Below the pieces are notes generated by a model. The model made no database searches. It had not been told where the DNA came from and saw nothing but the letters and a program-made list of their open reading frames with translations. 64,000 nucleotides of DNA, from positions 1 to 64,000 of the forward strand of contig CAIMZS010000205.1 of NCBI GenBank assembly GCA_903846015.1. Direction: 5' to 3'. Source of the stretch: an uncultured Anaerolineae bacterium (lineage in GTDB: Bacteria; Chloroflexota; Anaerolineae; Anaerolineales; Villigracilaceae). Position numbers and translations under genes: made by a program. Numbering within the stretch: the first letter of the stretch is position 1; each line of letters starts with the position of its first letter. Below are positions 1 to 64,000 of the stretch, one piece after another.

Positions 1-387
1 ATTGCCATTCCTGTTTTCTAAGGTGGCTTTAGCTTACGTCATCCTGATTCAGTTGGTAAGGTTCGATCTTTTTCTTGCTATTTTTTGCCGTTTTTCACGA
101 TTCGGCTTCTGATTGCACAACCGTTACGCTAGCAACCGCAAAAATGGTGTAAATCTCGAAGATGTTGTTGCCCTCCTTCCAAGGATGGCTGTTTTCAAAA
201 AGGGACTTTTTCAGCAGGTTCTTAGGAAATCTCTATAATGGTCAACAATAGCGCGAACAAAATTCCTATTAATCGGAGCCAATTACCCGGTCGAATTCCG
301 AATAGCACGGCGATTTATCGCCGTAGACGCCAGGATAAATCCATTTTCATCCGACTATTACACATACGCAGGGCTTTCCTTTGCGAT

Positions 388-410
388 AGGCCCGGTTCCA
401 GCGCGAGGCG
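388..410 (+). repeat. Degenerate dispersed-repeat unit
   Basis: aggcccggttccagcgcgaggcg, matching the CCGGTTCCATCACGAGGCGC variant in the 55.9 kb array. Confidence 0.5.
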
Positions 411-518
411 CCTTTGCGTGAACCCGGGTTTGTGTATGCCCACTTCCTGACAAATACAAGATTTTGTGGATTTAGTCGATTCGCGCCATCTGGCAAGAGT
501 CTGGTTTTAGATTTGGAA

Positions 519-1316
519 TTACGGATGATTCACCAATTCCAGCGCCAACAGGACTTTTTCCCCAGCACGGAAATAGCCGCGGTGGGAGAGATTTGGAAAG
601 ATGGCGGTGTAGCCCAGGGCAGGAATCTTAAACTTGTGGCCGCCCAACGTGCAAAAATAATCCGTCTCGCTTTCTTCCGATGTCGTGTTGACCAATTCGT
701 ATTCCAACCCTGGCAAGCCTTCCACCGCTTCCACCGCGCCAGTTTTCACCTGGCGGCGCAGGTCTTCAAGGCGGGTTTGACCATACGCGAAGATGGTTTC
801 CAGCACCCGGCCCAGGTTGTCGCGCAGCTCCGCTTCGCTGCTGAGCGGCTCAGCGCTCAACAGCCAGTTGCGGGGTTTGAGATAGTAGAACCAATAATCG
901 CCGGGCGGCAGTTTGGCATTGACACCCGCCAGCCCGAGCGGATGGACGGACTGGCCGGTGTTAGATTTGGAGATAAAACCACCGGGGTCCAAATGCGTTG
1001 GAAGGTTGAATTTGATCGTCCCGGCGGCCATTTGCACGGGCGCCGCCAACAGTTTACGATGCAGGTTCCAGATGGCGAATCCGCGAAGGGCGGCGAACAG
1101 CCCCACAGCGACCAATATCCAGCCAAACACGTTGACGAGACCTGACCCGGCAGATGCAGCGAAGGCGTAGACCAAGCCCCCCAAGACGAGAATCCCTACT
1201 CCGACGTACAACCACAGCCCGGGGTTGACCGTCTCCTTGATATTCTCGATCTGTGACTGGGATATTTTCCCCTGTTTGTTTTCTGCAATAGATTTGAAGT
1301 CGAATAATTCCAACAT
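519..1316 (-). CDS. Hypothetical membrane protein (two adjacent hydrophobic segments)
   Basis: 265 aa ORF with a TM hairpin (LWLYVGVGILVLGGLVYAFAASAGSGLVNVFGWILVAVGLFAAL); the antisense ORF on + has no recognisable features. Confidence 0.75.
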   Translation of the reverse strand: MLELFDFKSIAENKQGKISQSQIENIKETVNPGLWLYVGVGILVLGGLVYAFAASAGSGLVNVFGWILVAVGLFAALRGFAIWNLHRKLLAAPVQMAAGTIKFNLPTHLDPGGFISKSNTGQSVHPLGLAGVNAKLPPGDYWFYYLKPRNWLLSAEPLSSEAELRDNLGRVLETIFAYGQTRLEDLRRQVKTGAVEAVEGLPGLEYELVNTTSEESETDYFCTLGGHKFKIPALGYTAIFPNLSHRGYFRAGEKVLLALELVNHP

Positions 1317-1387
1317 AGCTGCCTCCGGTCAGTCAAGACTGGATTGGAAATGTGTCAGACCACGGGCATTATATCACTGGCATCAAA

Positions 1388-1410
1388 AGTCCCGGTTCCG
1401 CACCGAGGCG
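1388..1410 (+). repeat. Degenerate dispersed-repeat unit
   Basis: agtcccggttccgcaccgaggcg. Confidence 0.5.
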
Positions 1411-1852
1411 GAGGCGCGCGCGGATAAAACCTGAAGATTTTTGCTCTTTCCGCGCTCGTCCGCAGCAAATTGGGTATGCTTTTGCCCAAGCTTTCTTTGA
1501 CCATTACACAGTCCCCTAATTTTTCTATCGTTTCTTCAATCCGCTCACTAATATAGAACTTAAGTTCTACTCACCTTGACAACACCTGCAATTATCCGTA
1601 TACTACCTTACAAACTGCCCCATTCAGATAACCGCCAGGACCTTGTCAAATCCTCAAACACGAAGCCTTGGAACCCAAAAGCGTGACTGAATGTTACCCA
1701 GTGTTACCCAGTGTGACCGCTGGTTGTACATACTCGACCTTCAATGGGCAAAACCCGTACAAAACCATGCTGATCACCGAAAACATCGTTGATTAAACCG
1801 GCGCAGTTTCCATCTCATTGAATGCAGCTTCGGCCTTAAGCTTATAATCAAG

Positions 1853-4270
1853 ATGATGAACGAAACCATTGGCACGCGCGCAAGCCAAACAGATAATACC
1901 CACTTCCACAAATGGACAGCGCTGTTGTTTGATGCCCTCCTGCTGATATTGATAATCACCGGCATCTTTTTCCGCTTCAATGATGTTAACTGGAGCCAGG
2001 GCGCCAACCTGCACCCAGATGAATACGGCCTGACGAATACACTCACCCGGCTCAAACTACCTTCGAATTTGCCGGACTATTTCAATACACGGCTTTCGAC
2101 ACTCAGCCCGTATCCACAATACGACTGGGCCGGAAAGCAGCTCAAACCCGGCCCGGACAACCTGATGCGCTGGGGACAACTGCCCATCACCATCATCCGC
2201 TGGGCGGGAGAGGTCACTGCCAACACAGGCTACGATGAAATCCGCCTGTTGGGGCGTACCCTCTCCGCACTGGCAGATACCCTCACATTACTGTTAATCT
2301 TCCTGATCGGCCAAAAGCTGTATAACCATAAGGTGGCTCTATTGGCGACGGCGCTCAGCGCACTGTCAGTCATGCAGATACAACAATCCCACTTCATGAC
2401 GGTCGATAACTTTGGTGCGCTGTTCACCTCGCTGGCAATGCTCGCCTGTGTCTACATCGCCGCTGCCAGATCGGTGACGCGCAGCCTATTACGCTTCGCC
2501 CTTACCAGGTCAGCATGGTATATTCTCTTTGGCCTGGCATTTGGCATGGCAGTAGCCTGCAAGATCAACCTGCTGCCGGTGGGCGGCATGCTATTGGTGG
2601 CGGCTTTTATCAGCGCCATCGATCTATACCTTAATAAACTGGGCAGCCTGCAGCGCATCATCAGAATAACCTTCGTTCTGCTCTCGCTTGGAATTATCAC
2701 CACCGCGGTCACCTTTCGAGTTGCCCAACCGATGAGCTTCCGCGCAGCCAGCGGCGATACCTTTTTTTTCACCCTGCAGCCCAACCCGGATTGGGTCAAT
2801 AGTATGAAGCTTGCCCAGGCAGAATCAAATGGCGAGGGCGGCGGCCCGCCTGGTGAACAGTGGGCCCACCGCGCAGCGCTGCTTTTCCCACTCGTCAACA
2901 TGCTGGCCTGGGGTCTGGGGCTGCCGCTTGGACTGGCAGCCTGGGCTGGTTTTGGAGCGGCGCTCTGGCAGACGGTGCGCCGCCGGGTAAACTGGCGATC
3001 CCATTTACTGCCGTTGGTGTGGACAGGCGGTTTCTTTCTGTTCATGGCGACACGCTGGGTCAAATCAATGCGTTACTTCCTGCCAATCTATCCCTTCCTG
3101 TGCCTGCTAGCAGCCTGGGGCCTGATGGAAACCTGGAAGTGGGCAGCGCAACCCCGCATCCTTGAAAAAAACCGTCCAAACCAGACCAGTCGACTCCTTT
3201 TCGCAACAATCCTCATCACACTCACGCTTGGGGGCACGTTAATCTGGGCATCTGCCTTCACCCAGGCCGTCTACCAGGCCCCCCATACCCGTATCCAGGC
3301 CACCCGCTGGATATTCCAGAACATCCCTGGTCCGTTGAACCTCTCACTGCGGCGGCAGGATGGCGCAGCCCAGAATGAACCGCTGGGTGCCCCCGATAAA
3401 TTGCAGATTAGCGCCGCCAGGGCCTACATAGTGCCTTTCACCCTGCAAACCCCCGGGCAGCTTCTTGAAATAAATCTGCCGCACATCCAGGCCAACTCTG
3501 CCACAACCTTAAGGATTGGGATCGCTGGCAGCCCAAATGGAAATAATATCCTGGATCAGGCCGATCTTGCCATCACCACCCTCACAGGCCCGGCCAGCGC
3601 CACGTTTCCGCGGAAAATTGAGCTGGCGGCAAACAAACCTTATTTTCTGTTCGTCTCCATCCCGAGCCTGCCTGGCACCCATCCGCAAGATACAGTTTCA
3701 ATATTCAGAAACACACTTGCAAATGAAAGTTGGGACGAGACCCTGCCGCAACTCATCGATGGGCGCAACCCATTTGCGCAGATCTACAAAAGCACCATCA
3801 TGGATATCCGCAAGCCCGACGATGCGATCAAGCGCACATCCTTGTTGAACACACTCGCCACCGCTGACTACCTGATCCTGCCAAGTCAGCGTTCCATCTG
3901 GTCAACCTGCCGCATCCCCAGAACCTACCCGATGACAATGGAATATTACCGGGCGCTCTTCGATGGCCGCCTGGGTTTTGAGCAGATGGCAAGTTTCAGC
4001 GCCCCAATCAAGCTCGGACCGCTCTGGATTTCAGACGTGGGCGGGACTCTGGCCTGGAACAATACCCCAGGTCTGCCGCTCTTCAACCACAGCCTGCTGG
4101 CAGCCGAGGAAGCCTTCAGCATTTATGATCACCCCCCTGTTTGGATCTTCAAAAAACGCGCCGATTTCAGCCTAAAAAATGCCACCACCATTCTGAATTC
4201 GATCGACCTTGCACCAGTAGTGCTGCAGTCACCACCCAATGCCAACGGCGATTGGTGCCCGGCATATTAA
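1853..4270 (+). CDS. Polytopic membrane glycosyltransferase (GT39/ArnT-like, dolichyl-phosphate-mannose mannosyltransferase type)
   Basis: 805 aa; N-terminal TM followed by HPDEYG motif, many TM helices, soluble C-terminus. Confidence 0.75.
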   Translation: MMNETIGTRASQTDNTHFHKWTALLFDALLLILIITGIFFRFNDVNWSQGANLHPDEYGLTNTLTRLKLPSNLPDYFNTRLSTLSPYPQYDWAGKQLKPGPDNLMRWGQLPITIIRWAGEVTANTGYDEIRLLGRTLSALADTLTLLLIFLIGQKLYNHKVALLATALSALSVMQIQQSHFMTVDNFGALFTSLAMLACVYIAAARSVTRSLLRFALTRSAWYILFGLAFGMAVACKINLLPVGGMLLVAAFISAIDLYLNKLGSLQRIIRITFVLLSLGIITTAVTFRVAQPMSFRAASGDTFFFTLQPNPDWVNSMKLAQAESNGEGGGPPGEQWAHRAALLFPLVNMLAWGLGLPLGLAAWAGFGAALWQTVRRRVNWRSHLLPLVWTGGFFLFMATRWVKSMRYFLPIYPFLCLLAAWGLMETWKWAAQPRILEKNRPNQTSRLLFATILITLTLGGTLIWASAFTQAVYQAPHTRIQATRWIFQNIPGPLNLSLRRQDGAAQNEPLGAPDKLQISAARAYIVPFTLQTPGQLLEINLPHIQANSATTLRIGIAGSPNGNNILDQADLAITTLTGPASATFPRKIELAANKPYFLFVSIPSLPGTHPQDTVSIFRNTLANESWDETLPQLIDGRNPFAQIYKSTIMDIRKPDDAIKRTSLLNTLATADYLILPSQRSIWSTCRIPRTYPMTMEYYRALFDGRLGFEQMASFSAPIKLGPLWISDVGGTLAWNNTPGLPLFNHSLLAAEEAFSIYDHPPVWIFKKRADFSLKNATTILNSIDLAPVVLQSPPNANGDWCPAY

Positions 4271-4326
4271 ACACAGATTTTTAGAAAACCCGGCTATAAA
4301 TGCACTTGCTCGAGTAAAATAGACCT

Positions 4327-4947
4327 ATGACTGATCCCGATTTCAAAATCATCAACCCGGAACCGCTTCTGATCGTACTTTCAGGCCCATCAGGCGTAGG
4401 GAAAGATTCCGTCCTCAACCGTATGAAAGAACGCGGGTTGCCGTTCCATTTTGTGGTTACCACCACAACCCGTTCAAAGAGAAATGAAGAAATCGAGGGA
4501 AAGGATTATTTTTTCGTCTCGAGTGATGAGTTTGCCCGCATGATCGAAGAAGATGAACTGCTCGAATATGCCATCGTTTACAATGATTATAAAGGCATCC
4601 CCAAACAGCAAGTCCGCGAAGCGCTGGCCAGCGGCATGGATGTAATCATGCGTATCGATGTGCAGGGCGCGGCCACCATCCGCAAACTGGTCCCAAATGC
4701 AGTATTGATCTTTTTGACCACCGAGAGCGAGGCAGACATGGTCGATCGCCTGCTAAATCGCCATACAGAAACATCCGAAGGTCTGAAGCTGCGTATCGCC
4801 ACGGCTCGCCAGGAACTAAAACGCGCCCGTGAGTTTGACTATGCTGTCATCAACCGGCAATCCTTCCTGGACGAAACGGTCAGCAACATTCATGCCATCA
4901 TCGTCGCCGAACATCAACGTGTTATTCAGAGAAAAGTTACCCTGTGA
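4327..4947 (+). CDS. gmk: Guanylate kinase
   Basis: P-loop LIVLSGPSGVGKDSV, TTTTRSKRNEEIEGKDYFF, typical ~200 aa length. Confidence 0.95.
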   Translation: MTDPDFKIINPEPLLIVLSGPSGVGKDSVLNRMKERGLPFHFVVTTTTRSKRNEEIEGKDYFFVSSDEFARMIEEDELLEYAIVYNDYKGIPKQQVREALASGMDVIMRIDVQGAATIRKLVPNAVLIFLTTESEADMVDRLLNRHTETSEGLKLRIATARQELKRAREFDYAVINRQSFLDETVSNIHAIIVAEHQRVIQRKVTL

Positions 4948-5738
4948 ACCTTTCATTCAACGAAGAACAAACCGAAGAACAACCCACCCCACCAGTTAGC
5001 CCCACCCCACATACTGATGTGGTTGTTGACGAAAAATTGGTCAACCCGCTTGTCACCTATACCCTGATCGCAATAACAGTACTGATCTATCTGCTTCAAG
5101 CTGGTTCTCAACTGCTGATTGGCACAGATATTCCAGCGGTGCTGGGCATGAAAATCAACGAATACATCATGGCTGGCCAGTTTTGGCGGCTGTTGACCCC
5201 CATGTTCTTGCACGGCTCGCTGCTGCATATTGGTTTCAATATGTATGCGTTAGTGGTGATTGGCTCTGGCTTGGAGCGTCGCTTTGGGCATTGGCGTTTC
5301 TTGCTGCTGTATGTTCTGGGATCCTTGGGCGGAAATGTATTTTCTTTTCTGCTTTCTTCCAATCCATCACTGGGCGCATCCACTTCCATTTTTGGCCTGC
5401 TGGGTGCGGAAATGGTATTTTTCTACCAGAACCGCAAATTGTTTGGCGCTGGCGCGCGCCGCGCCCTGCAAAACGTGATCACCGTGGCTGCGATTAACTT
5501 CGTGATCGGGCTATCCCCCGGCATCGATAACTGGGGGCATCTGGGCGGACTGGTTGGCGGGCTGATCTTTACCTGGTTTGGAGGCCCCAAACTAAACCTG
5601 GCAGGACAATACCCGAACTTTAGCGTGATTGACGAACATACACTGCAGGATCAAATGATCGGTGCTGGACTGGTGATCTTGTTCTTCGGCGGGCTTGCCG
5701 CCGCTAAGATCATCGGAGTACTGCCCAACCTGCCCTAA
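4944..5738 (+). CDS. Rhomboid family intramembrane serine protease
   Basis: GASTSIFGLLGAE (GxSx active site), HIGFNMYAL, NWGHLGGLVGG; GTG start overlaps the gmk stop codon. Confidence 0.92.
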   Translation: MNLSFNEEQTEEQPTPPVSPTPHTDVVVDEKLVNPLVTYTLIAITVLIYLLQAGSQLLIGTDIPAVLGMKINEYIMAGQFWRLLTPMFLHGSLLHIGFNMYALVVIGSGLERRFGHWRFLLLYVLGSLGGNVFSFLLSSNPSLGASTSIFGLLGAEMVFFYQNRKLFGAGARRALQNVITVAAINFVIGLSPGIDNWGHLGGLVGGLIFTWFGGPKLNLAGQYPNFSVIDEHTLQDQMIGAGLVILFFGGLAAAKIIGVLPNLP

Positions 5739-5785
5739 TCTCAAAAGGTTCAGCGTCACGATATATATCGCTGGGGAATTTTTCT

Positions 5786-5801
5786 TGTGATTTTTATCAC
5801 T
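5786..5801. promoter_or_regulatory. Candidate CRP/FNR-family operator TGTGATTTTTATCACT
   Basis: TGTGA-N6-TCACT, 9 of 10 consensus positions, 80 bp upstream of the ugd start. Confidence 0.4.
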
Positions 5802-5882
5802 AAATGACATGGGAAAATTCCTCTGTTTTCTGGTATATTTCACCAATGTAATTCAAAACTTTCGATAGAGTGAGGAAATCCA

Positions 5883-7178
5883 ATGAAACAAATTTGTGTC
5901 ATCGGGGTTGGCTACGTTGGTATCGTGACAGGCGCATGTTTTGCAGACCTGGGCAATCGAGTCATCGCACTGGACGTCAATGAACAGCGGGTTGCCAACC
6001 TGAAAAAAGGCATCATGCCGATCTATGAACCCGGATTGGAAGAATTGGTGATGCGAAATGTACGCGCTGGGCGGCTTTCATTCACCACTGATTATGCTGA
6101 AGCAGTCAATGGCACCGAATTCGCCTTTATCGCCGTGGGCACCCCCTCCGGTGTCAGCGGCGAAGCAGATCTGCAGTATGTGGCTTCCGCAGCAAAATCG
6201 ATCGCCGAAAACATGACCGCACCACTGGTCATTATCAACAAGTCCACCGTCCCGGTCGGAACCGGAGACTGGGTGGCAGATATCATCAAACGCTCACAAA
6301 AAACCCCGATGGATTTCTCGGTGGTTTCTTGTCCCGAATTCCTGCGCGAGGGATCAGCCATCAGCGATTTTTCCCAACCGCACCGCACAGTGCTGGGCTC
6401 AACCGACAAGGACGCCGCCAACAAAGTTGCCCAACTACACCTGCCTCTGCGCGCCCCAATCGTCATCACCGACCTGCGCACCGCCGAAATGATCAAGTAC
6501 GCCTCAAACGCTTTCCTGGCGACCAAAATCTCATTCATCAATGAAATTGCCAATATTTGCGAAGCGCTCGGCGCAGACGTGAAGGAAGTGGCAGCGGGTA
6601 TGGGTTACGATGCGCGCATCGGACGCCATTTCCTGGATGCGGGACTCGGTTGGGGTGGTTCGTGCTTTCCCAAAGATGTGCTGGCACTGGCTTATATGGC
6701 TGAGGAAGCCGGTCTTGATCCACGCATTCTGAACACCGTCATGGCAGTAAACTACGAGCGACGCAAGACCGCCGTGGAGCACACTCGCGCCATGATTGGT
6801 GGTTCGTTCAAGGATAAGACCATCGGCCTGCTTGGGCTGGCGTTCAAACCCAACACCGATGACATGCGTGATGCCCCATCCATCGATATTGCCCAGGAAC
6901 TGACCACTGCCGGGGCGGTTGTACGCGGTTATGACCCGGTCGCGATGGAAGTGGCGCGCGGCATTTTGCCAGCCGTTGAGATGTTTAAAGACCCTTACAG
7001 CATGGCTGATGGCTGCGATGCCTTGATGGTGATCACCGAGTGGAATGAGTTCAAACAGCTTGATCTCGAAAAACTGAAAGGGCTGCTCAAGGCTCCGGTC
7101 ATCTATGATGGACGCAATATTTACGACCCCAATGTCATGAAGGCCCAGGGTTTCACCTACCGCGCCATCGGACGCTAA
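5883..7178 (+). CDS. ugd: UDP-glucose 6-dehydrogenase / nucleotide-sugar dehydrogenase
   Basis: [21 protein letters not shown]-terminus, [16 protein letters not shown] active-site motif, [16 protein letters not shown]. Confidence 0.95.
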
Positions 7179-7179
7179 C

Positions 7180-8121
7180 TTGCAAATCGGCAAATCTATC
7201 GATCCAATGACCACTCCACCTGTTTGTGACTACGAAGGTTCCGATTACCAGACATCCTTCTGGGATCAGGGCGGACGTCAATACGAAGACCGTGCCGAAG
7301 CGATCGCGCTTAAGCAGCTATTACCAGCCCGCGGCAGGCTGTTGCTTGAATTGGGCGCAGGTGCTGGCAGGAACACATCCCGTTATGCGGGCTACGAACG
7401 CATCGTGCTGTTAGACTACTCCCGCACGCAGCTGCAGCAAGCGCGCGCGCGTTTGGGCGATTCTAGCCGCTATGTTTACGTCGCCGCAGATATATACAAA
7501 ATCCCCCTGGTGGATGAACTATTCGATGGCGCGACCATGATCCGCACCCTGCACCACATGGCCGACGCACTCGGAGCGCTGACTCAGGTAAGACGCGTGT
7601 TGTCCCCAGGGGCAATTTTTATCCTCGAATACGCCAACAAACTTAATGTCAAGGCCATCCTGCGTTACTGGTTGGGCAAACAAAGCTGGAGCCCTTTCAG
7701 CCTTGAACCAGTTGAGTTCGCGGCTTTGAATTTTGATTTCCACCCTCGGGCCACAAAGCAATGGCTCGAAAAACTCGGTTTTCATGTCGAAAAGACGCTG
7801 ACCGTATCCCATTTCCGCATCGGTTTTCTGAAGCGCAGGCTGCCGGCCGGCCTGCTGGCTGCCCTCGACGGCCTGCTCCAACCGAGCGGAGCATTGTTCC
7901 AACTTAGCCCAAGCGTTTTTGTTCGCGCCAGCTTGGGGAACACTCCACCAAACAAAAGCACAATTCCGCCCCTGGATGTAAATGTACTCGACTACTTCCG
8001 CTGCCCCGCTTGCGGGGATCACCCGCTTCAGAATAGGAATGAATATCTGCTTTGCACTGGTTGCGGTAAAAAATGGGCCGTACGCGATGGTATCTACGAT
8101 TTTCGTGAAGCGCTTGAATAA
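7180..8121 (+). CDS. Class I SAM-dependent methyltransferase with C-terminal Trm112-like Zn ribbon
   Basis: LLELGAGAGRNTSRYAG motif I; C-terminal FRCPACGDHPLQNRNEYLLCTGCGKKWAVRDGIYDF (CxxC...CxxC). Confidence 0.85.
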   Translation: MQIGKSIDPMTTPPVCDYEGSDYQTSFWDQGGRQYEDRAEAIALKQLLPARGRLLLELGAGAGRNTSRYAGYERIVLLDYSRTQLQQARARLGDSSRYVYVAADIYKIPLVDELFDGATMIRTLHHMADALGALTQVRRVLSPGAIFILEYANKLNVKAILRYWLGKQSWSPFSLEPVEFAALNFDFHPRATKQWLEKLGFHVEKTLTVSHFRIGFLKRRLPAGLLAALDGLLQPSGALFQLSPSVFVRASLGNTPPNKSTIPPLDVNVLDYFRCPACGDHPLQNRNEYLLCTGCGKKWAVRDGIYDFREALE

Positions 8122-8126
8122 CCCCC

Positions 8127-9347
8127 ATGCTCAATGCTTCTACAGGATCCCCTGAAAAGCAGACGCTTTCCTGGCAATTCAAACAAAGAATCGGGCCGTT
8201 GGTTCTTCTTGACCACACCGATGTGGACTGCACCAACGCCCACCGCTTGTTGGGACAGGATGTGCGCGCCCAAATCCATAAATTCCTCAGTAAAAGGCTG
8301 GATGAGCTTGGCGGCATAGAACCAACCGAACAGCAAATACGCCGGGCGCGCAAAATCCACGCAGCGCTGTTTTCTAAAACACAAATCCCTGGGCTGGATG
8401 AAATCATCAAAAATGCTGTCAGTGAATATATTGCCTGTCTCTCAGCCTGGGCCCTTGGCGCAGAACTGGCAGATTTCCGCCACACCTCCCTGCCCGAAAA
8501 CGTGGATGGCCTTCCCGTCACCTCCGAGGATTTGGCGATAATCCTGCAGGAAGATGAAGTTGGATGCCAGACGGGGGTCTATCGCGAAGCCGGCGGCTCG
8601 GTGATATTATGGCATGCCGAAGAGGATGTTGAGACCGCCCCCGGTCAGCGTTTTGACAGGCTGCGTCTTTTTACGTTCCGCGCAGCGGATAACAGCATCG
8701 CCACTGGTTTTATTTACCCAGACCTGTTGCCTGGTCCAACCTATGCCTGGCAAAGCTCTGAAAGTGGTTATTTCGCACAGGCGGTCGACACGCTGCACAT
8801 CAAGATGGTTGACTTTGAAGATGGCATCCTACCCAATACACTGGCCTGGCTTAGCCTGTATCTCGGTACACGGGTTCCCCTGGTAAAACTGGCCAAAGCG
8901 CTTGGCCCTTTTTTGGGGGGGTATTCGCTGACAGGAGTGTATGAAAAAAATAACCGGGTGGGGGTTGAGAAAGTGGAATTTGCCAATAACCAGGTGCACT
9001 GTACCTCACTGGGTGAAGCAAGTGGAAGTACTCTCTTCCAGACCAACATCATCAGCGACCTATCGCTGCCCATCAGTGCAGAGGAACAGGCCAGCCCCGA
9101 AAGTCGCGCCTGGAATAAAAAACGCCTGGCACGCACCGCGCGTTTCATACGGGTCGTTCAAAAATGCCCGGATGCTCTGCCGCAGATCTTCCGCATGATC
9201 CGATCACGCCTGGGCAAAGATTCAGCCTACGCCAACTACGACGTAAAGACCTATCTGGTATGCCAGATGAAGCCCGATAAAATTTCCATCTGGGCCGGTG
9301 CAGGGGCAGCAATGAAAAGTGATGCGTTGTACTTCTTCACCCCCTGA
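8127..9347 (+). CDS. Conserved hypothetical protein, possibly C45/Ntn-hydrolase-like
   Basis: 406 aa ORF immediately downstream of the methyltransferase; internal VGCQTGVYREAGGSVILWHAEED resembles the GC.TG...HTEED arrangement of Ntn C45-like proteins (weak). Confidence 0.6.
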   Translation: MLNASTGSPEKQTLSWQFKQRIGPLVLLDHTDVDCTNAHRLLGQDVRAQIHKFLSKRLDELGGIEPTEQQIRRARKIHAALFSKTQIPGLDEIIKNAVSEYIACLSAWALGAELADFRHTSLPENVDGLPVTSEDLAIILQEDEVGCQTGVYREAGGSVILWHAEEDVETAPGQRFDRLRLFTFRAADNSIATGFIYPDLLPGPTYAWQSSESGYFAQAVDTLHIKMVDFEDGILPNTLAWLSLYLGTRVPLVKLAKALGPFLGGYSLTGVYEKNNRVGVEKVEFANNQVHCTSLGEASGSTLFQTNIISDLSLPISAEEQASPESRAWNKKRLARTARFIRVVQKCPDALPQIFRMIRSRLGKDSAYANYDVKTYLVCQMKPDKISIWAGAGAAMKSDALYFFTP

Positions 9348-9357
9348 TGAACCTGGC

Positions 9358-12300
9358 TCATTCTTTTTTCGCTTCTTCGCGTGATAACGGCAAGCGAATG
9401 AAAAAAGTACTGCCAGGCATTTTATCTTCATCACAGCCAGGGCTTTCAACCCAAATCCAACCATTGTGGGCCTTCACGATTCCCGCCGCAATAGCCAAAC
9501 CCAACCCTGGGCCGCCGCCCTTAAACTTGGTTCGACCAGATGAATGCAACTCTGTCTTGCCAACCTGGTATAGTTTTTCAAAAATAATGCGATGATTGGC
9601 AGGATCAATGCCAATGCCGGTATCACGAATATGAATTTCGATGCAGGCTCCCAGGTGTTCGTCAGTGACTGACTCGCCGCCCAAGCTGATACTACCTCCA
9701 TCCGGAGTAAATTTGATGGCGTTGACGAACACGGCATCCAGCGCCTTGAACAAAAGCTGAGGATCAGCCTGGATGACGGGCAGCTTGCTGAGACCTTCCT
9801 CAGTGATCAGGGTGATATTACGTTCGACAAGTTCTTTCTTGTATTCCTTGTGAACGAGCTGCAGAAGCAGCCCAACGATTACCATCTCAGATTGGGGCAC
9901 GATGGTCTGGCCCTCCAGCCGAACCACATCCAGCATGGAGTTGACGATCAGGTGCAAACGGTCGCTTCCTTTTTCCACACCCTCCACAGCCTGCTGGAGG
10001 GGCTGGTTCTCCTGGATGATCGAATTGGTGCGCAACATGCCAAGATAGCCCTTCATCACAGTAATGGGGGTACGCAGCTCGTGAGCGGTGACCTGGATAA
10101 AAGATGTTTTATTCTTATCAAGCTTTTCGAGGGTGCTGTAAGCATCATTCAACTCTTCAACGCGTTGAGCCACCATGCGTTCCATCATCTCGTTAAAACG
10201 AGTCAATTCATCGTATAAACGGGCATTTTCAAGGGCTATGGCAGCCTGCGTACCAAAAGTATTCACCAACAGCAGATCGTCGTGGCTGAAAGCATCGGAT
10301 TCAGAGCGGGTAAGCGAAATCATGCCAATAACTCGATCCTTTGAAAGCAAGGGCACCCCCATCCATGAATGATGGACTGGCAGGCCGGTAAACGGCTGCC
10401 AGCTTGCTAGTTTGGTTACGTCTGCAATAATGACTGGCTCACCGCTCTGCGCGTACTGGTCATAAAAACCACCGTTTGCGACTAGGGTGCGCAGTTCATC
10501 TGTGGGCAGGTCTACCGGGAAACCACTGTGAGCGACCAATCGCGTATGTTCATCGTGTCCATCCATCAGCAGCGCGCCGCGCTCATAAGGCAATACCTGC
10601 CGGAGCTGGATCAGGATTTGCTGAGGGACTTCATCCAACTTCAAAAGGTTGGACAGGCTGCGAGCCGCCCTGGAAAGCGATTCGGCATCCTTGCGACGCT
10701 CCTGCTCGTTGGTATATAGAATGGCGTTCTCGCGGGCGGTTTGTTCGGCAATTTCCTTGGCAATCGCCAGTTCCATCTCGCGCAGTTTTGACTCTGCCAG
10801 CAGGCGCTCAACGGTTGCCTGAGCCTGTGAGCGCTGCTCCACCAGCAAGGTGCGCAGCATGGCGCTACTGATGAGATTGCGAACGCGCATATACACCTCC
10901 CATTCGCGCGAATTCATCTCGATCCATAGAAAACCAAATCGATTTTGAGCCAAAACCAGTGGCATCAAAATAGCAGAATAGCGCCGGGTTTCCGGCGTCT
11001 TCCCACGTGGAATCAGGTGTCCCGTGCCCCACTTGGGGCGCTCCCCCTCTGGCGGTATCTGGAAACCGGTTTCATCATACTGCATCAAAAGATGATAATT
11101 CTCGGAAGGCGGCACCAATGTGGATTGGGGAGTTGCCATGCTGGCATATACCATCAGATAAAGGCGCTGAATCCCCATTCCGGGGAAGTGACGCTCAATG
11201 GCTGCCCCGATCTCTACCAGACTCATGGCAGGAGCCATCGAAGAACCGAAATTCTGCAACAATTCCTCCTGCTGTTCAATCTCCAGCCTGTGCAGGGCCT
11301 GAATGCGCAGCGAAAGCTCGCCAGTCAACATGCGCGCCTGCTGGAAAAGGTTTTCGGCGCGCAAGGTAATGCCGGGCTCACCAAGCCCCGCCAACGCGAA
11401 TTTGCGCAGGATGGATACCACATTATGCCAGACAGCTGCTTCCTCTGTCACCGGTGTAAGCGCGGAAATCAGTACCTCAACGCTGTCGAGGAAGGTCTCC
11501 GCCAGGTTATCATCCCGCAGAGCCATCAACAAGGTATCCCAGGCACGGCCTGCGGCTTCCTGATAGGCGTTGCCATGCGGCGAATCAGCCGGCATTTCCG
11601 CAGCCAACATAAGATTTTTAATAGCTGCATCGCGCTTATTTTCGAGACGGCCAGTGCGCGCGACTTCTTCCTTTTCGACCACCACCCGTTTGACACTTTC
11701 TGGCAGGCAGCCGCACGACCAGCGCACAACGAATTGGGTGGGGATGATGGTGCTCTCAGGAAGTTTCTCCCCGTCAATGGCACGCAGCAGCAGATCGACA
11801 GCCTGTTTGCCCATTTCATAGGATGGCTGACGCACAGTGGTAAGCGGCACACCCAGGGCACGCGCCTCGCGTACATCATCGAAACCGGTCAGCGCAATTT
11901 CACCGGGCACCATGATATTTCGCAACTTCAAAGCTTCAAAAGCTCCAATCGCCATCAGATCATTGGCAGCCACAATCGCGTCGACCCACACCTTGCGTTC
12001 ATCCAACAGCGTACGAATGGCTGCGCGTCCGCTTTCCTGGCTAAAATTGCCCTGTACGACCAGGTTTTCTTCGTACTGGATGCCGCGTGTGCTCAATTCC
12101 TGTTTGTAAGCCAGAAAACGCTGCTCGGCCTCCACCTGCTGGTGCGGACCGCGGATGAAAGCGATGCGCTTGTAACCATGATCGACGCACAGATGGCGAA
12201 TAGCGTTGCGCATACCACGCAAATTATCGCCAATCAGATTGGGAACACCATCCGCCTGCAGCCCATTGGCTACAAGTGGTATGTGGCTATAATTTTCAAC

Positions 12301-12591
12301 AAACTGACTGGTTTCTCGTGCGCCGAGCTCATAGCCCAGATCCCCAGAAATGATGATGCCTGCCAACTGCTCTGTGCGTGCCAGATCATACAACCCGTAG
12401 GATGCCTGCAAATGCCCAGGCATGGCGATGGCAGTCGGCCTGCCACCCACAAAGGTAATCAGGTTAAGATCATGCGCCTCGGCAGCATCAGCAATACCCG
12501 CCATGAATTCCAACCCCCACACACGCCCGGCGTGCGAAACAAACGCTCCGATGGTTTTACGTTCCTGCGATGATTTCTTGGCGGTTACCAT
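9358..12591 (-). CDS. Histidine kinase with N-terminal LacI/PBP1-like sugar-binding sensor domain, GAF and HisKA/HATPase
   Basis: KTIGAFVSHAGRVWGLEFMAGIADAAEAH...YKRIAFIRGP...ALTGFDDVREARALGVPLTTVRQP (LacI-type effector domain, no HTH); QVTAHELRTPITVMKGYL H-box; GGGPGLGLAIAAGIV G-box. Confidence 0.9.
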   Translation of the reverse strand: MVTAKKSSQERKTIGAFVSHAGRVWGLEFMAGIADAAEAHDLNLITFVGGRPTAIAMPGHLQASYGLYDLARTEQLAGIIISGDLGYELGARETSQFVENYSHIPLVANGLQADGVPNLIGDNLRGMRNAIRHLCVDHGYKRIAFIRGPHQQVEAEQRFLAYKQELSTRGIQYEENLVVQGNFSQESGRAAIRTLLDERKVWVDAIVAANDLMAIGAFEALKLRNIMVPGEIALTGFDDVREARALGVPLTTVRQPSYEMGKQAVDLLLRAIDGEKLPESTIIPTQFVVRWSCGCLPESVKRVVVEKEEVARTGRLENKRDAAIKNLMLAAEMPADSPHGNAYQEAAGRAWDTLLMALRDDNLAETFLDSVEVLISALTPVTEEAAVWHNVVSILRKFALAGLGEPGITLRAENLFQQARMLTGELSLRIQALHRLEIEQQEELLQNFGSSMAPAMSLVEIGAAIERHFPGMGIQRLYLMVYASMATPQSTLVPPSENYHLLMQYDETGFQIPPEGERPKWGTGHLIPRGKTPETRRYSAILMPLVLAQNRFGFLWIEMNSREWEVYMRVRNLISSAMLRTLLVEQRSQAQATVERLLAESKLREMELAIAKEIAEQTARENAILYTNEQERRKDAESLSRAARSLSNLLKLDEVPQQILIQLRQVLPYERGALLMDGHDEHTRLVAHSGFPVDLPTDELRTLVANGGFYDQYAQSGEPVIIADVTKLASWQPFTGLPVHHSWMGVPLLSKDRVIGMISLTRSESDAFSHDDLLLVNTFGTQAAIALENARLYDELTRFNEMMERMVAQRVEELNDAYSTLEKLDKNKTSFIQVTAHELRTPITVMKGYLGMLRTNSIIQENQPLQQAVEGVEKGSDRLHLIVNSMLDVVRLEGQTIVPQSEMVIVGLLLQLVHKEYKKELVERNITLITEEGLSKLPVIQADPQLLFKALDAVFVNAIKFTPDGGSISLGGESVTDEHLGACIEIHIRDTGIGIDPANHRIIFEKLYQVGKTELHSSGRTKFKGGGPGLGLAIAAGIVKAHNGWIWVESPGCDEDKMPGSTFFIRLPLSREEAKKE

Positions 12592-12614
12592 ACGTTCACC
12601 TTAAACGCGCCGGA

Positions 12615-12638
12615 ATGGTCCCGGTTCCAGCACGGGAT
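12615..12638 (+). repeat. Dispersed-repeat unit in divergent intergenic region
   Basis: atggtcccggttccagcacgggat. Confidence 0.75.
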
Positions 12639-12737
12639 AAAGAATTATATCGTATTTGGAATTTGCCTGGCCTATGCAATACGAATAAGGTTGCAACTTG
12701 TACCTTATAATAACCTCATCCCATTTTCCGAGGTAAC

Positions 12738-13973
12738 ATGAACGACTTTTCGAAAATTGCACGTAAGACAACAATAATCCTTTTCCTGGCGCAAAGCCTG
12801 GCATCGGCAGGCTTTATTGCCGCCGCAACACTCAATTCGATCTTGGGCGCAAAACTGGGCGGTGGCCCTGCCTGGGCAGGAGTGCCATCGGCGGTCTACT
12901 TGCTGGGAGGAGCTTTTGCGGCATCAGCCTGGGGTTACCTGATGGATGTAATTGGACGACGAAACGGCATCGCCATGGGACTGGCATTCGGGGTGGTAGG
13001 AACGGGCCTGGTGATTTACTCAATCAATCATGGGCTGCTGATTGGCTTTTTAGTGGGTATGCTACTGATGGGCGTGGCGAATTCTGCGATCATGCTTGGT
13101 CGTTTCGCTGCTGCTGAAGTCAACCCACCCGGCAATCGCGGAGCGGCCATTTCCACCGTGGTACTGGGCGGCACATTCGGATCAATATTTGGACCACTTA
13201 TTGTGGGACCGGCCGGCACGCTTGTGAAGACCTTCGGGATGGACGAGCTTTCCGGGGCCTATGCCGCCAGTTTCATTTTGTTCGGATTGGCAGCCGTGCT
13301 CGTTTTTGTAACACTGCGCCCCGATCCGCGCGATGTGGGGCGTGAAGTGGCGAAATTATACCCTGAGGCCAACTCGGACGGCCCAGCGCGTTCAGTTTGG
13401 GTGATTCTGCGGCAGCCTGCGGCTTTGGCAGCTTTGATGGCGATGGTGTTCGGACAGGTGGTGATGGTGGCAGTAATGGTGATCACATCGCTGCACATGA
13501 AGGATCACAACCACATGCTGACCGACATTTCATCGGTTATTGCGGCGCATACCTTTGGCATGTATGCCTTTTCAGTGATTTCGGGCCGGTTGGCAGATAA
13601 ATGGGGAAGGCCACAGGTTATCCTGACAGGAGCTGTTGTCCTGGTTTTGTCTTGCGTCACCGCCCCGCTTTCACCGGATGTGCTGCCGCTGGCAGTCTCA
13701 CTGTTCCTGCTCGGGCTGGGCTGGAATTTCTGTTTCGTAGGCGGTTCAACCCTTTTGGCAGACCAGTTGTCGCCATCAGAACGGGCGCGCACCCAGGGAA
13801 CCAACGACTTGTTCGTAGGGTTAGCCTCGGCAGCCGGCAGCCTGAGCGCAGGGATCATTTTTGCATCACTCGGCTATGCGCTTGTGGCAGTGATAGGTAC
13901 CGGGTTGGCACTCATCCCGGGCTTGTTGTCAATACGACTGCTGATGAACAAATCACACAGGGTAGTTGTTTAA
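12738..13973 (+). CDS. MFS transporter
   Basis: 12-TM ORF, WGYLMDVIGRRNGIAMGL motif A, second-half SGRLADKWGRPQVIL. Confidence 0.88.
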   Translation: MNDFSKIARKTTIILFLAQSLASAGFIAAATLNSILGAKLGGGPAWAGVPSAVYLLGGAFAASAWGYLMDVIGRRNGIAMGLAFGVVGTGLVIYSINHGLLIGFLVGMLLMGVANSAIMLGRFAAAEVNPPGNRGAAISTVVLGGTFGSIFGPLIVGPAGTLVKTFGMDELSGAYAASFILFGLAAVLVFVTLRPDPRDVGREVAKLYPEANSDGPARSVWVILRQPAALAALMAMVFGQVVMVAVMVITSLHMKDHNHMLTDISSVIAAHTFGMYAFSVISGRLADKWGRPQVILTGAVVLVLSCVTAPLSPDVLPLAVSLFLLGLGWNFCFVGGSTLLADQLSPSERARTQGTNDLFVGLASAAGSLSAGIIFASLGYALVAVIGTGLALIPGLLSIRLLMNKSHRVVV

Positions 13974-14018
13974 CACTACGCGGTAATTCCATGGGCAATT
14001 CGAGGTGTTTTAATCACC

Positions 14019-14062
14019 CATAAATAAACATCCCGCCAGAAGTGACGGGATGTTTATTTATG
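14019..14062. terminator. Bidirectional intrinsic terminator between convergent MFS and cupin genes
   Basis: CATAAATAAACATCCCG-ccagaagtga-CGGGATGTTTATTTATG perfect 17 bp stem; overlaps the stop codon of the cupin ORF. Confidence 0.85.
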
Positions 14063-14381
14063 CGCGGATCATCGTCAGAAGCATTTTGAATTTCTGAGGC
14101 GCTTTGAGCGCGTGCGGCTCACCAGCTGGCAGGATAATCACCTGTCCTGTTACCAGGTGATAAACGCTGCCAGAGATGGTAACGTCGGCTTCGCCATCCA
14201 GCACCTGAACGAGGGCATCGAACGGGGCGGTATGTTCACTCAGTTCCTGCCCTTCATCGAAGGCGAACAGAGTGACATTGCCTGCTTCGGCCTTGGTAAT
14301 CTGGCGGCTGACAACCGAGCCATCCTGATAAGCGGCCATTTGAACAAGATTCAGTATTTCGGATTTTGGGGCAGTTGACAT
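14058..14381 (-). CDS. Cupin-domain protein
   Basis: LFAFDEGQELSEHTAPFDALVQVLDGEADVTISG...VTGQVIILPAGEPHAL. Confidence 0.9.
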   Translation of the reverse strand: MSTAPKSEILNLVQMAAYQDGSVVSRQITKAEAGNVTLFAFDEGQELSEHTAPFDALVQVLDGEADVTISGSVYHLVTGQVIILPAGEPHALKAPQKFKMLLTMIRA

Positions 14382-14474
14382 GGGTTTTCTTTATCCTCTC
14401 AACTATATTGTAGCCCCAAAAGCCGGTATTGTCATAGAGTGCAAATAAGAGCAGGACGGTCCCGATTTGCCCTT

Positions 14475-14870
14475 TTAGTCTTTCATGAACGGCGCATATT
14501 TTTTATCGTTCTTGAGAATATGATTGACAAGCCAATCCTTCAGAAAGGCCATCACCGGCATGGTCATGGCAGCTTTCCCGGCGCGGAAATCGGTCTGTAA
14601 TTCAGAAATCTTTAAGATAAAGGCGGCATGTTCCGCTTTCTGCGCAGGCAGGTCGGGATAATTGACCTTTGCCAGCATTTTCTCTTCATCGGCGAAGTGC
14701 ACCCGGGTGTAATCGAGCAACCCGTCCAGGATTGCCCCGAGAGCATCCTTGCCTTTCCCCTGACTCATAGCTTCGTGAAGGTCGTTAATCAGGACAAAAA
14801 GCTTTTTGTGCTGGGCATCGATCTTTGGCACATTGACTGAATAAGAATCTGACCACGATATAATTGGCAT
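14475..14870 (-). CDS. Bacteriohemerythrin
   Basis: MPIISWSDSYSVNVPKIDAQHKKLFVLINDLH...YTRVHFADEEKMLAKVNYPDLPAQKAEH...WLVNHILKNDKKY; start set at MPII with AGGAG upstream. Confidence 0.93.
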   Translation of the reverse strand: MPIISWSDSYSVNVPKIDAQHKKLFVLINDLHEAMSQGKGKDALGAILDGLLDYTRVHFADEEKMLAKVNYPDLPAQKAEHAAFILKISELQTDFRAGKAAMTMPVMAFLKDWLVNHILKNDKKYAPFMKD

Positions 14871-14959
14871 AACAGCTCCTTTTTGAATATGTTTAAAAAT
14901 CATCCGATAAAAAATACAATGATGCCATTGCGCACCAGTGAATAGGTTCACCTCTTTGT

Positions 14960-15400
14960 TGGCAACTTCCAGGGTGATGCTTCAAATCACATCGAAAGCC
15001 ATCGGCATTGATGGAGCGCCGGCCAGAATTTCACATGCTGGCAAATCTCACCAGCACGGACAATATATTTCAATCGGTCACATCTCTGCCATGGCTTGTC
15101 CAGTCAGAGATGAGCAACGGGTCCGCGCAATGTTCCACCGAGTTTCGCAAAACACTCTCACCCGGGGCGTTCACGCCAAGCTGGTAAGTATCCCAGCCGG
15201 CTATTTCAAAAAAATCTACAACCACGCGCATACCAATTTCATGCACTTCACCGCCAACGCAGATTGCCACTAACGTTCGATTCGCGCCTTCGGCAGCTTA
15301 GATTTGATGAGAAAGCTGCGACATGATTAGCCACGCAGATATTCAAAATAAGTTTGCTGGCGGCTTGCCGCGCACCGCGTAGATATCAGGGCCATCATCA
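14960..15400 (-). pseudogene. Relic of a B12 (cobalamin)-binding domain protein
   Basis: ANRTLVAICVGGEVHEIGMRVVVDFFEIAGWDTYQLGVNAPGESVLRNSVEHCADPLLIS matches the corrinoid-binding domain pattern (..GE.HEIGLRM..DFFE..GWDT..LG...P..S...); flanks broken by stops/frameshifts and apparently deleted. Confidence 0.65.
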
Positions 15401-15414
15401 CTTGAAGACAGCTA

Positions 15415-17445
15415 TCACGAAGCAGTAATTTCAACACCAATACGATTGCGCCCAGCCTCCTTTGCCTTGTACAGGGACTGGTCAGCGCGGATAAGGATAT
15501 CATCCAAGGCCTCGCTACCGCAGAGCGAAATGGCAAACCCTGCAGTCAATCTAATCGATACAGACTTGCCATCCAAAATTAGCGGCTGCAGCATCACAGA
15601 CGAGTGGACACGTTCAAGAGCCTGGCGTGCCTGTTCACTATCCGTTTCCGGCAGAAGCAGAGCAAACTCGTCACCACCGAAACGCGCCAACACATCAATT
15701 TCGCGAATATTCTTCTGACAAATTTTCGAAAACGCTATCAGTGCCTGATCTCCAGCTGCATGCCCATAGTTATCGTTGATCTGTTTGAAATGATCAAGGT
15801 CAATCAACGCAATTGCTAGCGAATGCTTGAACCTGCTGGTGCGTTTATATTCCAGTTGGACCGCAGTGATGAAATGCCGCCGGTTGAATAATCCGGTAAG
15901 CTCATCCGTGCTGGCCTGTTTTTGTAATATGGTTTCAAGTCTTTTGCGCTCGGAGATTTCCTGGCTGAGTTGCCAAACAATTTCTGTGTTGCTCTCTGCC
16001 AACAGACGGTAACGTTGTTCACTCTCATACAAAGCATTTTCCGCTCGCTTACGGACAGTGATATCCCTCCAGGTGGTAAACAAAACTGGCTTGCCCTCCA
16101 GCCTCATTGCCGCGATGGTTACATCGACAAAGAAATTTGTGCCGTCAAATTTGCGATGAACCCATTCAAAAGCGTTTATTCCTGTCCGCAATGCATCCTT
16201 GATCTTTTCCTGGGCAAATTCCACAGAATTTCTGCCATTGGGCTGAAATTCAGGGGAGAACACTTCGGGAGGCTTACCGATTATCTGCGAACGATCACCT
16301 CGCAACATAAGCTCGGAGGCCCGATTGCAATCCACAAAAATACCGTCCTTGATGATCAAATAAGCATCCGGGGAATCCCTGAACAAGATCCGGTGTTTCG
16401 CTTCACTTTCCATTAATGCTTGCTCGGCCTGCTTGCGCTCGGTGATATCGCGCATCACACTAATGATATGAGGTGCGCCCTGCAGTGTCATGATCTTTGC
16501 CGATAACACACCCATGATTTGAGTACCATCTTTACGCAGGAAAACAGCTTCCTGGTTTTTGCAAGATCTTTTTTCGCTCAAAATGGCGATCACTTTTTCG
16601 AGATCCGCCAGGTCGTGCCAAAAATTGACTTCCAAGCTTGTTTTTCCGATTAAATCGGCACGTGTGAAGCCTGTTAGCTCTGAAAACCCATCATTGATCC
16701 CAATAAACGAACCATCGACCATGTTTGTAACCCAAACCAAATCGGGTGTTGTGTTAAAGATCAGTTCCTGGTTATTCCTGGTCTCGCGGTTTTCAGCATT
16801 CAGGCGCTGGTTAACAAGAATGACGAAACCAAATGTCCACAGCATACTGATAATAAGCGCATCAAGATAAGTAGCGACCTGGGTCAGCGAAGCGGTAAAG
16901 ATATCGCCAACCGGCCCAGCAAAGAAGGGTGTCAACGCGCGTATGGTGAAGAAAAAAGCATTGGCGAAAAACGCGATTGCAAGGAAATCTGCCGAAGCCG
17001 TAACAGCGCCGCTCTTATAGGTAAAAAGGCTCCAGGCAATTAAAAGGGATATGATGGCAGCAGCAATGGAGACATTGAGGCGCCGGGCTGTCAAATCGTC
17101 ATTAAGATAAGTGAAATAAATGGCAATCAGTGTGAATATTGCGTTGAAAATGATGAGCAAGCTGCGCTTTTCGCGCTGTCCAAAGAAACGCAGCACACCC
17201 ACATGGATAAAAGTAAAACCCGAAATGAACAAGACATTATTGGCAACGATTGCAAATAATCCAAAAACAGGGTGATCTCGCAGGGAAGAGAAACCAAACC
17301 CCACTGCCACACATGCTGTACCCAACGTCCACCAACCCAGGCCTCGGTGAATTTTATTCAGGCGGTATTGGGTAAAGAGAGCGATGACCTGCAAAATATT
17401 GGTGATGCTCATAAAAATGGCGAACGAGTGTATATCAATGTTCAA
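15415..17445 (-). CDS. Membrane-anchored PAS-PAS-GGDEF diguanylate cyclase
   Basis: N-terminal multi-TM region, two PAS motifs with ..MRDITERKQAE / TTWRDITVRKRAE, FGGDEFALLLPET. Confidence 0.92.
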   Translation of the reverse strand: MNIDIHSFAIFMSITNILQVIALFTQYRLNKIHRGLGWWTLGTACVAVGFGFSSLRDHPVFGLFAIVANNVLFISGFTFIHVGVLRFFGQREKRSLLIIFNAIFTLIAIYFTYLNDDLTARRLNVSIAAAIISLLIAWSLFTYKSGAVTASADFLAIAFFANAFFFTIRALTPFFAGPVGDIFTASLTQVATYLDALIISMLWTFGFVILVNQRLNAENRETRNNQELIFNTTPDLVWVTNMVDGSFIGINDGFSELTGFTRADLIGKTSLEVNFWHDLADLEKVIAILSEKRSCKNQEAVFLRKDGTQIMGVLSAKIMTLQGAPHIISVMRDITERKQAEQALMESEAKHRILFRDSPDAYLIIKDGIFVDCNRASELMLRGDRSQIIGKPPEVFSPEFQPNGRNSVEFAQEKIKDALRTGINAFEWVHRKFDGTNFFVDVTIAAMRLEGKPVLFTTWRDITVRKRAENALYESEQRYRLLAESNTEIVWQLSQEISERKRLETILQKQASTDELTGLFNRRHFITAVQLEYKRTSRFKHSLAIALIDLDHFKQINDNYGHAAGDQALIAFSKICQKNIREIDVLARFGGDEFALLLPETDSEQARQALERVHSSVMLQPLILDGKSVSIRLTAGFAISLCGSEALDDILIRADQSLYKAKEAGRNRIGVEITAS

Positions 17446-17483
17446 GCAAGTACCCTTTTATTCAACCTGATTTCAATACAAGA

Positions 17484-17891
17484 TCAGGTCAGCAAATATC
17501 TTTTTACAAAGCCAGCATATTTTTTATCGCTTTTCATGATGTGATTAACAAGCCAATCCTTTAGAAATCCCAATACCTGTGATGTCATGACAGCCCTGCC
17601 ATTTTCGAAATCGGTCTGGAATTCATTGACCTTGCGGACAAAATCATCATGTTCCAATTGGTGTTCCGGTAGATCAGGATACTTGATCCGCGCCAACATA
17701 TTTTCTTCGTCTGAAAAATGGACGACGATGTAACTAACCAGTGCATCGAGAGTTCTTCCCAATACCTGCTGACCTTGGCCGAGCTTCATGCAATCGTACA
17801 GGTCATTGATTAATTTGAACAGAATTTCGTGCTGAGCGTCAAGCTCAGGCGCGTTAACAGTATAAGAATCAGACCAGGACATTATGGGCAT
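17484..17891 (-). CDS. Bacteriohemerythrin (paralogue of 14475..14870)
   Basis: MPIMSWSDSYTVNAPELDAQHEILFKLINDLY...HFSDEENMLARIKYPDLPEHQLEH...WLVNHIMKSDKKYAGFVK. Confidence 0.93.
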   Translation of the reverse strand: MPIMSWSDSYTVNAPELDAQHEILFKLINDLYDCMKLGQGQQVLGRTLDALVSYIVVHFSDEENMLARIKYPDLPEHQLEHDDFVRKVNEFQTDFENGRAVMTSQVLGFLKDWLVNHIMKSDKKYAGFVKRYLLT

Positions 17892-17975
17892 GGCAGCACC
17901 TCTCAACAGTATCGCTGAGATAATTATAACCCCCCCTCGGTTTATGATTATAAAGACGACATTAATTTTTTAATT

Positions 17976-18017
17976 AAAAGTGGGCATGGTTCAAAAGACA
18001 AAACCATACCCACTTTT
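17976..18017. terminator. Intrinsic terminator downstream of kbl
   Basis: AAAAGTGGGCATGGTT...AACCATACCCACTTTT (15/16 paired). Confidence 0.75.
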
Positions 18018-18092
18018 AGATTGGTTTCCGGCTCTCAGAAAATTCGAATATCCTTTGGTGAGAGCTGTAAAAATTAGTCAACTTTCCTTTGG

Positions 18093-19271
18093 TTAAATCA
18101 CGCCCAGCTTTTTGCCAACGAGTTTAAAAGCTTCCAGCCCCTTATCCAGGTCAGCGCTGGAATGTGCAGCGGAGATCATGACGCGAATACGCGCCTTACC
18201 CTGCGGCACAGTTGGGAAGCCCAGCGCCATCGCAAAGACACCAGTTTCAAACAACTCCCGGCTGAACTCCTGCGCCAGAGGCGCTTCGCCAAGCATCACG
18301 GGAGTAATCGGGGTCTCGCTCGCGCCAGTGTTAAAACCAAGTGTCTTCATCTCAGCCTTGAAATACCCAGCGTTGCTCCAAAGTTTATCAACCAGCTGGG
18401 TCGAATCTTCCAATATGTCAATGGCTGCCAGGCAAGCAGCGGCATCCGGCACGGTAACTGCGGATGAAAACAGGAACGGGCGCCCGCGTTGGCGCAGCCA
18501 CTCGATGATCACCGAATTACCCGCCACCACACCACCCATCACACCGAAAGCCTTGGACATGGTTCCCACCTCAATATCAACCTTGCCATGCAGCCCAAAG
18601 TGATCGACAATACCGCGCCCGCCTTTTCCCAGCACACCTTCACCATGAGCATCATCCACCATCAGCAGGATATCGTACTTTTTGGCCACCTCATAAATTT
18701 CTGGCAGCGGGGCAATATCACCGTCCATACTAAAGACACCATCGGTAACGATCAGAGCCCGTCGAAAACCCGCCAGACTGGCCTTGATCTGCTCATCCAA
18801 TGATTTGGGATCGTTATGGTCATAAGCAATAATCTTCGCGCCTGAAAGCCGGCAACCATCGATGATGCTGGCGTGGTTGAGTCGGTCTGAGTAAATGACA
18901 TCGTCCTTGCCAACCAGGGCCGCGATCGTTGCCAAATTAGCGGTGAAACCGCTCTGGAAGGTGATGGCGGCCTCGACACCCTTAAAAGCCGCCAGGCGCT
19001 TTTCCAATTCGACATGCAGACTCATCGTGCCGGCGATGGAGCGCACCGCTGCCGGACCGACACCCATCGCATCAATAGATTTCTTCGCAGCGGCGGCAAT
19101 ATCCGGGTGGTTGGCCAGACCAAGATAATTATTGGAGCAAAAGTTGAGCACTCGTTTGCCATCCACCACCAGCCAGGCGCCCTGGGGCGAACTGATGGTA
19201 CGAATGCGGTTGTACAGCCCAGCCTGTCTGAGACTATCGAGTTCCTGGGTTATCCAATCAGTTTTGGACAT
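18093..19271 (-). CDS. kbl: Glycine C-acetyltransferase (2-amino-3-ketobutyrate CoA ligase)
   Basis: PLP alpha-oxoamine synthase family: [49 protein letters not shown]. Confidence 0.9.
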
Positions 19272-19292
19272 TGATTATCTCCTTTTAATTAA

Positions 19293-19316
19293 GATCCCGA
19301 TGTCTGCACGGGAATG
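19293..19316 (+). repeat. Dispersed-repeat unit upstream of kbl
   Basis: gatcccgatgtctgcacgggaatg. Confidence 0.65.
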
Positions 19317-19317
19317 A

Positions 19318-21546
19318 TCACTCTTCCACATTGCTTTCAGCCAAAAGTCCCAGTTCGGCCAGGGCAGCGAGTACTTTAGCCTGGGCGCCGGGCTGAATCA
19401 CGATCGTGGTTGGACCGATGATCTCGCCCAGAAACCGGCTGGCTTTTGAGGCGCGCAGCTCAGCCAACACATCGGGTCTGGAAACTTTTAAGACTACCAG
19501 GTTTTCTACACGCGCTTCGGTGCCATTGGCCTCCCAGCGCTGCAGACTCTTGATAAATGGAGGCGGCAGAGGCGCGGAAGCGTGTTTGCGCAGAATGCCG
19601 AGCAGCTGCTCGGCTTTAAGACCCTGTTCCCTGGCGCGTTTAAGCGTCCCCGCTGTAACACGGTAGCGGTACTCGCCATCCTTCTCTAAAACTGGCTGCC
19701 ATTCACAAAAACGGGCCACCTGGTAACGCGCCACGCGTGGAACAAGACGCGGAACCACGATATCCCCCTGCGAGGTAACGATGATTTTCCCGGTCTCGGC
19801 AGCGCTTTTTTTATTTTCTACGTTCGAGCGAAAAGCTGTGGGAGTGCCTGATACCTCTGGCGCAGCCAGATCCAGCAAGCCCAACCAATGCAACGGCCCA
19901 CAGATGAGATAACGTACCAGGGCCCCATCAACATCATCCCAGGTGGCAAAACCACGCAGAAAGACCCCGTCAGCCTTGCGCTTGATGAACCATGAATCAT
20001 AATCGCCAGCCGGACGCTGGAAATCGGGATATTTGGTTTTGATATCGCGCACAAAAGCCGTCAAACTCCACCACTGCCCATCGGGGATAGCTTCAAGCAG
20101 GTTGAGCAAGAACTCGCGCGTTACCAACGGCTGATTAGTCCAGGCGCCTTCAAAAGTCAATCCGGGGATTAGGCGTAGTTCATTAAGGCTTTCGCTGGTC
20201 TGCCATGCATCTAACAAGGCAGCCATTGCATTTTCGCGCGGAGCCTCAAGGAAAGATTTAACAGCATCAGGAAGCAGATCATCTCCCTGAGTGGGGGATG
20301 ATTTGGGGGCAGAAACAGAACCAGCACGCAGAAGACCAGCAGTCAGCAAAAATTCTCGCAAGGGCTGGGCGGGCGTATTCATCTCTGCAAAGGCCCGCGC
20401 AGATTGCGAATCCGGAAATGGTTGAAGCCCCAAGCGCAGCGCAGCCAAAAAAGTACAGGCATCATCCAGGATGCGGTCACTCGCAGGAATTAGAAAGGCT
20501 TTTTCGGCTGGAGAGGCTGGCCGCCCAAGCGAATTCCCAGCGCTATCTTCCCTCCGTCCGGGTAAAGCGACCTTATTGGCTGTATTTTCACCCAAATTAC
20601 CAGTTTTAGGATTTGGGGCTGTTTTCGCTTGTGCGTTTTTTACAGGCAGATTGGGATAAGGGTCGGGGGCTGGGGTTCGGATTGGCGCACTCTGGCTCGG
20701 CCGCAAGGAAACAATCGCTTTCACGGAGGTGGACGATTGCGCGGGCAGGCCGGTTTCATCCACGTCCACCAGATCCTGGTCATCCTCGTAAGTTACCTCC
20801 ATTCCGTTATAGGTGGAGCTAACATCATCGTGGGGTATTTTCTTTTGATCGCCTGGATCTGGCGATCTGTGCCCAGGCAAAAAAGGCGGATTTGCGGGGG
20901 CCTTTCCGGCAGGTGAAGGTGGTTTGCGGTCAGCCTCCTTCTTGATGACAGGGGCTTCCGGACGTGACAACAGATTCGCGCGCTTTCCCGCCGGGGTGGA
21001 TTGTGAAGGAGATGTGGGCACCTCTATCGTAGGGACTGGAAGAATGGGAGCAATCTCTTCTTCTGGTTCCGATTCGAATTTCCCGGCAGGCTGATCTTCA
21101 TCGCCAAGCATCCCGCCCAAGTCAAGAGCGATAAAAAGATCGTCCGGGATGAAAGCAAATTCCTGGGGACCTTTTTCCCCATTAAAAAAAGCCTTCGCCA
21201 GCAAGGCGCGATACCACAGCACTTCAGCGGCGGAGATAGGGTGAAGATGGGGCAGCTCGCGGTCACGTTTGCCGGGACCCATCTCGCGAACATCGCCAAA
21301 GCGGCGCACAAAGACCGCCCAGGGCATGCGCCCATCCGCGGCAGCCAGGGCGTTCAAGGCAGAACGGCCTTCCCGAGGCAGGGTTGACACCACTTCATCG
21401 AGCAGCTCGGCGTCGCACAGCGACTCAGACAGTTCTACAGCAGCATCGGAGGCATCCGTGGAAGTTAGTTCAATACCCCACTGGGATGCAATAATGCGTA
21501 GGAAACCGATATCGGCAGGAGGTAGGGTTTGGGCGAGAGTTGGCAT
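19318..21546 (-). CDS. Helicase-associated (XPB/Ssl2-like N-terminal/C-terminal regulatory) domain protein
   Basis: 742 aa; N- and C-terminal globular regions with Pro-rich low-complexity middle; C-terminal VENLVVLKVSRPDVLAELRASKASRFLGEIIGPTTIVIQPGAQAKVLAALAELGLLAE typical of helicase-associated domain proteins. Confidence 0.75.
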   Translation of the reverse strand: MPTLAQTLPPADIGFLRIIASQWGIELTSTDASDAAVELSESLCDAELLDEVVSTLPREGRSALNALAAADGRMPWAVFVRRFGDVREMGPGKRDRELPHLHPISAAEVLWYRALLAKAFFNGEKGPQEFAFIPDDLFIALDLGGMLGDEDQPAGKFESEPEEEIAPILPVPTIEVPTSPSQSTPAGKRANLLSRPEAPVIKKEADRKPPSPAGKAPANPPFLPGHRSPDPGDQKKIPHDDVSSTYNGMEVTYEDDQDLVDVDETGLPAQSSTSVKAIVSLRPSQSAPIRTPAPDPYPNLPVKNAQAKTAPNPKTGNLGENTANKVALPGRREDSAGNSLGRPASPAEKAFLIPASDRILDDACTFLAALRLGLQPFPDSQSARAFAEMNTPAQPLREFLLTAGLLRAGSVSAPKSSPTQGDDLLPDAVKSFLEAPRENAMAALLDAWQTSESLNELRLIPGLTFEGAWTNQPLVTREFLLNLLEAIPDGQWWSLTAFVRDIKTKYPDFQRPAGDYDSWFIKRKADGVFLRGFATWDDVDGALVRYLICGPLHWLGLLDLAAPEVSGTPTAFRSNVENKKSAAETGKIIVTSQGDIVVPRLVPRVARYQVARFCEWQPVLEKDGEYRYRVTAGTLKRAREQGLKAEQLLGILRKHASAPLPPPFIKSLQRWEANGTEARVENLVVLKVSRPDVLAELRASKASRFLGEIIGPTTIVIQPGAQAKVLAALAELGLLAESNVEE

Positions 21547-21554
21547 GGGCTGTT

Positions 21555-21627
21555 CTTCCTGACCCTGTCATTGTGGCACGTCGCTGAGATATATGACATG
21601 CACCATTAGCAATGACAGGTCAGGAAG
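21555..21627. repeat. 18-19 nt inverted repeat upstream of the helicase-associated gene
   Basis: CTTCCTGACCCTGTCATTG ... CAATGACAGGTCAGGAAG (one bulged nt), ~36 nt loop. Confidence 0.75.
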
Positions 21628-21638
21628 GGGAGGTTTCT

Positions 21639-24600
21639 TTAAAGTTTTGCGAACCTGCTGACCACTACGGCAGCAGCGGGGAGAGTAGCCTTGTCGCCGG
21701 GCCGCATGGCGAATGGCGCTTTGCCAGGGTCTTTTGGGGCACCCTGATAGATAAAGATGGGTGTGCCTTCCTCGGCAGAGCTGATCGCCACGTAAGCCTG
21801 ACCCGTCAAATAACCCTGGCTGTCGAGTGAACAGGATGTCACCCAGCCAATCACCCTGCCGCGCTTATCAATGACCGGGTCGGCGTTGTGAGCCATGCGC
21901 ACGCCCTGTTCGGTAAATCGAAAGCGCACAACAACACCCTTGCGGGCCTTTTCGCGGGCCATAAAAGCATCACGACCAATGAACCACGGCTTGTACGGTT
22001 TGACATACGAACCAAAACCGCCTTCAGCCACGCCCAGGTCGCGCTCACCCTTACCAGAACCAAGACCCATTTCGTGGCCATATAACGGCAGCCCAGCTTC
22101 GGTGCGCAACGAATCACGCGCGCCCAGGCCAATTGGCGTGACGCCAAAATCTTCACCAACCTTTAACACTGCATTCCAGAAATCCACCACACGGCCAGGA
22201 TGAACAAACAACTCGAAAGCCATCTTTTCACCAGTATAGCCGGTACGCGAGACGATCAAATCAAAACCACCGACAACGGCATCACACAATTCGGTGCGTT
22301 TGAGTTTCATAATGCGCGCACGCGTGACCCCATCCACGCCCATCGCAAGTAACACATCACGGCTTTTAGGACCCTGCAAGGCGATATCCACGCGCATATC
22401 GTCGCCAGCCTGGGGATCACGCAAGTTGCGAATGACGGCTTCATAGCCGTATGCCCGTGCACCTGGACGATTGTTATCGATCCTGACAATGCCATCGCGC
22501 ACATTCTCCAACCAGGTGCGATCCTTGTCATCGTTAGAAGCGTTGACCACCACCAGAAATTTCTCCAGACGGCCCTGGGGATCGGGACCGCGCCGGTACA
22601 CCAGAGTATCATCCACTACATCAGCATCTGGGGTCAGGAAATGAGTGTAAAGACTTTCGCCCCCGCCCAATCCGCCGACATCATTCCCGCAAACGGTATC
22701 CAGGAAGGAAGCCGCATCCGCGCCGGTCACTTCATACACACCCATGTGGCTAACATCAAACAAACCAGCTGCCTGGCGCGTGGCAAGATGTTCTTCTTTT
22801 ACGCCAGTGTACTGCACCGGCATTTCCCAACCTGCGAACGGCACAAGGCGACCGCCCAGAGCTTTATGGGTATCGAACAACATGGTACGTTTGAGCGCGC
22901 CTTCAACTTCGTTCCAGTCAAACGCGCGGAGCCCTTCAGCAGCTGAACTGTGAGAATCGCCACGGGCAGAGAGGCCGATGTACCAGGGTTTCTCCGCACC
23001 TGTGCTGCTGATGCGGTTGGCGGTAGCGGCATTGGAGAATGTCTCGACAACCACAACCGGTCCAGGCAGGCGGCGCGGATCAAAGTCTTTGGTACCATCC
23101 AGATTGAAGGACATATAACCATCAGAGAGGTCACGCAGCCAGGTGGCAACCACGCCGGCATCCGCCGCGGGCACAGCAAGCTGGTAACAAACACCGTCGA
23201 TATTGGTCAATTTTCCGGTTACCACTGATTTCGGCGTAGCCAGGGTGGTGGAGACGGCCAATCCGGGCTTGAGCATACTCAAATCGGCGCTGGCGGCATA
23301 ATCCAGGAACTGGCGCACACGTGGACCGGACAGACTAAAGACACCGGTACTAAAACTGTCATCGATATAATAAAAGTGTGGGTAGGCATGTTTCTTGAAT
23401 TCAATATCAACACCGGCTTGTTCAGCTAATTTCCGCACCTTAAGACGGGCATCATTATATACATTGAAATCCAGCTTGGCCCGGCGCACCTTGCCTTTGT
23501 GAACAGTATCAACACTATGCGGGGCGCAGGCCAGCAGCACATCAGCCATAATATCGGCCAGGGCGCGAGTCTTGATCTCATCGAAACCGCGTTGAGTGAT
23601 CCAGGGGGTGCCCAGACGGATACCGCTGGGATCCTGAGAATTCTTGTCACCCGGAATAGTATTGCGATTGGCAACGATACCGATGATGTCAAGAATGCGC
23701 ACAGCCTGATCACCGCTCAAGGATGTGCCATCGCTGCCCTTCACTCCAGTGCAATCTACATTGACAAGGTGTGTATCTGTGCCTCCAAACGGAACGCGCA
23801 GCCCGCGCTTCGTCAATTGATCTGCCATCGCGGCAGCGTTTTTTAGGGTCTGAGCTTGCAAAGCTTTGAACTGGTCCGTTTGGGTCAGCTTAAAAGTGAG
23901 CGCCAGAGCAGCAAATATATGCACATGCGGGCCGCCTTGCTCACCCGGAAAAACCGCCTTATCAATCTTTTTGGCGATGGCTGCATCAGTGGTCATCAGG
24001 ATCGCGCCGCGCGGACCATCGATGCTCTTATGGGTGGTGGACATAACCACATGTGCAGACCCAATCGGAGATGGCACCACACCCGCTGCCACCAGACCAC
24101 CGATATGCGAGATATCGGCCAACAGATATGCGCCAACTTCATCAGCAATCTGGCGGAACTTTTTCCAATCTGGGATCCAGGAATAGGATGAATAGCCCGC
24201 AATGATCAGCTTCGGTTTGTTCTCAAGAGCCAGTGCGCGTACTTTTTCATAGTCGATCTTTTCATTCGCGTCAACGTTGTAATGAACGGCCTTGAACCAC
24301 TTGCCGGAACGATTGACAGATGATCCGTGGCTGAGATGACCACCGTGCAGCAGGTTCATCCCCAGCACGGTGTCGCCCAAGTTCATAAGGGCCTGGTAGA
24401 CGGCATTGTTGGCGGGCGCGCCGGAAAGAGCCTGGATGTTGACAAATATCTTTTCAGCGCTAACACCGTTGGCTGCAAAGGTTTCAGCACAACGGCGAAT
24501 GGCGAGTGATTCGACCACATCAGCATATTCAACACCCTTGTAGTAACGCGGATCAGAATAGCGTCGATAATCTGCCAAACGGTTCTCATAATCGAGGATA

Positions 24601-24818
24601 TCCGCTTCAGACATTTTTCGCATCTCATCGCTGGGATAGCCCTCAGAATAAATATTTTGAAAAGCCGAACCCATTGCTTCGCGCACAGCAAGCGGTGCCT
24701 GGCTTTCAGATGCGATTAAAATAAGCTTGCGGGCCTGGCGTTCGGCCTCAATCTGGGTTAGTTCATAGACCTCGGGATCGAGGTCGGCCAGGGAGCCGCG
24801 GAAAAGGAAATCAGACAT
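21639..24818 (-). CDS. Fused serine hydroxymethyltransferase - GcvT (aminomethyltransferase) protein with an intervening GcvT-N-like domain
   Basis: Single 1059 aa ORF: SHMT signatures (LIASESQAP, YSEGYPSDEMRKM, MSTTHKSIDGPRGAI) then GcvT signatures (FDTHKALGGRLVPFAGWEMPVQY, GLFDVSHMG, LVVVNASNDDKDRTWL, VSRTGYTGEKMAFELFV). Confidence 0.93.
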   Translation of the reverse strand: MSDFLFRGSLADLDPEVYELTQIEAERQARKLILIASESQAPLAVREAMGSAFQNIYSEGYPSDEMRKMSEADILDYENRLADYRRYSDPRYYKGVEYADVVESLAIRRCAETFAANGVSAEKIFVNIQALSGAPANNAVYQALMNLGDTVLGMNLLHGGHLSHGSSVNRSGKWFKAVHYNVDANEKIDYEKVRALALENKPKLIIAGYSSYSWIPDWKKFRQIADEVGAYLLADISHIGGLVAAGVVPSPIGSAHVVMSTTHKSIDGPRGAILMTTDAAIAKKIDKAVFPGEQGGPHVHIFAALALTFKLTQTDQFKALQAQTLKNAAAMADQLTKRGLRVPFGGTDTHLVNVDCTGVKGSDGTSLSGDQAVRILDIIGIVANRNTIPGDKNSQDPSGIRLGTPWITQRGFDEIKTRALADIMADVLLACAPHSVDTVHKGKVRRAKLDFNVYNDARLKVRKLAEQAGVDIEFKKHAYPHFYYIDDSFSTGVFSLSGPRVRQFLDYAASADLSMLKPGLAVSTTLATPKSVVTGKLTNIDGVCYQLAVPAADAGVVATWLRDLSDGYMSFNLDGTKDFDPRRLPGPVVVVETFSNAATANRISSTGAEKPWYIGLSARGDSHSSAAEGLRAFDWNEVEGALKRTMLFDTHKALGGRLVPFAGWEMPVQYTGVKEEHLATRQAAGLFDVSHMGVYEVTGADAASFLDTVCGNDVGGLGGGESLYTHFLTPDADVVDDTLVYRRGPDPQGRLEKFLVVVNASNDDKDRTWLENVRDGIVRIDNNRPGARAYGYEAVIRNLRDPQAGDDMRVDIALQGPKSRDVLLAMGVDGVTRARIMKLKRTELCDAVVGGFDLIVSRTGYTGEKMAFELFVHPGRVVDFWNAVLKVGEDFGVTPIGLGARDSLRTEAGLPLYGHEMGLGSGKGERDLGVAEGGFGSYVKPYKPWFIGRDAFMAREKARKGVVVRFRFTEQGVRMAHNADPVIDKRGRVIGWVTSCSLDSQGYLTGQAYVAISSAEEGTPIFIYQGAPKDPGKAPFAMRPGDKATLPAAAVVVSRFAKL

Positions 24819-24918
24819 TGTATTCTCCTGTTATCAATATTCTATTTTCTGTGACCAGTTTTTAGCATTCAACACTTTCGGAAAGCTTTCTCCGGATTAA
24901 TCAGAAGTTGTCAGACCA

Positions 24919-24947
24919 ATTGTAGAACGATAGGGAAGGCGGGTCAA
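24919..24947 (-). promoter_or_regulatory. Sigma70-like promoter of the SHMT-GcvT gene
   Basis: On minus strand TTGACC-N17-TACAAT; about 100 nt leader to the ATG. Confidence 0.6.
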
Positions 24948-25225
24948 GTGTGAAATGACACTCTTTCCAACAACATAATAATTGCCGCACCCTGTTCAAA
25001 CAAGATTTGCCTTAAATTCGGCTTTCGCTAGAAAAAATATTCTCGGCATGTCTCAAAAACCTTAATACATGACCAATGGGTGAATAGATTGTCATCTTCA
25101 ACCCATAACTTTTTTGTTATTATAACTACTGTTATATTAATGACAGTCCGGATAAGTTCTGTCTATCTGTTTACCCCGGGCAAAACAAGTTTTGATCTAC
25201 GATTCACTGAACCAAGGAGAAAAAA

Positions 25226-25999
25226 ATGATAAGAAAAATAACACATATTATTACCAGCCTATTGGTTGTACTCGGAATGCTGGCAGCTGCAACTCCGGCA
25301 TTTGCTGACAATAAAAAAGGAGGCAACGTCAACGGCTTAATTTTATCTGTAGATACGGCCGCCAATACAATCACAATTACGCCCAAAAATGGCGCCGCCG
25401 GTGTGACTATCAACGTGGATATCAGCACCCAAATCAAACGTCTCGGCAAGACGGCCATCCTGGCTGACCTACAGATCGGTGACAAGCTCGAAGCGAAGTA
25501 CAACGCTGTGACGATGCTTGCCAGCAAAATAGAAGCCACCGTCACCATGGCTGAATTACACGGCACAATCAAATCGGTGGATGCCACCGCCGGCACCGTG
25601 ACAATCACAAAATCTGGCGACCCTTTAGACGTAACACTCAACGTGGATATCAGCACCCAAATCAAACGTCTCGGCAAGACCGCCACCCTGGCTGACCTGC
25701 AAATCGGCGACAAGGTCGAAGCGAAGTACAACGCTGTGACGATGCTTGCCAGCAAAATAGAAGCCTCAGTCACCATGGCTGAATTACATGGCACGATCAA
25801 GTCGGTGGATGCCACCGCCGGCACCGTGACAATCACAAAATCTGGCACCGCTTTAGATGTAACGCTCAATGTAGATATCAGCACCCAAATCAAACGTCTC
25901 GGCAAGACCGCCACCCTGGCTGACCTGCAAATCGGCGACAAGCTCGAAGCGAAGTACAACGCTGTGACGATGCTTGCCAGCAAAATAAAAGCCAGATAA
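25226..25999 (+). CDS. Secreted DUF5666-like protein made of three 76-aa tandem repeats
   Basis: Signal peptide (MIRKITHIITSLLVVLGMLAAATPAFA) followed by repeats HGTIKSVDATAGTVTITKSG..LDVTLNVDISTQIKRLGKTATLADLQIGDK.EAKYNAVTMLASKIEA. Confidence 0.85.
   Translation: MIRKITHIITSLLVVLGMLAAATPAFADNKKGGNVNGLILSVDTAANTITITPKNGAAGVTINVDISTQIKRLGKTAILADLQIGDKLEAKYNAVTMLASKIEATVTMAELHGTIKSVDATAGTVTITKSGDPLDVTLNVDISTQIKRLGKTATLADLQIGDKVEAKYNAVTMLASKIEASVTMAELHGTIKSVDATAGTVTITKSGTALDVTLNVDISTQIKRLGKTATLADLQIGDKLEAKYNAVTMLASKIKAR
25328..25999 (+). repeat. In-CDS tandem repeat, period 228 bp, about 3 copies
   Basis: The caaYgtRgatatcagcacccaaatcaaacgtctcggcaagac block recurs at 25411, 25639 and 25867. 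Confidence 0.9.
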
Positions 26000-26140
26000 A
26001 TCACAAAAACCAGGCTGATAGACTTTGACTGAAAAGAATTGAGTTCGCCAACTTAGTTCAACTTCCCAGATGTTCCGATAGATTGGCTGCCATAGATTTT
26101 GCTGTAACCCGAACCAGGGAAGAATGTTTGGGGATATCAA

Positions 26141-26178
26141 GAAGAATGAATGCCTGTTGAGCAGGGCATTCATTCTTC
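26141..26178. terminator. Hairpin terminator-like element
   Basis: GAAGAATGAATGCC-tgttgagcag-GGCATTCATTCTTC, 14 bp perfect stem; no poly-T tract. Confidence 0.6.
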
Positions 26179-26609
26179 GGTTTAAATAATCAAGAGAGCA
26201 TCGCTCTGCAGGGCTGCGCGTATGGCTTGGGCAGTTTGCACAGAACCAGCAGGCCAAATTTATGGATTTGAAGATAGAAACTCCATAAATTTATATACCG
26301 GAATGACCTTGATCAGCATCGCCACCGAAATCAAGACTACTAAAACAAGACTGCTAGAACTGTTGTCATATTTATCGCTTTGTTGTATAGTGAATGGTGT
26401 CAAACTTCCACCGTCCCCAAAAAAAAACAACCCAACTGCGCTAGAGTCCCCAACCATTTTCCATTTATAATAGATCTTTTTAAGATAGTAGCCTTACTAC
26501 GATGGCAGCCCACTATTATATCGAGGAAAGCATTTCAATAACCTTGCGCATAAAAGTGGGGATGGTATAAAGAAATACAGCAGTTTACCCGTTTGCAGAG
26601 GAACCACTT

Positions 26610-29600
26610 ATGAGGACATCGATCAAACGTTGGCTTACTCATCCTGATTTTCCGGGCGACGAGAAAAAAACGCGCCAAGCCGGTCTGCTCAATGCTATCA
26701 CGCTCACGATATTATTATTTTTATCCCTGCTCATCCCTGCTATTTTAATTGGTGGACGAACGCCAACCCGCACGCTGATCATCGACATTTTCATGATTGC
26801 CGCTATCATACAGTTGCACCGTTGGCTACACCAAGGCAAGGTTGCCCTTACAGGGGGTGCGTTGGCAATCATCGGATTTATTTTTATCACAGCAGTAAGC
26901 ATCAGCCTGGGAACCATTCGCACGCCGTCCACTGGCGGCTACCTGATTTTTGTAATCCTTGCAGGTGTGTTGTTTGATCGAAAAGGTATCGTTATTTCCA
27001 CCACAGCAAGCTCGTTGGCGGTGATGGGAATGATCCTGGCAGAAAACGCCGGTATGCTGCCCCAGCCTGATTATTCTGTCACCATCACCCAGTGGATGAC
27101 CTACACCATCCTGTTTGGCCTGGCAGCCGGATTTACTTATCAAACGAATCTGATCACTCAAAAGGCGCTCGCACAGGCAGAGAAAAAAATCGAAGCATGG
27201 GAGCGCGCAGAGACGGAACTGCACAAACTTACCCAGGCAGTAGAACAAAGCCCGGTTTCAATTGTAATAACAGATCTCGATGGAATCATCGAATATGTGA
27301 ACCCACGTTTTACCCAGGTAACTGGCTACAGCTTTGACGAAGCCATTGGGACGAACCCTCGTATTCTAAATACAAAGCTAACCCCACCAGAAACGCACCG
27401 TAAATTATGGGAAACCATCACTGCAGGGAAAGAATGGCACGGCGAATTCGTAAATAAAAAAAAGGATGGGTCAATCTATTACGAATCCGCCACCATCGCA
27501 CCCATCACCGACTTGAATGGGAACGCCACGCATTACCTGGCAGTAAAAGAAGACATCACCGAACGCAAGAAGATAGAAGAAGCACTGAGCATCAGCCAGC
27601 AGGCCTACCGCCAGTTGGTTGAACAGGTACCGGAAGTCATTTATACCTGTGAACTCGGAGGAAACTGGCAATACTTGGGAACGAATATCCTGGCATTATG
27701 CGGGTATTCGGCCCAGATATTGATCAATGATCCAGGTCTTTGGATGAGAATCGTCCATGCTGAAGATCGAGAACGCCTGCAGATAGATATCCAATCCCTG
27801 GCAGTGGGATCCGTATTGAACAGCGAGTACCGGATTCAGACACTTGATCGGGGTTTGATCTGGGTGCGCGATCATGGAATTGTCAACCAGGGCAGTCAGC
27901 AAGACTTACAGGGCGCATCAGATGGTCGAAAGATGATCCAGGGAGTTTTATCAGAGATCACTCAACAAAAAATGGCCGAGGCTGCGATGCGCGAAAGCAA
28001 TGATCTACTCTCCGCATTTATGAAACACTCGCCAATATACGCTTACATCAAAGAAGTATCGCCCACCGAAAGCCGCACGTTGAAGGCCAGCGAAAATTTT
28101 CAGGATATAACTGGCATTCCGAGCACCGAAATGGTTGGCAAAACGATGGGCGAAATCTTTCCTGCTGAATTCGCATCCAAAATCACGGCCGAAGATTGGG
28201 AAGTTGTCGCCAATGGTGAGATTCTGACCCTGGATGAAGACTTGAACGGGCATCACTATACCACCATCAAATTTCCATTCGCCCAGGGAAGCAAAAACCT
28301 GCTGGCAGGTTACACCGTTGATATAACCGAGCGCAAAAAAGCCGAAACGGCCTTGCGTGAGAGCGAAACGACCTTCAAAAGCTTATTCGATGATTCACCC
28401 ATCTCCCTATGGGAGGAAGACTATTCCAGGGTAAAACAGCGCCTGGATGATCTGCGCACCCAGGGAATTGTAGATTTTGATGCTTATCTCTCCCAACACC
28501 CCGAAGTGGTGGCGGAGTGCATTGCCTTGATACGTGTCAAAAATGTCAATAAAGCCACTCTGAATTTATTTGGGGCTTCCAAGAAAGATGACCTGCTGAA
28601 AAGCTTAACCGACATTTCCCCTGAATCAGCCCAGGAGCTTTTTCGCAGGGAATTATTACAGATCGCCAGCGGTGCAACACACTTAGAAATGGAGACGATT
28701 AACCGTACCCTGGACGGAAGACTGATCACAATCAATCTAAATTGGGTGGCGGTTCCTGGTTACGAAAATGATCTTTCAAAGATAATTGTTTCGCTGATCG
28801 ATATTACCGAGCAGAAACAGGCCGAAGCGGAAATAAAAGAGAGCAATCGCCGCCTGGAAGAATCGATCACACGCGCAAACACATTCGCGGCCCAGGCCGA
28901 AATGGCCAATATCGCCAAAAGTGAGTTCCTGGCAAACATGAGCCATGAAATTCGCACCCCGATGAACGGGGTGATCGGCATGACTGATCTTCTATTGGAT
29001 ACAAAGCTGAATGAAGAACAGCGCAATTATGCTGAAATCGTGCGCTCCAGCGGCGAAGCCCTGCTAACCTTGATCAATGATGTCTTGGATTTTTCAAAGA
29101 TTGAAGCCGGAAAAATGGAGTTGGAGGCGCTGGACTTCAATTTGCTGAATTTACTGGATGATTTTGCTGCCAGCCTGGCAATGCGAGCTCATGAAAAGAT
29201 GCTGGAATTTATTTGCGCCGCTAACCCGGATGTGCCTAGTGGCCTGCGTGGCGACCCGGGGCGTTTGCGCCAAATCCTTACAAACCTGGTGGGCAATGCC
29301 ATCAAATTTACCAGCCAGGGAGAAGTTGCCCTGCATGTTTTCCTCTTATCGGAAAGCAAACACGAAGTCCATCTGCTCTTTTCCATCCGTGACACCGGGA
29401 TTGGCATCCCGCCAGACAAGATTGGTTTGCTTTTTAATAAATTCACCCAGGCAGATACATCCACCACGCGCCAATTCGGCGGCAGCGGCCTGGGATTAGC
29501 TATTTCGAAGCAGCTGGTGGAATTGATGAACGGCGAGATCGGCGTGAAAAGTACAATGGGTCACGGCTCCGAATTCTGGTTTACCGTTCGCCTGGCGCGC

Positions 29601-30884
29601 CGGCTTGAGAGCAATTCAGGTAAGACATCAGCCCTATCCACCCTTCAAAATGTGCATGTTCTGGTGGTCGACGATAATGCCACCAACCTGGAAATGCTGA
29701 ATACGCAGTTAGCATCCTGGGGAATGCGCACACAAGCTATGAAAAATAGTGGAGCTGCGCTTGAAGCCATGGCGACCGCCATGCAGCAGAACGACCCCAT
29801 CCAAATTGCCCTTGTGGATATGTACATGCCCGGGATAAACGGAGCAACTCTTGGACAGGCCATCAAGAATAACCCGAGCTTAAAAGACACCAAATTAGTA
29901 CTGCTGACTTCGTTGGGAGAGCGGGGCGATGCTAGAAAATTTGCCCAGATGGGCTTTGCGGGTTACCTGGTCAAACCTGTTCGACATGCAGACCTTTTCA
30001 ACGTGCTCGCCGCCGCGCTCACCAGCGACGAAAAACCTGCATCAATACTTCCGATCGTCACTCGTCACTCCGCCCGCGAAAATTTGAATGCGCGCATGGT
30101 AAACGGTGCGCGCATCCTGCTGGTGGAGGATAACATCACCAATCAACTGGTAGCGCTTGGCATCCTCAAAAGACTTGGCTATAAAGCTGATGTTGCTGCC
30201 AATGGCATTGAGGCACTCACCGCATTGGAAAACATCCCCTACGATCTAGTCTTCATGGATCTGCAGATGCCCGAAATGGACGGGCTGGAGGCCACGCGAC
30301 GCATCCGCGACCCACAATCTAGCGTCATCAATCATAATATTCCCATCATAGCCATGACCGCAAATGCCATGCAAGGTGACCGAGAACGCTGCTTGAAAGC
30401 GGGCATGAATGACTATCTCTCAAAACCAGTTAATCCACAAACATTGTCCGATGTTTTAAACCGTTGGCTTGCTGATGAAATAAATTCTCAAATAGATGAG
30501 GAAATCAATCCCGATTCTGTAGACAACACGCCAGGCGAACAGCCTCAAAATATATTCGATAAGGCCGGTTTGATGGAGCGCTTGATGGATGATGAAGAAC
30601 TGCTGCAGGTTGTCATCGAAGGATTTCTGAGTGATATCCCGCTTCAGATCCAGGCGTTAAAGGAATATTTGGAAAAAGGAGATGCCAATGGTGCAGAACG
30701 CCAGGCCCATACCATCAAGGGTGCATCTGCCAATATGGGCGGCGAGGCGCTGCGCACGGTTGCCCATGAGATAGAACAGGTCGCGAAATCTGGTGACCTG
30801 CCCGCCATTCAAAAACACATGGCTAAATTAAATCTGCAGTTTGATTATTTGCAAGAAGCGCTGAAAAAAGAGCTTAAGAACTAA
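26610..30884 (+). CDS. Hybrid histidine kinase: TM sensor, multiple PAS, HisKA/HATPase, two REC domains, Hpt
   Basis: 1424 aa; [80 protein letters not shown]-terminal [17 protein letters not shown] (Hpt). Confidence 0.95.
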
Positions 30885-30890
30885 AATACC

Positions 30891-30913
30891 ATCCCGTACT
30901 AGAACCGGGATCT
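30891..30913 (-). repeat. Dispersed CCCGGTTCTgCACGGG-type intergenic repeat unit
   Basis: Minus strand: gatcccggttctagtacgggatg; between the hybrid HK and response-regulator genes. Confidence 0.7.
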
Positions 30914-30931
30914 CGTTAAAGGACAAATACC

Positions 30932-31855
30932 ATGCGCATTCTGATTGCAGAAGATGACCTTACCGCCCGCACGATTTTGATTGGGCTCCTAAAAAAATGG
31001 AATTACGAACTGATTGTTGTTAAAGATGGGCAAGCAGCATGGGACGCTTTACAGCAGCCAGATGCGCCGCGATTGGTTATTATGGATTGGATGATGCCTG
31101 GGATGGATGGAAAGGATGTTATCCTGCACGTACGCGCCAGTGATATTGAGCCGCCCCCCTATATCATCTTGTTGACCGGCAAGGATCAAAGAAGTGATAT
31201 CCTTTCGGGTCTCGAGGCCGGTGCCAACGACTATATTAAAAAGCCTTTTGACCAGGTGGAGTTATTCGCCAGGATAAGGGCTGGAAAACGCTCCATCGAG
31301 CTTCAAGACAGCCTCTACGAAACCCAAAAAACCCTTGCGCATCTCGCCACTCATGATCCATTAACCGGCATTCTGAATCGGCGCGCCATCATTGAGCAAC
31401 TTTCCAAAGAATTGTCTCGAGAACGGCGGGGGGGGAGCAATCAGAGTTCACCGAGCTCGCTACGCTGCGCAATTGGCTTTTTTGATATTGACCTCTTTAA
31501 AAATATCAATGACCAGAAAGGGCACCAGATTGGCGATGAAGTTTTGAAAGGATTGGTAAACCTGATAGCAACCCAGTTACGGGTATATGATTCCTTTGGA
31601 CGTCTGGGTGGTGATGAATTTCTGGTAATTGCGCCAGAGATCAGTATCGAAAACTGCACACATCTCTTTAACAGGTTATCCACCACTATTTCCGAAGGGA
31701 AAATCATGACTTCAGTTGAGCCGGTGGGTGTTACTATCAGCCTTGGGGTTGCCCTGGCTGGACCCGACGAAGAAGCCGATAAATTTCTGGACAGAGCAGA
31801 TGTGGCTATGTACCAGGCCAAACGGGCTGGTGGTAATTGCGTGGTTTACGCCTGA
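30932..31855 (+). CDS. Response regulator diguanylate cyclase (REC-GGDEF, PleD-like)
   Basis: MRILIAEDDLTARTIL, VIMDWMMPGMDG, FGRLGGDEFLVIAPE. Confidence 0.95.
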   Translation: MRILIAEDDLTARTILIGLLKKWNYELIVVKDGQAAWDALQQPDAPRLVIMDWMMPGMDGKDVILHVRASDIEPPPYIILLTGKDQRSDILSGLEAGANDYIKKPFDQVELFARIRAGKRSIELQDSLYETQKTLAHLATHDPLTGILNRRAIIEQLSKELSRERRGGSNQSSPSSLRCAIGFFDIDLFKNINDQKGHQIGDEVLKGLVNLIATQLRVYDSFGRLGGDEFLVIAPEISIENCTHLFNRLSTTISEGKIMTSVEPVGVTISLGVALAGPDEEADKFLDRADVAMYQAKRAGGNCVVYA

Positions 31856-31970
31856 TAAATGCGGGCAGTGGATAGAACATCATTCAAATCAGTGTAATCT
31901 GCATGCTACTATCCGGCAAATTTAAGCTGGTGTTGGCATCCTGTTCACTGACGAACCAATCATCATAACA

Positions 31971-32009
31971 AAATTAAAAATCCGCCTCGCTCAGGCGGAT
32001 TTTTAATTT
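31971..32009. terminator. Bidirectional intrinsic terminator
   Basis: AAATTAAAAATCCGCCT-cgctc-AGGCGGATTTTTAATTT perfect stem between convergent genes. Confidence 0.92.
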
Positions 32010-32024
32010 ATATTGGTATCCCGT

Positions 32025-32393
32025 TCAGCAAGGTAATTCATCCGGTAGGATGGTGGTAACATCCGGTTTATTCGGGACGATACACAGGAATTCAAAAGTC
32101 TCATTGCCGGTATTCTGATACCAATGCGGCACGTTTTCGGGGATAAAAACCACATCTCCCTTTTTAACTTCAAAGACATCATTTGCGATACCAACACGCG
32201 CCTGGCCTGTCAAGACATACTGCTCATGCTCAACGGTGTTGGTATGGCGCGGCATACCACCGCCCGGCTCCATAATAAAGCGGCGCAAGGCAAAATTGGG
32301 AGCTTCCTGCGCTGAAATGAGTACCTGGCGGGTAGTTTTTACGCCGCTTGGAATCTGAACTACTTCTACATCCTGGCTGTGTTTGATCGCCAT
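32025..32393 (-). CDS. Cupin-domain protein
   Basis: RRFIMEPGGGMPRHTNTVEHEQYVLTGQARVGIAN..FEVKKGDVVFIPENVPHWYQN; start at MAIKHSQD with GGAGG 10 nt upstream. Confidence 0.9.
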   Translation of the reverse strand: MAIKHSQDVEVVQIPSGVKTTRQVLISAQEAPNFALRRFIMEPGGGMPRHTNTVEHEQYVLTGQARVGIANDVFEVKKGDVVFIPENVPHWYQNTGNETFEFLCIVPNKPDVTTILPDELPC

Positions 32394-32481
32394 ACCCTTT
32401 TCCTCCTCAGAATATTGATGAATATAGTCGCGGAAACTGCTCTGGATTGATTCCCATTTTATCAATTCCTGGATTGTCCGT

Positions 32482-33693
32482 CTACTGCTTTTCTCCTGGC
32501 GCGACAGCGCCATTTTGAACACGCCATAACGTGGAAGCTGCCGCAAAAGCGGATGTGAACAAATTGGCATCGGTAGTCGTCAGCAGCGCCTGCTCTGTTT
32601 CGGAAAGCGCCGACAAAAGGTCTGCGCGGCGTTCGGCATCCAGTTCAGCCATAACCTCATCAAGCAGAATCACCGGCCATTCACCAGTCTTCTCTTTCAT
32701 CCAGGCTACCTCGGCCAGCTTGATCGCCAACAGCGTAGTGCGCACCTGCCCGCGTGAACCGTAATCGCCCAGATCAACCCCGTTGGACAGGAAACGCATC
32801 TCATCACGGTGCGGCCCAATGGTGGTGACGCCGCGGTTGATCTCCTCGGAACGCAGCTTCTTGAGAGATTCGCTAAAACCGCGTTTGATGGTATCAAGAT
32901 CCAACCCGGAACGGTCGATCGGCACGTCCATACGCAAAGAAAACTGACCACTGGGGCGCGGCAACGGATCAAAAGCGGGGTCATAAGCCAGGCGTAAGAC
33001 CTCCTTACCGCGCGTTAGACTGAGATGGATGCGAGCGGCCAGGCGTTCCAGTTCCTGGATGGATTGAATGCGCCAGAACATAATTTGCGAGCCAGTCTGA
33101 GCCAGGTTGCCATCCCAAAAATCCAACTGTGATACATCCCCGCCTCGTTCAGAAAGCTGTTTTAACAGGGCGTTACGCTGGGTGATGGTCTGGCTGTAAT
33201 CACTCAACGCTCTGGCATAACCAGGTACAACCTGAGCCAACACCAGGTTCAGATAACGACGCCGGTCTTCAGGGCCACCCTCCAGTACTTGTGCCATCTG
33301 CGGGATAAACAAAGCAGCATTAAACTGGCCGATTACCTCACTGGTCGTACGCTTGACACCATCCAACAGGACTTCCTTGCGGGCACGCTGCCCCAATGGG
33401 CCAACAGCCTCCATGATGATGCGCACTTCAATGCGATGACTCTTGTGACCCCGTTCATATTCAGCCACAATACGGGCCACTGCCGGGTTTTCTCTGGCAA
33501 CGGCAAAATTGACCAACTGGCGGTCGGTATGGGTCTGGAAAGATGTGAAGGTTGCCAGGAAGTAGATCGCTTCCAGCAAGCTGGTCTTGCCCTGCGCATT
33601 GCTGCCCACCAGCAAAACAGCCCGCCGTGGAACATCGATGTCCAGGCGGGCGAAATTACGAAAATTGGTCAGTGATAGATGTTTTAGAAACAT
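32482..33693 (-). CDS. recF: DNA replication/repair protein RecF
   Basis: MFLKHLSLTNFRNFARLDID, VGSNAQGKTSLLEAIYFL Walker A, SRGQVRTTLLAIKLAE signature, PVILLDEVMAELDAERR. Confidence 0.95.
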   Translation of the reverse strand: MFLKHLSLTNFRNFARLDIDVPRRAVLLVGSNAQGKTSLLEAIYFLATFTSFQTHTDRQLVNFAVARENPAVARIVAEYERGHKSHRIEVRIIMEAVGPLGQRARKEVLLDGVKRTTSEVIGQFNAALFIPQMAQVLEGGPEDRRRYLNLVLAQVVPGYARALSDYSQTITQRNALLKQLSERGGDVSQLDFWDGNLAQTGSQIMFWRIQSIQELERLAARIHLSLTRGKEVLRLAYDPAFDPLPRPSGQFSLRMDVPIDRSGLDLDTIKRGFSESLKKLRSEEINRGVTTIGPHRDEMRFLSNGVDLGDYGSRGQVRTTLLAIKLAEVAWMKEKTGEWPVILLDEVMAELDAERRADLLSALSETEQALLTTTDANLFTSAFAAASTLWRVQNGAVAPGEKQ

Positions 33694-33732
33694 GAAAACC
33701 AGGTAGCAGCGACACCAGTCGCCGGGATGTTT

Positions 33733-34257
33733 TTAAACCGTATCTTCGATGGGACCGTCCGGCTTCCATATCCTGGAGGCCAGATCGGTAAAAAGAACAC
33801 CGCTCAAATGGTCGATCTCATGTTGGAAGATACGGGCGGTCCAGTCTTTAAGCTTGAGCGTGACCGGCTGTCCGTAACGCGTCTGAGCCTTGACGGTGAT
33901 GGCGATATGGCGTTCCACTTCACCCTGGAAACCGGGCACAGACAGGCAGCCTTCCGTACCATCTTCCACATCGGCTGACCTGCGCGTGATTTCTGGGTTA
34001 ACAATCGTATACAGCTTTTTCGGAGCTTTTTCGTCTTCTTCGCTTTCTTCGTCTGCTTCGGTTTCGTAGTATTCAACCACGATGACGCGCTCCAACACAC
34101 CCACCTGCGGCGCTGCCAACCCCACCCCGGGAGCCTGGCGCATGGTCTCTACCATATCATCGATCAGAGTCTGGAGTTTTTCGTCGAATTTAGTAACCGT
34201 CTTGGCCTTCTTGCGTAAAACCTGATCGGGGACAACAACAATTTCTCGTACGGTCAT
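33733..34257 (-). CDS. def: Peptide deformylase
   Basis: GVGLAAPQVGVLERVIVV, EGCLSVPGF, FQHEIDHLSGVLFTD; start reset to MTVREIVVVPDQ (upstream extension is repeat-derived). Confidence 0.95.
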   Translation of the reverse strand: MTVREIVVVPDQVLRKKAKTVTKFDEKLQTLIDDMVETMRQAPGVGLAAPQVGVLERVIVVEYYETEADEESEEDEKAPKKLYTIVNPEITRRSADVEDGTEGCLSVPGFQGEVERHIAITVKAQTRYGQPVTLKLKDWTARIFQHEIDHLSGVLFTDLASRIWKPDGPIEDTV

Positions 34258-34280
34258 CGCTACCTCTATAAATTTTTTCC

Positions 34281-34326
34281 ATGGTCCCGGTTTCTGCACG
34301 GGATGGTTCCGGTCTTTACACGGGGA
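34281..34326 (+). repeat. Two tandem dispersed-repeat units upstream of def
   Basis: atggtcccggtttctgcacgggatggttccggtctttacacggggat. Confidence 0.75.
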
Positions 34327-34353
34327 TACACCGGGTCAATTTGAAACCCGATT

Positions 34354-36018
34354 TTACTCTGGATTCGCAGGGTTGGAGCGCCTTTTTTCCTGTTCAATTT
34401 CCTCAATCGTGCGGTGATACACCTTAAGCCATTCAGACATACGCTCACGGTCAGAGGCAGCCTCACCCTCGCGTTTTTTCAATTGCCGGCCTTGCTGACG
34501 ACGAGTGATATCTTGTTGGACAGAAGGCGGGTCAGCCACATCTTGAAAATGGAACTGCGCGCCGCCAACCATGATATATACCGTTCCAAAATTCAGCAGC
34601 ATACCCAGGATACCGGTTCGTTTATACTCGGTACTGAGGATATTTTCAAGCGGTGCAGCCTTGCGATCTTCCGTTCCAAATGGTTTGCGCGTAACATCGA
34701 TGATCTGCTCAGAGGTTACCTGATAGATATCGTTCTTCCAATCCACGTATTCATACACCACAAATCCAAATAGCACCGCCATACCGAAAATCACAAACGT
34801 CAACACCCATGACGGTATGGCGGAACCAAACAACATCGGCCAAACGAAAATCAAAACCAGCAATGTCATGAACCCAAGCATGTAAAAGGCCGAATCGCGG
34901 AAGAAACCGTAGATATGCTTATGATAGGTGATGGTATTACCATCCTCAGTGCGCATGCGAAAAAGGTTTGCCCACCAGGCTGCCAGGGGTGATATTTTTT
35001 TAACGGATGCCTGTTTGGCGGGGGCAACTGGAACAGCTGTTGGTGGTGGCTCGGCCTTTTTGTAACCCAGCTTGGCGCGGATGGTCCGGCTCATGGTCTC
35101 TTCATCCGCTTTTTTGCCCCCTTCTTTGGCACGATTCCAGTATTCCTCGATCATCGCAGCAGCCTGCATCGGGTGGCGTACAAAATCCAGACGGATCTGG
35201 CCCGTAAATGTGCGCACAACCACGGTACCGTAATCCCAGCGACGGCCCCAGAAATCTATCTCAGTACTGACTGACAGGATTGTCGCCACGCCAGCCTCAA
35301 TGCGGCTGTCATACAATGCGATGACTTTTTCCAGCCAGATGACACGCTGATTGGTGACAATGTAATAGTCATTACCCCAATCAAGGTAACGCCAGAAGCC
35401 CCAAGCGCAGTCCGCAACCAGGAAAAAACCGCCAATCAGTCCAAACAGGGCGCTGTTAAACAAAAAAGCAAGCGCAAGCACCGAGAAAATCGGAATAAAA
35501 GCCAATGTGGGTGCCACCAATGCACGAAAAAGCAGGAACTGGTGTTTACGCGCCAGGAAATAGATGACCTCATTCTCAGCCAACCAATTAAAATGCAGCT
35601 CGCTCGCCAGCTTACGCGAATAAATCATAATATCAAAATTGTGGCGCAGGCTGGCAGTTTTCTTAAACAATTGGGCAAACGGAACGCGGAAGAGAATCAG
35701 GACAATTGTGTTGGGCTCGGCAATGACAGTGGCATTGTGAACTCGGCCTTTCAGCAGCCCTTGCTCACCGAAATAATCCCCTTTCACAAGCGAGGCCAGC
35801 TTGACTTGTCTATTCTTTACACGGCGGGAAATATTCACCCGCCCCTCAAAGATGATATACAAAGCATCAGCTTGAGTGCCCTCTTCAAAGACGGTATCAG
35901 CCTGAAAGTAGGTTTTTTCCTTCAGTTCAGCTGCTACCGAGGCCAGCTCAGCATCGCTCAGACCGCGAAAAAGATGCAGCTTTTTAAGAAACTCGATACG
36001 CACAAGATTATCAGGCAC
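34354..36018 (-). CDS. Membrane protein with N-terminal cyclic-nucleotide-binding domain and two bacterial PH-like domains
   Basis: LFRGLSDAELASVAAELKEKTYFQADTVFEEGTQADALYIIFEGRVNI (cNMP); YYIVTNQRVIWLEKV and IYQVTSEQIIDVTRKP (bPH2/DUF304-like) with TM pairs. Confidence 0.85.
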   Translation of the reverse strand: MPDNLVRIEFLKKLHLFRGLSDAELASVAAELKEKTYFQADTVFEEGTQADALYIIFEGRVNISRRVKNRQVKLASLVKGDYFGEQGLLKGRVHNATVIAEPNTIVLILFRVPFAQLFKKTASLRHNFDIMIYSRKLASELHFNWLAENEVIYFLARKHQFLLFRALVAPTLAFIPIFSVLALAFLFNSALFGLIGGFFLVADCAWGFWRYLDWGNDYYIVTNQRVIWLEKVIALYDSRIEAGVATILSVSTEIDFWGRRWDYGTVVVRTFTGQIRLDFVRHPMQAAAMIEEYWNRAKEGGKKADEETMSRTIRAKLGYKKAEPPPTAVPVAPAKQASVKKISPLAAWWANLFRMRTEDGNTITYHKHIYGFFRDSAFYMLGFMTLLVLIFVWPMLFGSAIPSWVLTFVIFGMAVLFGFVVYEYVDWKNDIYQVTSEQIIDVTRKPFGTEDRKAAPLENILSTEYKRTGILGMLLNFGTVYIMVGGAQFHFQDVADPPSVQQDITRRQQGRQLKKREGEAASDRERMSEWLKVYHRTIEEIEQEKRRSNPANPE

Positions 36019-36087
36019 TGCTTGATTCTACTGCCTTTTCATGGAAAGGGTAAAGCCAAACTCTGAATAAAATATTTAGAGGCCGTT

Positions 36088-36591
36088 CTATACCTCACGC
36101 ACAATGGCGCAACCATATGCAGGCGTTTCCTGTACCTGGGGGTAATGGCCATCCAACACTGCCAGCAATGCCTCCTGCACATAAAATCGCTCAGCCGTAC
36201 GTTTGCGAAAGGTGACATCATCCACCGCGCCCTGGTAACGTAAGATTCCATTTTGATCAATGACAAAGGCATGCGGGGTGGTCTGCGCCCCGAATAAATC
36301 CGCCAGTGCGCAGGCTTCATCGCGCAGCGCAAATGCCAGGCTGCGTTGATCCAAAGCAGTCTGGATCATTGCGCCTGATTCGTTCAGGTTCGAGGCCACC
36401 GGCAGAATCGCCACACGTCCGGAATAGTGAACCTGCAAAGCTGCCAGACTGCGATCTGCTCGTTCACTCCACGGACATTCAGCCGACCAGAAATTGAGAA
36501 CCACCACCCGACCCAGATAGTCTACCAGGGAATGTATTTGAGCGTTCGTATCAGACAGAGAAAATTCAGGCACCGCGACGTTAATCAGCAT
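36088..36591 (-). CDS. Thioredoxin-like / AhpC-TSA redoxin protein
   Basis: VPEFSLSDTNAQIHSLVDYLGRVVVLNFWSAECPWSERADRSL..TTPHAFVIDQNGILRYQGAVDD. Confidence 0.87.
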   Translation of the reverse strand: MLINVAVPEFSLSDTNAQIHSLVDYLGRVVVLNFWSAECPWSERADRSLAALQVHYSGRVAILPVASNLNESGAMIQTALDQRSLAFALRDEACALADLFGAQTTPHAFVIDQNGILRYQGAVDDVTFRKRTAERFYVQEALLAVLDGHYPQVQETPAYGCAIVREV

Positions 36592-36655
36592 ACCAGAATT
36601 ATAGCCGATGGTCACATCTGATGAAGCTCTGATGGCATGATAAAATCACAGTATT

Positions 36656-37657
36656 ATGAAAAAATGGCAATTCTGGCTCGGTGTGTTGATCAGTGTATTC
36701 TTTGTCTGGATTTCGCTGCGAGGGCTGCGGCTGGGTGAATTCTGGGACGTCGTCAAGGGTGCGAACTACTGGTGGATCATTCCCGGTATCGCAGTCTATT
36801 TCATTGCTGTTTGGGTACGCGCCTGGCGCTGGCATTATCTGCTCAAACCGATCAAGGAAATCCCCACCATCACCATGTTTCCAATCACCGCCATCGGCTA
36901 CATGGGCAACAATATCTACCCCGCCCGTGCCGGAGAAGTGCTGAGGGCAGTCATCCTGAAACGCCGCGAAGGTGTGGCCGTTTCGGCTTCACTGGCAACC
37001 ATCATCGTTGAGCGTATTTTTGACGGGGTGGTTATGCTGGCGTTCGTATTCATCAACCTGCCGGAACTCGCCAGGTTGACCAGCGCTTCCGGGTTTGTGG
37101 GCAACATCCAACAAGTGGCAATCTACGGCACAGCCGCCTTCATGGCGGCCCTGGTCATCTTCCTGTTGGCGGCTATGTTCCCAGCCGTGACCGCAAAAAT
37201 CGGGCAATGGTTCATCGATCGGGTATTGCCAACCCGGCTGCGCGAAAACGTAACCAGCATCATGCACAAGTTTTTAGATGGCCTGGCAGCGCTGCGTTCA
37301 CCACTCAATATCCTGATGGTATTTGTGACTTCGGTGATCATCTGGTTGTTTGAAACCCTGAAATACTGGTTCGTGATGCACGCTTTTGGTTTTTCGGTTT
37401 CCTTCTTTGCACTCATGCTGATGAACGGCATCGTCAACCTTGCCACCACCATTCCATCCGCACCAGGATATATCGGCACGTTTGACGCGCCAGGCATCGC
37501 AGTGTTGGGCGCTTATGGCATCAACCAGGCTACCGCCGCCGGCTATACGCTGACCCTGCATGCAGCGCTGTGGATCCCGATCACACTGTTAGGGGCGTTT
37601 TACCTGGCAAAAGAGGGCATAAAATGGAACGATACTCTGCGAACAGAAACGACTTAA
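36656..37657 (+). CDS. Lysylphosphatidylglycerol synthase TM-region / UPF0104 flippase-like protein
   Basis: GYMGNNIYPARAGEVLRAVIL, VERIFDGVVMLAFV, PSAPGYIGTFD. Confidence 0.9.
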   Translation: MKKWQFWLGVLISVFFVWISLRGLRLGEFWDVVKGANYWWIIPGIAVYFIAVWVRAWRWHYLLKPIKEIPTITMFPITAIGYMGNNIYPARAGEVLRAVILKRREGVAVSASLATIIVERIFDGVVMLAFVFINLPELARLTSASGFVGNIQQVAIYGTAAFMAALVIFLLAAMFPAVTAKIGQWFIDRVLPTRLRENVTSIMHKFLDGLAALRSPLNILMVFVTSVIIWLFETLKYWFVMHAFGFSVSFFALMLMNGIVNLATTIPSAPGYIGTFDAPGIAVLGAYGINQATAAGYTLTLHAALWIPITLLGAFYLAKEGIKWNDTLRTETT

Positions 37658-37693
37658 CCAGACAGGGTATACTTGCACAACATCTGGACGCGA

Positions 37694-37783
37694 ATGGTAC
37701 CCGGTTCTGCGATAGTGCCGGTTCTAGCACGGCCACGGGCATAGAATCATTTAATCGAATCCCGGACTAAAACCGGGATCCCG
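37694..37783 (+). repeat. Cluster of dispersed-repeat units upstream of a response regulator
   Basis: aatggtacccggttctgcgatagtgccggttctagcacggccacgggcat ... aatcccggactaaaaccgggatcccg. Confidence 0.75.
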
Positions 37784-37802
37784 AAAAGCAAAAGGTAACT
37801 CA

Positions 37803-38462
37803 ATGATGCAAAATGATAGCCTCCCACCAACAAAACTCAGGGTGCTCATTGCAGATGACTTTCAGGAAACCCGCCGAAGTATTCGATTGATGCTATCCAT
37901 GAATCCGGATGTCATCGTTGTCGCAATTGCCAAGGATGGAAGCGAGGCGGTTGAAATGGCCACGGAACACCATCCGGATATCCTGGTGATGGATATCAAC
38001 ATGCCCAAAATCAATGGGCTGACAGCTTATAAACGCATCAGCCAGATTTACCCAGGTACAGGCTGTGTGATCGTAACCGGCCAAAGAGAAACAGGCCCAC
38101 TGGACTGGGCCATTACGCTTGGCGTATATGAATATCTGCTAAAACCATTTACAATCGAAGAACTAAACAACGCGGTCAACCGGGTGGCGGCGCTGATGCT
38201 GGAGAACCGTCAGAAGTTTTTTGAAGAAAGCGAAAAGTTAAAAACAAACTCAGCGAACTTAAAAATACTCGCCGAAGAATATTCAAAAAACAGGCGCACC
38301 GATGACCAGGCGCTGGCCGTCTTTGAAAAGCTGGCCGAAAACCCGGAATGTGAGCTGCGCTGGCTGCGAACTCTGGCCATGCAGTACGTGATCCGGCAGG
38401 AGTGGAGCAAGCTAAAGGCCCTCAGCGCAAGATTGGAAAAACAGAACAACGAATCACGCTAA
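37803..38462 (+). CDS. Response regulator (CheY-like REC with helical C-terminal extension)
   Basis: LRVLIADDFQETRRSIRLML, DILVMDINMPKINGL, EYLLKPFTIEEL. Confidence 0.9.
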   Translation: MMQNDSLPPTKLRVLIADDFQETRRSIRLMLSMNPDVIVVAIAKDGSEAVEMATEHHPDILVMDINMPKINGLTAYKRISQIYPGTGCVIVTGQRETGPLDWAITLGVYEYLLKPFTIEELNNAVNRVAALMLENRQKFFEESEKLKTNSANLKILAEEYSKNRRTDDQALAVFEKLAENPECELRWLRTLAMQYVIRQEWSKLKALSARLEKQNNESR

Positions 38463-38499
38463 AACATTAATAAATGCTGCTTCTGGAAAGAGGAACGGA

Positions 38500-39801
38500 A
38501 TGAAAATTGCAATCATCGGCGCTGGTTACAGCGGCATGTCGGCCGCATGGGATCTGCGCAAGGCCGGTCACGAGGTCACCATCTACGAATCGGCTGATTA
38601 CGTAGGCGGGTTAGCCAGCGGTTTTAAAGAACCAGGCTGGAAATGGTCTGTGGAAAAGTTTTACCATCACTGGTTCGCCTCAGACAAACACATGCTGGGG
38701 ATTATCGCGGAATTGGGTCTGAGCGAAAAAGTGATCTTCCCGCGTCCATACACAGTTATGTACCATCAGGGCGAGTTCTATCCGCTCGATTCAATCGTCA
38801 AGGCCATCATGTTTCCCGGTTTGGGCTGGGGGATCAACAAGATCCGCTTCGGGTTGGTGGGTCTATTTCTGCGCCTGACAACCAACTGGAAGGAACTGGA
38901 AAAATACACCGTCGACGAATGGATGCGCAAATGGACAGGTGAGGCCGTCTATAAATTGATGTGGGAACCGCTCGTCATCGGCAAGTTTGGGGAAAAATAC
39001 TACAAGCAGGTCAACATGGCCTGGATGTGGGCGCGCCTGCACGCCCGCACCACGCGGCTGGGCACCTTCGAAGGCGGTTTTCAAGCCTTTGCCGACCAAT
39101 TTGCAGAAAAGCTAACCGCCTTAGGGGTGGAGATCAAGTTATCTACAGCGGTGACGCATATTGAAAAAAATGCAGACAGCGGGGAATTTGAACTAGCGAC
39201 CAGCGGCGGCAATGAAAAAGCCAGTAAGGTACTTGTGACACTTTCACCGGGCGCCGCCGCGAAGATGGTGCCGTCGCTCCCCAGGGAATACCTGGATGGA
39301 TTGTTAAAGTTGAAATCAATGGGCGCAGTGGTACTGACACTTTCGCTCAAACATCAGCTTTCACGCCAGGGTTACTACTGGTACAACATCCCCAAAAGCG
39401 CAGGTTTTCCGTTTCTGGCAGTGGTGGAGCACACCAATTATGTCTCGCCCGACAACTTTGGCGGGGAGCACATCGTCTATATTGGCGATTACCTGGAAGA
39501 ACAGCATGAACATTTCCGCATGACCAAGGAAGAGCTGCTGGAAAAGTTCGCACCCAGCCTCAAAAAGTTCAACCCGGATTTTGAATTGAGCTGGATCAAC
39601 AAAACCTGGCTGTACCGTACGGCCTACGCCCAACCGGTACCGCTGGTAAACCATTCAAAAAACATCCCATCCATCGAAACGCCTATCGCAGGGCTGTACT
39701 TTGCTTCCATGAGCCAGGTCTATCCCTGGGACCGTGGGACCAACTTCGCGGTAGAGATCGGGCGCAATGCAGCGGCATTGATGATGGGAAAGCAAAAATA
39801 A
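38500..39801 (+). CDS. FAD-dependent amine-oxidase/protoporphyrinogen-oxidase-like NAD(P)/FAD oxidoreductase
   Basis: MKIAIIGAGYSGMSAAWDLRKAGHEVTIYESADYVGGLASGF; C-terminal GLYFASMSQVYPWDRGTNFAVEIGR. Confidence 0.88.
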   Translation: MKIAIIGAGYSGMSAAWDLRKAGHEVTIYESADYVGGLASGFKEPGWKWSVEKFYHHWFASDKHMLGIIAELGLSEKVIFPRPYTVMYHQGEFYPLDSIVKAIMFPGLGWGINKIRFGLVGLFLRLTTNWKELEKYTVDEWMRKWTGEAVYKLMWEPLVIGKFGEKYYKQVNMAWMWARLHARTTRLGTFEGGFQAFADQFAEKLTALGVEIKLSTAVTHIEKNADSGEFELATSGGNEKASKVLVTLSPGAAAKMVPSLPREYLDGLLKLKSMGAVVLTLSLKHQLSRQGYYWYNIPKSAGFPFLAVVEHTNYVSPDNFGGEHIVYIGDYLEEQHEHFRMTKEELLEKFAPSLKKFNPDFELSWINKTWLYRTAYAQPVPLVNHSKNIPSIETPIAGLYFASMSQVYPWDRGTNFAVEIGRNAAALMMGKQK

Positions 39802-39814
39802 TCGAAAGGAAAAC

Positions 39815-40642
39815 ATGTTCAAACAAATAGTAAGCTACTACTTTCCACTTATTGCCACCGTCATGTTGGCGCTCAGCGCATGCAGCCCAACCGAAACGCC
39901 CACAGCCACTGTTGGGGTGGAGGCCATCTACACAGCTGCAGCCCAAACCATAGAAGCTAAGATAGCCAAGACTACAGATGTACCACAGCCAACAGAAACC
40001 CCTCGGCCAACCCAAACAGAAACAAGTACACTGGCCGCCGTCACCCTGCAGGCCACAGCGCCTACAGCCACATCGATCGTTCAAAATTACTGTGACAATT
40101 CCATTTATGTTGCCGATGTGACCATCCCTGACAAAACTGTGATGACCCCAGGCCAGGGCTTTGACAAGACCTGGACACTTCAAAACACCGGCACCTGCAC
40201 ATGGAGCACCAACTATTCGATCACCTTTCTCAACGGTGCGCAGATGTCGGGCAGTGCCCACACCATGACTGCCTCCGTTGCGCCCCAGCAAAAGATCAAT
40301 ATCACCGTCAAAATGATCGCTCCCGGCACAGCCGGCACCTATACCGGGTGGTGGCGCCTGGCAAATGCCGATGGCGCAAAATTTGGGCAACCGGTCAGCG
40401 TAATCATTATTGTGCCGGGAGGCACAACAACCGCCACCGCTACACGTACGGCCACCGCCTCCACGCCAGCAGGCACAATCACAGTCACACTTCTACCGAG
40501 CAGCACGCCTACCACTCCCGCTGTACCGAGCAGCACGCTTACCCCACCCGCTATACCCAGCAGCACCCTTACCCCGCCCGCTACACCAACTGAAACGCCG
40601 GTACCCTCACCAACCGAAACACCCGTGACTCCCTCGCCTTAG
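39815..40642 (+). CDS. Lipoprotein with NBR1-type Ig-like domain and Thr/Pro repeat tail
   Basis: Lipobox LALSAC; FDKTWTLQNTGTCTWSTNYSITFLNG..APGTAGTYTGWWRLANADGAKFG; C-terminal PSST.T.PA repeats. Confidence 0.85.
   Translation: MFKQIVSYYFPLIATVMLALSACSPTETPTATVGVEAIYTAAAQTIEAKIAKTTDVPQPTETPRPTQTETSTLAAVTLQATAPTATSIVQNYCDNSIYVADVTIPDKTVMTPGQGFDKTWTLQNTGTCTWSTNYSITFLNGAQMSGSAHTMTASVAPQQKINITVKMIAPGTAGTYTGWWRLANADGAKFGQPVSVIIIVPGGTTTATATRTATASTPAGTITVTLLPSSTPTTPAVPSSTLTPPAIPSSTLTPPATPTETPVPSPTETPVTPSP
40498..40585 (+). repeat. In-CDS ~30 bp tandem repeat (PSSTLTPPAI units)
   Basis: ccgagcagcacgc(c/t)taccactcccgctgta / ccgagcagcacgcttaccccacccgctata / cccagcagcacccttaccccgcccgctaca. Confidence 0.8.
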
Positions 40643-40664
40643 CGGTTGGGGAATAACGAGCAAA

Positions 40665-40726
40665 AAAACAGACGTCTTCTCTTACATGGTACCCGGTTCT
40701 GCACGGGCAAAGAAGGCGTCTGTTTT
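40665..40726. terminator. Terminator-like hairpin with a dispersed-repeat unit in its loop
   Basis: AAAACAGACGTCTTCT ... AGAAGGCGTCTGTTTT (15/16 paired); loop contains atggtacccggttctgcacgggca. Confidence 0.75.
40686..40709 (+). repeat. Dispersed-repeat unit (best consensus copy)
   Basis: atggtacccggttctgcacgggca. Confidence 0.85.
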
Positions 40727-40763
40727 CAAATGGGGGATCAGGATGCTTATCCAGCGAACGAGT

Positions 40764-41174
40764 TTACTCGCTGGCGGGAGGCAAAATCTGCGTATCTATC
40801 TTGCAAATATGGTTTATCAACCACTGCTCCATATCCTGCTTGATCGCAACAACTTCAAAGTTGGACACCCCACCTTGTTGTACCCAACGATTGATCTCAT
40901 GCAATTGCACCCTGTATTGATCATGATTGATATGATTGAGTTCCGCAACTGGTGAATTATGCTCGGCTGCCACGGCTTCTTCATGTTTGAAATGAGCCTC
41001 GGCATATTCCGAAAGAAATTTAAGGGTATCCGTGACAGCCTCGATACCCTTACCCTGTGTGACGGCCTGGTCAAATTCATTAAATCGCCTGATCCATTCC
41101 TTGTGCTCATCATCAATCTCTGGCAGGCGGGTGGTCATCATGAGTTGATCCCATTCAAGTGGCATAGGTTCCAT
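40764..41174 (-). CDS. Hemerythrin-like protein
   Basis: LPEIDDEHKEWIRRFNEFDQAV..YAEAHFKHEEAVAAEHNSPVAELNHINHDQY..WLINHICKID. Confidence 0.9.
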   Translation of the reverse strand: MEPMPLEWDQLMMTTRLPEIDDEHKEWIRRFNEFDQAVTQGKGIEAVTDTLKFLSEYAEAHFKHEEAVAAEHNSPVAELNHINHDQYRVQLHEINRWVQQGGVSNFEVVAIKQDMEQWLINHICKIDTQILPPASE

Positions 41175-41420
41175 CCTTTTGTCAGACAGTCTCTTTGTTT
41201 GTGCTGCCCAACCATAATGAAAGTATTAATAAAATTCCAGTATTCGCCTGATTACATAGCCTGGTTCACAAAATACGCTATTCTGGTTATTTACAATTTG
41301 CAGCCGAGAGCATTATAAGCAAAGCTTTGCTAAAGAAAATGGACGTTCAGCTTACAACAAATATACATTTTTTCGCTTACAAATACAATCACCCAACGGG
41401 TTAATAATGGGTGAAATTTT

Positions 41421-41444
41421 AGGGATCCCGGTTCCTGGCACGGA
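41421..41444 (+). repeat. Dispersed-repeat unit
   Basis: agggatcccggttcctggcacgga. Confidence 0.65.
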
Positions 41445-41470
41445 AAGAAATTAAGCAGATCAGCGATGGT

Positions 41471-41692
41471 CTATAATTTTTGAATATTTTTCGGGTTGAA
41501 CACAGAGATCAGCTTAATACCCCGTCCCAGGATGGCCTGCGAGATACCATCGAGTTCCACCCAGTAAAAACAGCGATGGGCAGAATAGGGGTCGATACGC
41601 ACCACAACACCTTCAAACCAACCCTGATTGCCCCAGGAATTGGATTCAAGCTGGATCATTACCTTATCTCCGATTACGATTGATTCGGTCAC
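41471..41692 (-). CDS. Small conserved hypothetical protein
   Basis: 73 aa ORF with compact beta-rich pattern DKVMIQLESNSWGNQGWFEGVVVRIDPYSAHRCFYWVELDG. Confidence 0.55.
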   Translation of the reverse strand: MTESIVIGDKVMIQLESNSWGNQGWFEGVVVRIDPYSAHRCFYWVELDGISQAILGRGIKLISVFNPKNIQKL

Positions 41693-41805
41693 CCTGTAGA
41701 TTATACCCCGGTAAAACTAAGCGCTTTTTAAGCCCACTTCGGTATAATCAGGGTAAATGTACCCAATTTCTATAGGAGCAGGAATACAAATCTTCAGGAG
41801 ATCGA

Positions 41806-44220
41806 ATGCCCAAACGCAAGTCCAGCGCAAGTTTTTCACTGCCAACCAGTGAGATCATCAAGGATTACCGCCTGGCTTACCAATCACGCCAGGTTTCTTT
41901 GATCGGGCGCCGCGAGGTGCTGAGTGGAAAAGCCAAGTTTGGCATCTTCGGAGATGGCAAAGAAGTGGCCCAACTGGCAATCGCGCGCGCCTTTCGCAAA
42001 GGCGACTGGCGCTCCGGCTACTACCGCGACCAGACCTGGATGTTCATGCTGGGCGTGACGAGTTTTCAGGCTTTCTTTGCCCAATTGTACGCGCATGCCG
42101 ATGTGGACCACGAACCCGCTACAGCCGGGCGCGCCATGAACGGACATTTTGCAACACGCTTTATCAATCCGGATGGCTCATGGCGCAACCAGACCGAAAT
42201 GTACAACGTGGCGGCAGACATCTCGCCAACCGCCGCGCAAATGCCGCGCACGGTGGGGTTGGCATACGCATCACGCTTGTACCGGCAAATACCTGAATTA
42301 GCCGGGCAGACACAGTTCTCGCACAACGGCGATGAAGTCGCATGGGCTACCATCGGCAATGCATCCACCGCCGAGGGACTGTTCTGGGAGACTGTCAATG
42401 CCATCGGCGTGTTAAAGGCTCCCGCGGTGCTGACCATTTACGATGACGGTTACGGCATTTCAGTACCCAACCGGTTCCAGATGGTCAAGGAGAATATCGG
42501 TGAAATACTGCGCGGCTTCGAACGCGACGCAAGCCAGTCAACCGAACAGGCCGAACGTGGCTTTGATATTTACAGCGCGCGCGCCTGGGATTACCCGGCG
42601 CTGCTGCAAACCTATGCCGCGGCGGCTGAAACGGCCCGCATTTACCACATCCCGGCATTAGTACACATTACTGAAGGCACCCAGCCACAAGGACACAGCA
42701 CATCCGGCTCACAGGAACGCTATAAATCCGCGGCGCGTCTGGAGTGGGAGCAGGAGTTTGATTGCCTGCCACAGATGCGCGAATGGGTCCTGGGAAACGA
42801 GCTCACCACGCAAAAAGAACTGGCTGCCTGGGAAAACCATGACCGCGAAGTGGTGGAGAATGCCCGCAAAAGCGCATGGGAAGCGTATACCACCCCCATC
42901 CTGGCAGAACGCAAGAAATTGCTGGAGATTATGGATGAAATAGTGCCAATCTCCAGGCACCCGGCAGAATTGGTGCGCATCCGCAACGGAATCTTTATGC
43001 TGGTCAACCCCTTCCGTCGCGATATGCACGTTGCGGTTCATGAAGCCCTACGAACCGTTCGCGACGAAGCCCACCCGGCCATCGAAAAGCTTAAACAATG
43101 GAGGCGCACCGAACAGGCTGTCAACGAACAGCGCTACGGCTCGCACCTGCAGACTGCAGCAGCACTCAAGGTGCCACAAATCCCGGCACAATATTCAGCC
43201 AATTCGCCCAATCTGATGGGTTTCGAAGTGCTTAACGCCTGCTTCGATGCCGCCATTGCCCGCGACCCGCGCATCATCGCCTTTGGAGAAGATGTCGGTC
43301 AGCTGGGTGACGTTAACCAGGGCTTTCGCGGGCTGCAGGAAAAGTATGGCAGCTTGCGAATCAGCGATACCGGCATTCGCGAGGCAACCATCCTGGGGCA
43401 GGCCATCGGCATGGCCATGCGCGGTCTGCGCCCAATTGCCGAGATCCAATACCTGGATTATCTGCTGTACGGTCTGCAGCTTATCAGCGATGACCTGGCC
43501 AACCTGCACTGGCGCACCGCTGGCGGGCAGAAGGCCCCCGTCATCATCCGCACACGCGGCCACCGGCTGGAGGGTATCTGGCATTCTGGCTCGCCAATGG
43601 CTGGAATCATCGGACTGGTGCGCGGGGTTTACCTTTTGGTGCCGCGCGATATGACGCATGCCGCTGGTTTTTACAATACCCTGCTCCAGTCGGATGAACC
43701 GGCCATTATGGTGGAAGTCCTGAATGGTTACCGGCAGAAGGAACGCCTGCCCGATAATGTCGGCGAATTCTGTCTGCCACTGGGTGTTCCCGAGCTGCTG
43801 CGAGCAGGAAAAGATGTGAGTCTGGTCACTTATGGGGCCTGCTGCCGTATCGCGCTGGATGCCGCAGCAAAACTATCCAAAGAAGGGATCGAGGTTGAAG
43901 TGATCGATGTGCAAACCCTGCTGCCGTTTGACCTGGGTGGAAGGATCGCAGAATCGCTCAAGAAGACCAGCCGGATCCTGTTCGTGGATGAAGATGTTCC
44001 CGGCGGCGCCAGCGCAACCATGCTGCAGGAAGTGCTCGAAAAGCAGGGCGGCTATGCCTGGCTGGATTCAGCCCCCAAGACCCTGACAGCCAGCGCACAC
44101 CGCCCTGCCTACGGGTCAGACGGCGATTACTGGTCCAAACCCAACGCTGAGACCATCTACGACGCGGTCTACGAGATGATGCACGAAGTTGACCCGCACA
44201 AGTTCCCCAAGATATTATGA
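41806..44220 (+). CDS. 2-oxoacid (branched-chain/pyruvate) dehydrogenase E1, alpha and beta subunits fused
   Basis: Alpha part LAYQSRQVSLIGRREVLSGKAKFGIFGDGKE..GDEVAWATIGNASTAEGLFWET; beta part RIIAFGEDVGQLGDVNQGFRGLQEKYG..IREATILGQAIGMAMRGLRPIAEIQYLDYL. Confidence 0.92.
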   Translation: MPKRKSSASFSLPTSEIIKDYRLAYQSRQVSLIGRREVLSGKAKFGIFGDGKEVAQLAIARAFRKGDWRSGYYRDQTWMFMLGVTSFQAFFAQLYAHADVDHEPATAGRAMNGHFATRFINPDGSWRNQTEMYNVAADISPTAAQMPRTVGLAYASRLYRQIPELAGQTQFSHNGDEVAWATIGNASTAEGLFWETVNAIGVLKAPAVLTIYDDGYGISVPNRFQMVKENIGEILRGFERDASQSTEQAERGFDIYSARAWDYPALLQTYAAAAETARIYHIPALVHITEGTQPQGHSTSGSQERYKSAARLEWEQEFDCLPQMREWVLGNELTTQKELAAWENHDREVVENARKSAWEAYTTPILAERKKLLEIMDEIVPISRHPAELVRIRNGIFMLVNPFRRDMHVAVHEALRTVRDEAHPAIEKLKQWRRTEQAVNEQRYGSHLQTAAALKVPQIPAQYSANSPNLMGFEVLNACFDAAIARDPRIIAFGEDVGQLGDVNQGFRGLQEKYGSLRISDTGIREATILGQAIGMAMRGLRPIAEIQYLDYLLYGLQLISDDLANLHWRTAGGQKAPVIIRTRGHRLEGIWHSGSPMAGIIGLVRGVYLLVPRDMTHAAGFYNTLLQSDEPAIMVEVLNGYRQKERLPDNVGEFCLPLGVPELLRAGKDVSLVTYGACCRIALDAAAKLSKEGIEVEVIDVQTLLPFDLGGRIAESLKKTSRILFVDEDVPGGASATMLQEVLEKQGGYAWLDSAPKTLTASAHRPAYGSDGDYWSKPNAETIYDAVYEMMHEVDPHKFPKIL

Positions 44221-44280
44221 AGGTTCCCGGTTCAATACCTGGATGCGAGAATCATTTTTTATTTATAATCAGGAGCATAT

Positions 44281-45558
44281 ATGGCCGCTAATGTGCTTGT
44301 CCCCCGGCTGGGCGAAGGTGTGGAAGAAGTCACCGTAACCCGGTGGTTGAAAAAAGTTGGCGATCCAATCCAGGAAATGGAAGCCTTGCTGGAAGTAAAC
44401 ACCGACAAGGTCGATACCGAAATCCCCGCCCCGGTTTCGGGCGTGGTGCTGCAGGTGTTGATAACAGAGGGGCAGGTTGCCAGGGTGGGGACTGTGTTGG
44501 CAATCATCGGCGCGCAGGGCGAGCAGATTGAAGGACAAACAAGACCGACCCTTGATTTACTTCCACAGGCGGCCGCCGATGCCAGCCAAGACAGCTTTCC
44601 GGCAGCACCCATTGAACACGGATTGGGTTTTATCTCACCAGTGGTTGCAAAGATTGCGGCGGAACATGGCATCAACCTGGGAAAGGTAAAAGGCAGCGGA
44701 TTGGGCGGGCGAATTACCAAGAACGATGTGCTGGCGGCCGTGCTAAAACCGGCACTATCGTACCTGGAAAGCCCGGCAAGCGCCATCCAGCCAATCCCAA
44801 CCGCTTCACCGGTGCAGCAATCCGAAAAAACGCAGGAACTGTCCCTGGGCAGCGCACAACCGGGAGATAGGATCATCAAACACAGCCTGATGCGCAAATC
44901 GATCGCGGAACACATGCTGGCGTCCAAACGCACTTCGCCGCACGTGCTCACCGTGATGGAAGTGGATATGTCGCGGGTGGCGGCACATCGCGCCAGCCAT
45001 AAGGAAATTTTTACGCGTGATGGTGCCAACCTGACCTTCACTGCTTACTTTCTTTGCGCTCTGGTTGCTGGATTAAAGGCCTACCCGCTGGCCAACTCAT
45101 CATGGACCGATGAAGGAGTAAACATCCATTCAGCCATCCACCTGGGCATGGCTACCTCACTCGGAGAAGATGGCCTGATCGTGCCGGTCATCAAGAACGC
45201 TGACACCCTCTCGCTGCTCGGGATGGCGCGGGCCGTCAACGACCTGGCTGCGCGGGCGCGAGCCAAAAAACTGCATCCGGATGATGTGCGGGGCGGCACA
45301 TTTACCCTGACAAATCATGGCGTCAGCGGCTCGCTTTTCGCCATGCCGATTATCAACCAGCCGCAATGCGGCATTTTGGGCACAGGAGCCCTACAAAAAA
45401 GAGCCATCGTGATCAGCGACGCATCCGGGAATGACGCCATCGCCATCCGCTTGATGGTCTACATGTCCTTTGTATTCGATCATCGTATCCTGGATGGGGC
45501 CTCCGCTGATTGGTTTCTATCCAAAGTCAAGGAAACTCTTGAAAAATGGAGCAGCTAG
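44281..45558 (+). CDS. 2-oxoacid dehydrogenase E2 (dihydrolipoamide acyltransferase)
   Basis: Lipoyl domain MEALLEVNTDKVDTEIPAPVSG, E3-binding VAKIAAEHGINLGKVKGSGLGGRITKNDVLA, catalytic SFVFDHRILDGASADWFL. Confidence 0.95.
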   Translation: MAANVLVPRLGEGVEEVTVTRWLKKVGDPIQEMEALLEVNTDKVDTEIPAPVSGVVLQVLITEGQVARVGTVLAIIGAQGEQIEGQTRPTLDLLPQAAADASQDSFPAAPIEHGLGFISPVVAKIAAEHGINLGKVKGSGLGGRITKNDVLAAVLKPALSYLESPASAIQPIPTASPVQQSEKTQELSLGSAQPGDRIIKHSLMRKSIAEHMLASKRTSPHVLTVMEVDMSRVAAHRASHKEIFTRDGANLTFTAYFLCALVAGLKAYPLANSSWTDEGVNIHSAIHLGMATSLGEDGLIVPVIKNADTLSLLGMARAVNDLAARARAKKLHPDDVRGGTFTLTNHGVSGSLFAMPIINQPQCGILGTGALQKRAIVISDASGNDAIAIRLMVYMSFVFDHRILDGASADWFLSKVKETLEKWSS

Positions 45559-46200
45559 ATGACAGGTTTTGACGAACGAGCACGAGACTGGGACAGCGAC
45601 CCTGCCAAAGTGGAACGCGCGCAAATTGTGGCAGAAGCCATGCGCGCCCGGGCCATCCCAAATACAGGTATGAAAGCGCTGGAATACGGCTGCGGGACCG
45701 GATTGTTAAGTTTCGCGCTGCAGCGAGACTTCGCAGCCATTAGCCTGGCGGATAGCTCACAGGGTATGCTGGATGTGCTGGCGGGCAAGATAAAGACTGC
45801 GGGCCAGGACAACATGCACCCGCTGATGCTTGACCTGGCTTCACAACCAGTGCCGCAAGAACGCTTTGACATCATCTATTCGCTGATGACCATGCACCAC
45901 ATCCCTCAAACAGAAACAATCCTTCAAAAATTTTATACCCTGTTAAACGCAGGCGGGGTCTTGTGCATCACCGACCTGGAAGAGGAAGATGGATCCTTCC
46001 ACGGCCAAACAGTAACGAACGTGCACAAAGGGTTTGCCCGCCCAAGGCTGCAAAAGCAGGTGGAGGCTGCCGGATTTGACGGGGTGCATTTTTCATCCGT
46101 TTTTGTTGTCAAAAAACATGTCAATGGACATGAAACATCCTTTCCACTGTTTTTGATGGTAGCCCAGAAAAACGATATGTGGAATAATCCTGGAAATTGA
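45559..46200 (+). CDS. Class I SAM-dependent methyltransferase
   Basis: ALEYGCGTGLLSFALQRD, ISLADSSQGMLDVL, FDIIYSLMTMHHIP. Confidence 0.9.
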   Translation: MTGFDERARDWDSDPAKVERAQIVAEAMRARAIPNTGMKALEYGCGTGLLSFALQRDFAAISLADSSQGMLDVLAGKIKTAGQDNMHPLMLDLASQPVPQERFDIIYSLMTMHHIPQTETILQKFYTLLNAGGVLCITDLEEEDGSFHGQTVTNVHKGFARPRLQKQVEAAGFDGVHFSSVFVVKKHVNGHETSFPLFLMVAQKNDMWNNPGN

Positions 46201-46244
46201 TCAGGATCACAGGATCGTTTCTTGAAATTGACAAGGAGTTCTTA

Positions 46245-46715
46245 ATGAAAAAAGAAAATAAAGACACGCCAGGGTTGCCCATGCCTCCGCCATTCCTGAT
46301 GGCAATATTCCTGGTTGTAGCATTGGCCTTTGGCTGGAAACTGCCGATACCGGTGGCGTGCCCGTGGTGGATGCAGGTTATTGGAGGGGCGGTGGTGCTC
46401 AGCGGGCTGGCCTGTGCCTTTAGCGCGGTAAGAGCAATGTTCCATGCCCAAACCTCGCCCAGCCCGCGCAACCCAACCAGCACGCTGGTGACAGACGGAC
46501 CATACAAATTTACGCGCAACCCGATCTATCTCGGTTTCATCCTGGCAGTGATCGGCCTGCCACTGATGCTTGGTTTTTACTGGGGCGCCATCCTGGCGCC
46601 AGTGGCAGGAGATGCTTATAACCGGCTGATCATCGAACGCGAAGAGACCTATCTTGAACGCAAATTCGGCAAGGCTTATCTCGATTACAAGGCAAAAGTG
46701 CGCAGGTGGTTGTAA
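46245..46715 (+). CDS. Isoprenylcysteine carboxyl methyltransferase (ICMT)-family membrane methyltransferase
   Basis: TDGPYKFTRNPIYLGFILAVIGLPLM, EETYLERKFGKAYLDYKAKVRRWL. Confidence 0.88.
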   Translation: MKKENKDTPGLPMPPPFLMAIFLVVALAFGWKLPIPVACPWWMQVIGGAVVLSGLACAFSAVRAMFHAQTSPSPRNPTSTLVTDGPYKFTRNPIYLGFILAVIGLPLMLGFYWGAILAPVAGDAYNRLIIEREETYLERKFGKAYLDYKAKVRRWL

Positions 46716-46743
46716 AACTATTTGTCAATTTAAGTGCTCCAAA

Positions 46744-47340
46744 TTGATAAATAAAAACTTCTTCGCCGTTTTCAGAGAGATCCCGTTGTGCAATTTGCTG
46801 GCTGCGCTGCTTTTGTTGGTGTCAGGCCTGTTTGTGACCACCCTGCTGGCCCTCAATCCAAAGGCAGACCTAGAGAAGGATGCGAAAAGCGAGTTTGATT
46901 TTGCCAGCAATCAAATTACCGAGGAAGTTACAGAGCGCTTCAACGAACTTGCTCAAATTCTCTACAACGACGCGGCGCTCTTTGCGGCTTTAAATAACGT
47001 TACCCACCAGGTATAGGTATCAAGATAAATTCTTTCCAGACCATTTTGATATCGTTCCAGTAAGAACCTCTGGACAATGTGCGAAACGGCGCACTTTGCC
47101 GTTGAAGCAATCTCCCTGAAAGTCGACATTGCCCATTTTACGGGAGACTGCTTCCCGATAAGATCATTCGGGATGATATCGCAGCGACATTGAGACTTGT
47201 TTTGTGGAAAAAACTTTTCTGGACAGCTATATGGCAAGCCTTTGCTCAGCACCTGACCATTGAGAGTCAATCGCCGGGTATGCAGGGGTTGGGTTATGCG
47301 GTCATCATTAATTTGAGCGTTTTCAGATTGGTAAGGATAA
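46744..47340 (+). pseudogene. CHASE-domain sensor gene remnant, interrupted and truncated
   Basis: INKNFFAVFREIPLCNLLAALLLLVSGLFVTTLLALNPKADLEKDAKSEFDFASNQITEEVTERFNELAQILYNDAALFAALNNVTHQV | (218 nt) | WQAFAQHLTIESQSPGMQGLGYAVIIN, stop shortly after. Confidence 0.75.
47014..47229. mobile_element. Putative non-autonomous MITE-like element with TA duplication
   Basis: Imperfect ~27-32 nt terminal inverted repeats (TAGgTaTCaAGAtAAaTTcTTTCCA / TAGcTgTCcAGAaAAgTTtTTTCCA), internal hairpins, removal of element plus one TA restores the CHASE reading frame. Confidence 0.65.
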
Positions 47341-47352
47341 GGAAAATTCCCC

Positions 47353-49647
47353 ATGCTGGCATCGATTAAAAAATGGCTTGCACCTCCTGTTTTTGAAGGC
47401 GATGAAGGAAAATCGCTCCGCGCCAGTTTCCTCAATTTAACGATATTGATATCTCTATCTTTTTTGGGGCTCATGATCCTTGGAACTTTGTTGACTAATT
47501 CTTTGTTTGTTGGCAGAATCCGCGTGGGAATACTCTTCACCATATCAGTCCTGTTTTGTGTTGTTTTACTTTTTTACTATTTACTTCAGCACGGTAAAGT
47601 TGCGCTGGCAGGCATTGGATTGATGATCATGGTGTTTCTTGCGATCATTACCGGTTCAATCATCAATGGGACGGTTCGCGTTCCGGTCTCATTGGCTTAT
47701 CTGTTTGTGATCATTACGGCGGGGATAATGTTTGATTGGCGTGGTACCCTGCTTTCCGTCTGCATTTGTTCGCTGGCTGTGCTGGGATTGATTCTGGCTG
47801 AAAACGCAGACATACTGCCCCAACCGGCTCATGTCATTCCGCTGGCAAACTGGATTAGCTACACGTGGATATTTGGGTTGATAGGAGCCGTATCTTTGTG
47901 GGGGCAACGGAATACACAACAAGCGCTTGGTCGTGCTGAACGAGAAATTAAGGCCCGTCAGCGCGTCGAGATGGAACTGCGAATACTTTCACGAGCTGTC
48001 GAACAAAGCCCGGCTTCGATCATGATTACAGATCTGGCTGGGAATATCGAATATGTTAATCCCCGCTTTACCCAGGTCACAGGTTACAGTTCTGATGAAG
48101 CCATCGGAAAAAACCCGCGTATCCTGAAAACGGATCTCACTGCGCCTGATACGCATATTCAACTATGGCAGACAATCACGCAAGGAAAAGAATGGCATGG
48201 AGAATTTGTAAACCGTAAAAAAGACGGCACTATATATTACGAGTCTGCCACCATTTCAGCAATTGCTGACTTGCATGGCACCGCCTCGCAATATCTGGCC
48301 ATCAAGGAGGACATCACCGAGCGCAAACGCGCAGAAGATACTCTGGCACGGACCACCGCCCGTTTAGCGCTGGCTGTGCGCGCGGGCGGGGTGGGCATCT
48401 GGGAGTACGATATCCTTAATGACCGCTTGATCTGGGATGACCAAATGTGCCGCCTGCACGGCATCTCCCCACAGGACTTCAGCGGCGCTTACGATGCCTG
48501 GCAGCAGGGCCTTCACCCGCAGGATCGCGAGCGCGGTAACGATGAAATTCAGGCCGCACAGCGCGGTGAAAAGGAATTTGACACTGAATTCCGGGTCGTC
48601 TGGCCGGATGGCAGCTTCCACGACCTGCGCGCGCTGGCGATTGTCCAGTGGAATCAGGCTGGTGAGCCCATCTCGATGATCGGAACCAATTGGGATATTA
48701 CCATTAACAAACAAGCTCAGGAAAAGGTTGCCGAGCTGGGGCTGAGAAACCAGACTCTCTTCAATACCGTCACGGATGGCATTTACGTTCTTAATGATCG
48801 GGGGAAAGTAATAGATGCCAACCCTGCCTTTAGCAAGATGCTGGGATACACACTGGAAGAACTGAAACTGTTGAATGTGGCCGACTGGGACGTGCAGTGG
48901 ATACCTGGCGAGATTGCGATTAAGGTCAGCGAACTAATCGATCATCCCGCGATGTCCGAGACGCGCCACCGGCGCAAAGATGACGTAATCGTGGATGTCG
49001 AGATCAATGCCGTTGGCGTGACACTTCAGGGACATAACTACCTTTTCGCTTCTGCGCGAAATATCAGTGTGCGTAAAGCCTCCGAGGAAAAGATTCGATT
49101 ATTGAATATCGAGTTGGAAAACCTGGCCCTGACCGATTTTCTGACCAATTTATCCAACCGCCGCTATTTTATGCTGAGTGGCGCCGAAGCGGTCAAACGT
49201 GTCATGCGCAACAAAGAACCCCTCTCGCTCTTAATGCTGGATATCGATTGGTTTAAGAAGGTTAATGATAAATATGGCCATGAAGTTGGGGATTGGGCAA
49301 TTCAGCATGTGGCAGCGGTTTTGAAGTCCAGTCTACGTGAAATTGATATTCTGGCGCGGATTGGCGGCGAGGAATTTGCGGTACTGCTGCCAAACACTGG
49401 CCAGGCTGAAGTAGCTGCGCTGGCTGAACGGGTTCGAAAATTAATGCAAGCTACACCTTTCGAAACCGCCGGGGAAGCTATAAGCATAACCATCAGCCTG
49501 GGGGCGGCTGTTTTCGAGAAAGGAATGACCGATATCGATACCTTGCTTAGAAATGCTGATGCGGCTTTGTACCAGGCCAAGCGCAGCGGTCGTAACCGTG
49601 TGGTGATGTTTCAAGATATTCTCCCCCCCGCAGGGGATGAGAAATAA
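47353..49647 (+). CDS. Membrane PAS-PAC-GGDEF diguanylate cyclase
   Basis: N-terminal multi-TM region, [62 protein letters not shown] motif. Confidence 0.93.
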   Translation: MLASIKKWLAPPVFEGDEGKSLRASFLNLTILISLSFLGLMILGTLLTNSLFVGRIRVGILFTISVLFCVVLLFYYLLQHGKVALAGIGLMIMVFLAIITGSIINGTVRVPVSLAYLFVIITAGIMFDWRGTLLSVCICSLAVLGLILAENADILPQPAHVIPLANWISYTWIFGLIGAVSLWGQRNTQQALGRAEREIKARQRVEMELRILSRAVEQSPASIMITDLAGNIEYVNPRFTQVTGYSSDEAIGKNPRILKTDLTAPDTHIQLWQTITQGKEWHGEFVNRKKDGTIYYESATISAIADLHGTASQYLAIKEDITERKRAEDTLARTTARLALAVRAGGVGIWEYDILNDRLIWDDQMCRLHGISPQDFSGAYDAWQQGLHPQDRERGNDEIQAAQRGEKEFDTEFRVVWPDGSFHDLRALAIVQWNQAGEPISMIGTNWDITINKQAQEKVAELGLRNQTLFNTVTDGIYVLNDRGKVIDANPAFSKMLGYTLEELKLLNVADWDVQWIPGEIAIKVSELIDHPAMSETRHRRKDDVIVDVEINAVGVTLQGHNYLFASARNISVRKASEEKIRLLNIELENLALTDFLTNLSNRRYFMLSGAEAVKRVMRNKEPLSLLMLDIDWFKKVNDKYGHEVGDWAIQHVAAVLKSSLREIDILARIGGEEFAVLLPNTGQAEVAALAERVRKLMQATPFETAGEAISITISLGAAVFEKGMTDIDTLLRNADAALYQAKRSGRNRVVMFQDILPPAGDEK

Positions 49648-50093
49648 TTAGCCCGACTGACCGTCACAGGCGGCGGAAGCCCAGCACGCACCCACCTACC
49701 AGTGACAGGAAGATCAAACAATACAATCGCGATTGGCGTGACAACCCGCCGGCGCCGCAGTGCTCAAAATTCCCTAAATTTTATGCTAGACCAGGATGAA
49801 GACCAAAACGGCGCCAGGCTGCGCCGGGTTCAAAACTGACTTAGCCAGGCTGCTCCGAGGCGTTCTGTGGCAGGTTGGATTAAGCATTTTTTACGCTAAT
49901 TTATTAATACTATGCATGAGGCGAGTACATGAATCTGCAATGGCGCATGTTGACGTAGTAAAATAAACACCAGGCATAACAACTGCTTTTCATACGCAGC
50001 ACTGCGTAATCAATCTCACCCATGGATTGATGAAACTTCGCAGGGTCTGGTATTTATTGATGAAAAAAGAGTGGCATTCACAAGGAGATTTGC

Positions 50094-51494
<1,401 letters not shown>

Positions 51495-51518
51495 TCGAAT
51501 TTAACACAAACCAAACAA

Positions 51519-51561
51519 AACTGCGCGCGCCCGCATCTTTCAAAGACGGACGCGCGCAGTT
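51519..51561. terminator. GC-rich hairpin terminator downstream of lpdA
   Basis: AACTGCGCGCG ... CGCGCGCAGTT. Confidence 0.7.
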
Positions 51562-51582
51562 AATCTTGAAAGGGAAATAATC

Positions 51583-53217
51583 ATGAGCGTTAATAGTATC
51601 CCCACAGCCGGGCGAGGTGGGCTGGATTCGAAATGGAAGGTGTTGATTTCGGTGATGTTCGGCATTTTCATGATCATCCTGGATTCAACCATTGTGAATG
51701 TGGCCTTCCCGACCCTGCGCTCCGAATTTGGCGCTAGCCTGGCAGATTCGCAGTGGGTACTGAGTATTTATGTGCTGGCGCTCGGCATTACCACGCCGGT
51801 CACCGGTTTCCTGGCTGACCGTTTCGGCATCAAGCGAATCTATCTCATCGGGCTGGGAATCTTTGCGTTGGGGTCTTTCTTATGCGGCATAGCCCCGTCG
51901 TTGGGGACGTTGATCCTGGCACGCGCCTTGCAGGGCTTCGGCGGCGGGCTTTCACAGCCACTTGGCCCGGCCCAACTTTACCGGGCCTTCCCTCCCAAGG
52001 AACAAGGGACAGCGCTGGGTATATTTGGCCTGGCATTGGTAGTTGCGCCGGCGCTGGGGCCCATCCTGGGCGGATGGTTGGTGGATGCGCAGTTATGGAG
52101 ATTGATCTTTTTCGTCAATGTGCCAATTGGCATCCTAGGAGTCATACTGGGATCCCGTTTCCTGCCAGATCATCGCATTGACCGACATCCCACCTTTGAC
52201 CCGCTTGGCCTGATCACCGCCACAGTAGGGTTCGGGTCGATCCTATATGCCGCCACTTCAGCCGAATTAAACGGCTGGACCGGCCCAACTACATTAATAT
52301 TTTTCGCTATCGGCGTGGTTTCGCTGGGGGCGCACGTCATCGTTGAGCTGTATGTGGTCAAGGAGCCAATGCTCAATCTGCGCTTGTTCGCCAACCGCAC
52401 CTTTTTAAACGCCAGCCTGGTTGGTTACGTGGCAACAATCGCACTGTTTGGGGCGGAATTTCTCATGCCGGTCTACCTGCAAGCCTTTCGCGGGAGAACA
52501 GCGCTGGAGACCGGCTATGTTCTTCTGGCTGTGGCAGCTACATCCGCCTTTGCAACACCACTGGCAGGACGCCTGTTCGATAAGATTGGTCCGCGCATGC
52601 TGATCACAGTCGGTTTCGCAATCCTGTGCATTAACACCTGGCAGCTTGCCCAAATTCAGGGCAACACGCCAATGAGCTATATTGTGCTTTTACTGGCCTT
52701 ACGCGGCCTGGCCGTGGGGTTAACACTGCAAACAACCTTTACCACCTCACTAAGCAGCATACCCCTCAACATGCTGCCGCGCGGCTCCAGCCTTTTGAAC
52801 AGCACTCGCTTTGTAATACAAGCGGTGTCGGTGGCGGCGCTGGCGACCATTTTAACCAGCACCTTATCAACAGAGGTAAGAGCACAGCAGGATAAAGCCC
52901 AGCAGATAACATCCACATCCACTGTCCGATTTGGCATCTGTGAAACCCCGGGAATAAAAGCAGAAGATAACATTCCAGCTTCTGCAGCAGCCTCACTGAC
53001 TGGTCTATCTGCACAATCGGCGGATAGCGCCAAGACAAAAATTCTGAGCGGATTAAAACGCACCTGCGATGAAAGTATGCTGGGTTTTGAAGCTGCTTAT
53101 CGGATTACCTTTTACGCATCGATTTTCGCGCTGCTTCTGGGTGTATTCTTACCTGGATGGCCTGGCAAATGGAGTGGACGCGGATCGACGCAAACTCAAA
53201 CTCCCGGCGGACATTAG
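51583..53217 (+). CDS. DHA2-family (EmrB/QacA-like) MFS drug transporter
   Basis: MIILDSTIVNVAFPTL, QWVLSIYVLALGITTPVTGFLADRFGIKRIY, ALQGFGGGLSQPLGPA, 14-TM size. Confidence 0.9.
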   Translation: MSVNSIPTAGRGGLDSKWKVLISVMFGIFMIILDSTIVNVAFPTLRSEFGASLADSQWVLSIYVLALGITTPVTGFLADRFGIKRIYLIGLGIFALGSFLCGIAPSLGTLILARALQGFGGGLSQPLGPAQLYRAFPPKEQGTALGIFGLALVVAPALGPILGGWLVDAQLWRLIFFVNVPIGILGVILGSRFLPDHRIDRHPTFDPLGLITATVGFGSILYAATSAELNGWTGPTTLIFFAIGVVSLGAHVIVELYVVKEPMLNLRLFANRTFLNASLVGYVATIALFGAEFLMPVYLQAFRGRTALETGYVLLAVAATSAFATPLAGRLFDKIGPRMLITVGFAILCINTWQLAQIQGNTPMSYIVLLLALRGLAVGLTLQTTFTTSLSSIPLNMLPRGSSLLNSTRFVIQAVSVAALATILTSTLSTEVRAQQDKAQQITSTSTVRFGICETPGIKAEDNIPASAAASLTGLSAQSADSAKTKILSGLKRTCDESMLGFEAAYRITFYASIFALLLGVFLPGWPGKWSGRGSTQTQTPGGH

Positions 53218-53237
53218 GGAAATTTCTGGCTTAAACG

Positions 53238-53268
53238 GCTTGCACCGGGGGGAGGACCCGGTGCAAGC
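53238..53268. terminator. Hairpin downstream of MFS gene
   Basis: GCTTGCACCGGG-ggaggac-CCCGGTGCAAGC perfect 12 bp stem, no poly-T. Confidence 0.55.
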
Positions 53269-53354
53269 ATTCGCCAAAGGAGGAGACAGTGAAGAGCTTT
53301 ATTAGTGCCCTTATGTCGATTTCAATAATACCATTTTGCACGAACTTTCACAAA

Positions 53355-53388
53355 GAAATTTGTCACCTTTTTATAGTGACAAATTTCA
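53355..53388. terminator. Hairpin between convergent genes
   Basis: GAAATTTGTCAC-ctttttata-GTGACAAATTTC perfect 12 bp stem. Confidence 0.6.
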
Positions 53389-53451
53389 CAAAATAATTTA
53401 AGCCAAAGAAAAATCCCATTATTCGTATCCCCGGTACGCCTGCCAAAGAGC

Positions 53452-54111
53452 CTATTTGCGGTTTAGATCGTCCAACAAGCCAAAAGTACCGCGCTGCCCT
53501 GGTTGAGGTTTGCGCACAGGGGTTCTGGCGGCGGAGCGGCGACTGTCAAGTTCGGTGTTAAAGCGCATCCAATCAGCAATAATCAACACGAAGTGGGGTG
53601 TATTGTCTGCGAAGAAAAAAGGGGAAAGAAACAAACGCAGGGCTGCGCGCGGGAGCGGGTAGGCATTAAGATGGAGGACTATTACTGTACTGCCTGATAT
53701 CGGCGCGATCAGATCACGTTTCCAACTGGAGAGATTCTTGGGCGGGAAAAGACTGAATACCTGGGCCGTTGTGGATCGATCAATACGCCGATAAGAAATG
53801 TTCATGCGCAGAAAAGGCGTAACCATGCGCAAATGGTCATCGAAAAGTTGAACGTAGGCCATCTTGCGAATGATAAGCAGAAACACAGAAAATACCAGGC
53901 ATATGCCACCAATGGCAAGCATGACTATGCCACCTTCTGCAGATAAAATCGGCAAGGGGTTTTCAGCCGGATTTAAAAAGTACCATTCCGCACCCCACAA
54001 AACGCCAATATTGAGAAAAATGAACATCGCCAGCAGGAAGGTCATTGGCCACCAGCGATTGAGCATGTATTCATAAATTATTAAACGATATTTTCCACCG
54101 CCTTTTGCCAT
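53452..54111 (-). CDS. Membrane protein, PH-like, conserved hypothetical
   Basis: ~220 aa with two TM helices near the N-terminus; start MAKGGGKYRL or the repeat-extended MMAPGSARASMAKGGG. Confidence 0.75.
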   Translation of the reverse strand: MAKGGGKYRLIIYEYMLNRWWPMTFLLAMFIFLNIGVLWGAEWYFLNPAENPLPILSAEGGIVMLAIGGICLVFSVFLLIIRKMAYVQLFDDHLRMVTPFLRMNISYRRIDRSTTAQVFSLFPPKNLSSWKRDLIAPISGSTVIVLHLNAYPLPRAALRLFLSPFFFADNTPHFVLIIADWMRFNTELDSRRSAARTPVRKPQPGQRGTFGLLDDLNRK

Positions 54112-54112
54112 C

Positions 54113-54137
54113 GATGCCCGTGCAGAACCGGGTGCCA
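54113..54137 (-). repeat. Dispersed-repeat unit at the start codon of 53452..54111
   Basis: Minus strand atgatggcacccggttctgcacgggcatcgatggca; flanked by ATGGCA duplicates. Confidence 0.75.
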
Positions 54138-54821
54138 TCATTCCTCTTCGCTGACAGAACGGCTAAGAGTCGGCCCTCCAGGACCAGCTTCGCCGGTCAT
54201 CTGCTTACTCAAATGGGCAATGGCACGCTCAAGGTGTTCCCCCCGCAAGCTGAAAGTAATGTCACCGCGGGTCTTTTCAATAATATTGCGGGCAATATCG
54301 GTCTGGCGGCGGAGACCATTGGTGATGGCATCCGGATAATCGATCGTAACCAAGACCGCATAGATATCATCCATCTGGGTCAGAAGGCGCTCGGCTTCAG
54401 CAGAATAGCCATGACGCAGGATGTCGAGACAGCGACGGCGCAGTTCACCGACCACTTCAGACAAACCATTCAGGTAAGTGTTGTACTCAACACCCAGTTC
54501 CTGGGGGCCGATCAGGGTCTGGTTCTTGATAAGCGCACAAGTAACATTGGCTTCCACGAACTCCTTGAGCGCATCTTGAGTATAGCCAGCATAATACAGA
54601 TCGGGGAAACCCGCTACGGCAGCGCGCAGCGAATCAGCCATTTTGTGGGCCTCGTCCAACTGCTGACGCACGGCATCATCTTCGTCACGATGAACGGCCC
54701 GAATGGCCTGGGAGCAGAAACGGGTGAGAGCACGCGCCTGGGTGAGGGCAAGGTCACGCGCGGCAGTGCGCGCATCAAACTGAGCACGGATGAGTTCTGA
54801 TATCGAATCAAGATGATCCAT
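54138..54821 (-). CDS. Translin-family (nucleic-acid-binding) protein
   Basis: LTRFCSQAIRAVHR, FPDLYYAGYTQDALKEFVEANVTCALI, ELGVEYNTYLNGLSEVVGELRRRCLD, DEIY-like MDDIYAVLVTIDYPDAITNGLRRQTDIARNIIEKTRGDITFSLR. Confidence 0.82.
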   Translation of the reverse strand: MDHLDSISELIRAQFDARTAARDLALTQARALTRFCSQAIRAVHRDEDDAVRQQLDEAHKMADSLRAAVAGFPDLYYAGYTQDALKEFVEANVTCALIKNQTLIGPQELGVEYNTYLNGLSEVVGELRRRCLDILRHGYSAEAERLLTQMDDIYAVLVTIDYPDAITNGLRRQTDIARNIIEKTRGDITFSLRGEHLERAIAHLSKQMTGEAGPGGPTLSRSVSEEE

Positions 54822-55145
54822 TCAGGATTTACCTTCTTCTGGCGGAGCTTGAAAGGGTTTAAAAAGATGGTCGGCTAATGTCGACACAGGCAACGAAATT
54901 TCGCCAAATGAAGTTTCGTAACGAGCCAGATTTTCGCCGAGAGCGCGATAAAGCAACTTGGCGCTCAATGGCGACATCAGAATACGCGCACCAACACGAG
55001 CCTTGCTTTCACCAGGCAAAAGCTGGGCAAAATCAAAAACCAGATCCGCCGGGGAATGAGCGATACGAACAAGATTAGCATAAACCGGATGAATATCGGC
55101 GGGTATTTCCAGGGTGGTTTGAGGGCGCGCAGAGGGAACGGCCAT
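54822..55145 (-). CDS. DUF3467-family protein
   Basis: ANLVRIAHSPADLVFDFAQLLPGESKARVGARILMSPLSAKLLYRALGENLARYETSFGEI is typical of DUF3467; start at MAVPSARP. Confidence 0.85.
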   Translation of the reverse strand: MAVPSARPQTTLEIPADIHPVYANLVRIAHSPADLVFDFAQLLPGESKARVGARILMSPLSAKLLYRALGENLARYETSFGEISLPVSTLADHLFKPFQAPPEEGKS

Positions 55146-55206
55146 TGGTACATCCTTTATTGAATAAGACCCTGGGGGCATTTGAAGCCCCCAGGGTCAG
55201 TTTGGC

Positions 55207-55632
55207 TTAGAATGGAATGTCTTCCTCAGGCGCTCCGGTAAAGTTACCGCCCATATCACCACCCCCGCCGCCATCCGCTTCGCCGCGTGCGGACAGAAAA
55301 CGGACAGTATTGGCGTTGACCTCGAAAGAGGCACGCGGGCCTGTTCCATCTTTTGGTGTCCATACTTTTGGGCCACCGGTAGCCGGATCAGCCGTCAAAT
55401 GGCCTTCCACCAGCACTTTGGAACCTTTTTTTACATACTGGTTGCAGGTTTCGGCCAGTTTGCCCCAGGTTGTAACACGAAACCAGACGGTCTCTTTAAC
55501 CGGGGCACCACTATTTGATGTGTACTGGCGACTGGTAGCCACTGAAAAAGAAGTAACCGCCGCGCCGGAAGGGGTGTAACGCATTTCCGGATCCCTGCCT
55601 ACATTTCCGACAATGATGAGAGTGTGATACAT
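55207..55632 (-). CDS. ssb: Single-stranded DNA-binding protein
   Basis: MYHTLIIVGNVGRDPEMRYTPSGAAVTSFSVATSR, acidic-tip C-terminus EEDIPF. Confidence 0.96.
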   Translation of the reverse strand: MYHTLIIVGNVGRDPEMRYTPSGAAVTSFSVATSRQYTSNSGAPVKETVWFRVTTWGKLAETCNQYVKKGSKVLVEGHLTADPATGGPKVWTPKDGTGPRASFEVNANTVRFLSARGEADGGGGGDMGGNFTGAPEEDIPF

Positions 55633-55898
55633 ACAATATTCCTCCTTAATGGTTTAGGTACCGCCGCAATGCGACGGTGACAATGATTTGGTGAATCAAT
55701 TTTACTCCAACCGGCAACGAATAGCACGGGTTTGTGGATGAATTTTTAAAATTGGGATTAAGACAAAGGTCCCCCAGGTATTCATGAATCGCATTCCAGC
55801 TTGGCGCTCTGAACCCAATCAATTCCAGCGAAAATTGGAAGCAGCACATAGCGAACTTGCTATTCCAAATCATCACAGGACGCGGACGAGCGCCTCGT

Positions 55899-56090
55899 GA
55901 TGGAACCGGTACGTGTCTGAACCGGCACTCTCGCTAGAACCGATACGTGTCTGAACCGCAGATTTACGCAGATTTCGATGATTACGCAGATTAGAGCAAG
56001 AGCGAATGTCTGAACCGGCACTATCGCTAGAACCGGGGCTACCGTCGCAGAACCGGGTACCATGCCCGTGCAGAACCGGGTACCATACTT
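55899..56090 (-). repeat. Dense array of dispersed-repeat units upstream of ssb
   Basis: Minus strand: ATGGTACCCGGTTCTGCACGGGCATGGTACCCGGTTCTGCGACGGTAGCCCCGGTTCTAGCGATAGTGCCGGTTCAGACA...GGTTCAGACACGTATCGGTTCTAGCGAGAGTGCCGGTTCAGACACGTACCGGTTCCATCACGAGGCGC; interrupted by AATCTGCGTAATCATCGAAATCTGCGTAAATCTGCGG. Confidence 0.85.
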
Positions 56091-56123
56091 CACCTGAGAA
56101 CGTAAAAATATATCCTGGTGATC

Positions 56124-56161
56124 AAAAAAACTCCGAAGTCCAACTCTTCGGAGTTTTTTTT
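56124..56161. terminator. Intrinsic terminator
   Basis: AAAAAAACTCCGAAG-tccaact-CTTCGGAGTTTTTTTT. Confidence 0.92.
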
Positions 56162-56205
56162 GATTCTAAATACTAACCCTGATTACACAGGCACACTTAC
56201 CCAGA

Positions 56206-58194
56206 TCAAACCTTTAACCTGGAGGCAACAAGCTCGGCGACATCCTGCACTTGCATGGAATCATTATCCGCGCGCGCAGCATCGTTCATCATGGTCAGGC
56301 AGAAAGGACAGCCAACCGCGACGGCTTTCGCACCAGTGGATTTAGCCTCGGCGTAACGAGTGGTATTTACTCTGACAGTGCCGGGCTCCTCTTCCTTCCA
56401 CATTTGTGCGCCACCAGCCCCACAACAGAAGGATTTCTCCAAATTGCGCGGCATTTCCACTGTAATCAATCCAGCAGATTTGAGGGTGTCCCGTGGAGCA
56501 GCGATGATGCCATTATGGCGACCAAGGTAACAGGGATCGTGGAAGGTCACGGTGAGGGCATCCGAGCTGGCAGTCATCGTTATCTTGCCGGCGCCCACCA
56601 ATTCGTTGATCAGTTGAGTATGGTGAATAACCTCGTAATTGCCGCCAAAGGCAGGATATTCGTTTTTGAGGGTATGCAGGCAGTGTGGGCAGGTGGTGAC
56701 AATCCGAGCGGGTTTTAACTCATTGAGCAGTTCAACGTTGCCCATTGCCAGACCGAAGAAAATATCTTCTCTTCCGGCGCGGCGGGCAGAATCACCCGTA
56801 CAGGTTTCATTTTTGCCAAGCACCGCGAAATTGACACCCGCTGCATTCAGGATCTTTGCAAAAGCCTGGGCAGTCTTCTGGGCACGCACATCGGTGGCAG
56901 GGGCGCAGCCCACCCACCATAGGATTTCAGGCTCGGGGTTTTGTTCGATTGTTGGCACCTTCAGACCCTGGGCCCATTTCATACGGTCTGCCTGGGGCAC
57001 ATTCCAGGGGTTCATATTGCGTTCCATACCCTTAAACGCCGTTTCCAACTGTTTTGGAAAGGCGCTTTCCATCATAGCCAGGTTACGGCGAATATCGAGG
57101 ATATCGCGCATGGGTTCGTTGCCCACCGGGCAGATATCAACACACGCGCCACAGGAAGTACAGGCCCACACAGCTTCGGCACTGATCAGTTCATTAAGCG
57201 GGCGTTCCGTTCCACCACCGTGGTTAAAGTTATAGCGCTTGTTGATCTCAAGCGCCGCTGGCGATAACAACTTGCCGGTATTGTAGGCCGGGCACACTTC
57301 CTGACAGCGGAAACACATGATGCAAGCGTAAGAATCCATGATCTGTTCGTACCCCAGATCGCTGACTCTGGCAGCACCGAACTGTTCGATCGATTGGTCA
57401 TCCAAATTGATATAACTCAACTCGCCGATGGATTTGCGCGCAGGTTTGAGCGCAAAATTGATTGGGGCAAAAAACAGGTGAATATGTTTGGAATAGGGGA
57501 AATAAGGCAGGAAGGCAACCACTGCTCCAATCGACAACCAGAACATGACATGCTCGCCAATGAGCAGCACACCGGGGTCAACCCCGCCCCACAGCCTTGC
57601 CACAGACGAAATAGCTGGCTGCCACGGGTCAAGGCCGCCAGATCGCGCAATACTGAAGGATTCACCCAGCAAACGACCGGTATTGTGCAAAAAGATAAAA
57701 CCCGCTACGATGGCTGAATCGCGATTGATACCAGTACGAGCCAACGGGTCAAGCAGAGTAGCTGCACGCGTAGAAAGCGTGGACGGGCGCAGCACGAAAC
57801 GACGCAGTGCCATGGCAATGATGCCAACCAGGATGACCACATTGGCCACATCCGCCAACAGGCGATACATATCACCCAGAATACCGATGTGGTCAAGCAG
57901 ATGCCAATCGGTGTAGGCGTAAATCAGGTCAGCCAGATTGATAAGAAGAAAAGAGATAAACCCCCATCCAATCAAACCATGCAGGATGCTTGGAATCAGA
58001 CGAAATCGGAAAACAGGCTGAAAGGAGAAGAACTTCCAAATAGCAGCTCCCGCCTTTTGGGTCACCAGGTTCCAATCCGGCTTGCCTTTACCGCTGGAGA
58101 TATTCTTGATAATACGCTCAACGCCTTTCCATGTGAAATATAACGAAACCCCCACTGCAACAGCAAAAAGAATTTTTTCAACAATAGTCAACAT
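56206..58194 (-). CDS. (Fe-S)-binding oxidoreductase, HdrD/GlpC-like fused to NarI-type membrane domain
   Basis: N-terminal TM region, CIMCFRCQEVCPAYNTG and CTSCGACVDICPVGNEP 4Fe-4S motifs, C-terminal CCG domains (HDPCYLGRHNG, CCGAGGAQMW). Confidence 0.92.
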   Translation of the reverse strand: MLTIVEKILFAVAVGVSLYFTWKGVERIIKNISSGKGKPDWNLVTQKAGAAIWKFFSFQPVFRFRLIPSILHGLIGWGFISFLLINLADLIYAYTDWHLLDHIGILGDMYRLLADVANVVILVGIIAMALRRFVLRPSTLSTRAATLLDPLARTGINRDSAIVAGFIFLHNTGRLLGESFSIARSGGLDPWQPAISSVARLWGGVDPGVLLIGEHVMFWLSIGAVVAFLPYFPYSKHIHLFFAPINFALKPARKSIGELSYINLDDQSIEQFGAARVSDLGYEQIMDSYACIMCFRCQEVCPAYNTGKLLSPAALEINKRYNFNHGGGTERPLNELISAEAVWACTSCGACVDICPVGNEPMRDILDIRRNLAMMESAFPKQLETAFKGMERNMNPWNVPQADRMKWAQGLKVPTIEQNPEPEILWWVGCAPATDVRAQKTAQAFAKILNAAGVNFAVLGKNETCTGDSARRAGREDIFFGLAMGNVELLNELKPARIVTTCPHCLHTLKNEYPAFGGNYEVIHHTQLINELVGAGKITMTASSDALTVTFHDPCYLGRHNGIIAAPRDTLKSAGLITVEMPRNLEKSFCCGAGGAQMWKEEEPGTVRVNTTRYAEAKSTGAKAVAVGCPFCLTMMNDAARADNDSMQVQDVAELVASRLKV

Positions 58195-58224
58195 GCTGCC
58201 TCCTCAAACATTTTCATCCTTATA

Positions 58225-58247
58225 AATCCCGGTTTCAACACGGGAAT
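58225..58247 (+). repeat. Dispersed-repeat unit
   Basis: aaatcccggtttcaacacgggaa. Confidence 0.7.
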
Positions 58248-58377
58248 GACTGTCTCGAATTAGTCCCAGTTGTGATGGATGCCAGGAGCGCGATCTCCGC
58301 GACATGGCGATCTACCTCTTCAATCTGTGGCACCGATCTTTGCACGAGACTGACGCTTCGATAGCCTGGCGCAGCTT

Positions 58378-59322
58378 TCAAGCCAGGGATACATCAGCCA
58401 GATTATAAAGTAGGTCAGCGGCCAACTCTTCGCGATGCTCTTTGACGTAATCCCAGATTCCTGACTCGGCACGAGTGAAGGCGCGCGCTATATGACGCAC
58501 AACGTAAGCGGACTGAGTCATATTAAAGCCCTCCACATCCACCTTGCGCACCCTGCCCAATGCCAGGCTGCGCGAGGCCATCATCTCCGAGATAAATGTA
58601 ATGCCAATCCCTTTTTCAACAGCCATCTGAACCGCTTCTGCGTCACCCAACTGCATGACGACATTTAATTTAACCGGATCAATACCATGTTGACGCATAT
58701 TGGCGAAGAGCACTTCAAAAGTGCCGGAGCTGTTCTCACGACTGATAAACGGCTGCTGAAGCACATCAGCCGGTTTTACCTGAGGTAAATTGGCCCAGGG
58801 GTGATGAGCGGGAACAATGAGTATAACGCGGTCCTCAAGCAGCAGTTGGCATTCCAACTCACGATGGTCCACACAGCGACCAATCACAGCCAGATTAATA
58901 GTCTGGTCAAGCAGGCTATTGATAGCATCCAGACGGCGCATCAAAGTAAGCCGGGTACGGACATGAGGATACTCACGCTGGAATGCAGCTAACAAGTTCG
59001 GAACGGAATAACGTCCGGATGTGGCGGCGCAGCCAATAATCAATTCACCGACTACATCGCCATTGACATTATGAAGGGCATCTTCCAGCAAGCGGGCCGA
59101 ATATAATACTTCACGTGCCATAGGTAAAATAGTCAGACCGGCTTCGCTCAACTGAACCGAGCGACCATGACGCACGAACAACTCAACCCCATAAGTGCGT
59201 TCGATAGATTGGATATTCTGACTTACTGCCGATTGCGATAAATGCAACCGCTGGGCTGCACGACTGAAATTCAATTCTTCAGCGGCAGTTACAAAAACCT
59301 TCACTTCAGGCACATTAATCAT
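58378..59322 (-). CDS. LysR-family transcriptional regulator
   Basis: N-terminal wHTH EVKVFVTAAEELNFSRAAQRLHLSQSAVSQNIQSIERTYGVELFVRHGRSVQLSEAG. Confidence 0.95.
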   Translation of the reverse strand: MINVPEVKVFVTAAEELNFSRAAQRLHLSQSAVSQNIQSIERTYGVELFVRHGRSVQLSEAGLTILPMAREVLYSARLLEDALHNVNGDVVGELIIGCAATSGRYSVPNLLAAFQREYPHVRTRLTLMRRLDAINSLLDQTINLAVIGRCVDHRELECQLLLEDRVILIVPAHHPWANLPQVKPADVLQQPFISRENSSGTFEVLFANMRQHGIDPVKLNVVMQLGDAEAVQMAVEKGIGITFISEMMASRSLALGRVRKVDVEGFNMTQSAYVVRHIARAFTRAESGIWDYVKEHREELAADLLYNLADVSLA

Positions 59323-59449
59323 GATCGTTCTCCTTTATCTCATCCGACAAACAGTTATCAGAAAAGACAATTACTCATCCTAATAGGATAAGCGATTCTG
59401 AACAATCTTATTAGTTACGTAAGTCACTAACCCTAGTGACCATCGACTT

Positions 59450-59487
59450 AAAAATCTGGATTGGAGCGTACTCCAACCCAGATTTTG
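59450..59487 (-). terminator. Intrinsic terminator of 59576..61270
   Basis: Minus strand AAAATCTGGgTTGGAGtacgCTCCAAtCCAGATTTTTAA. Confidence 0.8.
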
Positions 59488-59575
59488 TTTATATTGTGGC
59501 ATTAACCACATTAAATTCTTTGGCTGGCCCAATGCTGTGGTACTCGACAACGCAAATCTGCTTTTTCCATTCTGC

Positions 59576-61270
59576 TTATGGAGTAGGCGGTTCGGTTGGA
59601 AGTAGCTGACCATCAGGCTCCAATATCTTGCTCACGTCGTTTACGTAACCAACTGAACCCGGACAGTTTCCATCCAAAATGGAAGCAACCCCATCCCAAT
59701 TGAGGGGTACTTGCGCAGATGGGATAAAAGCCTGATTAATAGAGGTGGCAAGACAACCTGATCCAGCGTTGTAATTAACAAGGGTGAAGCGCCAGAGAGT
59801 TTCGTAATCCAGAGTTTGACCAGGCATTTTTCCAGTGACATCTTGAACTATTTTCCCAGCTTGCTCACAATTGGCGAGCAAGGTACGAGCAAAAACGCCA
59901 ACGCTAAAATCGGCCCGGGATAGATCCAGACCCAGGGGGCAGTCCGCACAGCGCGCATCGACGCTCCCAACAAGGGCCCCACGCAAGAGTGACTGGTGAA
60001 CAGAATTAAGATTGGCAAACCCGTTGGATGCACATACGCTTTTATCCAGCACAAGCGGGCAGAATTGACCATAAAAAGAAGGGTTCCACAACAAGGCAGT
60101 ATCGGCCCCACCTTCGGTCAATTGGCCGAGGCCAACATCCTTCCCATTCCGAAAAACGCCAGGCCAGAACTGACTCTCACGACTGAATAAATTCTTAAGT
60201 AACTGCGCGGGAACATTCGTTTCCCTGGCTACGGCAAAAATGAGCTTGTCAAAACGATTCTGCCATTCTTGTACGGCAGGTCCGGCTGCACTGAGACCGC
60301 AGGCGTTGGCGGATCCATCCAGATTCAAGCCGCCCGATGGACAGGTTGAAGCATCGGCGACCCCCTGGATGATCAGATTGGCGGCCAGATAATCATAAGG
60401 GATATTAGTCTTTAACATATCACTGGATGATGGGGTGGAAAGCCACTGAGGCGGGCCCTCTGGCGGGAGGAAGGATTCCCAAGCGGCCGCACAGGATGCG
60501 ACCGGGGGCCCATCCCACTGTGATGAGATAACATTTACAAACCAGCGGGAGGTAAGGCGCTCGCCCCCACCATCACTAATCACTCGAAGCAGTGCGTCAA
60601 ACTGTTTGCTGCTATCACCACGAGTGGAATTGGCCCAGAAGTTCAAACGAATACCATCAGGTGATGTCGCTGCAAGCCTGAAAACGCAGCGCTTGCCCTT
60701 ACAAGCGAAGGGATCGCGGCCGACAAGTCCATTAATTGCAGTGATCGATTCGTTGGGAAGAGGCTCATTAGCGGTAAGAATCAGGCTGGGCTGATGTGTA
60801 CACCAGCCACTACTATCAGGAGCGCAATCCGTGACTGAAACCTTTATCTCCGGTTCGGGAAGTTTTACGGTCACATCACGTTTGGCAGGCTTGCTTGAAA
60901 CCTGGATCAAGTAATAGCCAGGGCAGGCGGTTATGTCCTTTTCGGAGCAAGGACTGGAATCGGCCTTCCATTTACCAAATACCGTATCACCACAGGCTGA
61001 TGAAATATTAGTATCGTTGGGCAAACCATCGTGATCAATAGAAAAAGAACATAACACGCTGTTATCGTGCCAGGCAGCCAACCACCATTCGTAAATGGTG
61101 GAATCAACTTGCATGGTTGTATATCGATCAGGGCCAGACGCAGTTGGAAGAGGCGCAGGTGTGGCAGCACTCACCGGCCCAGGATTTGTCATGGCTACAG
61201 AAAGCATAACCAAACACAGGGCGGCAGATATCAACAATATCCAACGAAGAACAGGCCTGGATGATCTCAA
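59576..61270 (-). CDS. Secreted protein with lytic-transglycosylase-like (SLT) region
   Basis: Signal/TM N-terminus; FAVARETNVPAQLLKNLFSRESQFWPGVFRNGKDVGLGQLTEGGADTALLWNPSFY resembles SLT Glu motif (..ESQF..). Confidence 0.75.
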   Translation of the reverse strand: MRSSRPVLRWILLISAALCLVMLSVAMTNPGPVSAATPAPLPTASGPDRYTTMQVDSTIYEWWLAAWHDNSVLCSFSIDHDGLPNDTNISSACGDTVFGKWKADSSPCSEKDITACPGYYLIQVSSKPAKRDVTVKLPEPEIKVSVTDCAPDSSGWCTHQPSLILTANEPLPNESITAINGLVGRDPFACKGKRCVFRLAATSPDGIRLNFWANSTRGDSSKQFDALLRVISDGGGERLTSRWFVNVISSQWDGPPVASCAAAWESFLPPEGPPQWLSTPSSSDMLKTNIPYDYLAANLIIQGVADASTCPSGGLNLDGSANACGLSAAGPAVQEWQNRFDKLIFAVARETNVPAQLLKNLFSRESQFWPGVFRNGKDVGLGQLTEGGADTALLWNPSFYGQFCPLVLDKSVCASNGFANLNSVHQSLLRGALVGSVDARCADCPLGLDLSRADFSVGVFARTLLANCEQAGKIVQDVTGKMPGQTLDYETLWRFTLVNYNAGSGCLATSINQAFIPSAQVPLNWDGVASILDGNCPGSVGYVNDVSKILEPDGQLLPTEPPTP

Positions 61271-61352
61271 GATGCTCCCTTAAACTAAAACAATCCACTA
61301 TATAGTATAGCGGATTATAAAGACAATTTCCAGTAGCGGTTTATTTCCACCA

Positions 61353-61523
61353 CTAAAGGGCATCTGTTTTATTGGTTGGATTATCGATATGATCCAGCAT
61401 CTGGTGTTCGCGATTGAGGTTTTTCCAACGTGAAACCAGGCTGGCGATATAAATTGACATGACAACGGCGAAAATGGCGTAACCAGCCACCATGTAATTG
61501 AACGTGTTGGGTGTGACATCCAT
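61353..61523 (-). CDS. CcmD-like small membrane protein (56 aa, not in the ORF track)
   Basis: MDVTPNTFNYMVAGYAIFAVVMSIYIASLVSRWKNLNREHQMLDHIDNPTNKTDAL, single TM helix, immediately downstream of ccmC. Confidence 0.75.
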   Translation of the reverse strand: MDVTPNTFNYMVAGYAIFAVVMSIYIASLVSRWKNLNREHQMLDHIDNPTNKTDAL

Positions 61524-61648
61524 AAGAGACTCCTTTCCCGCGCAGCGACCAGAAACACAGATTGAAAATTGAAGAGGAAAATTGCCACGGCGCGGAGAAC
61601 ACGCTCCTCAAAACAACAATCCGTCCCGCGAGCCAAACGGGGTAAAAA

Positions 61649-62338
61649 TTATTGGGTAATTTTGAGTTTAAGTTGTTCGACCTGGTCCGCGTAAAACCCA
61701 AGACGAATGCGATGCCAGAAAAGGGTAATAAAAACCACTGAAAACACGACGATGCTGAACAGCATGGTTTTCACCATGGAATCGGTCATGCTCATTGTTT
61801 GACCGCCGCCCCCACCGACCACCACTGGGTGAATGGTACGAAATATACGGATGGAAATAAAGGTAAGCGGCACGCTCAAACCACCCAACAGGGTATAAAC
61901 AGCGCCGAAACGAGCCCGGCGGTCGGGATCTTCAATACCCTGGCGCAAAAGCAAGTAGGCCAGGTAGATCATCTCAAGAATAGCGGCTGTAGTCAAGCGC
62001 GGCTCCCATGTCCACCAGGTACCCCAGGCTGGGCGTGCCCAAATGGAACCGAGAACAATGGCAATCAAAAAGAAAACCAGGCTGATCTCAACAGCAGCCA
62101 AGCCGATGACATCCCATTTTAGATCCTGAGTTCGCAAATAGATACCAGCGACCACTGCGGCGGCAATAAATCCCAACATTCCAACCCATGCAGTAGCCAC
62201 ATGAAAGTAGAAAACTCTTTGTACTTCGCCCATCACTTTTTCAAGAGGGGCATAGAACATTGCCATTAAGAAAGCTACCAACACAAGCAGAACAGACAAA
62301 ACATTCAATACTTTTAAAGTGCGGGGTTGTGAGGACAT
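61649..62338 (-). CDS. ccmC: Heme exporter/cytochrome c biogenesis protein CcmC
   Basis: VQRVFYFHVATAWVGMLGF, WARPAWGTWWTWEPRLTTAAILEMIYLAYLLLR (WGxWWxWxxRLT heme-handling motif). Confidence 0.95.
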   Translation of the reverse strand: MSSQPRTLKVLNVLSVLLVLVAFLMAMFYAPLEKVMGEVQRVFYFHVATAWVGMLGFIAAAVVAGIYLRTQDLKWDVIGLAAVEISLVFFLIAIVLGSIWARPAWGTWWTWEPRLTTAAILEMIYLAYLLLRQGIEDPDRRARFGAVYTLLGGLSVPLTFISIRIFRTIHPVVVGGGGGQTMSMTDSMVKTMLFSIVVFSVVFITLFWHRIRLGFYADQVEQLKLKITQ

Positions 62339-62374
62339 AAACTCTCCTATATTCGGATCAACGGAACTACGCAA

Positions 62375-63139
62375 TTATTCTTCAACCACGTAATCAAAGA
62401 CCATAAAGGCCACTGCAACAAAAACCAGGTCATAGACAATCAGAATATTAAGCCATGGCATGATCTCGCTCATTTCGAGGCCAAGCAGAAATGCGCTGCT
62501 GGCCTTAACAGCTGCAACCAATACCGGAATAACCAACGGAAATAACAATATCGGCAGCAGTACATCCCGGGTGCGAGTCTGAACAGACATCGCTGCCAAA
62601 AGTGTGCCGACAGCAATATATCCAATTGAGCCCAGCACTGTAGTACCGATCAGGCCGAGGTTGAAAAGGTTGACGTTATACATCACGCTGTACACTGGCA
62701 GAATGATGGCCTCAATAATAAACATAAAAACCAGATTGCTGATGGCCTTGCCAAAGTAGATGGCCGAGCGATCAACGGGTGCCAATAAAAGACCGTCCAA
62801 ACAGCCGCGGTCTTTTTCTACAGCCATTGAGCGGTTAAGCCCAAGAGTGCCAGCGAAGGCAAACGTAACCCAAAGCGCTCCGGCGGTAATTCCATTTCGA
62901 GCCTTGACATCCAATTCCAGGGCAAAATAAAAGATCAGGATTACCAATAATGAAAAAACCAGCATGGCCGAAAGAAGTTCACGCGATCGTAATTCGGCGG
63001 CCAGATCTTTCCATGCAATCGCATTGACAGCCCGCAGGTAATTACTGGCAGGTCGTTTTTCCAGAGTAGATACCATCCCAATGCTTTCTTGAGACCCCGG
63101 CTCTTGTGGGGTTGGGGCTTGTTTGATCTTCTCAACCAT
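62375..63139 (-). CDS. ccmB: Heme exporter protein CcmB
   Basis: WKDLAAELRSRELLSAMLVFSLLVILIFYFAL, LGLNRSMAVEKDRGCLDGLLLAPVDRSAIYFGK; start set at MVEKIKQ. Confidence 0.93.
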   Translation of the reverse strand: MVEKIKQAPTPQEPGSQESIGMVSTLEKRPASNYLRAVNAIAWKDLAAELRSRELLSAMLVFSLLVILIFYFALELDVKARNGITAGALWVTFAFAGTLGLNRSMAVEKDRGCLDGLLLAPVDRSAIYFGKAISNLVFMFIIEAIILPVYSVMYNVNLFNLGLIGTTVLGSIGYIAVGTLLAAMSVQTRTRDVLLPILLFPLVIPVLVAAVKASSAFLLGLEMSEIMPWLNILIVYDLVFVAVAFMVFDYVVEE

Positions 63140-63140
63140 T

Positions 63141-63839
63141 TTAACCGGCCAGCGCTTGTTTATAAAAAGTAAGCAAATTGCCATTGCCCAATTCTGCGCG
63201 AGTGGATGTAGCGGTAATTACGCCGCGCGAAAGAATATCGAAACGGGTACCCAATTCTTCAGCGCGGGCCAGGTCGTGGGATGTCATCACTACAGTTCGC
63301 CCGGCAGCAGCGACATTTTTCAATACATCGTCAAGCATTTCGGATGCATCCTGATCTAATCCAGTGTAAGGTTCATCAAAAAGCATCACGTCCGGATTAT
63401 GCAAAACAGCACGGCCAATCGCAAGACGCTGCTGCATGCCACGAGAAAATGTGCGCACCATGTCATGACGGCGGGTGGACAGGCCAATCAAATCAAGCAC
63501 AGTGGTGATACGATCAGCCAGACCCGAGATATTGTACATACGCCCATAAAACTGAAGGTTTTCTTCGGCGGTCAAGTCGCCATATAAAAGCGGCATATGC
63601 GAGACAACACCCAAGCGCTGACGCACTGCAGCAGATTGACCAGGCAGCATAAACCCTGCCACTTTTACCTGTCCCAGCGATGGCCGGGAAAGCGAAGACA
63701 AGATTCGCAGGAAAGTGGTTTTGCCTGCCCCGTTAGGGCCAAGCAAAACCACGAATTCACCGGGCACAACATGAAAATCCAACCCACGCAAAACCGTTTT
63801 TAGACCAAATCGCTTGACGAGTTTTTTAACTTCGATCAT
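63141..63839 (-). CDS. ccmA: Heme ABC exporter ATP-binding protein CcmA
   Basis: VVLLGPNGAGKTTFLRILSSL, FSRGMQQRLAIGRAVLHNPDVMLFDEPYTGLD. Confidence 0.94.
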   Translation of the reverse strand: MIEVKKLVKRFGLKTVLRGLDFHVVPGEFVVLLGPNGAGKTTFLRILSSLSRPSLGQVKVAGFMLPGQSAAVRQRLGVVSHMPLLYGDLTAEENLQFYGRMYNISGLADRITTVLDLIGLSTRRHDMVRTFSRGMQQRLAIGRAVLHNPDVMLFDEPYTGLDQDASEMLDDVLKNVAAAGRTVVMTSHDLARAEELGTRFDILSRGVITATSTRAELGNGNLLTFYKQALAG

Positions 63840-63887
63840 GATATTTTCTAATTCCGTTTCATGTCATACGATGAGCATGATCTGCGA

Positions 63888-63911
63888 TGATCCCGATTAC
63901 TGCACGGGAAA
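63888..63911 (+). repeat. Dispersed-repeat unit
   Basis: tgatcccgattactgcacgggaaa. Confidence 0.65.
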
Positions 63912-63936
63912 CAGACGACATGGCCATCCCGCTATG

Positions 63937-64000
63937 CTACAGCAGTCTTTTTAGCTTTGCTTTCAATTCTGCGCGGCGTTCTTTGTATGCTGGCTCTGAG
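63937..64000 (-). CDS. C-terminal fragment of a protein running off the right edge
   Basis: Minus strand reads SEPAYKERRAELKAKLKRLL*; helical tail, operon-consistent but identity unknown. Confidence 0.45.
   Translation of the reverse strand, partial: SEPAYKERRAELKAKLKRLL

Follow-up and report, generated by a model that had tools for sequence, protein, structure and literature searches.

Results

A short mobile-type element within a CHASE-gene remnant

The window, the whole 64-kb stretch of DNA that was analysed, contains a CHASE-gene remnant that is split into two parts by a short element and followed by a gene for a putative diguanylate cyclase with three PAS domains and a GGDEF domain (Table 1).

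Table 1. Features at the locus, with their positions in the window.
Feature	Position	Strand	Basis or remark
CHASE-gene remnant, 5' part	46744..47016	+	TTG start, membrane segment and start of the domain; the element contributes the stop codon TAG as its opening three bases
Left TA of the target-site duplication	47012..47013	.	Sequence, and empty-site length that fits 2 bp, not 4 bp
MITE, IS630-type, 216 bp	47014..47229	.	Terminal inverted repeat pair (19/25) and full-length relatives elsewhere
Left terminal inverted repeat, TAGGTATCAAGATAAATTCTTTCCA	47014..47038	+	Matches to the G133 and G053 ends
Central hairpin, GAAGCAATCTCCC...GGGAGACTGCTTC	47105..47154	.	Alignment and folds; core shared with the G147, G176 and G183 elements
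Right terminal inverted repeat, reverse complement TAGCTGTCCAGAAAAGTTTTTTCCA	47205..47229	-	G017 match and own-genome sites
Right TA of the target-site duplication	47230..47231	.	Sequence
CHASE-gene remnant, rest	47232..47367	+	CHASE homology to ...GYAVII (47309); beyond it a truncated tail that locus L108 of G008 also has
PAS-PAS-PAS-GGDEF gene	47353..49647	+	Putative diguanylate cyclase; the copies in the congener have a CHASE fragment upstream and no element

We observed that the boundaries of the element read TAGG...GCTA over 216 bp, with a TA outside each, and that its left and right terminal 25-mers form imperfect inverted repeats, identical at 19 of 25 positions. An earlier note on this DNA had placed an element of ~216 bp at 47012-47231, a span that comprises the element itself and both flanking TA, and had given the same agreement between its ends. 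When the 64-kb window was searched for TA-flanked pairs lying 60-500 bp apart and matching at 19/25 positions or more, the ends of this element were the sole pair recovered. None of 40 dinucleotide-preserving shuffles contained a qualifying pair.

The interior of the element is palindromic. The proposed internal hairpin, GAAGCAATCTCCC paired with GGGAGACTGCTTC at 12/13 positions, is present, and the DNA fold of the element reaches z = -3.24, with no equally good fold among 200 shuffles. The 216 bp contain no complete open frame of at least 60 aa, and an Rfam search with the element returned no match. Since a transposase needs some 300 aa, the element is too short to encode one.

A matching IS630 in a family relative

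The earlier note had suggested a non-autonomous derivative of the IS630/Tc1-mariner group and had proposed a search for a transposase with matching ends. Such a partner was found in G133, a relative from the same family, and together with the related elements described below it supports the suggestion. The G133 IS630 is complete and 1.2 kb long (G133:C66:10411-11625), with one gene between two such TA-flanked ends. Its transposase of 377 aa carries the Pfam domains DDE_3 and helix-turn-helix and scores 255 bits with NF033545 (cutoff 100). With TA included, the right end of the window element agrees with the transposase-side end of the G133 IS630 at 24 of 26 positions and the left end at 22 of 26, the latter compared by eye. 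The right end plus TA is identical (26/26) to an IS630 end of a second relative, G017, where at least 21 IS630 ends of this kind occur, mostly at contig breaks, as is expected of a multi-copy IS. Seven of these carry transposase C-termini that are 73-74% identical to the G133 transposase. Counting against the match, the left end of the window element has 3-4 mismatches to the best family ends over 26 positions.

The host assembly yielded no intact copy of the matching IS630. The two IS630 transposases that it does contain (C70 and C372) were rejected as partners, because their best TA-flanked ends are unrelated. Beside the end TATAGTTCCCAAGAAAAGTTTTTTCC at locus L004 (G000:C451, about 1530-1676; G000 is the host's own genome) we observed the remains of the matching IS630 transposase, a C-terminal fossil with a frameshift. 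The end belonging to this fossil abuts a MITE end of the other type, and that MITE seems to have inserted into the fossil. A transposase fossil lying against such an end indicates that this IS630 was once present in the host lineage. As only this broken C-terminal piece is left in the assembly, the window element is probably stranded in its host at present.

Related elements carry the same ends

The same ends were found on elements of 100-189 bp in G053, G147, G176, G183 and contig DYSN01000153, in other genomes of the family and order. All of these except the 100-bp G053 element carry a core of the window type, CATTGCGA...GAAGCAATCTC...GGGAGACTGCTTC...TCGCAGTGACA. The left end of the G053 element, again compared by eye, agrees with the left end plus TA of the window element at 23 of 26 positions. 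An exact scan with the right end across 84,980 species genomes recovered only records labelled Chloroflexi or Anaerolineales and one contig labelled Draconibacterium. DYSN01000153.1 (L084), which is filed under Draconibacterium orientale, holds a complete related element and an IS630-like end at the contig edge, and is possibly a wrongly binned Anaerolineales contig.

In G001, part of the core occurs without ends. A near-identical end in the same genome (L051; G001:C43, about 311-603) precedes a frame, MSEQQFDVHIEPMEDIPVLLAKLERMN..., that stops after 50 aa. On reading, this locus proved to be merely a short frame and was discarded as a transposase locus; the frame may be the start of an IS1634-type transposase. 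Searching the literature for the core palindrome as a string of letters returned matches in unrelated papers only.

Within the host's own genome, pattern and BLAST searches located the right-end pattern TAGCTGTCCAGAAAAGTTTTTTCC at 12 sites, allowing up to 3 mismatches, and a second end type, TATAGGCATCCAGAATAATTCTTGC, at 16 sites, and neither pattern was found when reversed. Facing TA-flanked pairs of these sites delimit elements of 235-253 bp that have a different core (C30, C126 and C597). The search for further copies that had been proposed thus recovered both the ends and related full-length elements, in the own genome as well as in relatives; a second full-length copy with the core of the window element was not found in the own genome. 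A piece of that core lacking terminal repeats lies at L002 (G000:C335:3588-3642), where it is 85% identical over 55 bp, about a quarter of the element, and the core may therefore also occur on its own as a palindromic repeat. The own-genome MITEs (L005, L007, L021 and L024-L037) contain the short repeats GATAGTGCCCGTTCTAGCAGGGCCGGTTCAGAC and ATTTACGCAGATTACGATGATTACGCAGATTAGAGC, in copy numbers that vary from element to element.

The empty site indicates a TA duplication

Removal of the element with one TA restores a frame in which ...NNVTHQV is followed directly by WQAFAQHL.... As the earlier note had anticipated, this is a credible CHASE continuation: at the junction the restored frame aligns gap-free to six CHASE relatives that lack the insertion (from G000, G008 and G010), with 41-65% identity. 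One of the six, L111, has a gap elsewhere, upstream of the junction. Two others of the set come from contigs C209 and C50 of the congener G008, where the same downstream PAS-GGDEF gene lies beside the site, with no element, and its DNA is up to 84% identical over 1.1 kb.

In these relatives the empty site has a length that fits the proposed duplication of a 2-bp TA. A 4-bp TATA duplication is excluded, as it would leave 2 surplus bases and break the frame. Given that the target dinucleotide in the empty-site relatives is AA, AG or CA, not TA, we infer that the site in the host genome was TA before the insertion.

We considered whether the element is a simple internal-deletion derivative of an IS630 that retains subterminal IS sequence, which would explain both the ends held in common with IS630 and the TA duplication. 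This origin is unlikely, as no IS similarity is visible beyond the 26-bp ends, and the core is palindromic and recurs in small elements.

The CHASE gene and the downstream GGDEF gene

The description of the element as interrupting a CHASE-domain gene holds in part. In the comparison with the six relatives the domain is continuous across the junction once the element is removed, but the gene was already truncated. The Pfam CHASE match is weak because, of its 189 positions, just the first 33 are left. The sequence is homologous to CHASE as far as ...GLGYAVII, and the element-free locus G008:C209 (L108) has the same degenerate tail beyond it, which places the truncation before the insertion. By these alignments, the CHASE gene had been reduced to a fragment by the time the element arrived, so that no intact sensor gene was inactivated.

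The end of the element lies 123 bp upstream of the PAS-GGDEF gene, and Correia elements of Neisseria, which have a similar anatomy, can act as promoter or terminator for a neighbouring gene. Co-option of the window element as promoter or terminator of the PAS-GGDEF gene is nevertheless very unlikely, as neither a sigma-70-like promoter nor a terminator-like site was found in 46700-47420. An effect on the GGDEF gene may exist but lacks support.

A REP/ERIC-like palindromic repeat between genes, or a structured RNA such as a regulatory RNA, with fortuitous TA ends and not moved by IS630, would suit the strong hairpin core and the end-less core pieces at C335 and in G001. This reading is barely credible given that identical ends occur on an IS630 element and recur around unrelated cores, that the empty site is clean and TA-duplicating, and that Rfam gave no match.

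Discussion

The sequence comparisons argue very strongly that the element is a non-autonomous MITE of the IS630-Tc1-mariner type, mobilised by the IS630 transposase of a full-length relative, and that it landed at a TA in a truncated CHASE fragment. It would consist of two putative transposase-binding ends and a palindromic non-coding core. The IS630 transposase would bind both ends of 24-26 bp in trans, excise the element and insert it at a TA with duplication of that dinucleotide, in a cut-and-paste manner; the grounds for proposing this are the ends, the duplicated TA and what is known of IS630-family chemistry. The present copy entered the CHASE fragment upstream of the PAS-GGDEF gene, where it supplies an in-frame TAG.

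The biochemical model for such an element is ISY100 of Synechocystis, an IS630/Tc1-mariner member for which 24-bp imperfect inverted repeats are probably sufficient for transposition and whose insertion into TA duplicates the target (PMC2170065). By description the two are alike in ends of ~24 bp and in TA insertion with duplication, and mobilisation of the window element in trans is proposed by analogy; ISY100 is autonomous, unlike the 216-bp element.

The window element belongs to an already known kind. As far as descriptions allow, it comes closest to the repeat unit of pneumococcus (RUP) and its partner IS630-Spn1. In Streptococcus pneumoniae, RUP is 107 bp long and present in about 108 copies, and RUP insertions into IS elements have been noted (PMC2229807). 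The two are likened by small size, lack of coding capacity, IS630-like terminal repeats and a TA target, and the location of RUP in or beside IS sequences has its counterpart at C451. The elements described here differ in their length of 100-253 bp, in having at least two unrelated cores, and in their Anaerolineales-type host. The Correia or NEMIS elements of Neisseria, of about 107-155 bp, have terminal inverted repeats of about 24 bp, TA termini, a target duplication and a long stem-loop (PMC2229807). All of these features, and the size class, resemble the window element by description, whereas the host is another and an IS630 partner is not named in that paper.

We tentatively propose, at somewhat less than even confidence, that one IS630 end, nearly invariant across Anaerolineales-type genera and families, mobilises several unrelated palindromic cores, including CATTGCGAGG...GAAGCAATCTC, and that some of the palindromic repeats of these genomes are IS630-MITE cargo exchanged between species. 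A literature search on the host's phylum turned up no report of such a bacterial MITE case.

The element leaves the understanding of MITEs unchanged and is in that respect of modest interest. It does provide a clean case in which a bacterial MITE, an autonomous IS630 partner, an empty site and several sequence relatives come together, and which allows cross-mobilisation by one transposase to be tested directly. In Anaerolineales-type genomes, this type of element would account for a class of palindromic intergenic repeats.
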